Translations under genes and position numbers: made by a program | Shown: positions 1-64,000 of the stretch, piece after piece | How positions within the stretch are numbered: position 1 is the stretch's first letter | How the letters are laid out: each line of letters opens with the position of its first letter | The notes under the pieces: generated by a model | What the model saw: the letters and a program-made list of their open reading frames with translations, nothing else | Told to the model about the DNA's origin: nothing | Databases searched by the model: none | Source of the DNA: Laetiporus sulphureus 93-53 | Taxonomy: Eukaryota > Basidiomycota > Agaricomycetes > Polyporales > Laetiporaceae | Direction of reading: 5' to 3' | Assembly: GCF_001632365.1 (NCBI RefSeq) | Contig: NW_024468517.1 | Coordinates: forward strand, 601,247-665,246 | Length of the DNA: 64,000 nucleotides

Positions 1-19
1 CTCATTTTACCCGTCACCC

Positions 20-760
20 ACACGCGCACGCACGCACGGATCCGATACCGATACCGATACTGTAAATATCACCGTACCATAGCCCGCCCGCCGCTCTACT
101 TCTTGCATCGCGCCCGTACTTGTAATCCGTTCCGCGCGACGACCGACGGTGTATGTCCAGTCAAGACGAATACCGAATATCGTGCAGCTGAGCACCGATC
201 ATGTACATCGTTGTGCTAGGTTCATCTACTGCAGGCGACGCCGATATCGGGCATTTTCCCTCCCTCGGTGTCCTCTTCACCTCTACACTCGTGATGATTC
301 TAGGCTACCGGGCTTATAGGCTGACACGCACGCACGCACGCACCGACCCGCCCTTCGCTACCTCCCCTCCTACCGGCACCGACACTGTAAATATCACCGT
401 ACCACAGCCCGCCCGCCGCTCTACTTCTTGCATCGCGCTCGTACTTGTAATTCCTTCCTGCGCGACGACCGACGGTGTATGATCATTCATCGAATCGCGA
501 TCAAAACGCGTGCGGCACGGTGTTGGCGAGGCATGATATTGAACGTTGAACGTTGAACGTTGAATACCGTGCAGCTGAGCATGGAGCATGCACATCGTTT
601 GTGGTAGGTTAACACTTTATCTACTACAGACGATCCCGACATCCGACATTTTTCCTTCCTCGGTCTCGGTGTCCTCTTCACCTCTAAACTCATGATAACT
701 CTAGGCTTACTAGGCTCACACGCACGCATGCACCGACCGTCCCTCGCTACCTCCCCTCCT
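20..760. repeat. Imperfect two-copy tandem direct repeat
   Basis: Two diverged copies lie head to tail. One block (about 20-154) recurs at about 327-481, sharing the run tgtaaatatcaccgtacca and the following cgcccgccgctctacttctt. A second block (about 170-350) recurs at about 562-760, sharing tcggtgtcctcttcacctct. Both copies carry a cacgcacgcacg run. A short satellite of ttgaacg repeated three times sits near 538-562. The second copy runs into the last codons of the neighbouring minus-strand gene (stop at 747-749), and the same motif gctacctcccctcct appears without a gene near 358-372. No coding capacity is evident. Confidence 0.75.
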
Positions 761-2129
761 TCTCTAGCCGGATCCGCGCTTGCTCCAACGCGCGGTACAC
801 GTCCGCCGCGAAGCTCGAGCCTGGCGGGAGCGCGAATAAGCGTTCTAGTGCGGGCACCGCCGCGCGCGTGAGTAGGAGGTGCGGGCGCGCCGCCGCCGCC
901 GCTCCTCCTCCGTCATTCTTGTCCTCCCAGTGGTTCGAGGTCGACGCAAAGGTGGCGTCTGGCGGTGCGGATGTATCCACTTGCGATTTGGGCTCGGGGG
1001 ACTGGGACGGCGGAGAGAGGCAAGCCTGGGGGACGGGCGGGGCAGGCGCGTGCTGTGCGTAGATGGTGTCGAGCTCGGGGCTTGCTTGTGGGAGGATGGC
1101 GCCCTGGGCTACGAACGCCTCGAGGTATTGCGAGGCTTTGAAGGCTGTGGCAAGGGAGGGGTGGTTAGGGCCAGGGTTAGGTGCGCGGTAATCGGTCGGA
1201 GTGGATATTTTTAGAGGGGAGGGGGGACTCACCGCGATAGTGCGACCATGCGCGCCAGGCGCAGTAGAAGAAAGGAAAGTTGGGTATGAGCGCTGTTTTC
1301 GCGCGTTAGCAAGGGGTGGGCAGAGTGGCAGGAGGAGGGGAGAAGAGGGGGGGGACTCACGGACGAGCATGAAGGGTATGGTGAAGGGGGCAGCGGCGAT
1401 CCAGATGAGGCAGCCGTTGCGGTGCCGTGGGGTGCGCTTCTCGAGGAGGGCGCGGAGGTGGGGGAGGGGGGAGGCGCATGAGGTTGGTGGGTAGATGAGT
1501 GGGATCTGAGGCGCGCGGCGCGCGTTGTGCGTCATGCATTCACGGTCCGGGCGTCAGAAGGTAGGCGCATATAAAGAGGAGGGCATTGGGAGGAGGAGGA
1601 GGGGGAGGATCATGCGGGGCGCTGCGTCAACGGATTGGCAGGACGCTGGGGGGAGGGGAGGGCGCACTGACCGTGGGGTGGTCGCGCGGCCTGAGCTTGT
1701 CCGTGTGTCGGAGGCGGAGGAGCTGCGGCCCGAGGGATGTGTCGAAGGACTTGAGCGCGAGCTCTTCAAAGTCGAGTCGGTCGATGAGGCGCTCGCCGTA
1801 CACGAAGACTTTGCGCTGCAGGCGGTCACGCACCAAATAATGGGATCAGGATTTCATGGAAACACCAGGAAGATGGACAAGTTATACATCAGGCGTGGTT
1901 GATAGTGTGTGGATGGATGGATGAACTGCGCGACGCGTACCTTCCAGTTACCCTCCGGCGCCCTCCCGAGGCCCGCCCACAGATCCGACGCTTTCACAAT
2001 GACCCGCTTTGACCATGAATTGGATTTGCTCTTCGACGGTGGGGGCGTGACGAAGTGGTAGTACGTGAGGTGCTCAGGTGGCCGGTGCGCGAGGGACGGC
2101 GTCGCGAGCGGGAGGGCGATGATGCGCAT
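747..2129 (-). CDS. Mitochondrial K+/H+ exchange-related protein (Mit_KHE1 family)
   Basis: Predicted 311-aa protein of the family linked to mitochondrial potassium/proton exchange, expected at the inner membrane. Five exons close in frame: 2129-1941, 1815-1672, 1505-1361, 1292-1233 and 1144-747. The N-terminus starts MRIIALPLATPS. Family-typical blocks follow: VFVYGERLIDRLDFEELALK (about 66-85), IPLIYPPTSC (about 112-121), a hydrophobic stretch around LIWIAAAPFTIPFMLVPLIP, and PNFPFFYCAWRAWSHYR (about 162-178). The C-terminal third is low complexity with an Ala-rich tract. The start was chosen because the hydrophobic first residues match the family; an in-frame upstream Met exists. The gene is head-to-head with the small gene at 2481, sharing about 350 bp. 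Its 3' end lies inside the tandem repeat. Family assignment rests on recalled sequence similarity. Confidence 0.85.
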
Positions 2130-2480
2130 CGAGCGCTTCGCGCTGCACATGAGCGACATCCCGATGGTGTCCCCTGGGAAAACAAATGCTAGAGACTGGA
2201 TATCGGTGAAGATGAGCAGTCGGAATGGGCGGAGGAGGGCGGGACAAATACAGCAGATTTGATTTGAGGCAGGATGGGTCGGAGTCCAGGCGCTAATACG
2301 CGCGGCGGAACGGCGCGTCACAGCTTGCTTGCGTCACGCGTCATGCAACGCAACGCGTGCAGGCCACGTGCCTCGTTCTACCTTCAGCCACAGCGCCGAT
2401 CGTGTGCCTCGTGTCTGCACCGCTCCGTGTCCTACCTACAGTCGAAGAGCGCACCGCCTACCCACCGAACCCTTCACTGA
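2130..2480. promoter_or_regulatory. Shared upstream region of two divergent genes
   Basis: This 351-bp non-coding stretch separates two start codons pointing outward. I see no clear TATA box or repeat. It must carry both upstream regions if both gene models are right. Confidence 0.4.
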
Positions 2481-2969
2481 TTGTCGATGATGTCCTCCTC
2501 AGTGGACAACGGCTCCGCGAGCTCGACCGACTCCGAGACGGAGGACACCTCCAGGACCCACCAACGCGCGACGTCGTCCCTGGAGGAGTCGCTGGGCTTC
2601 AGCATGTTCACGTCCGCTTTCTCCGTCTCTGGAAAGCGGCGCGGGATGTTCGGGTCTGCGAGTAACTCGCGCGACATGAAGAGCAGGAGGAGAGATGAAT
2701 CCTCGCGCAACCCTGGGGGCGGGGGCGGAGGTGGGGGAGGGTTCTCGTCTGGGAGGATGTGGGAGAGCGGCGAGGGCCCGTCGCTGAGGCCGAAGGATGA
2801 GCTGATGGATATGAAGGTTGTTGAGGATTTGCGTGCGCGTGAGTATTTCGTATGCGGTTGAAGTGGTGCGGGATGATGTAGATTGATGGGCGTTCTTGAC
2901 TGTGCAGAATTCGGAGATCCGTTCGATGATAGCTTCATCGAGAATGCTCAAGAATTTGGGAAGTCGTAG
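2481..2969 (+). CDS. Small acidic low-complexity protein of unknown function
   Basis: I do not recognise this gene. Two exons (2481-2838 and 2908-2969) joined by a consensus gtgagt...tgtgcag intron give 139 aa. The N-terminus is Ser/Thr/Glu-rich. A basic RRRDESSRNP segment and a run of nine glycines occupy the middle. The C-terminus is acidic, with VVEDLRAQFGDPFDDSF reading smoothly across the splice junction, which is the main reason for preferring this strand. The antisense strand is also open, so strand choice is not certain. The start is the first Met after an in-frame stop; upstream exons cannot be excluded. A second gtgagt follows the stop codon directly, so an alternative 3' exon is possible. 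Confidence 0.5.
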
Positions 2970-3976
2970 GTGAGTGATCAGCCTAGAGCCTTTATACACG
3001 ACGATTTTAAGGTATTTACGTAGTGTTGTCCTTGTATATTTTTGATCCTCTCCATCATGGTCATCATCTCCGTCACTGTTCGTGTCAGAATGTGTGTAAT
3101 TGATATTATCCCTTGATTTTATCTATGGAAAGCTATGCCAGATATCAGACGCGAGAGTCAGCGGGATCTTCATGCTGATCAACGAAGGTTGGCTGCTGTG
3201 GTGCCATGGTGGCCCGTTTGCTGTGGGACGCTGACCTAGCCACATTTGTGTAATCGATGAGTAACGGGCATAGGTAGGTCGGTTCAACAACTGTCTAACT
3301 GTGATTAGACAGGGACAGAGCCGTCTGCGATAGTCTCCCTCCAGCGTATATTTAACTGTCACGACGGTACTGGATGTGTGCTCCTAATGATCGAAGATGC
3401 TTCATAAATACTCCAAAGGTCAGCGATTCCTACAGCCTGGACATCGGTAAACCGATCGTGCTGTTTGAAGTGACAGGACGACCGTGAAAATAGATGATGG
3501 TCTTTACTAGCACCCAGCGCCACGACCATAGTCAGTCTGCTCCGTCTCTATTTTCGTTCCCATGCTGACCTTTTGATGGTGGTGATCATTCCCGGTTCTG
3601 CCTCGCTCAGAGTCCTTGGACAACGATGATCACTCCACAACACTTAGAGACCTCATGTCTCGGCAAAGCGGGCACCCGAATGGAATCTTCACAGGCACGT
3701 CTTGCTAACATCCCGCTCTCCAGAGTGTCTCGTCTCCTCGATCCCAACATCCCAGTCTCCCTTCGACCATGAGACCCTCTTTCACGCCGCAGACGTTGTT
3801 TCCGAATGCCTCGGAGGAAACCCGGAGAGCGACATATGACCTGAGGTTCAGCGAGGAATACCGAGGTTCTTCCGCACGACGTAAGATGAATGGCGCTTAA
3901 AAGGTGGGCTTGAAAACCAAGCAGGTCCTTTCTGATTGTGCCTGCGTAGGCGTTGAGACCAGATCGTAAAAGCAAG
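2970..3976. other. Intergenic region, no gene seen
   Basis: No ORF here resembles a protein or carries convincing splice sites. The longer minus-strand frame at 3607-4002 overlaps the start of the dioxygenase gene and looks like a chance frame. Confidence 0.5.
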
Positions 3977-5111
3977 ATGGCCAAACAGTACAAGTACCTC
4001 ACGCGTACGTCTTTTGTTGGCGTTATCTCCTGCTATGCAGCATGTGCTAAATGCAGTGTCAATTTGCAGCCGATGAGATCGAGTTCTTCATGGAGAACGG
4101 CTACATCATCATCAAGCAGGCGTTCACGAAGGAGAAGGCTGCTGAATGGACAAAGGACATGTGGGTACGACTCGGACTCGACCCTAACGACAAGTCGACC
4201 TGGGACCGCGAGCGCATCCACATGCCATGGCACAAGCGCGAATCGGTGTCCACCTTCGCGCCAAAGGTGCGTTCCCCCATCTCCAAGTCGCGATCCTGGC
4301 TGACTCTAAAATATCGCACAAGGCTTGGGACGCAATGTGCGACCTGCTGGGCGGCGAGGAGCGCATCGACGGCAGGAGCAGCTCCTGGGGCGACAGCTTC
4401 ATCGTCAACCTCGGCACGCCCGAGCTCGAGGGCCCAGACAAGTACGTCGCGCCGCAGGACCTCGACAACTGGCACGTAGACGGCGACTTCTTCGTGCACT
4501 TCCTCGACTCGCCCGAGCAGGCGATGCTCGTCATCCCGCTCTTCTCCGACATCAAGCCCCGCGGCGGCGGCACGTACATCTCGCCCGACGGCATCGATCT
4601 CATCGCGCCCTACCTCGCCGCACACCCCGAGGGGGTGCTCCCCACCGGGCTCTCCTTCACGCCCTCCACGAGCACCGCGCCCGAGCCGAAAGACGATCCC
4701 GGCTACTGGTCGCACCTGAAGGAAATCAGGCGCTGCAAACGCTTCGTCGAGGTCACGGGCGAGATCGGCGACGTCGTGCTGATGCATCCATTGATGCTGC
4801 ACTCGGCGTCGAAGAACCACCTGCGCGAGGTGCGGGTGATCACGAACCCTCCCGTGGGGCTGCGCGAGCCGTTCAATTTTGCGCGCGACGACCCGGAGGA
4901 GTACAGCCTGGTCGAGCGCAAGACACTCAAGGCGCTCGGCGTGGAAAGGTTCGAGTCTAAGCCGACGACGGAGCGGAGGCGCGTCGTGCCGCGGAGGGTG
5001 GCGCTGCAGCAGAAGATGCTGGAGGACGAGAAGAAACGGCTGGAGGAGCTGGAGAAGGCGAAGGGTAATGTGGGCGTCTCTGGTATCGCGCAGCCCGTTG
5101 CTGTGGCTTAG
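3977..5111 (+). CDS. Phytanoyl-CoA dioxygenase family protein
   Basis: Predicted 337-aa Fe(II)/2-oxoglutarate-dependent oxygenase of the PhyH family; the substrate cannot be told from sequence. Three exons join in phase: 3977-4004, 4070-4266 and 4323-5111. The junctions give LTPDEIEFFMENGYI and STFAPKAWDAMCDLL, both family-like. The iron site shows as HVD in NWHVDGDFF (about residues 126-134), with the distal His in MLHSASKNH (about 232-240). An Arg in the following HLREVRV strand is placed to bind 2-oxoglutarate. The C-terminal 60 residues are a charged, probably helical extension ending in a short Gly/Val/Ala tail. An upstream in-frame Met at 3953 exists but MAKQYKYLT fits better. It may act on a lipid or a secondary metabolite. 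Confidence 0.88.
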
Positions 5112-5648
5112 ATCGTTCAATGTACTGCTACAAGCATGCTTTTTATTCCACGCTTGTGCGCGCAACTATCCCCCACGACAGTTTGAGAGTTTGGGGGCTT
5201 GGGGTATTCCGGAGGGGTTGGGGGATTTCTGCTCTATCCACTGACGAACTCCAGACTCAGCGATTCCCCTCATAAACTACGGGGGCCTGAGAGTTGAAAT
5301 TTGAAACACCGTTGACAAGCGTGCAGAGAGAATCAATATGCCAAAAGTAAGAACCCAGCAGAGGTCAAAGTGATTATAATATCGAGTACGGCGCGACCGA
5401 TTGATGTAGCTCAACAGGTGTCGTTCAACCCCTCGCGAGTGAATGGTTAGTGCCGCTTACTCTAGACTTATACACATACGTGGTGTAGCAGAAGTAGCGT
5501 TCCAGCAGTGTCTCGCAAGTGGCGGCAGACCATAATTCATTCCGACAATCAAACGTTTTACCGTCGGAAGAGACACAAGAACCGACCACCAGTCAGCACG
5601 TCTTACTCCGATACATTGCTGCAAAGTATTATCAATAGCACAATGATT
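5112..5648. other. Convergent intergenic spacer
   Basis: The spacer lies between the 3' ends of the dioxygenase and the NLR gene. No coding frame, repeat or structured RNA is evident. Confidence 0.5.
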
Positions 5649-8600
5649 CTAGACACAGGCAGAGAATATATCGACTGAAAGACTTAAACCGAGATATGTC
5701 TTGCGATCTGAAGGCAAAAAACTAATATCTTCCACAGACGCACGTATCTTTAGCTCATCTCCTGCCTTGGACATTGCTATCCAGTCTCCGTCGTCAGCCA
5801 CGTCCCAGATGATCACGTGCAATGGCGCTAGATCGTAGCGTCGTAGACTTAGTTCGATCGTCTTCCTCCACCCTGACTCGGGTTCATCGCTCTCGCAGAC
5901 AACCTCGAGGTAAGGGTAGACGACGCGCACAGATCTCTTCGACGCAGGAGGCCGATCATTAATGCGTGACGTAATTGCAAAGACCACTTTGCGTAAAGGC
6001 CTTTCGGGCATCCCCGAAATCTTTGCTTTTATGCCTGGATTACCCCCAGAAAAGTCTGGACTGGACGTCAACGAGGAGCGTTGTCTGACCCAATATCCGG
6101 CGAAATTCAAGATACGTCGTACCAAAGGCAACGGTAGTGGGTGTGAGATCGAGTGCTGTAGCGTCCAGGCCGTCTTCAGTACGTCCATACAGGTTGTAGG
6201 AACGTATTCCGCCGGAATAGCGCCATTTTCCACCAGGAAATTGGTGATCTTCTGGTGAATGGGAACGTCCTCAATCTGGATCGGCGTATGTCCACGATGA
6301 TTGCGTGCGTTGACATCACATCCCGCCTCGACGAGGTATCGAACCACGTCAAGCGAACCTGACAATGCAGCGCAGTGCAGCGCCGTACTTCCATCAACAG
6401 CACGAACATCGACGCCTTCTCCTTTGGATAACATGACTCGTATCATATTCTCTTGGCCGTTGTACGCGGCCCACAGAATTGCATGGTCACCCATCAAGCC
6501 GTCCTTTAGCTGCAGGCACGCTCCATGCGAGAGCAAGAACTTGAATGCTTTGTAATCAGCCTGCCCGATGGCAACCCACATCGCAGAGCAGCGCGAGCCG
6601 TTGAAGAACCAATCCGTGCGTTCAAATTTTTTGATGATCGCTATTATCACGGACATGTCGATATCAGCGCCGCGTTCATATTCCACTGCCACGGACATGT
6701 CGATATCAGCGCCGCAATGCAGCAACAGATCCGCCAAGGCCAGATTATTGAAGTAAATCGCATTAAAGAGCGGTGTGGAAGGGAAAACAACACCGCAAAG
6801 CGATAAACTTGACGGTGACGGCAGTCTGACTAAAGAACGAAGAAGTCGGTGGATAAACGATCGGGATCCAATTCTATGCCAAGACCGCAACCACTGCAAG
6901 AGTGTAGGTGCGCAAGTGTTCAGGACGTTCTCCAGATCATGGAGATCATCCGTCGTATCACTCGGTAAAAGGCGGTGCAAGAAGGAACCCATGTTGAACG
7001 CGATATAATTGCAAAAGGAGTGTTCATCGCAGTTCAGCAGCGTATTTGGTGACTGCAACACAATAATAGATATATAACTGAGTGCAAGTTTTGTAACGTG
7101 CAAGAGAGGGTCGTCGAGGGGAATGTGGAAGATCTTCAATGACGTTTCTTGTCTGTGTTCAAGCAGGAACTCCTGTGCCGGCAGTCAGCACGAGACCTTG
7201 GCAATATACAAGATAGTATACGAACCCGTACGGAGAAGTGAGCCAGAGATACCTCTCGCGTTTTTTCATTGTAGTCGATGAGACTTTTGCAGATCCTGCG
7301 TACCTCCTCGGGCCGACATAATCCATCCTCTTCATTGATTGTGCGTGTGCTTAGCGAGATCTTCATTGCATCACAGATTTCGTCTATATGCACCGGTCCT
7401 GTCGCAGCAACAAGGAGGCTAAGAATTCGCTCGGCGAGCTCAACAACGTGTTTTCCCCGATCATCGATACCGGAGACGATACGCATGTACGTCTCTTTCA
7501 GGCCATGCGGCAAGTTCTGGAGAACGTGTTTCATCCCCGCCACGTTCGCTTGCTCTGCAAGACTGTCCAGCTGACACCGGACCCAGAAGAACCTATAAAG
7601 TAAGATGCTTCAGCTTGATGACTGCATGCGAAGACAAGATCAGCCGCACATTCCATCCGCACCCGATGTTAACTTCTGTATTACTTCTTGCTTGAACTCG
7701 GGTGGAAGGTCGCGCAGTTTTTGATCACCCGAGTTCATCTCCTGGTCAATATATCGTCCAATATCGTTGTTGATGGCCTTTCTTTCATCGGAGAGATCAA
7801 TAGCGGGATGCATACGAAGTTCGAGTTTGATGTGGTCCTCCGGCCGACTTGTAACCAAAACCCGAACTAGGGATGAAGTACGAACCAGTTTCGGTAGACA
7901 CCGCAAAAGTTCTAGCACTTGCTCCCGCTCGGAGAGTTCATCCAGCCCATCCACGATCATGAAGACCGGGCACGATTTCAGATCCACAGCTTTCTTAAGA
8001 AGATTGCACAAGTCCGCGATTTCCTGAGGGGGTGGTTGCGAGTTATCCATTCGCTCGATAAGGTCAGCGAAGTCGCTTTCGGGGAGCTGGATACCGTGAA
8101 GAGCACCGATGATCTGAGACAAGAGCGTCCGCATGACTGTGGCAGGTTCAGTACTTTTTGGGTCATCGAAGCGGCAAAAATGATATGCAATGATTGCGCG
8201 CTTCGTGTCACGTTTGTCGTGAAGGCTCTTGATTACCGACGATCTAAACAGAGACACGGGATTACAAGGTATCATCTATGCTGCAGCTCTAGTACGACTC
8301 ACGCTAATATTGTTTTGCCGCTTCCGGCTGAGAACATGAGTGACCAGATTTCAGCATCAAGGCCCAACCACGGTCAGCGTCTGTCACTTGCCTTTGCCAA
8401 ACAAAGATAGAAACGCAGACGCCGATTGTTCCCAGTGTTTGTAAGCAGCATTGTCGAAGAGCCAGGAGTTGGTGCCTTGCTGTCGCACTTTGATGAAACG
8501 TTCATAGGATACTTGATAAGGGGCAGGAGAAAGCCATGCGATGATTTCCTTTCGTTTGCCTTCTGCTTCGTCCCTGTCCCGTGAGGATTTCACGGCAATG

Positions 8601-9177
8601 CAATGGAGGAAACGGACAGACCTATGACAGCTGTAAGCTGCGTATCCCTGGTTCGATAACAACAGTCTCAGCGCAGCTGTATGCCGTTGAAAGAAGCATT
8701 CTACCTTATATCAACGATTACGTTCCGATTTAGTAGATCCAGAAACTGGTCCAATTTGCTCGCGTACTCTTGCACCGTTTTCTCAGTCCGAACTGCCTTG
8801 ACATTATGTATAGTGCGCTTGGGAATTTGCATGATGCGCTTCAGCATGGGCTTCTTCTTCTGCTCGGGGCCGGATAATTGGGGAAGGAGATCCTCCATGC
8901 TGTGAATATGATCCTCGAGTGGCTGGCGTAACCACGATCCTAACAGCTGCTCCAGCACCCTCTCGTCCTCAGGAGCTGCTCGACTCTTCGTGCTTTTGTC
9001 GTACAGATTCAGAAGTTTATCCAGATGGCTCTCCATCGACTGCAGCTTGCGCAGTAGAGCCTCACCGGTTTCCCTTGCATTTCGGATTTGATGCATGTAT
9101 CCGATGGCCTTGCGAATCAGATCGGAAAGAGTAGCAGCAGCCTTGTAGGCGGTGATAGCAGTCGCCACAGTCGCCAT
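5649..9177 (-). CDS. NLR-like NACHT-ankyrin protein with uncharacterised C-terminal domain
   Basis: Predicted 1,068-aa STAND NTPase of the fungal NLR type, a class tied to non-self recognition and programmed cell death. Six exons close in frame: 9177-8705, 8621-8392, 8327-8303, 8243-7650, 7592-7232 and 7172-5649. Residues 1-157 form a helical N-terminal domain resembling fungal STAND N-terminal (HeLo-like or PigL_N-like) domains. A linker with IIAWLSP and a NSWLF motif leads to the NACHT domain: Walker A GKAGSGKT (about 233-240), Walker B FMIVDGLDEL (about 337-346) and VLVTSRPE (about 371-378). Ankyrin repeats span about 700-880, with GDHAILWAAYNGQ and GSTALHCAALSGS. The last ~160 residues carry ILNFAGYWVR, PLRKVVFAITS and DWIAMSKAGDELKI, shared with the two ankyrin genes at 16.9-21 kb. 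Effector mechanism is inferred, not shown. Confidence 0.88.
6648..6715. repeat. In-frame 42-bp tandem duplication within the NLR ankyrin region
   Basis: A 26-bp sequence beginning cacggacatgtcgatatcag occurs at 6648-6673 and again at 6690-6715, offset 42 bp (14 codons). It encodes the repeated peptide GADIDMSV. The exact match suggests a recent slippage or unequal-exchange event that keeps the reading frame. Confidence 0.85.
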
Positions 9178-9215
9178 AGGTGTGGTGCTGCGTTTGGTCG
9201 ATCATTGTTCGGGCC

Positions 9216-9221
9216 TTTATA
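9216..9221 (-). promoter_or_regulatory. TATA box of the NLR gene
   Basis: TATAAA reads on the minus strand about 40 bp upstream of the NLR start codon at 9177. This implies a very short 5' leader. The match is exact, but core promoter function is inferred. Confidence 0.5.
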
Positions 9222-10627
9222 CCTCCTCACCGCAGACATGAGGTCGGGTCGTGCCATCCAAAAGATGGCTCATGACACACGGCTACGCGAATGGATCAAA
9301 GAACTCACTTAAGTTCAGACTCCGCTGCAGGTTCTAGTTTGCGACTAGCCGCTCAATGTCCGTACTCTGTTGGGGATTTCATCGTTAAAATGTTTAGATT
9401 CTGGACGATACTCATGAATTCTTTCAAGTGAACATGATGTAAAGTCGATGAACACGAGAGGTTTTCAATTGCAGTCTTATAATGCAATCGTCAGCCGCAA
9501 TGTGGGAACATCTGAATCTTCATTTGATTGTCCAATTCGGCATCATGGGCTCATGGGCGTCCTACGTAACCGTCGGAAAGCGGTTCAAGCAACAGCGCGG
9601 GTGCTCAAGCCTGACTCTATAAAAAGAACTGGAAAACGACATACCGAAATCCGTCGCACTGAACGCATCTCATCTATGACTGAACGGTATACGGAAGACT
9701 GGATTCACGGTGAGGAGTGACGATGGATTCCCTTTCATGTTTTCGCACGTCGCCGAGAAGGCAGAAGAAGCCGCTCCCATGATGCCAATAGTCAAGAAAA
9801 ACGAAGCGCGATGGATCCTCTTGCGATAGCTATAGAGCGGATTTATAAAGGCCGGTGGTTGAGCCCGAGATAACGAGACGAAGGTGAAGTGATAAGCGAT
9901 TTCTGCGCATCAAGAAAACTCAAATATTGCTTTTTAGCCCCCTTTAGAGCTTTTTTTGGTCCAAAAAAGGTATTAAGCCCGAAAAGTGTGGGGATCTCCT
10001 GGTTCTGCGCTTATGTTATCCTTTTCTTGGAAAAGTCACACAGAAAGCGCCGGAAAGGTCACGAGATATTCTGTATAAAGACATTAAGCCGGAAAGCCGA
10101 GCTTCGGCTGCTTCTGATGCAGCTGCCTTTTCGAGTAAAAAGCTCTCATAAGGTGGGAAAAAGGTGCAATTTCAGGAGATCCTCATGCTTTTTTCTCTCC
10201 TTAATCCTCGAAAAAGGTGACAAAGTGAGGAAAAAGGTAAAGTTGGAGTTTTCCTGATGTGGTGTAAGCGCTCACAGACATCTTTGGAAGGTGACTCGTA
10301 ACCATAATGCTCAGGAAGTTACGGCTGCTTTATAGCCCACCCTCAATCATCAGTAACAACAACTCTATTTTTACGCCATCAAGTAGCAACAGCAAGGACA
10401 ACACTAGATGGTCACATTGACCGATTATACCGAAGGTAGCAACTGGGTATGGAACATAAATTACATGCTATCTACGCGCACCTCTATGCCATGATTGCGG
10501 AAATCAGAACGGGACGTGATTGCAGCGGAGCAGACAGATGACGGGCAGATCCGGCGATGGATGTATGGACGATGAAAGTTCGAGCCTGTAGGAAAAGGAA
10601 TGGAGGAAAGGAGAGAACGGAAGACGT
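9222..10627. other. Intergenic region with an A-rich patch
   Basis: About 1.4 kb without a supportable gene. The stretch 9890-10260 is A/T-rich and repeats the octamer aaaaaggt at least four times, with tandem variants near 10210-10240. It could be a decayed transposon or a low-complexity spacer. I see no terminal repeats. Confidence 0.4.
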
Positions 10628-12733
10628 CTATGCGGCAGCACGCTTTGATTTTGCGCGGATCTGCTTGCCGAATCGGTAGAACAGGAACGGAACAGGAATC
10701 TTGACGGCGTGTTAGCTGGTGGTGTGGAGAGGAGAAGCTGTCGAAGACAGACGTACCATAGCGATGGAGATGAATGCCCATGTAGATGCAGCCCAGCCGT
10801 TGCCCAGATTGTGGTACATAGCCTCGATGAACAGAGGCATCGCGGCACCGGAGCCGGAACGCACAACGGTCTTCGCGGCCAGTGCAGACGCGACATAACC
10901 GGGGAACGCATCAATGAGATACGCATTGGCGGAGAAGTACAAAATAACCACTGTAAACGCCGCGGTGAGACACTTTTGTACGTCAAACGCGAGACATCGT
11001 ACACTTACTGCCAAAGCCGAACGGGATACCCGAAGAGCACGGTCCGACCCAGTGGCCACCTCCGGGCTGGACGGCCGGGGGAGACGTCCAGCCGAAGATG
11101 AACAGGGAAATGGGAATGAACCAGCAGCCGATCATCATGCCGACGAGACGATCCTCAGGGTCGGCTCTGCCTCCCTTCGCTGCTGCGCGCTTCTGATAGT
11201 TGGCCTCAATGCGCGGGGTGACGAACAGCGCGAGAAAGAGGCCGATCAGGACGGAACAGAAGACGAGGCCCGAGTGTCCATCATCGAAACCGTACCCTTC
11301 TGAGAAGACGACAGGGAAAGCGAAGAAGAAGGAGTACTGAGGTATGAGGTGTCAGAATGTGTTGGTGAACAGGTCCGAAGACGATACTCACAAGAAGACC
11401 ATAGATCAGGGCAACATACAATGACATGAGCAGAAGAATGGGCTCGGTCATGAGCATCTCTGTGGTGATGTGAATATGTAGAAGTTGCCGCGAGAGCACG
11501 TGCAAGACTACTCACGGAAGGGACGGACCAAAGTCTCGATGATAATCTGGGACAGGGAAGCTGAAAACAATTCCTGCTCGGTGGTGATGTTCGGATTCCC
11601 GGTCTCTTTACGTAGGCGTGCCGCACGCCTTTTGAGCAGAGCAGGGGCAAATGTCTCCGGGATAGTGCACGTCAAGGCGGCCGAGACACCCGAAAATATC
11701 ATGTTGATCCAGATAATCCAGCGCCAGCCGATGTTCTCGCCAATGAAGCCACCGATGATAGGGCCCATAACGGGACCACCGTAGGGAGCTGCGGCGAACA
11801 GAGCGATGGCGAATCCACGCTCGTTGTTGTCCCAGAGATCAGAGATTGTCCCACCCGCAAGCGCGAAAGGACCCGATGCGAAAATACCGCAGAAGAACCG
11901 ACAGATACAAAGTGTCTCGATATTCTTTGCGACGGCACATGGAATGTTGAATACTATGTAACGATCAGGATCTGCGGCCTTTGGCTGCATCGAGAATACT
12001 TACTAACATACAGGAAGGCCGGGATGAGCCAAATAGGCCTCCTCCCCACCAACTCGCTCTGAAGATCACGTTATCGTCGGGAAAATGGCGAATAGGAGCC
12101 AAAAACGTGCTCACCAGTGGCGCCCATATTAGCGGTCCAATACCGAAACCGACGACCATCAGCGATACCGTCAACGCAACAACGACCTCTCCGACATGGA
12201 ACTCGTCTTGTATGTCTTTGAAATCACCGGTGATGACAGCGCTGCCGAAGGCAGCGCAGATGACGGTAAATGCGCAAACTCCCGTACAATCTGTTTTTAA
12301 ATTTAAAAAACCGTTTAACTGGCCTGAAGCGTCGTGAAGTGAACGGATGCGACGTACACCAACGGTAGAGATATGACCAGTTGCGAGGGTCCTCCGGATC
12401 GTTTGGGAGCCACGTAACCAACTTCACATCCTTCAGCTGCGCAGCCTTCTCTGGATCCCGAAGAGCACCAGGAATCATAGAGACATGAGTAGGGATCGGT
12501 CGCAAAGCCAGGTCGGCCTGCATGTAACCAGTTTTAGAGACGGTACGATATTCATCTGTGAACCCTCCGCGTTCGACATCCGTGGTGGTGAAGGGGAAAC
12601 TCAGGTCCGCCCTATTGCGATCGTGAGAGGGGGGCGAGCGCAGTTCATTCTCGTCACCGTCTTCTGCCACATACTGGGGGGCCTCATCAGGGACGATGGT
12701 GGCCGTTTCGCTCGGAGACATGTTAGAAGGCAT
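10628..12733 (-). CDS. MFS drug/polyamine-type transporter (DHA1-like)
   Basis: Predicted 568-aa, 12-helix major facilitator in the plasma membrane, probably a proton-coupled exporter. Eight exons join in phase: 12733-12358, 12290-12115, 12058-12004, 11953-11516, 11459-11392, 11336-11009, 10950-10757 and 10699-10628. A hydrophilic N-terminus of about 115 residues contains the PNDPEDPRNWS motif typical of fungal DHA1 members. Between helices 2 and 3 the motif-A variant PLSELVGRRPIW is seen. The IIWINMIFSGV and ASALAAKTVVRSGSGAAMPLF segments are also family-typical. The protein ends RFGKQIRAKSKRAAA. An upstream in-frame Met at 12796 would add 21 residues. An AT-rich TATA-like tatata near 12849-12854 and a strong hairpin at 12899-12949 lie upstream. 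The substrate is unknown. Confidence 0.9.
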
Positions 12734-12898
12734 AATAGAATACGGGAAGTCGTAAGGAGAAGAAAGGGAGAAACGCCGACAGACGGGGACCGTCAAATGC
12801 GGCGAGGAGGGAGAAGGAAAATGGAAACCATGCGCAATTTACGGTCTAATATATAGAGACCCAAGGCGGGTGACAGGCGGTGGCTTGGACGAGGCACG

Positions 12899-12949
12899 TA
12901 GCCGGAGCCCTACAGATTCATCTTGTGTGGATCTGTAGGGCTCCGGCTA
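12899..12949. repeat. Perfect 19-bp inverted repeat (hairpin)
   Basis: The arm tagccggagccctacagat at 12899-12917 is exactly reverse-complementary to 12931-12949, with a 13-nt loop. It lies 166 bp upstream of the MFS start codon. It could be a cruciform, a dimeric regulator site, a small-RNA precursor or the trace of a small transposon. Confidence 0.9.
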
Positions 12950-15900
12950 TAGCCTTGCCCAAAGCTCCGCGAAAATTCCCCACCTCGGAGCATGGCAGAA
13001 AGACCCATTCGCTTGATGGCCAATTAGCGTGAGAGCATGCGAATAGTATTTGCTTTGGAATTCATTCATGGAGTGGTCTACCGAACACGGGTGGTCCAGA
13101 TACTATCCATATCGCCAGTCGACGAGGAGGAACTAGATGAAAGCAAGCGGGGAACATGCAGGACCGACGAGATCAAATCAAGGTATTGACAATTCGTTGT
13201 TGATTAGTCCTGCAACATGACAGAGGGCGAACAACATTGAATATAAAAATGGGGACAAGAAATGCGCGCCCCTCCTTGAGCCACAACTCTCTCCGGCGCC
13301 CCGGCTAGAATCAAGCCCGGTCGTTCCATATATGGTAATTACCCCTCCGACTTACTTTTCTCAGGGTGGCTGTACCCGCCGCATGCTAGCGACAGGCCCT
13401 GCGCAAATGCTCTCGCTGTGCCCACCCTCCATGTACATCTGCATATCCTACAGTCCCTCATCCAGGGCCTCGAAGCGCATGCACGGACAGCATCCGGCTC
13501 CGCTGCATGCAGTCGAGCGATCTCCATTGATTGCTATCAAAGAGAAGAATCCAGGCCTGCACGCTTCACGCGCGGAAACAAACTCTTCCTTGGCCTCAGT
13601 TGCGTTGCGTCTCGCCACAGCATGCTCATCCCGCGCTATCTCAGACAATGCTGCTCGGAATCTGCATGCACGCACATGCGCCGGCGACGACGAATCTTTT
13701 TCTCCCTCCACAACGTGCAACGGTCGCTTTGCCAGCGATGACTGGAAACACATCCGGGTTCCGGCCTCGCCTCACGCCGCGCTCAGGGCTCTCCATCATG
13801 CTTGTGCGCTCGGTCTCCCTGTCGCCCAAACGCGTCGCCACCACCGGTACCCTCTTAGCCGTCGACATACGCGGCGACAATCGCACGCAATCTCGCAAAG
13901 ATGGACAGATAACGCCGCTTCACCGCGCGCTCTGAGGTGATCGTGGCTCAGCCCGCTCGGGTATACGACCGTTCTGAGCGTATGTGGACAAGCCCTAATG
14001 CTGCGCCCGCAGGCGATACAGAGCTTCTGCGGAACAGGCACCCATCCGGCTTTGTCGAAGGTTACAGTGCCGACTGCGACGTGCAGGAAACTTGCCTCTT
14101 CGATGGGGGCGACTCCCGCTGCGCGCCCCTATCTGAACGCTGTGCGTCGGGCGTCGGGCATTGGGCGACGATTGGCGCGTCCGTCGCGTTATACCCTCCT
14201 AATCACCTCCGCTTTGTTCGACTTCCGGCATTCGGTTTGCCGTACATCCGCGCGAGCGTTTCGTCGGTGACTGTAACTGGCTTCTGGCTGATACGCTCAT
14301 GACATGTTATCAGAGCGACAGAGCCAACGCCGGGAAGGAATCAAGCGTGCTCGCCTGGCGGAAGGATGAGCATGAGCGGGTTCATTCATCTCAAAGACGA
14401 GACTCCAAGGTGCGGCCACAGTGCAAGCAAAAGGTGTTTGTTCCTTGTTCTATATTGGGTTCCAGGCGCCAAGAGATTGTTCTTCCCGATACATCACGAT
14501 CTTCGGCATAGCCCGAGATTCTGATGTCCACTGCTCATTGGTCTACGATAATGCTCTATGTTAGGCATGTTCCGAGCCTGGTCCTTGAGCGGAACGGCGG
14601 AGTACTGTAGCTAGACTGTGTTCATGTATCTTTCATGCACATGTCGAAGCCTAAACTGCTATTGAGAAAATTCTGCATACCCATCTTACGAGTCACGCAG
14701 GATATTCGAGGGAAATTTCTCGCGAAAAACTACTCACCAAGATAATTTGGATCCGGCAATCTCGGAATCCGGTGGTCACAATGTTGATATCGCAGTAAGC
14801 CTCGCCGCGCTGGAAGTACCAGATAGATGCTCACGAATGCTCAATGGGGATATCGATGTGGAAGGTTCGGGCACGGAAGAAACACTCCTGCTTATCTTGG
14901 CTGGAAACGTACTGAATGGCAAGGCTCTGACAGGCAGAGACTGCTGGCATGAATACGACGTCTCCAGACAATTCCATACAACTCAACCCACCGGCCTGGG
15001 CTCATCAGGAATAAGCCCGACCTTCCCGGACGCTGTGAACCTCGAGATGCACGCATCGCACACCGAGCGACGCCTACGTCCGACTGGCCAATGGCGTACT
15101 CCACAGAGCGGTCTGCGCTGGTTAGGCCCCGTGCGACGCTTCTTTAGATCTGACTTGGCGGGATTTCGTGCGCGCGCCCCTTCTACCGGTGCGTAGTATT
15201 TGGTGCGGAGCCCAAATAAAAATAACGCGGCTAGTATCTGGGTCGATGCACGTGGCACTGAGGCCGGCTAGCTGCACATCGGACGTTGCCGGCCGGTCGC
15301 GGTGGTGTGTGGCAGTCGGTGGGTGTTCTATACTTAGATGTCTAGAAAGGTGCTGCCAGTGGGGAATGGAGAAGGGTGGGGCCCCGCTTTGCCTCCAGAT
15401 GTTCTTCGGGCGACGTTCTTGCGGTGCTTCGTGATGTTTATGGGGGAATGATAGAAGGTGCAACCGTCGGCCGGGCGAGGGAGCGTGGGTCGGACATCGG
15501 ACGCGACTCATCAATGCACGTGATCGCGTCGTGCGCCACTCAGATCTATATATCTTACAGTGAGAGGTTTTTAGGTTCATGATACAACTGCAGGTGAGGA
15601 CAGAGAAAGAAACAGTTTGCAGCGAATCACTCACTGTATACAGCGAGATACTCTTGATTTTACATACTAGTCAATGTCCACTGAGTGTCATAGCCAAAGC
15701 TATGGTACTCTTGGCAGGTATTGTCGTGCAGAGGATGAATCAATATTGCACCAAGCCTAAGCTATCCGGGAGCGAGGAGTGCTTGCACTTTTCAGTATTC
15801 CAATTCTTGGCGGATCTGTGTCCTCAATAAGTACAAACTACGGTCCAGCCTGGAGACACAGGCCTCAAAACTCACCCAGAGCACTCGTCATCGCCTTCCA

Positions 15901-16908
15901 TGCCTTCGGAGGTCTGGGAGCACTCATGAGGAGCTCTACTCCTAGCAGATAATGTCGAAGTTGATGCGTTGTCACTTTACGGACACGAATACGCATCATG
16001 GAAGTCGTCGCATCATCTGTATCCGAGAAATGTAGGCGCCCTTGAAGTAGAAGCGATCACTGAAACCCATCCCGCGCGTCTTCCTCGATGTGCTTCAGTA
16101 CCAGCATAGCGAGGCTGTTCAAGGGTCGGCTAAGTAGAGCTCGGATTTTTTTTCATGCTGCCCGCCCACGGTACGTTGCATCCGTGTTTCAGCCAGCCGC
16201 CAGCTAAATCGAGCCATCAAAATCTCCTGGATAACGTCTAAGGACACGGAGGTCATTGGCGATCGACCCTTCCACTGCAGCGCAGTCGTAGCTGAGAGCA
16301 AAGAGCAAGAGCTTATCCTTTCGTCGTAAGGTGCGGTATTCCCACACCGTCCATCGAATACGGTGGACATAGAATGTCGGTTTCAAAACGCTGTGCTCGA
16401 AATTGAAATTCGAGACACGGACAATGAAGCCAAGATGACCACTGGTTTGTTGACGTGTCACTTCATGAGGACGAGTGGCCATACCAAAGAGACGAACAGT
16501 TTGATCCACAACATAGTTTCTCTTGCTGACGACATCGACACGTCGGTTGGAAGATGCTTAGGCCCTCTGGAGTCTTAGAATGACGAGCCTGACGGAGTAT
16601 GCGGGGCGTTCAACTTTATTATGCCGCCAGTCCCACACTGCTCTTCCTCTCAGTTACCAGGACATCCTTTCCGGTGCGCTCTCGTGGAGCACGAATAGCA
16701 GAGAAAAACAGTCACGATGTATGGCTCGACATTGGTGTGACTCTACACCTGTGAGCTGCTGTCACTCTCGAAAGAGCATATTTTTATTGGCATACTTATA
16801 ATAGAAATTACAGCAGGTCATAGAACCTGTTTGTCGACGCATATCAGCTCAGCATCAGCTACATTTGATCATTGCCTTATCTCACCTTGCCCGGTATCCT
16901 TTTTCACT
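12950..16908. other. Gene-poor region of about 4 kb
   Basis: No gene model can be supported. TATAAAAA at 13242-13249 is followed 82 bp later by an ATG at 13332, and the next 600 bp are GC-rich and open in several frames on both strands. None of these frames resembles a protein or keeps a coding bias. A minus frame at 16204-16509 looks somewhat protein-like but is unrecognised and lacks a convincing partner exon. Decayed genes, a non-coding RNA or spacer are all possible. Confidence 0.4.
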
Positions 16909-19261
16909 TTATACGCATGCGCAGAAGGTCATGACTTCAACATCATCGATATGATTGACCCATGTATTGAATCGCGCCTTTGCAAAGATAGACAGTCTGT
17001 CTCCTGGTTTGAACTGCTCCATCCATATCTTCGTGCCAGCGTCGGCGCCACACTCCCAAACTTTGATGTGGACGTGCGGGAATGAGGACGCAGGGACATT
17101 GTACGTGATTATTCGACGTGACAGCTCATGGCTATCTCGATAACATCCCGCCTCAAACCAGGTCCACGAACCGCTTTGGTTTCGCCATCCTGTAACGCAA
17201 ATATTCATAAGAACAATGTCCTCCGCACGTCAATGTGAGAACATTATTTGTAGTCCTCACCTTGATCGTGTGACGTGATCTTGAATATGACCTTGCGTAA
17301 AGGATTGTGCGCTCGCCCACTTATGTTCGAAGTGGTGAGACATAGCAGTTCGCGCTCTTCTCCGTCGCCTTTTCCTTGGACAACGCATTTCTTCGTGCCC
17401 TGTTCTCTGTGTCGGACCCAATACTCCGCCAGATCCAAGATCCATTGCACTAGATCTCTCCCGACCAAAGAAGCGAGCAAAGCTGCCATCTGTTCGACAT
17501 CGTCTTTCGTCCGAGGAGCATATATATAGTTATGTCTCAGATCAGCACACTCGACGTCGCTTGCACCGCATTCCCGTAGGTAGCTTCCAACGGAGGTATT
17601 AGTGCATGGTCTGAGTGCATAACACAGCCTGCACGAATTTATTTTTCCACGGGAAACCTGATGAAAAAATGGTGAAAATATCTTAAGTCTGGATATGGAA
17701 ATAGTTTGGAAATCAGGTGGAGACAATTGAATTATGTTTCAATTGCTTCACCGAAACATATCGGTATCACATATTTTTGGACTGAAATATCTTCCTTTGG
17801 GAAATAGAGCCACCGGGGGCATGGGCCCATGATTCTGCCCAAAACATTTTGGACACATTGTAATAACAGTCCAAATAATTATGCAATGTTTTTAGCACAT
17901 ACATTTTGAAATCATTTTGAATGTTTTAAAATGTTTTAAGCATCAACATTGCGGCACAATTTTGATAGCATTCATAAAGATGCAAGAATGAGACCCCAAT
18001 GCTGCAGATGACAGCATTTAAGCATTATGGTGATAGCAACCCAAATGTTTCTTGGGAGAAAATCTCAAATGATACCTGTGAGTGGCCATGATGTTTTCAA
18101 GATGTTCTCAATGGATTCATCGTGATCGCATAATTGTTATTACTATATATAGTAATGTGCTAACCATATTAGGACACCCCTGATGCGTTCAAGATGATTC
18201 CAGCCGGCACATGATGATAAGCATTCTAGTACTCATCGTAACATTACATTGATCACATTTGTAATGTACCCTTAAGATCCATTCAAAATGATACCAATAT
18301 ATTATATGAATGCTGGCCAGAGCAAAATTGTTGTCTCATCCTGGTGTCTTTCTGAATAATATTACTATTATTCCACAATGAGCTCACTCGAAATAATTCA
18401 AATCATTCTGTGATGTTTACATCAGTAACATTAGAGTTACATTGTGACTGTTATCGTGATGTGTCCAAAATGTTCCCAGCGGAATCATGGGCTCATGCCC
18501 CCGGTGAGCCACTATTGCTGATACGTTTCGGTAAAACAATCATAACATAATTCAATTGTCTCCACCCGATTTTCAAACTATTTTCATATCCAGACATAAG
18601 ATATTTTCACCATTTTTGCATCAGGTTTCCCGTGGAAAAATAAATCTATGCAGGCTGTGTAAGGCGTGTATCCGGAATGATTACGTGCGTGGATGTCGCA
18701 CCCCGCCTCCACCAAGATACGCGCCATGGCCGTATATCTCGAAGCGACTGCACAATGCAAGGCCGTGCGGCGGTCGGCGGCGGTCGTGTCCGCGTCCGCT
18801 CCATCACCCAAGAGGCTCTTCACCATCCCCATGCGGCCCCTGTACGCTGCGAAGAGAATGGCATGATCTCCCATATACCCACCCTCCAAATGCGGACTGG
18901 CTCCGTGAGCCAACAGAAAGGCAAAGATGTTCTCGTCTCCGGTCTCGATAGCGACCCAAAGCGCGGCGGACACGCAGCATCCGGTGCCGTACCGCGCGCT
19001 TCGAGTCCATGCCGGCCTGGTGCATCGTGCGTACTCGTTGATATCTGCCCCTTCTTCGAGGATTCGCCTCATCTCGTGCACATGCCCCATCATCGTAGAA
19101 GTCATGCGCGGAGTGCCATGACAGTCTATCTCGCAGATAGCAAGCTTAACCAGCTTTCGCTCCTCGTCCCGAGGCTCGTTGATTGGCATTTCAGAGCTGG
19201 CAGATGTGATTGAGTTTGCATTCCAGTCTGAGTCGTGTGTGGGGTCGTAGTCGCCCAGCAT
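16909..19261 (-). pseudogene. Ankyrin protein with shared C-terminal domain, split by a transposon
   Basis: The gene is a paralog of the one at 19714-20988, interrupted by a 1,037-bp foldback element. The N-terminal part (19261 down to 18660) starts MLGDYDPTHDSD and carries ankyrin repeats with GDHAILFAAYRGRMGMVKSL and RRTALHCAVASR. The C-terminal part (17619-17261, then 17189-16909 after an intron) carries ILDLAEYWVRHRE, NPLRKVIFKITSHDQG and KPGDRLSIFAKARF. The flanking coding sequence is otherwise undamaged. Removing the element plus one copy of the TAA duplication leaves the frame continuous, giving a pre-insertion protein of about 413 aa against 405 in the paralog. As it stands, translation would run about 25 codons into the element and stop at 18584 (225 aa). 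The insertion therefore looks recent. Splicing around the element is not excluded. Confidence 0.85.
17623..18659. mobile_element. Non-autonomous foldback DNA transposon (long-TIR, 3-bp TSD)
   Basis: A 1,037-bp AT-rich element with terminal inverted repeats of at least about 200 bp and roughly 85% identity. Both ends read inward as cacagcctgca...tttatttttccacgggaaac. The similarity continues through ccgggggcatg and on to acattttggacaca, with indels. It is flanked by TAA at 17620-17622 and 18660-18662, a 3-bp target-site duplication. The interior is full of aatgttt-like repeats and has no transposase ORF. Ends starting CAC with a 3-bp duplication would suit the CACTA-like (CMC) group, while TWA targets also suit PIF/Harbinger; I cannot choose. 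Confidence 0.88.
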
Positions 19262-19713
19262 GTTACGTAGAGGATACAAGATGGCGATTGTAAGAGGCAA
19301 TGTGCGCTAAAATACCGGCTCTCGTATAAATCAGTCGAAGTTGGACATCATGCATGGAAGACTCGGCAGAACCGACGCTGCTTTACTGAACAGGATTTGG
19401 ACTTGCTGTATCAGCAAGAAGCGCAGCCACGCGCACAATGAAAGGCGTTCGCGTAACTAATTGATATACATAACGAAGGTATTGCCAAATTTGCAGTGAC
19501 CCAACCGAATAGCCGCATACACATTGATTTGAGATTTGATGAGCTTCGCCACGATGCTTGACTAGGATCGAAGGATGTGAAGATGTAAAATATATACAAC
19601 CTTCAGGAGCATTGTCTGAGTCTTCATCTGTTGCAGCGACTAGCCGTTAGTACCAAATGCATCATTGAGTAGTTGGTTCACGCACTTCAGAACGACCGAT
19701 CTAGTACGAGAGT
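19262..19713. other. Spacer between the two ankyrin paralogs
   Basis: About 450 bp holding the upstream region of the disrupted paralog and the 3' flank of the intact one. No gene or repeat is recognised. Confidence 0.45.
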
Positions 19714-20988
19714 CTATACGTAGGCACAGAAAGTCATCACCTGAACGTTCAGTACGTCATTGCACCATCCACTGAATTGTGCCTTCGCATAGATCAACAA
19801 TGTATCTCCCCGCTTGAACTGTGCCATCCAGTCATGTGTGCCTTCATCGGCATGCACGTCCCAGATCTTGATATGCGTGTGCGGAACTGAGTTTGCAGGC
19901 ATGTTGTATGCGATAGTTCTACGAGGCAGCTCGCGATGTTCTCGACAACCACCGGCTTCGAACCATGTCCACGATCCATCGTGCGTGCGCCACCCTAGGA
20001 CGATCATTCATTAGCGACTACGTAGTTGGCCCGCACGAACACTCGGTATACCTTGATCGTTAGCGACGATTTTGAAGATGACCTTGCGCAAAGGTCGATA
20101 TACTCGTCCCATAATTCCTGTGCTGAGGCATAACGATTGGCGCTCGAGTCTATCGCCGCCCCCTCTTACTTTTGGAGTCACCATCTCCGAAGACTCGATT
20201 CGCCGAACCCAATACTCTGCAAAATCCAAAATTTGACGAACGAGATCTCGCACTGTCAAACGCGCCAGCAATATTGCTGTTCGTTTGACGTCGTCCTCCG
20301 AGCGAGGAACGTACTCGTGCAACATATCTTCGCGCCCCTGATCCGTTGCACCGTGAAGGATAAGATCCTGTGTGACGGCTTCATCCCAAGCGAATTGACG
20401 TGGTGTGCAGCCGAAATGGTTACGAGCGTTGAAATTGCAACCCGCGTCCGATAGAAGCTGTCTTATCGCGCCAGCCCTTGGATGGAATGCATAGTGTAAG
20501 GCCGTACGGCCATCTTTGGCTCTCGTATTCACGTCCGCCCCCTGATCTAAGAGGATCCTCACAATCTCCGCCCTTCCTCTGTATGCAGCAAAGAGGACCG
20601 CGTGGTCGCCCATGTAACCATCGGGTAAGTGAGGGCTTGCTCCGTGGTCAAGTAGGAAATTGAAGGCGTCCAAGCTACCAATATCGATCGCGACCCACAA
20701 AGCCGATACGCAAGAGCCGGCAGCGTACCATGCATGTCGAGTGGATGTCGGTCTGGTGCATCGCGCAAACGCGTTGATATCGGCGCCATTCTCCAGAATG
20801 CGCCTCATTTCGCGCACATTGTGTTCACGCGTCGCTGTCATGAGCCTGGTGGCGTGACAGTCTATCTCGCAGACCGAGAGTCTGCGCAGTCCTTGTTGAT
20901 CGTCCAAAAACTCGTTAAGTTGGACTTCAGAGTGAGCCGATACGACGGAGTCCGTGTCCGAATCGTGTTCGGCGTCATTATGATCCAT
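19714..20988 (-). CDS. Ankyrin-repeat protein with NLR-shared C-terminal domain
   Basis: Predicted 405-aa soluble protein. Two exons, 20988-20052 and 19994-19714, join in phase 1 within NDQG|W. Residues 1-55 are acidic. Ankyrin repeats span about 50-200, with GDHAVLFAAYRGRAEIVRIL and DGRTALHYAFHPR. The C-terminal module from about 245 shows LVRQILDFAEYWVRR, RPLRKVIFKIVANDQG, a WTWFEAG strand and WMAQFKRGDTLLIYAKAQF, ending in MTFCAYV. The same module ends the NLR at 5.6-9.2 kb and the disrupted paralog next door. There is no NACHT or N-terminal death-fold domain, so it looks like a stand-alone sensor or decoy derived from, or donor to, the NLR. That role is inference. The clean ORF and conserved motifs suggest it is functional. 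Confidence 0.87.
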
Positions 20989-21094
20989 CTTTCGTCTTCA
21001 AGTGGTGGAGCGGAGGGAGAGCGAAAGTGAAGAGGTGAGTGGGGCCCTTGGAACAAAGCGAAGGGACGTTAAAGTTCATAGGCGAGGCGGTGCA

Positions 21095-21100
21095 TTTATA
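21095..21100 (-). promoter_or_regulatory. TATA box upstream of the intact ankyrin gene
   Basis: TATAAA on the minus strand lies 107 bp upstream of the start codon at 20988, a reasonable distance for a fungal core promoter. Confidence 0.4.
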
Positions 21101-22062
21101 AGAACTACGATAGCATCAGATTGTGCGGGAACACCCATACGGGTGGAATGGGGATAGATTGCCCGAGATAAGGAAGTCATTTGTACCTCAAAGCGTACAT
21201 CAGAGAAATTTTCAAGATGTCACCGTTGCATTAAATGGAACCAGAAGCGTACACATCCTGCATTCCGACGAAAGACGAATAATGCTATTTTGTGCCGCGG
21301 CTGCATTCCCCCAATGCTATCACGAGGCCTTTGCTCATCCTCAAATTGTTAGGAAAGAAACCCTACGTACCCAGCATTGGTCTCATGCCGATTCGCCATA
21401 TGAGTCGTCTTCTATCGTGCGATACATGGTGCTCAACGTCGGCTCTGCCATAGTCAAGATCCTATAATTCCTTAGGCTTGGGCGAGTCTTTCGATTTAGC
21501 CACTGAAGACATTCTGCTCAAGGCAATCTACCTGAGCATGCTAATGAGCATAGTAGCAAAGTGTCGAATGGTAAGTCAACTAGCGACAACTGATTTTCTC
21601 GCTCACCGATTATGTAAAACTTCTTCCTCAGACGGCACCCGCTTGCTAAGGGTGCTTGCGCCTAGTCTGCCACAATATTGCCTTCCGCGTTCGTATGGGA
21701 CTGAAAGCCCTTGAGAGTCAATGGTCAGCATAATGAAAGACGGATGCAAGAGACGCTGGAGCACGTACACAATATTGCATATCGTGAAATCAAGACATAG
21801 CTGACCGTCGTGAAGAGTGAAAAAAGAAAAGCAAATTTCCTTGCGGCGAGCGGCAATGCAACCCTTGAAATCATAATGTTCACTCAAGGCATCCTGAGTC
21901 GCAATGAGATTCGACGGTTAGTCTAGCACTATCAATACACCAGGTAGTCTCAACTAGACTATTGTGCACAATACACATATCATCCAAGCGGAGCAATTAC
22001 AATGAGACAAACGACAAACGTTACAAAAAATCCATGCTGGCAGCGACGCACCGAAACTACTC
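21101..22062. other. Intergenic region, nothing recognised
   Basis: Only short unrelated frames are present between the ankyrin gene promoter and the 3' end of CET1. Confidence 0.45.
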
Positions 22063-23326
22063 TTACTGCCATCCGTCTCCCGCATTCCGCACCAATATTC
22101 GCGCGTTGTTGACGAAGGCGCGGATCAGTTCGTCGAATGCCCCGCGTTCTTGCTCCGGAACGGACGGGTCGCCCCGCTTTGCGGCCATTGATAGGAGGAA
22201 GTCGGAGCGCGCGATCTCCACTTCGAGTTCATGCAACACTTCCGTCTATGAAATATCGCACGTCAACCGATGACACCCTCAGTAAGCAGCTGTCATCACA
22301 TACTTTTCCGGCAGCATTCGATGTGACCTGTGTGAGGTCGATCAGGAATTCCTCGTGGGAGTAGCTCATGCGGTCCTTCCTCCGCGTATGCGTCGCCGTC
22401 CCTATCGGCTGTTGCACTACGAACCGTCAGCAAGATGACCGGTTCGTGTTCCGTCAACACGCACGCGATCGCTGTGGCTAACGCTTACTTTACTCACCTG
22501 GTACCTCCACATTTACACTGATCCTCCAGTCCGCCGCGCGTTTCGGACAATAAATGTCCAGGCTTGCGAGCCGCACCTTGCGGACACACGCCTGCACGGT
22601 GCCACTCTTCTCGTCTCGTGTGACGCGGATGCGCTCGCCATGGCCTTCGGATGCGTAGAAGGAGTCGATGAGGCGGAGATGCTCGTATGATATTGGGGAG
22701 GTGGAGTAGGGTGGTGGTGATACTTTCAGTCCGTTGAGAAGCCCGTTGAAGTGCCTGTGTTGCATCTGACCCAGATGTCAGAGAATGCGAGCACGTCGAA
22801 GGTATGCCGTACCGGCGACATGTTGGATTCGAATCTGCAGTCGATGGCATTTGGTACGAGTACTGCGGTGCGAGTGCAGACGAATGGTAGTAACGATATA
22901 GATTGTGCATACGTGACATGCATGAGACACCAACAGGACACATAAAAATATAGACATACTAGTCTCGACCAGAACGGGCAGCTGTATCCGCTGTCCTGAC
23001 ATCTTATCTCGCAAAACCCCAATCTTGGCCTCAACTTCCACCTGTCCCGGGCCCTCCGGACGTGTGCTGATCATATGGTGCACAAAGTCGGCCACCTCGC
23101 GGATGAACTCGTCCATTGGCTCGACTCCAAGAATAGACACAGAGAGAGGCGGTAGCGCAGACGCATGAGGTGTGTATCCCTTGCCGTTGCCATTGCTGGT
23201 CGGATTATAAGGTGATCCGGTCGTGGGTGGTTGGGTAGCTGGAGGTGGCGGCGTTCGACGAGCACGCTTGGGCGGTCTTTGGGCGTCGTGGTCAGACTCA
23301 TCGTGTAATTGCTCCTTGTTATCCAT
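22063..23326 (-). CDS. CET1: mRNA-capping enzyme beta subunit (RNA 5'-triphosphatase, Cet1-like)
   Basis: Nuclear enzyme that removes the gamma-phosphate from nascent mRNA 5' ends, the first step of capping; fungal enzymes are metal-dependent tunnel-fold triphosphatases. Five exons give 326 aa: 23326-22960, 22862-22813, 22765-22498, 22416-22304 and 22245-22063. The N-terminal 55 residues are a disordered Pro-rich tail. Conserved strands follow: VEVEAKIGVLRD (about 96-107) with the metal-binding glutamates, FESNMS, HRHFNGLLNGL, RIRVTRDEKSGTVQACVRKV, LDIYCPKRAADWRISVNVEV, RRKDRMSY and LHELEVEIARSD near the C-terminus. Length suits a compact fungal enzyme. It is divergent from the gene at 24281, with a palindromic element between them. 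Confidence 0.9.
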
Positions 23327-23534
23327 AGCGCCGCGTACTAAAGGAGATAATTGCTTCAGAATAATCAGCCCAGATGCATGGAAAGCAGCGTTAGGTCGCG
23401 TAGGTGGCGGTACGCAGACACGCAGAAGTGAGCGTCTAATGCAGCGTACTTCAGCAAGCGCCCGTAGAGGTCACGCGACACGCGGATCCAAGTACGAGCG
23501 TCTGTTGGGCGTCTACAGCGCTTTCCCCGCGTTG

Positions 23535-24182
23535 CACCGCAGACATGAAGCGATTTGCGCATGTGGCAAATGCTTAGCAAATGTCGACAGGTTTTTTGCC
23601 TTTGTGATCTCAATTTGCTATGGTTCCTTCCCACATTCCGTATTAAGTATTTGCATATAATATGTTGGAGGCAGAAATTTAATATCATATATTTAAGAAA
23701 TGACACCATTTTCAAACTCACCAAATACATTTAGAATTTGAGTGCTGTTGAATGTAATCATACATTTTTGAATTTCAAACTATGACATGTATAAAATATC
23801 CAGTAGCAGATGAAGGTGTGATTATGCCTACATTCTACTTCCCTACTGAAGTCATTCTAGCCAAGATTACTAGAATGAAAGTCATTCACCGTAATTACAC
23901 CTTCATCTGCTACTGGATATTTTATACATGTCATAGTTTGAAATTCAAAATGTATGATTACATTCAACAGCGCTCAAATTCTAAATGTATTTGGTGAGTT
24001 TGAAAATGGTGTCATTTCTTAAAATATATGATTTTAAATTTCTGCCTCTAACATATTATTATGCAAATACTTAATATGGAATGTGGGAAGGAACTGTAGC
24101 AAATTGAGATCACAAAGGCAAAAAACCTGTCGACATTTGCTAAGCATTTGCCACATGCGCAAATTGCTTCATGTCTGCGGTG
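23535..24182. mobile_element. Near-perfect palindromic foldback element (MITE-like)
   Basis: Two arms of about 290 bp (23535-23824 and 23892-24182) are inverted copies at roughly 95% identity around a 67-bp spacer. Both ends read caccgcagacatgaagc inward. The flanks carry TTG at 23532-23534 and 24183-24185, a probable 3-bp target duplication. The element is A/T-rich with no transposase gene. The high arm identity implies recent origin. It fills most of the promoter between CET1 and the E1-alpha gene, ending 98 bp before the latter's start codon. A read-through transcript would fold into a long hairpin RNA. Confidence 0.88.
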
Positions 24183-24280
24183 TTGGCCTCTGGCGTGTAC
24201 CATATGACCGCTCCTCGTCTCCAACCCGCCTTTTCCTCAACACCCACCTTGCCGGGGAGCAGAAGGAGAAGACGTGCGCG

Positions 24281-26176
24281 ATGATCAGAACAATGCGACT
24301 TCGTTGTCTCTACCCCAGTGCGCTTCTCAGAAGGCGCAGCGGCGCGATGTCCTACGCCAGATCGCTGTCCATGCAGCACGAGCACGGACATCTCCCGTCG
24401 TCGCAGTCGCCTATCACTCCAAAGCTGCAATTCTTCAATTCTGTCACCACAGATGGGCAGCAAATACCCACATACAGGGTGCTTGATGGCGTCGGAAAGC
24501 CGATTGAAGGCGCGACGTTGCCTGAGGTTCGTCGCTTGCGGATCATCGACGAGTACGGTCATCCGTTACTCAATTGTTTTCTAGATCGGGGAAGACGTGG
24601 CACGACGAATGTAAGCTGGTTTGTTACGCGGTGCTCCTAAACTTGATGGTAGCAATGCACAGGTATGAGAACATGGTACAGCTGCCAATCATTGACAACC
24701 TCATGTACAACGTGCAACGACAAGGCAAGCTGGCTTTTTACGTGAGTGCATCTGCCACACGTATGGAATTAAGTTATTCATATTCCATAATAGATGACGC
24801 ATGTATGCCTAGTTCTCGCTGTGCAGACCTTCGGAGATCTCATGTACTTCGTAGTACGGCGAAGAAGCTACCTTAATAGGGTCAGCTGCTGCCCTGGCCC
24901 TTGACGACGAGTAAGTGGCTCACAATTCTTGTCTTGGCAGCTGAACGAATATTCGTCGAAGAGTGCTTGGTAAGTCGCCTTGATCAGTGCCGCAAGAAGC
25001 GTATTGAACATTGCAGGGCAATATCGGGAGTTGGGTGTCCTCATGTGGCGAGGCTTTACTCTGGATGACATGATGAATTCATGCTTCGGTAACTGCGAGG
25101 ATCCTTGTTCGCGAGGCAAACAGATGCCCATGGTGTGTGACGTCTTCGTGTGCAATTGAGCAACATGCCTAAAGTTATTACCGTGTAGCATTTTGGCTCT
25201 CGAGCACACCATTTCCACATGATCTCCTCGCCCTTAGCGACCCAGATCCCCCAAGCAGCGGGAGTCGGATTCGCAATTAAGCGCGATCCAGCCCGGCGAG
25301 GTCGTAATTGTGCTGTAGTCTATTTTGGCGAGGGCGCGGCCTCGGAGGGCGACTTCCACGCGGGAATGCTTTTCGGTAGGCATTTCATCTTCACCAACTG
25401 TTGGTCCATGACCTCATCTGCCTCCCGCATCAGCTTCCACGATACCTTCTCCCACGCTGTTCATCGCACGCAACAACGGCTTCGCGATCTCGACGCCTGC
25501 TACGGAACAATATTACGGCGACGGTATCGCAGCCAGAGGTCCAGGCTACGGTGTACATACAATACGAGTCGATGGAAACGACGTCCTCGCGGTTTACAAT
25601 GCAATCAAAGAGGCTAGAACGCTCTGCATCGACGAAGGCCGCGCCGTCCTCGTGGAAGCAATGACATACCGGTAAGCTTCATCCTCACTGGCTAGTCACT
25701 GTATTGATGACGTGCGTGTCAGCGTGGGCCACCACTCGACCTCGGACGATTCCTTCGCCTATCGTCCCCGGCAGGAAGTGGAGGACCGCAAGCGGTTAGA
25801 CAACCCCATCGCGCGTTTCCGCCTGTTCCTCGAGGCGCGCGGGTGGTGGTCAGCAGACGAGGAGAACGCGTTGAGAGCTCGGCTCAAGGACGAGGTCATG
25901 AGTGCGTTTAGGCGAGCAGAGGCGCTGCCAAAGCCCGAGCTTAAGGAGATGTTTGACAACGTGTACGGAGGCGAGGAGCCGTGGTCGATTGTAAGTGCTC
26001 TACCACAAAAGCTGCATATGAGAGAAGCGTTGATCGTTGATGATCTCGCGCAGAGGGAACAGCGCGAGGAGCTGAGCAGGCTCTTGAAAAAATACGGGAA
26101 TGTTTGGGAGCCATGGAGGTCCGAGCTGCAGAAGCACAAGGGTGCTGGGAAGGAGCTGATGGAGGACTCGCAGTGA
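24281..26176 (+). CDS. Branched-chain 2-oxoacid dehydrogenase E1 alpha subunit
   Basis: Thiamine-diphosphate-dependent E1 alpha (BCKDHA type) of the mitochondrial complex that decarboxylates the keto acids of Val, Leu and Ile. Eleven exons total 451 aa: 24281-24526, 24585-24610, 24663-24741, 24794-24802, 24855-24910, 24962-24969, 25017-25132, 25189-25375, 25434-25671, 25723-25990 and 26054-26176. The 9-nt and 8-nt exons are needed to read FYMTHYGEEAT and DDEVLGQYRELG. An Arg-rich N-terminus suits mitochondrial import. Motifs: [17 protein letters not shown], ThDP loop [12 protein letters not shown]...ARNNGFAIS, and phosphorylation loop [13 protein letters not shown]. The last intron (63 nt) is in frame without a stop, so a 472-aa retained form is possible. 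Family length is close to 445. Confidence 0.92.
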
Positions 26177-27678
26177 GGCCGATCACAGATCTCCACCACG
26201 AGTTCCGTGTGTATTCTGGAGTACTCACTTCTTAGGGGAGATGACGATGTGATTGGAAGTTCTGGTCCATACGAGACGTCATGAATAGTCCCGGCCTGGC
26301 GAGTCGAGAACTGTGAAGTATGAGTTCCTGGCGAGCGAGTGGCGGGAGATGTAGGACTGTGACTATGCGTCACGCCCGTTGCGAGGTCACTTCGGAGGCG
26401 AGGTCACAGCACTTGCACAGCTACCGCTTCCAGTTTGCCACGCATACAACGCCTCGATTTCATTTTCTGCGATGCGAAAAGCCGAGGTGGCAGTCGTTCA
26501 TGAACGAAGGGTCTCGAAGAGCAGGTGCGCGCCACCAGTTTGATTAAGTTCATGATAAAATATGCATGCATGTGCAACCTTCACGACCGTCAATCGTCGG
26601 GAGAGCACGCCAAATTTGCATGCCCCCCAAAAGCCGCAGTAGGACATCCTATGGAGCGGACTCTTGTTTCGTTGCCCGCCAGTCCTTGGACTCGAATAAT
26701 TGACAAGAGTTGCCCTGCTCACTGTCACAGATCCCGCTGTGTTTCTCAGCAACCATCTTGACTCTTGAGCAGTGTAATGTTCTCGGCCTGCCACATGCAC
26801 AGAGCGAGCAAATATGTGGCGATTGTGAGGACACGGCGATGATTGTGCGTCGTGGCGAAGTAGATGCAAGCCTCTGGAGCTGCAGGGACCATCAAAAGAT
26901 AGAGCATGGATGAGCCAAGTTTTGGCGCCGGATTTCATGGTCGCCCGGAGAGTGACTCGCACAGGTGACACAATCGTAATGCTGAACCTTGTGCATGAGA
27001 AGTGCCGGTGAGCATCCGTTCGTTCCTCCATCAGCGGCAAGTTACAAGCATTCCCTTTGCAGGCCATCATGTGTGTTCGAGGCCTGCCATCTCCTTGACG
27101 ATGCGGACGCGGTCACGTGTGCACAAAGGATGTGGTCTACACTGTACACGGATCATTGCCAGCAATGATCTCATCCAAAATTCGGTGGTCCCGCCAGAGG
27201 GCACGCGTTCTCGCGGCTGTCAGCTGGGGATGTTCATGTTGTTGATCCTATCTTATTCCCAGGAAAACGCCTTCCGTGTCCCACACCATTATTAGATTTC
27301 AAGTGACGATGTAGGGAAACCATAGTAAGTAGTGAAGATGCTAGGCACTCCTTCATGCATGCGTCGCACATGGGAGCCATGGATCGCCCTGCTCCGCGCT
27401 AAATGCGCCATGATTTGCCTCGTTGAGTAAGGCAACAAACATGACGCTAATTTAGGATGAACTGCTTATCACGACATCAGATTCTTACAGGTTGCGTCAG
27501 ATCCGATGACTGCTTGACGACCGTTGGACGCTTCTCGATCGCTGAGTCGTCGGTCGTACTCGACCTCCTTGCTGCTCCTCGAGGCTGACCTGCTGGATGT
27601 ATCAGGACTCCGTTCTGCCTTGAACCCGGCACAGGCGTGTCTTGCCAGGTCAAGATTGTTCGACTTTCTCCCCGCCAG
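26177..27678. other. Intergenic region, nothing recognised
   Basis: About 1.5 kb with no supported gene. A 190-codon minus frame at 26498-27070 has no familiar motif and unbiased composition. No long repeats are visible. Confidence 0.45.
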
Positions 27679-29514
27679 ATGTCGCTTTCGCGCCCATTGC
27701 TCGTCTGCATTCTGGTGCTGGCCCTAGGACCGCAGTTTGCATTGGCCATTTTCGATTTCGTCACCTATTCGCCTGCGCTGCAATGCGCACCCTTTTCTGT
27801 CGAGTTTTCCGGCGGTACCTTTCCTTCCGCTCTTCCTTTGAAACTCACCGTCGTTCCTTTTCACTCCAACTTCACCCCATTTTCTTTTGACATCCCCGAC
27901 TCCGCATGGAATGAAACCACCGACACAGGTCTTGTAACCACATTTCTTCCTATCAAGGAAGGAACGGACTTCGTCGTCTCCCTCGACGATGCGAATGGTG
28001 TCCCCACTGGTCCCATCTCTCAGGTGATCAGGGTAGAGGATTTCAACGATTCGGCCTGCTTGGAATTCGAGCAGGTCTCGAAGACGAAGCCATTTGCACT
28101 TGCCAGTGAACTCTCTCAGTGCGAGCAGTTCAATGTCACCTTCAATACATCCGAAGTGGACGCGGCGCCGACGATACGGGCATTCATCCCTGGAGATACC
28201 TCCTTCCTTGTCAACTCAACCTCATCTGATACTGCGCGGGGTGTTGCTTCATATGTCATGGACGCGCTTCACGGTAAAGAGGTCGTGTTGATGCTGAACG
28301 GCAGCGGACATAGCGAAGCCACCGATCTTTTTATCGTTGGTGGGAGCGCGGCGAGCAATGCCACCTGTCTACCCACCTCCTCCACGGCTACAAACGTCAC
28401 TTCTTCTACTACATTTACCGTTACCTCCTCTGTGCTTGCTACGTCACGCGCGAGCGCGAGCTCGACTGCCGCTTCATGGTCAATGACAGGTCATTCTACT
28501 ACATTGTCGCAGTAAGTCCAGCATCAACTACGATTATCTCTGCATTAAATTCAGTTTGACTAATTGCCTCGCTTCTACAGGGGTGCTATCATAGCCGTTG
28601 CGGCTGCGTCAGCCACAATCGTGCTCGTAATTCTGCTGGCCATGGTTGTGTGGCTGTACTGTTCGCGACGCAGAAGGTACGCAAGTGCTGCGGCTAACGT
28701 GGAACAATGCATTGTGGGAGCCTCGCGATCCGAGGACGAGAAGCGGCCCATCCCCCCGCCAATCATCGTGCCTTCAAAGGCTGAGTCTTGGGACATCCAT
28801 ATGGAAACGGTTCCGACCCCGAAGAGCACTGATGCCAGGGTCAGTGCGAGTTACGGCAAGAACCCCCTTTATACAAATTCGAAGTTCTGGCTGCCGTCCC
28901 TGACTCCGCCCGAATTAAATCGAGCCCATTCGACTAGGTCGCTATCGAGAGCACCGAGCAGGAGCGACTATGGTCGGGCCAGTCGCGCATCGATGTCTAT
29001 GCTCAGCACCTCCACCGCTTCACGTTCGTTGCAAATTGCCGACGCGTCCGGTGCCAGCCGCAGAGTACCGCTGGCCATCGCGTCTGCACAGAGCGTGCGC
29101 AGTATGGCGGGCTCACAGAGATTGCCGACCTCGCCCACGACGACCATCTCCACCGTCGACATGGAGTACTTCAGGGACATTGCAGAGCGGTACGGTGGGG
29201 GCATCAGTACTGACGCTATTCCGCTACCACCGCAACCAGCGTGGATAACAAAGGATACGATCCGAACGAGCGCATACCTCGCTGGGCTGGAGTCCACACA
29301 CATTCTGTATGCACCCAGCTCCCCCAGCGCGCCTGTGCGCATGCGTCCATCGAGTCTAGAACCGGCCCCTCTCGCATCGTCAGCCCACTCTTTAAAGTCC
29401 GCTTCAGAGCGCGATCAGCAGCCGAATTCGCAGGTGTACCGCGAGCCACCTCAAGCCCTTGTTCCGTCGTCACCCGTGGCGACCTCTCTATCTTCAAGCT
29501 ACGACACGATTTGA
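27679..29514 (+). CDS. Single-pass membrane glycoprotein with long cytoplasmic tail
   Basis: The family is not recognised. Two exons (27679-28511 and 28581-29514) give 588 aa. Residues 1-23 form a signal peptide (core LLVCILVLALGPQFALA). The outer domain (about 24-277) has many N-glycosylation sequons (NFT, NDS, NVT, NTS, NST, NGS, NAT) and ends in a Ser/Thr-rich stretch. A transmembrane helix follows at about 279-303 (ATIVLVILLAMVVWLY), then a basic stop-transfer SRRRR. The tail of about 280 residues is rich in Ser and Pro with SRSxS-type sites. This architecture resembles fungal wall-stress sensors and basidiomycete orphan type I membrane proteins. An upstream GTG-initiated frame is ignored in favour of the Met before the signal peptide. 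The intron lies just before the helix. Confidence 0.82.
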
Positions 29515-30667
29515 GTCGAGTTGATGGGATGTCGGAGTTGTTCCCGCCTGCGGCGGATTTGATATCGAGGCAGAGCCTCCAGAGACGCTTGAAGCGCTTT
29601 CCTTCTTGCCGTCGTATGGTTGCATGGGCATGCCATGGTGTCGGCAAATGCGAAGATCGAACCACCTCGGTTTCCCTTCGTGATAAGTACAATATGTTGT
29701 CATGTTTCATTTTCCTAGCTTCTCGTACCACTAGACTACCCTTGCATGGCCATGCTGATGTTCATGAAGTTTACGAACAGTGGTTGGACAGTTTGTATCA
29801 ATAGCTGTAGTACAGATTGGCTAGGAAGGATCAGGTTGCTATTGGGCCGTTCGGCTCCTGTAGTGATTCTTTGCTGACAGTACCAGTCAAGCTAGCGCGT
29901 ATGTCATGAGTCAGTCTTTCGTGTAGGGTAGTTATATCATGCAACTGTGTTCAACCTTCGTCGCAGTGGCACGCATTCACCGAAACTCCTTAAAACGGCC
30001 CGTAGGGATGGACAACTAGTCTTAATCAAGCCCTGCCATCCGAGTTTAAAGAGACTCCAATACATTTAGTCGCCTACATTGTGATCCTTCGTGACGTGCG
30101 CGACAACTTGTTATCCGTATATTCGGAACAAGACGAGTTTCAGTATCAGTTCAGAATCTCGGATACATGCACCAGACCTCCGCAGGAGAGTCGCACAAAT
30201 CACAGTCCATAGACGTGGCATTAATCGCACCAATCGGATGGATGTTAAGACTGACCTTCACGAATGAGAAACCTGAATGAGAAAAGAAGCTCGACGGAGG
30301 CCACGAAATTCATGATCTTATTGCAACCTTCCTTGATCGAAATGTCGATATTCAAACTAATGCCGGAGCAGCGTCGGTGAAATGGCCAGGCAAAGATGGA
30401 CGAGACGTCAGTGCAATTGCACCACTCGCGCCGTCTAACGTGAAGACATATATGTTCTTGCTCATAGCGCCGATATCATAGAGCCTCGAGTTCCAGCACA
30501 GGTCGAACGGATGTTTGAACGACTTCTTCATCTCATCATTTGCTGCGCCCGTCGTTGATACATGCGATTATTCTTAGATAGCATCATACAACGCGCTATA
30601 GTCCATTACGTTAAGCGCCACCAGTCCATATTATACAGCAATTAGCAGCCCGTAGAATATGATTACC
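29515..30667. other. Intergenic region, nothing supported
   Basis: About 1.15 kb. The stretch 30270-30480 is open on both strands for about 60 codons but matches nothing I know. Confidence 0.4.
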
Positions 30668-33600
30668 CTATAGATAGAAGGGGATACCGTAGATGACAGG
30701 AGCTGCGCCCGTAAGATACTTCAACTTACACCGTTCGCGAGCTTGAGCAATCGCGGTCACCACCGACGTTCCTTGCCTTGAATTGTGTGCCATTGGCCGA
30801 TCCACAGTCGAGGTGGTCAAATTTAATTGCTCAAACACTGCTTGTGAGAACTTGTCAATGTCTCGGTCGGTCACGTCCCACAAATTTGCGACAAGAGTCG
30901 GACTGAGGTTACGAAGATGTTAACCACGGTGGACATGCCTGGAGTGGTGACACTCACCATCCGGCCAGCATATAGTTATATGGCGTCCCGATACGGTCGA
31001 AATCACCCATATCCCTCAATGCACCGGAGGAGCAACCCCAGAGCATCGTCGCAGCACAGCGAGGCAAGTGCCGTAACCTCGACGAGCGCACATATTGTTC
31101 CGCCCCACCATGGCCTAAGTATCTGTCAAATTGAACTTCGCATCACCGATAGGGCGATAAAGAGGCAGCAAACTCACATGAAAAGATCGCTCCTTGTCAA
31201 AGCGTCCACAACTTCTTGTTCGCTTGGAGATCGCCCTACCACGCCACGCCAGCCGAAGGCTTTCATGTCCTTCAGCCACCCCACGAAGCGTCCTTCGGTA
31301 CTTTTGAGGTCCCCGCTCGGATTCAAAACATAGAATGTCTTCCGAGGATTGATCGTAATTCTATCAAGCAAAGGGACTTCGTCTCCGTCCGTCTGGGCAT
31401 TGGGCCGCGTGGATGATTGTCGGCGTGCGAGTTCAATCCTGTCCATAAGGAAGTCCATGTTCGGGATTCGACTGACGCTTTGTCCTCTAAGCGTTGGCAG
31501 AGACTCCCAAGGGATGCCTTGCACATTCTTGTCGAGAATAAGGAACGTATGGCTGTCCTCGACCGGCCTTCTACGGTCCTTCGTCTTCATCGCATGTTCT
31601 TTAAGTACGGATCGAAGATCAATCACAACATGGTCGATATCGACCTCCGCAATGGCTACGGGGACGCCATGGAACTGGTAGAGATCCAAAACAAAGTAGA
31701 TAAGATCCTCCAGTTCCTCATCGGGACAGTCGACTGGTAGAGCAGAGAAGCATTTTAGCAAGGCATCGTTTAATTGAATATGTGCTTGTTGTTTTCTGCC
31801 TTTAGAAATCAAGCAAGTCGCAAGCACCTGATCGATACGGGTTCTAAGTGATGCTATGTCTTCTGCAGGCTCATACACCGCCGCGCTGAGGATGGTCTGA
31901 CATAACGATGAGACTTTTTCGTGCGGCACCATTAGCAGACTAACACACCTTGAATGCGCCGAACCAGCAGAACTCGATGTTTTGCAGCAGATTTCGGAGC
32001 CTGATATCGAGCGCAGACCTTTGAGCCCACCATGCTGCCCGAGCTTTGCGGTCATCCTTACGAATATCCCCAGCCTGTCCAGTGCCTTCGTCATTTCGCC
32101 GCAGTATGTCCTTTAGCTCATCCATGGCATCGCGGAAAGCCAACTGTTCGTCTCCTTCATTGTCTCTTCGACCAACCAGTGGTAGACAGAAGACAAGAGG
32201 TTCCTCTCGTGCTCGTTGTCGTGTGACGAACATGATAGCTTTATCGTCCGTGACACTGATGTGCAGAACGGTCCAATTCGATGGCAGTGGGAAGTCTTGC
32301 CGTGCTGCAACAGCAGAGGATTCAGAAGACTGGGGCTGATATTGAGCATAGATGGAAGCCCAGTAGTCCCTCATTGTGGCTGATGGAGCGAAGAGGTCGG
32401 CTTCCTCATCCGAATCGTCGAACACATTTGCCCTAATGCGCCGTTGAGGCTCGCAATATGGGATCGGCGTACCGTCGGGTGTCATGAAATTCCAGCGCCG
32501 ATCGTCAGATGTGACCGAATCAGCTAATTTGTACTGTATAGCCTCCAGGATCTCCCGTCGTAGCGTGATTGCGATGGAACGATCTGCCGAGAGAATTTCA
32601 TCAATTGAAGGAATGATGATCATCAACAGTATCTACCTATCAGTTTCACAATGAGGCCCGAAGCGTTCTCGCCCGCACTCCCAAGTGAAGCTCGAAGAGC
32701 GCTGATCAAAGCTAAAGAGGTGGAGGTATCCCGCACATGAGGTACGCTTCCGCGATTAGCTATGAGCTTCAGATCCGACCATAATGATGTCTCAGCCGTA
32801 GCCAGAACGTATAGAATTTCCTGCGTAGATGACGCAGCGACGATCTGCTGCCGGGCAGAAACCGCAATGGGAATTATGAGTGCTGATGAAATATCAGCAT
32901 TTTCCGCTATCTATCGACAGAAATGTTACCTGATTCTGCGAGTGAACTCAGCAATATGTCAGCGCGGAATTGAGAATACACGTCGTCCAACGTCAATCTC
33001 GCATTAAGCACGGTCTTTTCAGCCTGAGAATACGTAGATCTCAGTATAAAAGGTACAAATGGTGAGGGATCTTACCTTGGTTTCCGCAGTCAATGGCAAT
33101 GAGGCAAGTCGTTTGAGTAAAGCATCATAATCGTCACCGGCGTCTCGCAAGAGAGAAACTACGAAGCAGAGGGACGAGAGATTGCGGAATCGGGTCAATC
33201 ACACGCCGAAACCTGGCAGGGAATGATAGACTGACTATGCTGCCGCAAGGCTGCCGCCAAAATTGCAGGCGCCAAAGCCTGCTCTTTTGGCCGAACTCCA
33301 GGCGAGCCACCCAGGGAATTGCGTGCACTAAGAGGCATGAGAACTCCAGCCACTCGATTCAGAAGGTGGTATACCTGGCAACGCCGTCAAGCGCAGAGAA
33401 CGTCTTGCCGAGGTCATCAAGCATAGAGATAGCATCCGCGTACAGCTGTTCCGCATCTTCCTGCTTCATACGCTGACTATATTCTCCACGCAGACGGTGA
33501 ATATCAGCCATATCGGGACCTGTAACATCTGCAACAAGATCGGCTGCTTCCATTATAACATCATAGCCTTCTTCAAGATTGCCAAGGTGCAACAGCATCT

Positions 33601-36600
33601 CTCCTCGGCGAGCCAAAGCCCGACTCATCATAGCGGGTGCATTCAGTGCTCTTGCTAGTTCGCTCGCCTGTTGCACGAAACACTCCGCCTCCCTAGGAGA
33701 GCCCCGAGCAGTATATGCTCGAGCCAACGCGAAGAAGGTCTCGAGCAAACTCTCGGAAAGCCGCCATTCCAAACCGTCCATGAAAGCCTTGCTGTGGTAG
33801 GGTTGACGGTGTGCCTGTTGTTCCCCCAAGGGGCTGTCTGAGGGACGCTGAGCCTGTTTGGGATTGTCCTCTTTGACTTCGAATGGATTGTCGTCAGCTT
33901 CCACACTGGACTTTTGAGGTGTGGATGGACGCAATCGCGATACAGTGTCGATTGCTCTGTTCCACAATCTCAACGATTGAACAAGACCAGAGATTGACGC
34001 CGAAGGATCGTCCTATGTGGTATTCAAAATGGACACAACGCTTCATAGGCATAGCACGCACCCTTGCATGCTGAATCATAGCAAACGCACGAGAAGCAAT
34101 AGCAGATCTCTCTAGAGCTGCTGCGCGCAGTCGGATTCTTTCCGCAATGGGTAGGCCTTTCTCGTCATCGGAGGTAGTCTTTGCGAGCGCCGTGGCCTCG
34201 GAATACATTACACAGCTATAGGGCATCAGCTTTTGCTCCAACCACTCTTATTGAGCACCACTCACGCTTTCGAGACATTCCCTGAAGCTGCAAGCGCCTC
34301 AGCATACCTCAGGTAGAGGAGGATGCGAAGTTCCGCGTTAAGTTCGATAGTGGAGGCAACAACACTGATGGAGTTGTGAATTGTGGCTGCTTTATCGGCC
34401 TTCCCAAGCTCGACGTAGTCATGTGCCAGTTCCAGAGCAATCGTTACATACTCTGGCGACGAGGTGAGGGAGCGTCTCCGATGAAAAGCGGAAGGCTATA
34501 CCTGGAGAATAGCGGCCAATGTATTCTTCACAGACTCTCCGTGCAGTGTTCAGCAATTGAACCTTCACTAAAATCTGGCCAAGCAGGCCAAGCAACTGTG
34601 CCGCTGTACCTGTTCATCCATGAGTAATTTGGACGACTTGATCATTGAATGTGCTTAGAATATTGCTTACGCATTAGGCTAATGAGTTTGGATTTATCGT
34701 CAAAGGCGACTTCACGAGCCTTGCCAAGGGTTGCATGTCGTGGCGGTGTGACATACGTAGCTTTAGCCAGCTGATCATCCAAAGCTGCAAAATCCTCAAA
34801 ACCTGTGCGTCATCACAGTATCAAACAACTGACCTGAACGGGCCTTTGGTGTTACAGGTACGTCTTCTCTTACGCTGTTTCCCGCTTTCGCCATCGGGAG
34901 TCTGCTTCGCCGTTGAGTGCGACTAGTCGCACCTCGTGCACTCTTAACGGAGGAGCGGCCTTCGGTGGCTGTTCTCCGCTTTAGCTTCGCAACCTCCGGA
35001 GATCGTTTCATAAGCGATGGCCTCGGCCCTTTAGAGAGGAGCTTCTTGAGGATCTTGCAAGCCTCCTGCGCGTGGCTCACAACTGCCGCCAGATGTCCTC
35101 TGTCTTGTTGGCTGTCTCTATGCGCATGAAACGCAAGCCACAAATGTAGCGTAACGAGATATCCGGAGCGACAAGGTGAAAGGCCGGAGTCGGAACTCGC
35201 TGCCTGTGTGGCAAATTAGCAAGATCACACTGGCTTTTGTGCAAGGATACCTGCCATATCAAGCAGAAGAGATTGGACTTCTTGTCCAATTTCTTCCGTG
35301 GTCGATCCCAACGTCCTCCTTCGCTTGTCTTCACCGTCAACATAATATCCCGTCTCAAGGAGGCTGATGAGTACTCGAGCCCTCCGTATAGGATGTTCAT
35401 GCGGGACGTAGAGCGCCAGAGCATCTTTCAGCAGCTCTGCAATCGCCCAGCTGACTCCCTCTTTCCACCGGATCTTGCCCAATCCAGCCGCTTGACGTTC
35501 GAGCAGCGCGCCGACGATACAATTCGTCTCTTCCAGACCTGCCGACAAAACAGAGTGAAGTGGGCCGTTGGCAAACCACATCCGTGCAGAAAATGCACGA
35601 GGGTCCATGAAGAAGTCGCAGATGGACCTGTATGTCACGCGGTCGATGAGCTCCCCCAGTCGCTTGACCATGGGAGACTGTTCGAAAACAGATAGCACGG
35701 AGGTGGACTGGATGTCTTCCTGCAGGGATGTTCGACCGAACGGGAAATCCTTGATACAGTCGATGAATGCTTGATATGCAAGCTAGCGACGATTCGAGTG
35801 AGATCTGTCGGTGTGGCAATAGGACTTTGATGAAAGATATACGCTTACCTTCCGATCTCCTGTTTTGGCTTGACAAACACCAAGGAGCTCCCAGCGGCGC
35901 CACAGCTGTTCCTCCAGCTGTGCCCAGACTTCATCGTCACCATCTTCTCCGACTTTCGAGCTCCGTGAGGAGTAGTGCATGCGAAGAGCCATCCGACCCA
36001 GTTCACAGCTCTCGATGAGGAAACGCACAGCATGGGAGAATCGGTCAGCGTGGTATAGGACGCCTGCAACGTTGTGGAAAGCCCCTGCTATACAGCGGAT
36101 AGAGTTGGCTATAGAAGGATCTCCCTCCTTGAAACTTTCTGCCTGTGCAGAATTGCTCGCGTTGACGTCAGGAAGGTGGTGGAACACCAGCTCCTTCGCG
36201 CGCTCGAGCATCTCCCATACTCGTTGATACGAGTCCATATCACGCATTACAAGCCCGCCAGGAGCGAGAGTGAAGAGCGTGTTAAGAGTGGGAGTGAGAA
36301 GCTCGATATCGGTTTTGGTCGACCCATGTCTCCTGCTTTTCTCAGATTTGGTCTAATGGGGGTCATCATGATCAGACCGACTGTTTCGAAATGAGAATGA
36401 GCACACACCTTCATAATAATGCGTGAGTAGGCATCAATGATCGATTTCAAGATTGTGAATGCCCCTTTCCGAGAATCAGAAACAGTGGAAGAATGCTGCG
36501 ACTCTTCATGGGATGACTGCTCCAACACTTTGACCGCAACTCGACGCAGCCGTTCGAGTGATCGCCGCACACTGTCTCTTGCGGTACTACCGGCAGTACT

Positions 36601-38230
36601 GCTGTCAAGTTCTGTCGAGTCGCTGTTGCTGTTTGCTGCGAGGAAACTCTCAGCATATTGGACAGCTGAGACGGCAGTCTCAACACGGGAGCCTCGATCT
36701 CCGCTTTGGATTCCTGTCGAGAGGTCCACATCCGTCAACAGAGACTCTCAGGTCTTTCGAGAAGGAGGCTTACTGTTCGGATGTTCGAGGATGATAGTCG
36801 CACAAGCGAATGCTGAACACAGCAAGGACATTTGTACTTGCTCACATTCTGGGTGATCATCACATGCGCGCCCGTTTCTTGTGCATCCACATTGGAATGC
36901 GTCCGAGCCAGCCCTTGAAAACGGGGACGCACGCGGACTTGCTTTCAGTCGATCTCCGCGCAACAGAGATGTGAGACTATCCAAGACGTCAATATTGCCT
37001 GCCTACGCCTCCCGTCAGCCTATTTCATCAGTCACAAAAAACACGTTGGAACTCACCCGGCTCGCCCACTGAATCCAACTCTCGCAAAATCTAGAAAAGC
37101 CGTCCATTCTCAACCACTTGGCCTGATCCTCGCGCCGCTGCACGTAATACGCGAGATCGACATATAGCGTCAGAACAGTTCTTGCAATCGCGTCTTCAGG
37201 CCGGCTTTCCTCCACAGCGTACGTCTTTCCCCACCTGACGGCATGATCCCAATACATGTCCGGCGTGACGACTCCAGGACGGGTATATGCAAGGCACCTC
37301 AGCGCAAACTTGCGCAAAGTCAATGAATTCAGAGCAGAGACACCAGGTGCATGAACAGCCCGCGAAAGGGCGGAATATGCGCGAGTGAAGAGGGCGTCAT
37401 GATGCTTCGCGTGGAGATGAGTGAAAGCGGAAACCCAAGAGAACAGAGACGGCTTCGAGTCGTCTCCAAGAATAGAGAGCAGAGCAGGTATGTCGGCCGG
37501 TCGACAGCAATAGACGGTAAGTACATGGAGGAGGAACGTGGCGATGAGCGTGAGGATCACCTCGGCGGGGGGCTTGTCTCCAGAGGGGAGAGGTAGCAAT
37601 AGGAGGAAACATTCCGGCTCTGTCCGGGAAGATTTGTATGTGGGCTTGTATAACGCAATGAGGGCTGAGTACATATCCTCAAGGACTTGCCGTGCAAGCT
37701 TAACCTGGAGAACAACAGTTGGCATTTTCATATCAGTTCTCCTTCGTCAAAAGATAGCTAACCTTGTTTAGCGATACCAGCTTCCCAGCCACACTCGATG
37801 CCGCACGTTCCGTGTCCACGTCACCCGGAGTCGCCTCTCTCAGAGTCTTCAGTGCATCTCTCGCAGAAGCCACCAAGCTCTCCACATCAGCGTCCTTGTT
37901 TGCCCGAGACGCATTGTCCTTGTCGAGCATTGCAGATAACGCTTTCGACACGCTGTTCACCACACTCATAGCCTCCGTCCGGCGGTCTTCCAGCGAGCGT
38001 GGTGGTGATGTCGCCTTCTTCTTGCCTTTCCCGACATCGTCAGAAATGACCAGCTTGGTGGCAATCTCTGCTGCCAGCTCCTCTGTGCTAGATCGCTGTA
38101 CTGCCGTTGGGTGTCGGGTTGACCGGGAGCGAGAGGTCGTGGCACGAGGGATCGCTGAATGCGATGCTGCTGAGCGCGAACTTGTCGAACGAGAGGCCGC
38201 TGTCGGCCGAGCTCTAGTGGACGGAGCCAT
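30668..38230 (-). CDS. ESP1: Separase (cohesin-cleaving C50 cysteine protease)
   Basis: Protease that cleaves cohesin at anaphase onset, nuclear and inhibited by securin until then. The locus spans 7.56 kb. I traced the first exons (38230-37763, 37704-37057) and the last two (31122-30958, 30902-30668); the middle ones are visible as open blocks but not all junctions were fixed. The N-terminal half is helical repeat, with TPR-like ETFFALARAYTARGSPREAE near 33700. The pre-catalytic block includes NWTVLHISVTDDKAIMFVTR and RAAWWAQRSALDIRLRNLL. The catalytic domain shows FYVLNPSGDLKSTEGRF, the active His in LGHGGAEQYVRS (codon 31110-31112), the active Cys in MLWGCSSG (codon 31032-31034), and the closing KLKYLTGAAPVIYGIPFYL. 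All catalytic residues are intact. Expected length is about 2,000 aa. It is divergent from thymidylate synthase. Confidence 0.9.
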
Positions 38231-38500
38231 GAGAGAGGTCTAGCAGAAAAATAAAAGCGCAGATATGTCGCTAATGTCCGCTATCAGCTCGTGTAACAGA
38301 AAGTGCACATCAAATAGTTGACTCTTCGAACGCGTGTTTGATTGATTTCAGCGTGACGCCTCGCGTCCGTCCCGTGATCGTGAACCGCGTGACAGCACCA
38401 ATTTACGGTCACACCGCGTCGCGACGCGCCTGCCCCGGCACTCTCTCTTTCCCCGGCCACATAACACCCACACCTTCCTCCCAAAGACTCACTTTCCATC
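38231..38500. promoter_or_regulatory. Divergent separase/thymidylate synthase promoter with MCB-type sites
   Basis: The 270-bp gap between the two start codons contains the exact MluI cell-cycle box ACGCGT at 38330-38335. It also has the 14-bp perfect palindrome cgcgtcgcgacgcg at 38415-38428, which carries two overlapping CGCG cores. In yeasts the MBF complex binds ACGCGT to drive G1/S genes, thymidylate synthase among them. Shared use by separase here is inference. Confidence 0.55.
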
Positions 38501-39485
38501 ATGACAGTCCCCGTGTCATCCGAACCTGAGCGTCCCCATGACGAGCACCAGTACCTCTCCCTCATCCGCGCCGTCCTCGACACCGGCGAAGTCCGCCCAG
38601 ACCGCACGGGCACCGGCACGCTCTCCATCTTCGCGCCGCCCTCCCTCCGCTTCTCCCTCACAGACAACAGGTTCCCCCTCCTCACCACCAAGCGCACCTT
38701 CTTTCGGGGGATCCTCGAGGAGCTCCTCTGGTTCATCCACGGCTCGACGGACTCGAAGCTGCTCTCCGCGAAGGGCATCAAGATTTGGGACGGCAACGGG
38801 AGCAAGGAGTTTCTTGAGAAGCGCGGGCTGGGCCATCGGAGGGAGGGGGATCTGGGCCCCGTGTATGGCTTCCAGTGGAGACACTTTGGCGCGCGGTACA
38901 CGGATTGCGATGCGGACTATACGGGACAGGGCGTGGACCAGCTCGCAGAGTGCATTCGCAAAATCAAGGAAGAACCGACAGACAGGCGGATCATCCTGAG
39001 CGCATGGAACCCCGCAGGTGCGCTTTGTGCTTCGTGCAGCACGACCCGGCTAATCTTGTATAATCTACCCAGACATCCCGCTGATGGCACTCCCTCCCTG
39101 CCACGTCCTCTGCCAATTCTACGTCCACCTCCCACCTCCCGAGTCGCCAGATGCTCCCCGCCGACTCTCCTGTCTTCTCTACCAACGCTCCGCCGATCTC
39201 GGCCTCGGCATCCCCTTCAACATCGCCTCCTACGCCCTTCTCACACACCTTATCGCCCGTCTCACCCAAACGGAGCCACATGAGCTCATCATCCAGCTCG
39301 GCGATGCACACGTCTATCGAGACCACATTGACGCGCTGAAGGTGCAACTGGAGCGGACGCCGAGGCCCTTTCCCAAGCTGCGCTGGAACAGGGAACCTAC
39401 GAATGTCGACGAGTTCAAGGCGGAGGATATCACTGTCGAGGGCTATGACCCCCACCCAGCGATTGCGATGAAGATGAGCGTTTGA
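38501..39485 (+). CDS. Thymidylate synthase
   Basis: Converts dUMP and 5,10-methylene-tetrahydrofolate to dTMP and dihydrofolate; the fungal orthologue is yeast CDC21. Two exons, 38501-39017 and 39073-39485, give 309 aa. The start [19 protein letters not shown] leads into the conserved [12 protein letters not shown] loop, [20 protein letters not shown], and [14 protein letters not shown]. The nucleophile is Cys182 in [32 protein letters not shown] and [14 protein letters not shown] complete the folate and dUMP sites. The C-terminus is the expected PAIAMKMSV. It is a separate protein, not fused to dihydrofolate reductase. The upstream MCB box suggests S-phase expression. Confidence 0.96.
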
Positions 39486-39807
39486 GAGACACCGATCATT
39501 CTTGCTCCCTCTCTCCAACGTTCCTCAGTTTTGTCTGCCAGAACTTCTGTATCGATATGCGCCTCATACCCTTGCCGTGTATCTTTAATAGATTATTCGC
39601 GACTGACGTCAGTGCGCTTGATCATATTATACCTGTGAGTACGAGCGATCAACCTAGTGTGCGCCTTGTCGGCAATGAATCCAATTATTGGGCAATGTAT
39701 TGTTATAGAGTTATGATGTACGGAATCTACAGGTGGCGATTATACTAAAAATAAAAGGAAAAAGTCCGTATCTATGTAATGGCTATGTCCTTTCCATGCG
39801 CAACCTC
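39486..39807. other. Convergent intergenic spacer
   Basis: The gap lies between thymidylate synthase and the GH16 gene, both ending here. It is AT-rich around 39600-39780, with no gene. Confidence 0.5.
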
Positions 39808-41296
39808 TCAGGCAATCATGAATCCACAGCCCAACACAAACAAAGCGATGAACACTGGCAGACTGAACAACCGCGCCATGAAGCCCTGCCCAGACATGAT
39901 GCCGTATGAAGCGGACACAGCAGAAGACGCATGCGCCTCAAGCTTCGACGAGGAGGACACCGAGCCAGACGCAGATTGACTCGACGACACCGAGGTTGCG
40001 CTCATGCTCTTGCTCGCGCTCGAGCTGGAATTGGAACTCGAGCTCGACGACGTCAGGTAGATGCGAGCTGCGGCAAAGTCCCAATAAGCGTTCGAAAAAG
40101 CCGAGGGGTTGTTGTTGACGTAGTCTGCGCGACGGATAAGTGCGTTCCCCAGGTAGAGAAGGACACCACGACGTACCAGTGCAGTTACCCGGGCACCCCG
40201 CGGGATTGAATGCGTCGCCGGCCCAGTTACCACAGAACGTAAGGTCGATGATAATGTTATTGTCCCCAAAGACCTTACTGATATCGCAGTCGGTGTCTGG
40301 GAAGTCCGCAATCGGCTTGCCCTATATGCAATGCGACGGATCGTCAATACAACTAGGCCAGCCGTGCTTACGAACGAAACTCACCCAATTGTCGGTATTG
40401 ATACTGCCCGATCCAGACGTGATGTCCGACGGGATGTTGGTGCCATTACGCGACCAGAACCACACGCGGATGAACTCCGCCGTGCGCTCCACGGCATAAT
40501 ATCCTCCTCCATAGGTGTTGAACGTGGGACCGTAGGACGACGTATATGGCGCGTTGACGGAACAGCCATTGTTACCATTTTCGATCTCATTGGACGAGCT
40601 GCAGTCGTTCGATAGTGAGGTTCTACGGTGGGTAGAGAGGTTAGGTCATCTGAGATGCTCCTTGATATCGCGAACACGCACCCAAGCATTGTGCGGTTGC
40701 TGGGCATGGTGCAAGTGCCCAAGGTATGCACCGTGACGCTATCCGGCTCGACATCGTTGACGCCCTCAAGAATGTCGATCTCGCCCGCAGCAGTGCCGAC
40801 CGTGTCGTCCGCCTCCCACAATGCGGGCCATGTGGCACAACCCTCCGGCATGTGACGGATATCGAAGCTGTGATGGATCAGATTTCTGCACGATGGGAAA
40901 CAAGAGCAGCAGCACTCACACAGCAACATGCGTGTTGTACTGCTCGTTGCTCTTGATTCGATTGCTCTTGCGTCCAGGACCGTCAGCGCTGAGCCTGGTG
41001 GTATCGTCCGCACGCATGACGAAGCTGTCACTCGTTGTGTAGGTCAGATTCTCGGCCAATGCGGTCTCCTGTGTGACATATTCCCTATGTATAAAACCAT
41101 TAGATTGACACCGGTTAGTGGTGAATGCGACGTACACCCTTCCATTCGTTGGGTCACTGATGTTCTCCCACTGGAAGTTCGAGAGGAAGTCGGAGCCAAT
41201 GTTGGTCTGATGAAGCACATACGGACCCGCGATCACAGATCGCGCGACTGAAAGAAGAAATAAGGCACGAGAGACAGACAAACAGCTGACTCCCAT
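39808..41296 (-). CDS. GH16 endo-beta-glucanase-like protein, secreted and membrane-anchored
   Basis: Predicted 403-aa glycoside hydrolase family 16 protein of the laminarinase-like type common in mushrooms, acting on beta-1,3(4)-glucan. Six exons join in frame: 41296-41136, 41084-40920, 40867-40682, 40622-40385, 40321-40177 and 40124-39808. A signal peptide (residues 1-22, RALFLLSVARSVIA) precedes YVLHQTNIGSDFLSNFQWEN. The ADGPGRKSNRIKSN and VFDIRHMPEGCATWPALWE strands lead to the catalytic motif GEIDILEGVN, the ExDxxE nucleophile/acid-base pair. Then come AVERTAEFIRVWFW and FCGNWAGDAF. A Ser-rich tail of about 60 residues ends in a hydrophobic stretch (FSLPVFIALFVLGCGFMIA), a likely GPI-anchor signal, pointing to the cell wall or outer membrane face. 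Confidence 0.92.
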
Positions 41297-42109
41297 AGTG
41301 GTGGCTAGAAGAACGAAAATAGTATGTGGTGATGAAGAAAAGGGACGGAACAAAAGTAGGAAGGGAAAAGAAAGTGCCAGAAAAAATGAACATGGCGGCT
41401 TTTAAGGATGTCGCTGGCTGACTGTTGGCAGCCGCCAACCCAATCGATCGAAAGTGACAAAGTCAGGCCAGCAGACGGCGCTGACCTCACCGCCACGGCG
41501 AACGACGGCTCTCATTCGCTGGATATCAAGGCGGATGCACACGAGGGCAGTGAGGGCGGGAGAATACACACCACGGATGCTCCTGCGCTCCAGTTTTTGG
41601 CAAGGCGCCGCCGCGCAGTCGGCGGCTTGCCCGATTCGGAACGCGGATGCAGGGCGCGCCTCGTCACGTTACCGCGTCGCGCGCCGGCCACGTCCTGCGG
41701 CTTGATCGTCTTGCCCCTCGACCGTCTTGCACACTTGCTGTAATGTCAGATCGTGCAGGACGTTTTCCAAGCCTCCTTGACTAATTGCAAGCTAGACATA
41801 ATCCCCTGAATTTTTGCATACGTTCATCACGTACGAGTTGGACAAGAAATCATGGTGTCAGCGATGAACCGACCACCAAAGTAGCGGCCCGGGCGACACG
41901 ACTCACTACTGCTCTATGGCACCGCCGAAATATGCCGACCAACAGCTTATCTTCCCAGAATATCACTAACGCCGAGGATCCCTATCAGATTTCCCCGCAA
42001 AGTAAGCAACATCACAACAATAGTTCTCCGCTTCCCAGCCAGTGCTGTCATGAGACAAAGGTCGGTCTGGTAGTCTCCTCTGCCCACCTTCATCTCTGAC
42101 ACAACGATC
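41297..42109. other. Divergent intergenic region
   Basis: About 800 bp between the GH16 and alpha/beta-hydrolase start codons. No further gene is seen. Confidence 0.45.
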
Positions 42110-43401
42110 ATGCCTGTAGGACCAGCAGACGACAACGGCACCGTGCTCTACTACGAGGACAGCGGTGCCCCAGAAGGCTCCACCGACTATGTGACTCTCG
42201 TTCTAGTCCATGGGACAATGTTCCACGGCGGTACGCCCAACACACCTGCTACCACGCAAGAAGCTTTACTCATATGTTGTCAATGCCTGCAGCGATCTTC
42301 CGGCGCATGATCACGTTCGCATCTGCCTCCAACGTCCGGCTCGTCCTCATCAACCTGCGCGACTACCCCGGATCGACGCGCTACTCGCCAACGGAGCTCG
42401 ACGCGCTCCGTTCCGCAGAGGTTGACGTACAGGCAGCTGCCATCCAGGAGCGAGGACTTGAGCTCGCTGCATTCGTCCGGTGGTTCATCGAGACGGAACA
42501 AATCCCACCCATCTCTGACGGGCCAGGTCCGGACACGAAACCAGCAGGAGGCTTTGTTCTCCTCGGATGGTCGTCAGGGAACTGCCAGACAGTTCCCGTT
42601 CTTGCACATGCTGACAAGGTACCAGTAGAGACGAGGAGACTTCTCGACTCGTACTTCCGTTCACTCGTGTTCTACGGTCCGTAGCCCTCTTGATCTTCAC
42701 GTACTCCGTTGACTCTTCGCCTGCAGACACTTCCCGACATGCCATGGGCGCACAGCGCCTCGAGGGGCTCCACAGCCCCTTTCGGGACACGACCTTGACC
42801 GAAAAGCAAAAGATGGCCGCCTTCCCCGCCTGGGTGTCCTCCTATTTCACACAAGCGGATATCGGCGCAGACGAGGACGCCGACTCTCCCGGCTTCGCGG
42901 AGAAACTCCGCCAACGCAAACCCTTGCACGAAGGGCAGGCAGACGTCGACGCGAAGTGGACGCCGACGGTGCAGCGCATGACGCCCGAGGTGCTAGGGGA
43001 GGTGTCCGACTTTGACGTGCTGGAGCGCTCGCAGTCCCTGATCAATGAGTTTAACCTGGCGGTCTACGGGGAGAACGTCCGTCGCGCGCTGTTTGAGTGT
43101 CCCGTCGAGGAGGAAGGCGGGGAGACGAAGGTGATTTGGCCGAGGGTCAGAGCGCAAGTAGTGTGGTGCGACATGTCGACGAGCGATGGGGTTTTCGGTG
43201 CCAATAAGATCAAGGCTATAGCAAGGGAGTGGAGAGAGAAGCAGCAAGGGGGTCGGACCGTGGAGTTTTACAAGTTGGAGAAAGCGAATCATTTTGTGAG
43301 CATGCTCATGACTTGCGCGGACGGACTGGTCATTCATTTTCCTGTAGCTACATTGGGAAGAGCCAGAGAGGCTCGTCAAGTTCTTGGCCAGCATCGTGTG
43401 A
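42110..43401 (+). CDS. Alpha/beta-hydrolase fold protein
   Basis: Predicted 375-aa serine hydrolase, substrate unknown. Four exons: 42110-42230, 42293-42676, 42727-43295 and 43348-43401. The N-terminus MPVGPADDNGTVLYYEDSG is followed by the oxyanion strand LVLVHGTMFHG. NVRLVLINLRDYPGSTRYS leads to the nucleophile elbow GWSSG (about residues 153-157) in FVLLGWSSGNCQTV. The catalytic His sits in NHFLHWEEPERLVKFLASIV at the C-terminus, which appears only when the last intron is removed; without it the frame reads on into an unrelated tail. The acid is probably in the VVWCDMSTSDGVFG strand region. The gene adjoins an FAD oxidoreductase and an SDR, suggesting a small metabolic neighbourhood. Confidence 0.88.
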
Positions 43402-43573
43402 GGATAAGACACGGTTCTGCTTGTACGAGGTAGCTCCTGCTCGATATAATGATTCTGCACTGAGCACCAGTCGCATGCTCGCTTCCGGAAGCGCATCTTG
43501 CACGCTATGACACTCATGAACGCTATTTCGAACTAAGAGAATGCCTAAATCCTCTTACATATACACACTTTGA

Positions 43574-45170
43574 CTATGCCTTCTGAGCGATTCGTGCTGC
43601 TTCCCGCCCTGCATTCCTCCCAAAGACTGCACCTGCGGTCAAACCGCTCCCTCCCGGATAGTTTTTGTAAAACAGCCCTCCAACCAGCTCGCCAGTGCAG
43701 AACAGTCCTGGCATCGGCTTCCCGGTAAGCTCCGATATCACTCCCGCCGTCTCCGGGTCGATCGCCAGCCCGCCGAACGTGAACGTGATCCCGCACGCCA
43801 CCTTCACTGCGAGGAAGGGTGGCTTCGTAAGTGGCAGTGCCCAATTAGACTTTGGTGGCTCGAGTGTATGACGAGAGGAGTGCGTGGAGAGACCATCCTT
43901 GATGGCGGGATCCCACTCGCGCCCTGGGGACTCAATTTGAGAGGTTTTCGTCGCAACATTGTACGTCATCACTGTGTCGAAAAACGCGGCAATATCCTCC
44001 AGACCATTCTCCGAGAGCTTTTCAGAGAGTTCCTGGATGCTCTCCGCCCAGAACTTCTCCACGATACCTTCGCCGTACTCCTCCTTCCTTAGCCAGTCCA
44101 CGACCTGCGAGTCCCACACCTGGAACACGAACCCGCCGGGCTGGCGCAGGATCTCGGCGCCGAACTTTGCGTATGTGTAGTTGCGAAAGTCCTCGCCCTC
44201 GTCGACGAAACGCCGCCCGTGTGCATTCACCATTATGCCGAGCGGGTAGCCGGACTTGGTGAATTGGTTGCTGAGCACGCGGTCGCCGTGGTGAGAGGGC
44301 GCGTTCGCGTCCCAGCAAGTGGAGTGGCAGTGGGCGTAGTCGCCTGCGAGCTTGACCCCGAGTGTGCGAGCGAGCGATATGCCGTCGCCCGTGTTGTATG
44401 GCGTGCCGCGTACCTGTAGTGTGTCGGTATCAGTAGCTTAATTAAAGATCAAACACGGTACACACCTTCGCCTGTCGCCAGTGCAAACCGAGGTTCTTCT
44501 CGCGCTGCTCGATACTGGACTCGAAGCCTCCGCAGGCGAGGATCACCGCTTTAGCGTGAAGTGCAGTCCTCTGGCCGTCTCTGAGCACAACCAACCCCGT
44601 TACGCACTCTTCTTCACGTATGAGCTCAACGGCAGGCGTGTCGAACCATACCTCGACACCAGCTTGTTTCAGCGCCTGCTGGTGTGCGGCAATGAGACCC
44701 TTGCCTCCGTTGTCCACACTGAGTGCCAGGCCACCCCAAAAGACTTGTCTCCCCTGGACCAAGTACGCCTGGCGATTGAAAGCCACAGTGAAGGGGACCT
44801 TGACGGAATCTGCCAACCACTGTATTGCATCTCGCGAATCATCCACGACCGCTTTCACCAAGGCAGGATCGGACTGGCCGTCCCCCAACCGCATGATATC
44901 ATTCGTGAATTCCTCGGCAGAGTACGGATGGATGTCGATGGTCGATGCCGCCTCCGCGGGGACATTTTTCACGATAGGCAGCAGATCCTGGAGGCCGCTG
45001 TGCACCGTCCGATGCGCTCCTGCGGTAAAGAACCCGTTGCCGCCGACCCACTCCTGGGGTGCCTTCTCGACAATCAAGACGCGCTTGCAACCTGCTTCGA
45101 CGGCCGATAACGCTGCACAGCTGCCAGCGTGACCAGAGCCTACCACGATGCAGTCAAAGGTGCCATCCAT
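43574..45170 (-). CDS. FAD-dependent oxidoreductase, fumarate reductase/succinate dehydrogenase-like
   Basis: Predicted 514-aa flavoprotein of the FAD_binding_2 family; relatives reduce fumarate, tricarballylate or 3-ketosteroids. Two exons, 45170-44466 and 44413-43574. The dinucleotide-binding motif is in CIVVGSGHAGSCAALSAVEA at the N-terminus, followed by VLIVEKAPQEWVGGNG. NAHGRRFVDEGEDFRNYTYA lies mid-protein. The C-terminal FAD contacts are GITFTFGGLAIDPETAGVI and LFCTGELVGGLFYKNYPGGS, then GLTAGAVFGRNAGREAA. An in-frame upstream Met at 45254 would add 28 residues; the Met just before the FAD motif was chosen. There is no signal peptide, so a soluble cytosolic enzyme is likely. It is divergent from the SDR gene, 470 bp away. 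The exact substrate is not predictable. Confidence 0.9.
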
Positions 45171-45640
45171 GCCGGGTGAAGATGCAGGACCAGATGAGGA
45201 ATCAGGTGTCCATTTATCGCAAGCTAGGAATGCCGAGGACTCTGCGAAGGTCATGAGACACCGCAGCCAACAGCTGACCTCCTTCGGTTATGATTTCGAG
45301 TCGGACAGCCGGACTTGCGAAGGCGAGCAGCATGGTCGAGGATAGCAAACGGCTTGTCCGCAGACGCCCGAGACTTGGGGCTATCGAATCTGTAGCTAGC
45401 AGCTCTTCCTCTTTCATTCACCGACGCAAGGAATTACCTCCGAGAAAGGCATTCTGCACTGTAATCGCTCAACGTCGGAATAATACGCCAGGGACCCTCG
45501 GCATTCAGAATGCTCATAGGAACAGAGGACGGGCCGGTCGTCCGCTACGCATTCGTATATTCTCCGAGTGTCTGAAGCAGCTATCGATTGTTTCAAGCTC
45601 ACCACCTGGCACGCTCATCTCACTTTGAACGATTGTCAGC
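45171..45640. promoter_or_regulatory. Divergent promoter of flavoprotein and SDR genes
   Basis: The 470-bp region lies between two outward start codons. No clear TATA box or operator was found. Shared control is possible because both genes encode redox enzymes. Confidence 0.35.
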
Positions 45641-46783
45641 ATGCCTTCCATGCGCCTCGACAAGCTGTTTGACCTGCAGGGCCGCATCGCTCTCGTCACG
45701 GGAGGTGGCACGGGGATCGGTTGGATGATCGCGGAGGGCCTTGCCGCGAATGGCGCAAAGGTTTATATCACCGGCAGGCGTAAGGAGGTGCTCGAGAAGG
45801 CCGCTGCCTCCTTCAACCAGAGTAATCAAGGAAATGGATCTATAGTACCGTAAGTGATGTCAGTAGATGACGGGAGCATGCTATAGACTAAGTGGCGCCG
45901 AATAGCATGGTCATGGATGTTACAGATCGCAAGAGCATTTCAGCTGGCCAAGAGGTCATCGCATCCAAAGAAGGAAGACTGCATATTATGGTCAACAAGT
46001 GAGACGTTGCGTCAAGAATACACGCACGCTTAGCTTGACATTAATGCACGCAACACAGCGCAGGACAGACAGGGCCCGTATCGAAGTTTCTAGAGGATCC
46101 CAATGCGCCTGAGCAGAAAGATCCTGAGACACTCGGACGAGCCATGTTCAACAACGAGTCGTTTGAGGAATGGACAGGAATATACAGCATCAATGCGTTC
46201 TCTATATACTTTGTGACCACCGCATTCCTCGGATTGTTGGCGAAAGGGAGCGCAGACATCCCTGGGTACACATCGTCCGTCATTAACATTACAAGCATCA
46301 GCGGAATTATCAAGCTCTCTCAAAATCACGTCGGTGTCAAAATGTCTATCCTCTATGCTCCCTGGATGTCAGACGCTCACGACCGTGACTCCACATTCAG
46401 TTCGGGTACAATAGTTCAAAGGCAGCAGCTTCACACCTGACAAAGATGCTCGCAACCGAGTTGGCATTGAAGAAGATTCCCGTGCGCGTCTGTAGCATCG
46501 CACCTGGTGTCTACGAGTCGGGCATGACATACGACAAGATCACAGAAGACAAAGTAGACATCGTCGGTAAAGGACTGATTCCTGTACCGGAGAGGAGGCC
46601 GGGGTCGTAAGTGCCTTCGGTAATTCCACGTATAACAGTGATTGACGGAACACTCTGCTATCCAGAGCGCAGGAGATAGCGGGCACAGTCATTTATCTGG
46701 CCTCTCCTGCTGGCTGCTACACGAACGGCCAGGAAATCGCTGTAGATGGTGGATATACCGCTGTGAACCCATCCGTCCGGTGA
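45641..46783 (+). CDS. Short-chain dehydrogenase/reductase (SDR)
   Basis: Predicted 298-aa classical SDR. Five exons: 45641-45849, 45906-45998, 46059-46329, 46401-46606 and 46666-46783. The cofactor motif TGxxxGIG is seen in LVTGGGTGIGWMIAEGLA (about residues 19-36). The Arg pair in YITGRRKEV suggests NADP preference. The NNAG motif (MVNNAGQTGP) is created by the second splice junction. Catalytic Ser is in INITSISGI, and Tyr/Lys are in YNSSK of FGYNSSKAAASHL, created by the third junction. SIAPGVYESGM and the C-terminal NGQEIAVDGGYTAV are also typical. The third intron has a weak gtcggt donor. It is convergent with the F-box gene and divergent from the flavoprotein. Confidence 0.9.
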
Positions 46784-47011
46784 TGAACGGCGGACTGCTT
46801 GTCAAACTAGGTCTTTTCCGGGATCTCCTGTCAATGTGAAGACCTTGTGTATCGCGATAAATGAATCTGTACAGTAGGCATTAACAGGACTATGTTGTAT
46901 CGTAAAAGTGTACATCAGTGATAGCTTGTACAGGTGGTCGTGAACGTCATGAGAGTTTTTTTGAACGTGTCGTCTGTAGGTTCATGGTGGGTAGTGCTAC
47001 AATGTGTACTA

Positions 47012-48538
47012 TCACGTCTGACCATAAGTCCACAACTTGATGGTGACTCCATAAGGCCTCAGCCTCCGCAGAGCCGCAAAGTCTACGCCATCGCACTCCC
47101 GTATGTACAGTGCAATCGCTCCTACTCCAGAGCGAGATTGAACAACTCGAATGAGATCGTCAGCCAAAAGGCTATCGCACCGTACGAGCTCCAAGAGCTT
47201 CAAATAGACAGTCGTTCCACCGTTGATACGTCTTCTGGAGACCGTCTCTGCCAATCCCGAGAGAAAGGGTTCGGTCACGCGTGGTCCGTGCAAACATAGA
47301 TGCTCCAGACGTGGCAGGCCGAGAAGCAAGGGAAAGACGAAGTGTGTATCCAACCAGCCGTGTTCGAGATAGAGGTAGTCGACCGAGGGCATCGGCGGGA
47401 GGTCTCGTAGGACATAGTGGAGGCGAGGGAAGATGGTCGGCCTGCGGAACGGGTAGCGGGACCGCAAGCGCAGGATACGAACAGCCGGTAGAGATAACCG
47501 GGAGAGGACCAGCCACAAAGCGCATGGGATGTCGGGTCCTTCGACACTGATGGTAAGGGTATGCAATTGTGCCAGGCTGACCGATCGTGGTGCCGGGGTG
47601 GGATAGCGTGCGATGCTGTCTCCACGCCACGGAAATGCAATCCGGAGCTCCTGGAGATGGCAAGAAACCTGAAGCATGTTGAGCACCTCGGCGGCAGCCT
47701 CGAGGCTGCGCGTGAAGCCGTGGTGGGTGTAGTCGAGAAAGACGAGATTCTCGAAGAGCGACGGAAGCCATGCGAGGCGGATACCACAAAGCGTCGCTCG
47801 GCGCAATCTAGGTGCGACACCGTTGAATAAGACGAATTCTGTCGAGTCGTCATTGCCTCGATATACGAGGGTGAGTTCTTGCAGGAATGGAGCCTGGGCT
47901 TCAGGCGTATCTCTGCAGGCAGACAAAGCTGCATTCCACAGGTGGGGCGCATAAGTGTCGAACCTAACCTCAAACGAACGCCACCGGTGTATTAGAGGGT
48001 CCACTAATTGCATGTAGTACTGCACCACGCGAGCATCGTGCGAAGGTACGCGATTAAACCCATTCGAGGGCAGTGGAGGAGGGAGAAGCTCGATATCCAG
48101 CGTGCATGTCTTTGAGCGATGAATACGTCGTGCCCATAGGTGCAAGCGGTGGTCCAGGGTGATACGCCTCCAAAGCGCAGGTGTATGTAGCGCTAGACAA
48201 CGCCATGCTCTGCATACGTGCGATAAAACCATGGGTAGCATGACGTCGTCTTCAGCGCCCAAAACGAAAATGTGGGCAACGAGTTCATTCGGCAATCGGC
48301 GTATGGGATGAGATCTGGAAAGAGCTTGATCCCAATGCGTATGCGTCTCCCGCGATCGGCTACGCTTCTCTGAGTTAAATGTATCTTCATTAACGCGAGC
48401 ATTTTGACTGTCCTCACGGCAACTTACCGTCACGCGAAGTTCGTCTGCGGCTGGTATTCACAGCGTGAGCGCAACGATATGTGATAATCAGATAGGAGTA
48501 CTCACCGGAAGGTGTAGAGTGACTTGAGAACATCCATT
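47012..48538 (-). CDS. F-box protein with possible leucine-rich repeats
   Basis: Predicted 470-aa substrate adaptor of an SCF ubiquitin ligase. The main exon is 48369-47012. Two short upstream exons (48538-48507 and 48450-48428) with strong gtgagt and gtaagt donors join it in phase and supply the start MDVLKSLYTF. The F-box is at about residues 37-83: IRRLPNELVAHIFVLGAED, then LSHVCRAWRCLALHTPALW. The remainder has spaced Leu-rich segments such as LAQLHTLTISVEGPDIP and LRDLPPMPSVDYLYLEHGWL, resembling the irregular LRRs of the large agaricomycete F-box families. A shorter form starting in the main exon at 48433 is possible. The target is unknown. Confidence 0.85.
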
Positions 48539-49612
48539 AATGACCTACTGAACTCGTTTCGTCGGTATCTCTTCCAGGTGAAGACCATGGTGGTCGTTCG
48601 TGGGCAAGATACGAGTGCACAGCATAGACATACAGGGAGCTCTTGAGGGGCACATCTGCACTGCTAGGGGTGAAACTGAGCAAAAAAGAGCCTGCTCTAT
48701 GGCATCGGCTGAATACGCGGGCTGAAGAATATCATTCAGGAGGTGGCAGACGATCAGCCGGGATTATCGCTACGTCCGGGTCCATAAAGATGAAGACAAA
48801 AACGGACACCCGAGACCGCACAGCTGCAGGCAAAGAACCTGAGACGTGACACCGCATGAGCAAGGAAGCGCAGACTAACCGAGCATTTTGCCTCTCCCAC
48901 TCTGAGCTGGCCTGATTTGGATGAGTGAGGTTGACGTGACCCGACCGTAAGCACACCCACACGACCTTGGCGGCGTGTAGATTGGTTTCATATGCGCAGC
49001 CTCCTGTACAATACCTCATATCCGCAGCTGAGCTATATCATGCGTATTGTTGGTAAGAGCAAGCTGTACGTCTCGGGGTCAGACGACCAACACCGCTCTC
49101 AATAAGGCAGGTGCTCTTGTTCTCTTGCACTCGACAGCTGTAATCCTTCACAAATTCCCTTGAAATCTTACGTCTCGCGTTCGAGACAGCGCATCAGCAC
49201 ATGCCTATCGATTCTATCCGGAATGAGCGAGAACGCAATCGGTCCCGAGTAATTCAGCATGTCTTTGAGCGCTCAGAAGGACTCCACAACTTCACACATG
49301 ATAAATTGATTGCGTCCGATAGCATTAGAGAATTGCTTGAATTCGGATTCCAATCGATCGATGTTCAAGCTGAGGACTGCGCATTCGCCACAGAGCTTGA
49401 GTAGCGTCAATGACATCGGCACGATCGTCCAGAGGTGCACATACCACAACATCGTCACTGGCAGGATCCACAGACAGCAGACGCATAACTCTTTTCCGCA
49501 TCCGACAGCAGGGGCACCATGACATTGTGAGATTATCTTATATATCGGAACGCATCTACGGGCATCAGGCATTCTTCATTTAGTCATCGCGTGCTGCATA
49601 GAACGTTCATGA
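48539..49612. other. Intergenic region, nothing recognised
   Basis: About 1.07 kb between the F-box gene start and the end of the dihydrofolate synthetase gene. Only short unrelated frames are seen. Confidence 0.45.
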
Positions 49613-50986
49613 TCAACGTACAAGTCTGTAGAATTCCGCCACCAGATAGAGGCTGCCTGCAACGACTATCAGCCCATCTGCCCCAGTATTTGCATGTCTA
49701 TCCAATGCCCACAGCATTGCAGTGCGAAACTGGTCGAAAGGAGCAGCCTCTGCATTGGAGGCCCATACTTCTGTGTCAGGAGCTTGTGCAAAAACAGTCG
49801 TACGCATAACTTCAATAGGCTCGGCCCGAACCCATGGCATCCCCGCCGGTTGAGAGAATGTCACCAAAGCGACGCCGATCTTGATATCACGGGACAAGGC
49901 GAGTAACGGAGCGAGTGTTTGCGCAGGAGTCTTCGGAGGAGAGTGTGATAGCGCAAGGATGTACGTGACTATGCGAGGGCGCAACTGCGCGATGTACGCG
50001 GCGAGAGTACGTGCAGAGGCTGGATTGTGAGCGCCGTCGACCAGCACGTACTGTTGTCGTCCCGGAAGCTTGTGGAATGACAGTCTGCCAGGCCATGTCG
50101 TCTCTTTGATTCCACGCGTCACGCTGTCTGGAGCTATGTGTGCGCGCCAAGGTACATGCGAGTGTGTACAAATGGCAGAGATGACACCAAGCGCTGTCCC
50201 GAGGTTGGCGAGCTGATGCTCACCGTACAAGGGAAGGAGAGCATGAAGAGTCTCGGGAAAACACGCGATCGCTGCCTCAACTGGCTGAGGAGGAGGAGGC
50301 AATGGCGCTGAAGGGAGAGGACCATCGGGTACTTCATCCCAATCACGCAGAGTCACTGTAGGCGCAAGCAATACATCGCCTCCAGCCTGACCGACGACTT
50401 CGCGAACAACGGACTCCACTTCAGCATGCGCCTGCTGTCCAAGAACGAATGGCCGCCCTTTCCGCGCAATCGCCGCCTTTTCCCGCGCGATCGCGCCGAT
50501 GGTCTCTCCCAGGAACGACTGATGGTCCAGGTCCACTTCTGTCATAGCTGATACGAGTACCGTTTCATCCGGAATGACGTTCGTCGCGTCCAGCCGTCCG
50601 CCCATGCCCACTTCTGCCACAACTATGTCGGCCCTGACAGTCTCGAAGATGTGAAGCGCAGTGCATGTGAGGAGCTCGAAGCTACTTGCTCCAATGCTGT
50701 GATTCGCATCTGTCTCCTCTACGCGCGATCGGGCAGCGTTGTACATTTCAGGAGAGACTGGCGAGTTGTTCAGCGTGATACAGTCGTGCACCGTAACCAG
50801 GTGTGGGCTGTTGAAGCGGCCGACCAGAAACGTGGGAGAAGGTGCGGAAGCACGGAGAATCGATGAGACCAAGGCGGATACGCTGCCTTTGCCATTGGTA
50901 CCCGTTATGTGACACGTAGGGCGGGTGTAAGGAGGCAGCAGAGCCTGTAGTTTGCGGACACGATCGAGCGAGAGGTCAATTGACAT
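49613..50986 (-). CDS. FOL3: Dihydrofolate synthetase (FolC/Fol3 family)
   Basis: Joins glutamate to dihydropteroate to make dihydrofolate, in the folate pathway that feeds thymidylate synthase. Single exon of 457 aa; yeast Fol3 is about 430. The start MSIDLSLDRVRKLQALL matches the family, although the frame is open back to 51181. The ATP P-loop HITGTNGKGSVSALVSSIL is at about residues 29-47. NSPHLVTVHDCITLN follows, then VVAEVGMGGRLDATNV, TEVDLDHQSFLGETIGAIAR with the catalytic lysine region (EKAAIARKGRP), and the C-terminal domain with VLVDGAHNPASA. It could be a folylpolyglutamate synthase, but the short N-terminus and the Fol3-like start favour dihydrofolate synthetase. It is divergent from the Kre6-like gene, 382 bp away. 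Confidence 0.88.
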   Translation of the reverse strand: MSIDLSLDRVRKLQALLPPYTRPTCHITGTNGKGSVSALVSSILRASAPSPTFLVGRFNSPHLVTVHDCITLNNSPVSPEMYNAARSRVEETDANHSIGASSFELLTCTALHIFETVRADIVVAEVGMGGRLDATNVIPDETVLVSAMTEVDLDHQSFLGETIGAIAREKAAIARKGRPFVLGQQAHAEVESVVREVVGQAGGDVLLAPTVTLRDWDEVPDGPLPSAPLPPPPQPVEAAIACFPETLHALLPLYGEHQLANLGTALGVISAICTHSHVPWRAHIAPDSVTRGIKETTWPGRLSFHKLPGRQQYVLVDGAHNPASARTLAAYIAQLRPRIVTYILALSHSPPKTPAQTLAPLLALSRDIKIGVALVTFSQPAGMPWVRAEPIEVMRTTVFAQAPDTEVWASNAEAAPFDQFRTAMLWALDRHANTGADGLIVVAGSLYLVAEFYRLVR

Positions 50987-51368
50987 GCTGCGAGTCGCGT
51001 GCCTGAGACTGGAGGAGGTTGACACTCTTCTAGCTGGGTGAGAACAAAATTTCGACCATGTCTGCGTGGGATTCAGCAAAGATAGCTTAGCAAGGATTTT
51101 ACTGTAATAGATACAGAGAGGACACTGACCATCGGTAGAACATTGCCGTTGTCTGATCGTCGTGCGCGAGTCAGCGCGCACGACGAGGACGAGAGTCCAG
51201 AGCAGGATCTTCCCTCGAGTGACGAGTCGGAGATCAGACTATTTCTTTTGTCAGATGAAGTAAGTCTATCGGAGTTGCATTCAGCCTCAAGCCAGAGCTT
51301 GTCGGAGCGCGAAAGAAGCTTTTCCGTTCTAATTATGGGCGGCAGTTACCGTGCTTTCCACCATCACG
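50987..51368. promoter_or_regulatory. Divergent promoter of FOL3 and the Kre6-like gene
   Basis: A 382-bp gap between start codons. Both directions hold open frames (for example 51143 onward on the plus strand), but these lack family similarity and lie upstream of the better starts. Confidence 0.4.
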
Positions 51369-53613
51369 ATGGCTGCTCCTCAGCGTAGAGTCCAGCCTCC
51401 GGTCCAGCAGTACTACGCCGTCCCTCAGAGCCCCCAAAACGCCCTTCGTTCTCAATACTCGCTTCCACCGCAGCCAATGCCCCAGCCCACACCCCAACCA
51501 CAGGCGTCAAGCAGCTACGACTCTCGGACGAATCCGAATAACAATGATACGACTTACGGCGTCGCAACTGGCGCAATTGGTGGAGGATATGGTCCATATT
51601 CTGTGAGTATAGCTAGGTTTGGGGGATCGCTGCATCTACTGAGCTCTACCGCCGCACACAACACAGTTCAATCCCGCCGTGGCCAATAGCAATGGCCGGT
51701 ACGGCTCTTCTCGCTTTAGCGCCGCCGTCTCGGAGACGTCAGTGGGCACTGGTGGCGATCTAACGGTGAATACAACGACACCAATCATCGGGTCGTCGAC
51801 CGTTCAGACGTATCCGTATATGTGGGACACCAAGGACCCCGACCTCGATGACGCGTTGCACAACCCAGATCCCATCCGTGACGCGGCGATGGAGCGTAGT
51901 TGTACGGTTTTCTCTGCGCGTGGCTGGTTGAATATGTCAGCACTAGTCATTCTGGTGCTGGCGCTCCTTACCCTCTTCGCGGGATACCCCATAATCGCCT
52001 ATTACGCTTATCCGACTTTGAAGTCATCAGGGTATAACCTTGGTGGAATCAACGGCTCCGGACAAGTGCCAAAACTCAATATACCTACGTTGATTGACAA
52101 AGACACTCCGTCAACAGCCAAATCATGGACATCGCCAGAAGGGACAAAATACTCCTTAGTATTTAGCGACGAGTTCGAGACCGACGGGCGTACTTTCTGG
52201 TCGGGAGATGACCCGTTTTGGGAGGCAGTGGATTTCAACTATTGGCCAACCGGTGATTTAGAATGGTATACGCCAACGGTGAGCATAGTTAAAAATAACT
52301 GGTATGCGCGATACTGAACACGCCGCAGCAAGTGACAACGGAAGGCGGAAAACTGGTACTCACGATGGAAGAAGTAGAAAATCACAATCTTAACTTCCGA
52401 AGCGCTATGCTTCAATCATGGAACAAGTTCTGTTTCACGACCGGATATATCGAGGTGTCTGTCAGTGTGCCTGGGTCCCCTATGGCACCTGGGTTCTGGC
52501 CAGCTATTTGGACGATGGGCAATCTGGTATGTCAGCACGTGCTTTAACGTTCACTTCTGCTCACGTTTCGTTCAGGGCCGCGCTGGATATGGAGCGACAA
52601 CTCAAGGAACATGGCCCTTCTCGTACGACAGCTGCGATGTTGGAACATTCCCGAATCAGACGTACTCGAACAACACGCCGACTGCGGCGGAGGGCCTGAG
52701 TTTCCAGCCGGGGCAGAAGCTGTCGGCTTGCACCTGCGAAGGTGGCGACCATCCAGGGCCGTCAGTCAATGTCGGACGGGGCGTTCCGGAAATCGATGTC
52801 TTTGAGGCTCAGGTTGACGTCAGTGTATGGCGAGGACAAGTGTCGCAGAGTATGCAAATCGCACCGTACAACTACGACTATGAATTTGACAACTCAAGCT
52901 CTGTCACCACCATATACGACAGCGATATCACTTCCCTGAATAGCTACAAGGGTGGCCAATACCAGCAGGCGGTCTCGGCAGTCACGTACATCAATAGCTC
53001 TGTCTACAACAACAGCGAGTATTCAATCTACGGCTACGAATGGTACTCGAATCCAAAGGCCCGCTCTGATGGATTCATCAAATGGTACAGTAGCGGAGAG
53101 GAGTCGTGGCAGGTCACCGCTGGCTCGATTGCGGCGGATGAGACCGTGGAGATTAGCGATCGGTTGATCCCAGAAGAGCCCATGGTATGCCATATTTCTT
53201 CAACACATGCTCCTGTGTCTGAAGACTTCCATCGTTATAGTATATCGTCATGAATTTTGGCATGTCTCGTAAGTCCGCGGCCCGTTGTAACCATATCCTG
53301 TTTTCTGACGGTGTTTTCAGCTGGCTTCCAAGCGCAAGACTGGATGCACTTGGAGTTCCCTGCAAAGATGTACATTGACTATATTCGTGTATATCAGCAA
53401 GACGGTGTGACGGATGGCACGACGTGCAATCCACCAAGCTATCCGACAACGGATTATATCAATGAGTGAGGCATTTCGTGTCCTTCGTGCGGACATAACT
53501 GATCGCGTAATCATTCTTTTAGCCATCTGAACGCGTATTCAGATGCGAACCTCACGACATGGGCACAGGCTGGATATGATTTCCCGGCCAATTCGCTGTA
53601 CAATGGGTGCTGA
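51369..53613 (+). CDS. Beta-glucan synthesis-associated protein (Kre6/Skn1, GH16 fold)
   Basis: Predicted 638-aa type II membrane protein needed for beta-1,6-glucan formation in the secretory pathway. Seven exons: 51369-51602, 51667-52278, 52329-52526, 52576-53184, 53241-53268, 53321-53465 and 53523-53613. The cytosolic N-terminus is Pro/Gln-rich. The transmembrane helix is WLNMSALVILVLALLTLFAG (about residues 155-174). The luminal SKN1-type GH16 domain shows LVFSDEFETDGRTFW, PNYWPTGDLEWY-like FNYWPTGDLEWYTP, MLQSWNKFCFTTGYIEVSV, and the glycosidase motif GVPEIDVFEAQV. EPMYIVMNFGMS is created by the 28-nt exon. The C-terminus carries FPAKMYIDYIRVYQQ and a Cys-containing tail. Length fits the family. 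Confidence 0.92.
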
Positions 53614-54388
53614 TGTGAATGACGACCGGTCTCGTCTACTTCCAGTCATCTTGAGCCAAATTCTACCCTGTTGTGACTGTAATGTTGTGCATCGTGCATG
53701 CGCTCAGCTTCATTTGTGACGATTACGCACATCTATACCGTGGACATTTATTCTACCACCTACTACCCACTATTGTCTCCCTACTCGACCCCTCATGGGG
53801 CATGGACACACGGACTGATACAAGTCCTTGCACGGTACATGCTTGCTTCGTCGATACTGCAGTCTCGTTAGCTATCCTTCTTCGGCTGTCGTTGTGGTGG
53901 GTGGGCCCGACCGCCTAGTAGCCTATGTAGTGTATATGCATAGCTATTAGACACTTTGTCCTGCTGCTTTCTCGTATAGACTTATTGCCAAAGCTAAAGG
54001 GTTGTCGAGCGGCCTCGAAGACCTGCCAAATATGGCAGACTCTTCACCGGCGCTAAGTGGCGGCAGATTGTGGCGGTCGCACTCAGGGTGGCTCGCAGCC
54101 TCCATGCTACTCCCGCCCTCTCACTCTTGTCTCGTTGACACTCTAAGGAGCATAGGATGACTGGTATACGACGCGATGAGCGGGACCAACTCAAGGTCAT
54201 TAACGGACTAGGAATCAGCTCACGAGACGGGCCAGGCTCAGCCACACAAACTCGGACGTGCGCATATCTTCTCCTCGAGCTAGGATCCATCTTCACGCCA
54301 GAGTTATCATCTTCGCAATAGGCAATGGCCAAACACGGCTCCAGTGCCAGTCAAAGTACCGGTCCAAAATCCTTATGGCGCCGGACGG
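53614..54388. other. Intergenic region
   Basis: Holds the 3' flank of the Kre6-like gene and the upstream region of the SUMO protease gene. No additional gene is seen. An ATG at 54325 opens a 33-codon frame out of phase with the protease. Confidence 0.4.
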
Positions 54389-57300
54389 ATGAGGGACAAC
54401 TTGCAGAGCTCGAACCGAAGAAATAATCGCACTGCTAGTACAACTATCCTGGGCCCGCTATCGCGTAGCATCCGGGATTCTCCCTCATCAGGTCATCCTA
54501 ATAAACGCCCGAGGCTTTCTGAAGACTCAGAGTTCGTCTTCACCTCTAGAGAATTCTCAACAGGTAAGCGGTTCGTAGTCTATGTCTTCAATGGAAAGTA
54601 CTGATGAACGATGTCCCAATTTCGCACCAATTGTGTCACTAAGAGAAACGTATGCACTCCGCTGCTCACGGCATGAAGCCCTTACCATCGATAACGGGAC
54701 AGTTCCGAATTCCTTCCAGTAAGTGTAATTCAAGCACGGGATCTGTAGGTCGTAAGGAAATCCTACACGAGGCTTGATGGGTACTACAATCCCGATTAAT
54801 GTTGCTGACAATTCTTAACGCAGAACCGTCTACGACATCCACCCCAGCAGCCAGTAGGATACGCGGTGCGACTGCTAGTAGCTCAGAACCTATCGTCATA
54901 GTGGATGACGATGCCGATATTCAAGCTCCCAAGCAATCTCCCATGAAACAATCAGAAAGATGCTTCTCTCGTACTCCCAGTCCTGATCCGATCGACTCTT
55001 TTCCAATCCGGGAGCCTTCTCGCTTGCAGAGACGGAATTCCCCACCTCACGCATTTGAGGCCGGCCCTTCTAATCCAGAATCTCATCGATTAGCTGACGA
55101 TGGAGAGTCGACAAAGCGTTTGCGGGAACGTCTGTTCGCGGCGCCATCGGCTGATATCATTGATGTTGATGCTCCTGGTGTTCCCGAAGACGACGAGCTT
55201 GATTCAATCCGCTCTTTCTCGGAACACACTCCCCCCAAGGCATCTCATCCAATAGTGGTACCAGATACGAAGTCCTTGCCACCGCATCGTGTCGTCAAGG
55301 AACGTGTAGCGGCGTTCGAGCAGAAAACTCGTGTTAAGACTCCGTACATCGATCTAAACGCTCAGAACAGCAAAGGTCCGACAAGGAAGAGTGCCATGAA
55401 GCCCAAGGGCGGAAAGGTACGTACGATCGCCCTGCTTGCAGACAATCTCTACATTGGTCTCGGACAGTCAGGGACTGTCACACAAAGCAGTATGCTGGAC
55501 CATATGACCATGCTTCCGTCAGGCTTCGTACACTCGAGTTCTACAAAGTCTCCGAAAAGGACTGTCAAGACAGCTGAGCGATTGCGCGATGAATTTGTCG
55601 TACTTCCTCTCGAGGCGTGGACATTGGGACGCACTCTCATACAAGACTGGGACGAAGACGTTCATTATCCAAGGTACTGGTTGGTCTACACTGAGCGCCC
55701 AAATCCGGTACTTCGAATCACAGACACTCAGAATTCGTCAACCCCACTCAATGGTGCTGTCATGGAAGAGATCAAGGTGGGAAATGGCGTTGAAAAGCTA
55801 TGTGTATGTCCTCGCCTTGACTGTAGTTATGACAATTGCCGATCACTGTGACCGGCAGTATACGATGACGCCTTGCGATATTCACAATACTGTTGTATTG
55901 CAATTTAAGTCGCGCCGTCACCAGACCACGAATACCGAGGCTCGATACGTTCCAGGTATGTCAGATAGAATGATATACCGGCCGGCCTCCCACTATGATT
56001 ACAGGTTCTGCTGGAGCGGATGGTAGCATCATGTTCAAGTTTTTGACGAAGCACGCAAACTGGGAAAATGGCACGCCATATGCGCACCTCGTGAAAGTCA
56101 TGGAAAAGATGTCTACTGGCTGCGAAGTACGAATGGTAGAGTATGATTACGAGTTCCCCTCACCTCTGTCGGAGTCTGGCACTGAGTGGATGTATGCAGT
56201 GCCCACGGTTCAAAACGGGTCTGGGAAGCACAAATGAATGCCGTAGAATTTCCAGATGGCTTAACGGATAAGCTGCAGCATGTTGACATTCAAGAGCAAT
56301 CCGGAGCGAATGTTGGACCTACCGAGTACGTTCTCTCATAACATGCCTCATAGCTTCCTGACTGAGTGAGTATTAGCAGCAGCATTCCTGTAGCCAAGGA
56401 GAGCGAAGGCCCCGTAACACGACGGTCAACTCGTACGGCTGCTTCTGAGAGTTCGTCGCCAGCACCTGACGAACTGTGAGCCCTGGTCGTAGCCAGGCTC
56501 GTCACTTGCTGAACCATCTCTTAGAATCCTAGTATACCCTCCCTCAGGTGTAGGCGCCATCAACATCAACAAAAGTGACCTCAAACGGCTTGATCCCGAT
56601 GGGTATCTAAACGACACGTTAATCGAGTTCGGCTTGAAGTGAGTGCTTTCTGTTGTTCGCATCCGCGCCTTGCTGAATTCATGTAGACTATGGCTGGCGG
56701 ACCTGACCAAGAGCAATCCTGATCTCGCCGAGCAAATCCATGTCTTCAATTCATTCTTCTACAAGAAGCTGAATGTCAAAGAGTAGGTATAATTAGTGCT
56801 GTTCTGCTGGTGTGCTAATGTGCGTGCGGTAGTAAGGACGAGGGATACCAGAGCGTGCGGAAGTGGACATCGAAGTTTGATATCTTCAAGAAGAAATTTA
56901 TCATTGTACCGATCAATGAGCGGTTAGTTCCAGGACAGCGCACTCTCTAGATTGGTCTTAACGAACATCACTCTAGATTTCACTGGTATCTAGCGATCAT
57001 ATACCATCCAGAACACGTTCTCCTTCCTCCACTGAATCCCACGGTAATTTTGAAGCCCATGACGCGTAAGCGCAAGCGTCAAGAGGAGCCTGAAGAGTTG
57101 ATGCCGACGGAGACCGCCGCCGTAGTTGGTAGCAAGTTTCAATCGCCTGATCACGAGATCATACCGGATTCCTGCCCTCCTTCTCGAGGCGGCAGCCCGG
57201 TGGCAGATAGCGAAGGCGAGCGGGAGGTTGAGTCTCTCCTTGAGCGCACCCGATCTTGTTCCCTTGAAGACCAGCCAATGGCTGATGAAGAAGACGTTGC

Positions 57301-58346
57301 TGGTGCTGCCGCGGCGTCAATGGGCGAAATGATTGATTTGGAATTGCAATATCCTGCATCACCTCAAGAATGTCTCCAGCAAATAGAAGTAGACTCGGAT
57401 ACACCGCATCCGGAAGAAGCGAATCAGCCAACCAGTTTTGAGAGTGCTGACGGCGCACAAATCAAACAACGAGAGCATGTGGTCGATGCAAATGCCGATA
57501 TCATGGCAAGTGTTGGCCCTGCTACATTCTATGGCAATTCCTCTGCGTCTTCCTCTGCACGTAAAGGGGTTAGGACTCCAACACCAACTCAGTTCATTGT
57601 GGACGACGATAATGCTAATGCGCCGGAAGACGAAGTTATGTCGAGGACATCCGATGAAAGTTCTCAACAGTGAGTAGGCGGTCACTACTTGCACCTATCA
57701 TAATTGCTGACCGAGATGACGCTACGCAGCACATATATCTTCACCTTCGATTCCCTCGGCACGAGGCATCCGCAGGCTATCAAGACCCTCACGCAGTATT
57801 TGCAGATGGAGGCGAGGGACAAGAAGGGAATCGAGGTTACGCGCGAGGTGATGGGTCGGAATGCTCTGGTAAGTATCGTTGCAAAGCCTCTAGACGCTGC
57901 CTTAACAGTTCTGCTCCTAGGTTCCTATGCAACCAAATTACTGGGACTGCGGTATCTACGTGCTACACTTTGTCCGCATGTTCCTCAGCGATCCGGATGC
58001 ATACTTTCAACTCATCACGGTAGGGCCAACCACTATTGTCCAGTCGACTCAGCAGCTCATGAATGTCATCGCGTAGGCTTTCACCAAGCAGAAGGACTAC
58101 TCTGCGGAAGAGCGGGCGGAACATTGGAAGGCCAGCCATGTCAATGTCAAGAGGATCCGGGAGGAGCTCAAGGAACGTATCGCGGAGCTGTCGGAAACAT
58201 GGAAGAGTGATCGAGCGCTGCGGGAGGAGCAGCGGAAGAGGGAGGCAGAGGCATCTGCTGCGTCTCTGTCGGACGAGGACGAGGTGATCATAGAAGACGT
58301 CACACATCGGAAGGCTAAGTCTCATGGCAAGGGTCGAGCCTCATAG
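54389..58346 (+). CDS. Ulp2-like SUMO-specific protease (C48 family)
   Basis: Cysteine protease of the Ulp2/SENP6-7 branch, which trims SUMO chains in the nucleus. About ten or more exons; the catalytic region is clear but the 5' end is tentative (first intron about 260 nt, 54564-54823, and in-frame Met at 54389). The N-terminal region is long, disordered and basic/acidic. A PH-like block YWLVYTERPNPVLRI follows. The protease domain starts LNDTLIEFGLK (56610 on), then QIHVFNSFFYKKL and RKWTSKFDIFKKKFIIVPI. Catalytic His is in FHWYLAIIYHPEH, Asp in FTFDSLGTRHP, and Cys in NYWDCGIYVLHF (codon 57948-57950). A 200-residue acidic insert separates His and Asp, a Ulp2-branch hallmark. Candidate SUMO-interacting motifs: IVIVDDDAD, FIVDDDN and VIIEDVT. 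It lies tail-to-tail with AOS1. Confidence 0.88.
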
Positions 58347-58794
58347 TGCTGCATAAGAGCACTGGATGGTCGTGTTGCTCGTTGCTTTCATGTCGCGCAC
58401 GCTGATTGCTCTCTGCATCTCATCAGCAACTCTTCGCGGATGATCTTACTTATTCCCCTCAATTGCTGTACATTATACATGGTTCTGCACTATCACGCTC
58501 TCCCTCGTTCACGTATCTTTATTGCTGTTCGTCTGTTTGATCGCATCGCGTTTGCATCGCTCACGATCGGTGGCCTGTGATAGATAGCGTCCTTACGGAC
58601 CTTATGCTCCCTTCCTCGTTGTTCATAGCGCTTTCGCGTCTGGGATGCTGCTTCAAGTTGTTGAACAGGCCGATTTGTGTGAACAACCCGACCGTTGTAC
58701 GAAAGCAACACCGCAGGAATACATAGACTACTAAGCGTATACAACGACATACACTAAATCCGAACAGGACAACCCTCCCAAGAACAAGCATCCT
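58347..58794. other. Convergent spacer between SUMO protease and AOS1
   Basis: 448 bp between two 3' ends. No gene or repeat is seen. Confidence 0.5.
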
Positions 58795-60793
58795 CTACGG
58801 GATGTTCATCCGGCATACCGTGCCCCCGCCCGTATGCCCGTCAAACACGAAAAAGTTGACGATCGGCGACTCGCGCGCCGCAAGCGCCTTGAGCATATCC
58901 TGCGCGAGCATCCCGCCGACGACTGCACACACCGGGGACATCTCATGCGACGCCGTCACCGCCATCGTCCTGCGCATCCAAACAAGTCGTGCGATGAGCT
59001 CAGCATGAGGATGATGAGGGATCGCGGTCGCACGTACTCTACAAGCTCCTTTGGAATGGAGGGCATCGCCTGTTTGTTCACGTCCGCTTGAGATAGGAGC
59101 GTATTCGCCATCTGCTCAAGCACAGCGGCCTCGCCCGCGTCGTGCGGGAGGACGCCCTTGTGCTGCGCCTGGTACTCCCACAGCGCTACAAACGAAGTGC
59201 TCAGCAGCACGCACCAGAAGGAGCCGCGTGGCACTCACCGAGAATCACGAAGGTGGCGGCGGGGTTGAGCTCGCGTGTCTGGCGGCGCGTGAGCCCTGTC
59301 CACCGGTGGCCGAGAGCGGCCCGCAGGCGGCAATACGTCGTCGTGTACTTCACGTTTTTCGCGGTGTCTTTTGACGCGGTACGGTCACTAAGCGGTGTGA
59401 GCGCGCGAAGCCCGTGTCGGAGTTGGAGACGATGTAGGACGTAAAAGAATGCATGCACGCGGGTAGGCAGGCGACCAATCAGTACGTCAGCGCGAAATAA
59501 GCTAGCGGTGCAACGTACGGCGCGATATAGTCGTGCGTGAGCAGATCGCAGAAGATGTACCCCAGCAGGCCGTACGTGCCCCCCGCATAGAACGGCTTCT
59601 GGGAGCGGCGGCACGCGCCATTCACACGGATCTGGCTGCGAGGGTTAGTGCGCTGGCCCGCAGGCGGGGGTCCGTCCGGGGACTTACCAAGGTTTCGCGG
59701 TCCGAGTCTGTGACGCACACCATGTCCACGTCCCGCACGAGCGCGTCGAGTGCGTCGCCCTCGAGCGCAGGCGCGGCGGAGATGGTCTCTACGGTGACGA
59801 GGGGGTTCAGGCTCTCGATCCTCGCCTTGGCGGCCTCTGCTTTCTGACATGGCGCAGTACGTCAGCATGCTAGAAGGTCCGGAGCAGCAGAAGAACACGG
59901 GAAACGCCGCTGGCCAATAAGCATGCGCGAACTTGTCCGGAGATTGGTGGTATCCCATAATTGCCCTTCTAGGACTGCTTGATGGCCCGCCACACGCAGG
60001 ACGTGAAACCGCAGCGCATGATCAGGTGGTGTGAGGCACCGGTGATTATGGATATCATTCCCCAGGGGTACGCTTCGCCAATTCACTACTGCGAAGCGTC
60101 ACGCTGCGACGTAGCACGGCGGAGTTGGGAACGCGCAGAACGGACGGACAATGAGACGAGCAGAAATGCGGCGTTCGAGCGGATAGAGCGTTGTTCCGGG
60201 CCATGCATGGGATCCCGTCGCGGACGGGAATATCCTCGTGCACAAGCCTGGGTGTGCGCGCAAATGGCTCCTACGGCGCTGGTGCTGCAGGAGTGCACCA
60301 ACGGGCCAGGTGAAGGGCGATGCACGGATTATGCCGCGTTACTCACCTTCTTGCCAACATCGTCATCGCGGAAGAAAAAGCCCGCGCCGAGATCTTCCTC
60401 CGCGACTAGGTCGCCGTCAACGAGGACGAGCTTGCCAATCCCGGCCAGGACGATGTTTTTGATCGCCTCCGTCGCGACGCCTCGCAGGCGGACAACCAAG
60501 ATGGTCGCATTGCGCATCCTGGCGAGGGATAGTGATCAATGATCTTGAGTGCCCGCGCGATCACGCGTTCCACCAGAGTACAAGGACGGGCCATGGGAGA
60601 TGCTGACCTCTGCTGGGCCTCAAGCCCCCACAAGCGGATCTGCCGGTCATACACGGCCGCTTCGTCTGCATTGATAGCGTAGCGCGTTCCAGATCAGAAC
60701 GCAGGTAAACACACGCGACTGAATGGCTTTCGAAGCCGCACCTTCAGTGATTTGGAGCGGAATACTCTTCGTGCTGGGGTCCGATGTAGCCAT
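58795..60793 (-). CDS. AOS1: SUMO-activating enzyme subunit 1 (Aos1/SAE1)
   Basis: Adenylation-partner subunit that, with Uba2, activates SUMO in the nucleus. Eight exons give 340 aa: 60793-60742, 60665-60608, 60518-60347, 59843-59688, 59631-59519, 59387-59239, 59185-59038 and 58969-58795. ITEDEAAVYDRQIRLWGLEA opens the ThiF/E1 domain. ILVVRLRGVATEAIKNIVLA and KLVLVDGDLVAEEDLGAGFF follow, then VDMVCVTDSDRETL, and KPFYAGGTYGLLGYIFCDLL. The C-terminus reads EMSPVCAVVGGMLAQDMLKA and FFVFDGHTGGGTVCRM. There is no catalytic cysteine, as expected for this subunit. Intron 3 (60346-59844) is about 500 nt, ten times the local norm. Length matches the family. Confidence 0.92.
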
Positions 60794-61269
60794 GGTGGGA
60801 GCGTCGCACGTAAAATGATGCGAGATTATCGCAAATGGAGAAAATAACCAGATGGATGGCTCGAGGAGGCCGGCTGAGAGCACACGAGATTGACGTTCGA
60901 GATGGACGTTACAAAGGTGGCAAGGATGAGATTCTTCCAGGCGCGCCTCCTACGCGTCGCGCGGAATGCCGAACGTGTGCATAATCGCATAATTGAACGA
61001 AGAGACACAACAAAAGCAACTCGATAGCAATGTGCGCTGGATATAGTATACACCATACAGTATCGGCAATCATCCACAGCTCGGACGACCATTATGAATA
61101 CAGTAGCAAACTACATCGATCAATAGACCAGCACTAGACCATATTCGACACACGACGAACACGCACCGGGCCCAATCACGGAACTCACATTATGGCCAAC
61201 GTGGAGAACGTACTTAATCATTAGCAAAACCAGCATGCACTCTCCGAGCGGGTGGCCGCGCCAACACGC
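60794..61269. other. Intergenic spacer
   Basis: About 475 bp upstream of AOS1 and downstream of the transcription factor. Nothing is recognised. Confidence 0.45.
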
Positions 61270-64000
61270 TCAAGCCCCGTTCATGAGAGGCATGCCGTCC
61301 CCGTTGGACCCAGCGTCTCGATCATCATCAAGCCTGCACACGTAAAAATGTCACCAGATCAATTAATCCGCTATTTTGGAACACGACAACAGGCAGCCTT
61401 TCAGACAATGAGCCTGACTTACAAATAGTTTCGTTCGATTTCTGAAAGGATCGACAGGAAATCCCCTGCAGAACGGAATCAGTCACAGGCAGTGGTCGAT
61501 AGCGTAGTTGTGCAATACGTACAGAGGTAGCCATGCGCACGCGCCGCCGATATTGGCGCCGTCTCTGCCTGGCGCACTGCATCCAGTAGCGTGGATGCCA
61601 CAAATCGCACCTTGTGCACCTATAGATAGACGATTGCGTACTCAACGCTAATGTTCTATATATACAGAAAGGTCACTCACCAACGACGGGCCGTTCGTCG
61701 CAATACTCTGGATCGGTATGCTAATAATAGTAGCATGAGTCGCTGCATGCACACGTGATCAAAGAGACTTACCTATGCAAGATACTGAGCAGCTCGCTCG
61801 CAACGGCCTCGCGCTCTTTTGATACGCGATGCTCATCGATACTACCCTGTAGCGACGTGATGAGCTCGTCGCGATATTGCTCGATCACAAATCGCACGAG
61901 TTGCTGTAACCGCGGTCAATGCCAGCCTCATCGCACCCCAACAGTAGAATGGCACACACCTGCGTCACATACACGTTCGCTTGCATCACCAAGAACGGAT
62001 TAAGAGCATTCGCGCGCGACGCGTTCGGGTTATCGAAGAAGTCCTTGACTTCCGCAAACGTCGCTTGCCTGAATCCCGCACCGCCATACTCCCTTCCGCC
62101 ATTCGCGCCCAGCCCCAATCCCAGTCCATCGTTCACTCGCTTGAGCCGAAGGGGCTCCGGCGCATGTGTCAATGCAGCCATGATCCGCGCATGCAAGGCC
62201 TGCACCTCCTCCAAGCGTGCCGTCAAGAATTGGCCTTGCGGCGGCGAGCGCTTATCGACACGGACCCGCACGAGGATCTCCCCAAGGAGCGCAAAGATGC
62301 GGGAGATGTAGTTGAGCCCGGAAACAATCGCTGTCTTGCCATGTGGCTGGGGGAGATACGCGCTCGGAGTGATGCTGAAAGCCGGTGAGATGCGGGTGCG
62401 TGAATGACATAATTACGGCATGCGGAGACGGAGTTGAAGGTGGGAGGTTAACGCGGGAGAAGCAACCAAGGGAAAGAAGAAGGTGGGATAATCATTTGAA
62501 GAGCAGCATGAGGAGAGGGAAGATAGAAGTGAGGGACGATGTGGGTTTGAGGTGGGCAAAGAAGTAGAATACACCGGGTCGAACCGCACAGAAACAGACA
62601 CGAAAGCAAACGTTAGAGACCAGCATCGCCGAAAGCTACGAGGGAAGCATACGCACTATTCATCGTCCAACTCCCGTGGAAAGTTACATGTAGTGTCCTC
62701 GTCTCGTAGACAGATGGGACGTCCAAGGAGGATCGACATCGACTTGTCCGCTGTGTGTGGAGGTGGGGCAATAGTGCGAATGCATAAGAATCAGATGTAT
62801 GTCGTGAGCATTGCATTGCGCACATCATCCGTGACATTGGGTTGCGCACCTCCAAAGAGCAGCCAAAAAGTCCTCCGGCGAACCTCGCATTCAACAAAAT
62901 CGAGCCCTTCGTACGATGCCTCTTCATGCATGCGCAGCGTGATCGCAATGTGCGCCGCCTCTCCGAATGCTGCATGCTGCGTAGCATCATGGCCTTCGCA
63001 GAAATGATAGATGGTATCACTTAAGAGCCGAGGTCATGAGTTACGGATCGCATACACTCTTAATCACAAGACACCACTAAAAGGCACTCACAAGTATCGT
63101 ATGACAACATGCATGACCGTCGGCGGGTCGTACGATACCACCGAAATATGTCGACTTGCCTCGTAGCACGTCTGAGCCAATTTCCGTACCTGATGCCGCT
63201 CCATCGGTAAGTAGCTCCGAGGTACTTGCACCAAGGTGCTCGCAACCGTGGACATGACAAGTGCAAAGAACAACGGATCGCGCTCTTCCCTCCTCGCATG
63301 CACGTCAGCCATAAAGCTCGGTCTGTGGATGCACGGTGTAAGCGGGTACACAAAGTCAAAGAATAACGCGAGGATATGGAGGATGGTGTCCCGTGGAGCA
63401 ACATCTTCGAGACGGTGAGGGCGATAATAGTATGCAAGGGGAGGGATAGCGACGGGAGAAGAGACGGTCAGGGTTTGTTGTTGCCTCAACGCCCAACCGT
63501 GGAGGGGGTAGGTGCTAAACTGGTCGCCAGAGTTCGAGTTCGAAAATGGATGTGGATCGTCGCGTGTGGCACTATACGCCGCACCGAGTGAAGGGACGGA
63601 GCCGAAGGAGGCGAACGTGCTGTCGGCGGTGATAGGATAGCGGCCAGGAGAAAGCGGACCGGCATGAAGAGGCGATACAGGGCTCAGACTAGGCTCGAGG
63701 AAAGGCTGGAGGGATCCTTGTGTACCAGAAGAGAGTGTCGGACTAGCAGCGCCATGTGACGTGGGCGAATGCGCAAGGTCAGTGGAGGAAGAGCCCTGAG
63801 CGTGGACGTCTTGTTGCTGCTGAGCTGCTGCCGCCGCGGCCTCTTGTAGTCTCCGAAGATAGCTGCCGATCGTCAGTGATCTGAACCTGAGTGGGTTGCA
63901 CACCTAGGATGGGCACTCACAGGTTTGGTGGCCCACGCTTTTTGGGCTGGTAGTCATACGTGCAGGGAATGCCGAGGGCGATGCAGTGCTTGCAGGACTG
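61270..64000 (-). CDS. Zn2Cys6 transcription factor, 5' end beyond the window
   Basis: Fungal-specific regulator with a binuclear zinc cluster and a Fungal_trans middle domain; nuclear. It is partial: the first exon runs off the right edge. The visible N-terminal end is CKHCIALGIPCTYDYQPKKR (63936-64000), the last cysteines of the Zn2Cys6 cluster followed by the usual basic residues. A Gln/Ala-rich and Ser/Pro-rich linker follows. The regulatory domain shows ILALFFDFVYPLTPCIHRPS, GEAAHIA-type blocks, EVRRRTFWLLFGG and KSMSILLGRPICLRDEDTTC (two exons around 62650-63020). The C-terminal half includes LTARLEEVQALHARIMAALT and VKDFFDNPNASRANALNPFL. The last exon ends DGMPLMNGA with stop 61270-61272. 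At least eight short exons are likely in 61270-62380. Targets are unknown. Confidence 0.85.

What the first reader, a model, noticed from the sequence alone, without database searches (positions are those of the whole stretch)
5649..20988. One NLR and two stand-alone ankyrin proteins share an unassigned C-terminal domain
The NACHT-ankyrin protein (5649-9177), the intact ankyrin protein (19714-20988) and the disrupted one (16909-19261) all end in the same module. Matching blocks are ILNFAGYWVR / ILDFAEYWVRR / ILDLAEYWVR, then PLRKVVFAITS / PLRKVIFKIVA / PLRKVIFKITS, then DWIAMSKAGDELKI / DWMAQFKRGDTLLI / IWMEQFKPGDRLSI. I know no named domain for it. Placing an NLR near NACHT-less proteins with its ankyrin and C-terminal parts suggests a sensor/decoy or paired recognition system, in the spirit of fungal heterokaryon-incompatibility NLRs. 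The role is inference.
Basis: partly seen in the sequence, partly recalled or inferred. Interest (0 to 1): 0.78.

Follow-up and report, generated by a model that had tools for sequence, protein, structure and literature searches.

The report
Fungal immune receptor sharing neighbours' tail
In a wood-rotting mushroom, an immune-receptor-like gene and two neighbouring genes share the same ankyrin-plus-beta-sandwich tail; the sandwich belongs to an unnamed fungal protein family, and the receptor's copy has lost the family's most conserved patch, which could mark a changed recognition surface.

Summary
The window is Laetiporus sulphureus 93-53. The NLR (5649-9177), an intact ankyrin gene (19714-20988) and an ankyrin gene broken by an inserted element (16909-19261) share one module, wider than reported: NLR residues 686-1044 align with residues 37-385 of the 405-aa ankyrin protein.

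No Pfam model names the C-terminal domain. It belongs to a fungal family: 255 hits, 120 listed. AlphaFold2 gives a confident jelly-roll-like sandwich (pLDDT 92.5) with only generic matches. Within the lengths searched (most NLRs excluded), 4 of 121 members carry ankyrin repeats, so the domain is not mainly an ankyrin partner there.

New: the NLR copy keeps 12 of 12 conserved early positions but 4 of 23 later ones (DQGW, SWTWF, N..A, GW.N); no other near-full-length member has under 12. It also lacks one predicted strand. Its frame stays open; simulated neutral decay did so in 2 of 2000 runs. It looks repurposed rather than decayed. An integrated-bait or sensor role is plausible, unproven.

The parts
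5649..9177 (-). NLR gene: N-terminal region, NACHT-type NTPase, ankyrin array, C-terminal jelly-roll-like domain (1070 aa); exons 9177-8705, 8621-8392, 8327-8303, 8243-7650, 7592-7226, 7172-5649
   Evidence: spliced model with open frame to its stop (first acceptor site uncertain); PF24883 NPHP3_N E=2.9e-18 and Ank families
8705..9177 (-). NLR N-terminal region; no Pfam family over its cut-off, no significant other match in this genome (next E=0.39)
7650..8391 (-). NTPase core of the NLR; Walker A (AGSGKT) is completed across a GC-AG intron (8391-8328), Walker B FMIVDGLDE
   Evidence: motif names recalled
6207..6806 (-). NLR ankyrin array (residues 686-885); best other matches in the genome are the arrays of the two neighbours
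   Evidence: 112.3 and 108.2 bits vs 33.6 for the next locus
5649..6209 (-). NLR linker and C-terminal domain with replaced loops
19714..20988 (-). Intact ankyrin + jelly-roll-like protein (405 aa, P0001); exons 20988-20052 and 19994-19714
19714..20325 (-). Linker and C-terminal domain of the intact ankyrin protein (intron 20051-19995 inside it)
16909..19261 (-). Disrupted ankyrin + jelly-roll-like gene: N part 19261-18660, C part 17622-16909 with intron 17260-17190
   Evidence: C remnant is P0002
17623..18659 (.). Inserted element with inverted ends (MITE-like), TAA target duplication; its end is found at 39 other places

Best explanation
The three genes are a local family. The stand-alone proteins are ankyrin + jelly-roll-like proteins that keep the family's conserved loop patch. 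The NLR carries the same ankyrin + sandwich unit as its C-terminal recognition region on a NACHT switch. In the NLR most of the conserved loop residues are replaced and one predicted strand is missing, so this domain probably no longer binds the family's usual ligand or partner and instead serves as an altered recognition surface or bait. Binding to it, or to the ankyrin array, or release of a contact with the neighbouring ankyrin protein, would free the NACHT to oligomerise and trigger a response. Shown: homology, loop loss, open frame, neighbourhood. Predicted: the fold. Inferred: ligand, direction of the fusion, signalling.
For: Homology of the NLR tail with the neighbour over array, linker and domain. 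The NLR's ankyrin array matches the two neighbours (112 and 108 bits) far better than any other locus found (33.6 bits). NLR keeps 12 of 12 early and 4 of 23 late conserved positions (3 of the 23 are gaps), Fisher p=2e-6, with the split chosen after seeing the data; other near-full-length members have 12 or more, median 21. In the loop columns NLR matches ANK at 0 of 27 and the broken copy at 0 of 27, against 19 of 30 between those two; in the rest of the domain NLR matches ANK at 48 of 124. Simulated neutral decay stayed stop-free in 2 of 2000 runs (to 36% identity) and 7 of 2000 (to 45%). Precedents: SPRY domains in 46 Sordariales NLRs, always C-terminal and with ankyrin (PMC12258605, passages); a C-terminal beta-sandwich lectin fold sets allele specificity in het-B, where the partner is the adjacent gene (PMC10890737, passages; direct binding there is the authors' model).
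Against: No ligand, expression, polymorphism or phenotype data. The NLR's loop region is hard to align, so 0 of 27 may partly be misalignment. The NLR copy has a deletion over one strand of P0002 (residues 43-50 in the alignment), and its model has one strand fewer, so its scaffold is not fully kept. That model was guided by relatives and has blocks of pLDDT 62-75 in the domain (36 and 51 in the flank). The decay simulation is substitution-only and assumes that all the divergence was neutral; late relaxation is not excluded. One neighbour is broken in this strain. Two Rhodofomes paralogues with no Pfam domain also lose part of the patch (12 late positions each), so loop loss is not special to an NLR.
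Confidence: 0.42

Rival explanations
1. The NLR came first and the stand-alone genes are NACHT-less partial duplicates of it, kept as regulators or on the way out.
For: Same strand, near each other; one copy is already broken by a mobile element; three genes cannot be rooted.
Against: The stand-alone copies, not the NLR, keep the family-wide motif and share an intron at the same place in the domain that the NLR lacks. Relatives in Daedalea, Rhodofomes and Fomitopsis hold the same linker and domain with no Pfam ankyrin or NACHT match.
Confidence: 0.25
2. The neighbouring ankyrin protein is the direct partner: a guardee or inhibitor that the NLR holds through its related tail.
For: Nearby genes with homologous arrays; members of the family share one contig length per species in four Polyporales species; analogy to het-B.
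Against: No interaction data; nothing shows that the domain or array self-associates.
Confidence: 0.15
3. The tail is an ordinary C-terminal region of a fungal NLR; the sandwich has no recognition role of its own and its loop loss is relaxed constraint.
For: Ankyrin repeats made up 42% of annotated C-terminal regions in a survey of fungal NLRs (PMC4986451, passages); the NLR copy has lost a strand and most conserved late positions, and its end branch is the longest of the tree.
Against: In the relatives in hand the domain mostly stands without ankyrin, so it is not just a cap; the frame is open to the end.
Confidence: 0.18

Closest known systems
SPRY-bearing ankyrin NLRs of Sordariales (PMC12258605, passages)
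   Same: A binding-type domain at the C-terminus of an NLR, always with ankyrin repeats; the authors discuss integrated decoys.
   Different: The domain here matches no SPRY model, and stand-alone homologues lie beside the NLR.
het-B (Bh/Bp) of Podospora anserina (PMC10890737, passages)
   Same: C-terminal beta-sandwich domain that sets specificity; partner encoded by the adjacent gene.
   Different: Bh has a HET domain and is not an NLR; the partner is PII-like, not a homologue of the sensor tail; the fold there is FB-lectin-like.
Plant NLRs with integrated decoys (recalled; cited in PMC12258605 and PMC5658179)
   Same: NLR with a domain homologous to a separate host protein.
   Different: No effector or effector target is known here.
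Ankyrin NACHT NLRs of fungi (PMC4986451, passages)
   Same: NTPase plus ankyrin repeats.
   Different: Extra jelly-roll-like domain after the repeats and NACHT-less neighbours with the same tail.

Membership tests
NLR / STAND with NACHT | NACHT-type P-loop NTPase with Walker A and B | tested here: met
   PF24883 67 bits, E=2.9e-18, over its cut-off on the exon without Walker A; PF05729 (NACHT) itself is below its cut-off, 17.5 vs 26.7 bits. AGSGKT and FMIVDGLDE in the spliced model (motif names recalled).
NLR / STAND with NACHT | C-terminal repeat region | tested here: met
   Ank E=3.9e-20, Ank_2 E=4.6e-20
NLR / STAND with NACHT | Recognised N-terminal effector domain | tested here: inconclusive
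   No Pfam family over its cut-off; no significant other copy in the genome
NLR with integrated decoy | Domain homologous to a stand-alone protein of the same organism | tested here: met
   E=2e-49 with the neighbour, including the ankyrin array
NLR with integrated decoy | The stand-alone protein is the target of an invader's effector | not testable with these tools
   no interaction data
NLR with integrated decoy | The integrated domain is needed for activation | not testable with these tools
   needs deletion and assay
SPRY domain | Match to a SPRY profile | tested here: not met
   No SPRY model at E<=1 for the NLR exon or 16 relatives, nor at E<=0.01 in 94 members
TNF-like lectins (BC2L-C, PLTL) | A specific structural relationship beyond a shared jelly roll | tested here: inconclusive
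Fruit-body lectin fold as in BH1 | Structural match to FB-lectins | tested here: inconclusive
   Not among the rows listed; that excludes nothing

The most novel reading that the evidence does not exclude
A one-locus guard system in a mushroom: the neighbouring ankyrin + jelly-roll-like protein carries out the family's conserved binding, and the NLR holds a related but binding-patch-replaced copy of the same tail that works as a bait or altered receptor, with the jelly-roll family being a general, undescribed fungal recognition domain.
Probability: 0.2. Interest if true: 0.8.

Novelty: new variant of a known kind. Interest (0 to 1): 0.55.

Why it matters
What fungal NLRs recognise is largely unknown, and roughly half of their N- and C-terminal domains had no annotation in a 2014 survey (PMC4986451, passages). 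This locus offers a confidently predicted C-terminal domain with a fungal family behind it, a clear conserved patch, a natural loss-of-patch copy inside an NLR, and a candidate partner nearby. That turns a vague question into binding and mutation tests.

Tried and rejected
Chance similarity: rejected. A known family for the C-terminal part: none over a cut-off. Weak Pfam rows were DUF7146 (E=0.05) on the broken copy, DUF2281 on the N-terminal helix of P0007 (E=0.012, below its cut-off) and in 2 of 94 members (best E=0.0013), and ODAM in 1 of 94 (E=0.005); none covers the sandwich as far as shown. The NCBIfam rows are ankyrin matches far below their cut-offs. Solved structures by sequence: best E 0.73 and 0.62, not meaningful. 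A function from the fold: many unrelated jelly rolls at similar scores, so none was taken; FB-lectins and SPRY not among the listed rows, which excludes nothing. Relation of the NLR N-terminus to the N-termini of Fomitopsis/Rhodofomes relatives: not found. Homologues in prokaryote genomes or viral contigs: none confirmed with A1 or P0007; these scans need near-exact short peptides and are weak. The first protein search, with the ANK domain alone at E<=0.001, found only the protein itself. NLR decay as a pseudogene: judged unlikely, not excluded. Other NLRs with this domain were not looked for, because of the length windows; P0086, an ankyrin + sandwich fragment, could be the end of one (guess). 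Motif strings in papers: 0 papers, which says little because papers rarely print sequence.
Full report
Identity and gene models. The ankyrin protein at 20988-19714 is identical to a public protein of Laetiporus sulphureus 93-53, a polypore; the window lies in contig C8 of a 38.6-Mb assembly. The NLR model has six exons and 1070 residues. Its introns follow GT-AG except one GC-AG intron that completes the Walker A motif; the first acceptor is uncertain. The NTPase matches PF24883 (E=2.9e-18) and the array several Ank families. The genome search found 7 places with PF24883 at E<=0.001, this NLR among them and one with stops inside; such counts are lower bounds.

The shared tail. NLR residues 686-1044 align with residues 37-385 of the 405-aa ankyrin protein over the array, the linker (EYVP..) and most of the sandwich domain: 133 of 377 identical, E=2e-49; the broken gene's pieces give E=2e-33 and 4e-13. 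Shuffled controls are far lower. With the ankyrin protein's domain as query, only these three genes came back from the genome, and the NLR's array has the two neighbours as its closest other matches by a wide margin. By region, NLR and ANK share 75 of 183 positions in the array, 26 of 61 in the first part of the domain and 22 of 90 in the second; ANK and the broken copy share 99 of 161, 41 of 69 and 58 of 96. So this is a local family with the whole tail in common.

The broken gene. A 1,037-bp element at 17623-18659, with inverted ends and a TAA target duplication, interrupts the array's end. The 178 bases at one of its ends match 40 places including this one over near-full length at 93-100%; 40 of 50 candidates were scored, so more may exist. 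The downstream part is annotated at NCBI as a separate 169-aa protein (P0002).

The domain family. A single-protein search found only the protein itself. A three-sequence profile gave Daedalea, Rhodofomes and Fomitopsis relatives and one unnamed protein. A five-sequence profile gave 255 proteins at E<=10, 120 listed; E-values are for 5.8 billion sequences. With P0002 this makes 121 proteins in hand; the other 135 were not seen. By my count 41 of the 121 bear an organism name, all fungi: 11 Polyporales and 30 others that I take as Ascomycota (for example Penicillium, Venturia, Alternaria, Fusarium, Cordyceps, Knufia). Ankyrin is present in 4 of 121 by precomputed Pfam (P0001, P0058, P0083, P0086) and in 4 of 94 by my scan, which found no other family beyond weak DUF2281, ODAM and KRIT1-ankyrin rows. 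Lengths over about 462 aa could not appear, which hides most NLRs. On a quick tree of 121 rows (NLR included, P0116 dropped as too short) the ankyrin label, with P0002 and the NLR counted as ankyrin, needs 5 changes; the tree's group table, which leaves out the 104 unlabelled rows, gives 1, and of P0058, P0083 and P0086 only P0086 sits in a starred group, so repeated gain is suggested, not shown. By simple rules 21 of 121 start with a myristoylation-like MG motif and 23 with a hydrophobic stretch; 77 have neither (crude, motif recalled).

What differs in the NLR. Of 35 positions conserved in at least 75% of the relatives (start Met left out), the NLR keeps 12 of 12 before residue 73 of P0002 and 4 of 23 from there on, 3 of the 23 being gaps; the intact ankyrin protein keeps 10 of 12 early, and over 36 positions, start Met included, it keeps 30 of the 35 it has. 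The fragment P0116 keeps 4 of the 7 late ones it has; the next are the Rhodofomes paralogues P0019 (12 of 21) and P0018 (12 of 23). The lost positions (D75 Q76 G77 W78, S84 to F88, N107, A110, A148, G152, W153, N155 and a few more) sit in or next to the loops 75-86, 106-115 and 149-154. In those loop columns NLR matches its neighbours at 0 of 27, and the rest of the domain at 48 of 124 with ANK; the loop set was defined after the loss was seen, so it is descriptive. The frame runs to the family's usual end (FSACV, cf. FCAYV, FCACV), and simulated neutral decay to 36% identity kept an open frame in 2 of 2000 runs, under a simple substitution model. The NLR has the longest end branch, 2.03 against a median of 0.18.

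Mechanism. The best reading is an NLR whose recognition tail is of the same make as its neighbours' proteins and whose sandwich surface has been retuned or blanked. That is what an integrated bait, an altered receptor, or a partner-binding tail would look like; the sequence cannot choose between them, and relaxed constraint remains possible. The family-wide motif and the shared domain intron in the stand-alone genes favour the NLR as the derived copy (inference).

Literature, as seen. PMC12258605: passages; SPRY domains in 46 Sordariales NLRs, always C-terminal and with ankyrin; kinase domains proposed as integrated decoys. PMC10890737: passages; a chimeric allele shows that the C-terminal lectin fold of BH1 sets specificity in het-B, with the adjacent gene Bp as partner; direct binding is the authors' model. 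PMC4986451, PMC12881547 and PMC5658179: passages. PMC9815663: search listing with start of abstract. In the listings of searches I saw no title or abstract start that describes this domain or locus; the library holds open-licence papers only and I read none of the rest.

Verdict. A real, well-supported local family with an unnamed fungal domain; a new variant of NLRs with an extra C-terminal binding-type domain. The functional claim is a testable hypothesis.

Noticed in passing
window 17623-18659: MITE-like element with TAA target duplication; its end matches 39 other places over near-full length at 93-97%. In the pairs I compared, the two arms lie about 20 nt apart there, while here 757 nt separate them.
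   Followed up: partly
window 8391-8328: GC-AG intron that splits the Walker A region of the NLR.
   Followed up: no
window 6648-6715: Perfect 26-nt direct repeat, spacing 42 nt (a multiple of three), in the NLR ankyrin array: a recent small duplication.
   Followed up: no
   Followed up: partly
P0009, P0016, P0018, P0019: Extra N-terminal regions, helical-looking by eye and partly alike, with no Pfam family over its cut-off; no detectable relation to the NLR N-terminus.
   Followed up: partly
P0106 (Alternaria burnsii): Sandwich domain after a long alanine- and glycine-rich, partly hydrophobic region, perhaps membrane-associated (by eye).
   Followed up: no
P0072 (Penicillium digitatum): Named 'Ankyrin repeat protein' by its source although its precomputed Pfam column shows no ankyrin.
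   Followed up: no
window 27589-63903: Of 10 neighbouring frames scanned, 6 match families at E<=0.001: separase C50, thymidylate synthase, F-box-like, Mur ligase, KRE6/SKN1 and a fungal transcription-factor domain below its cut-off.
   Followed up: partly
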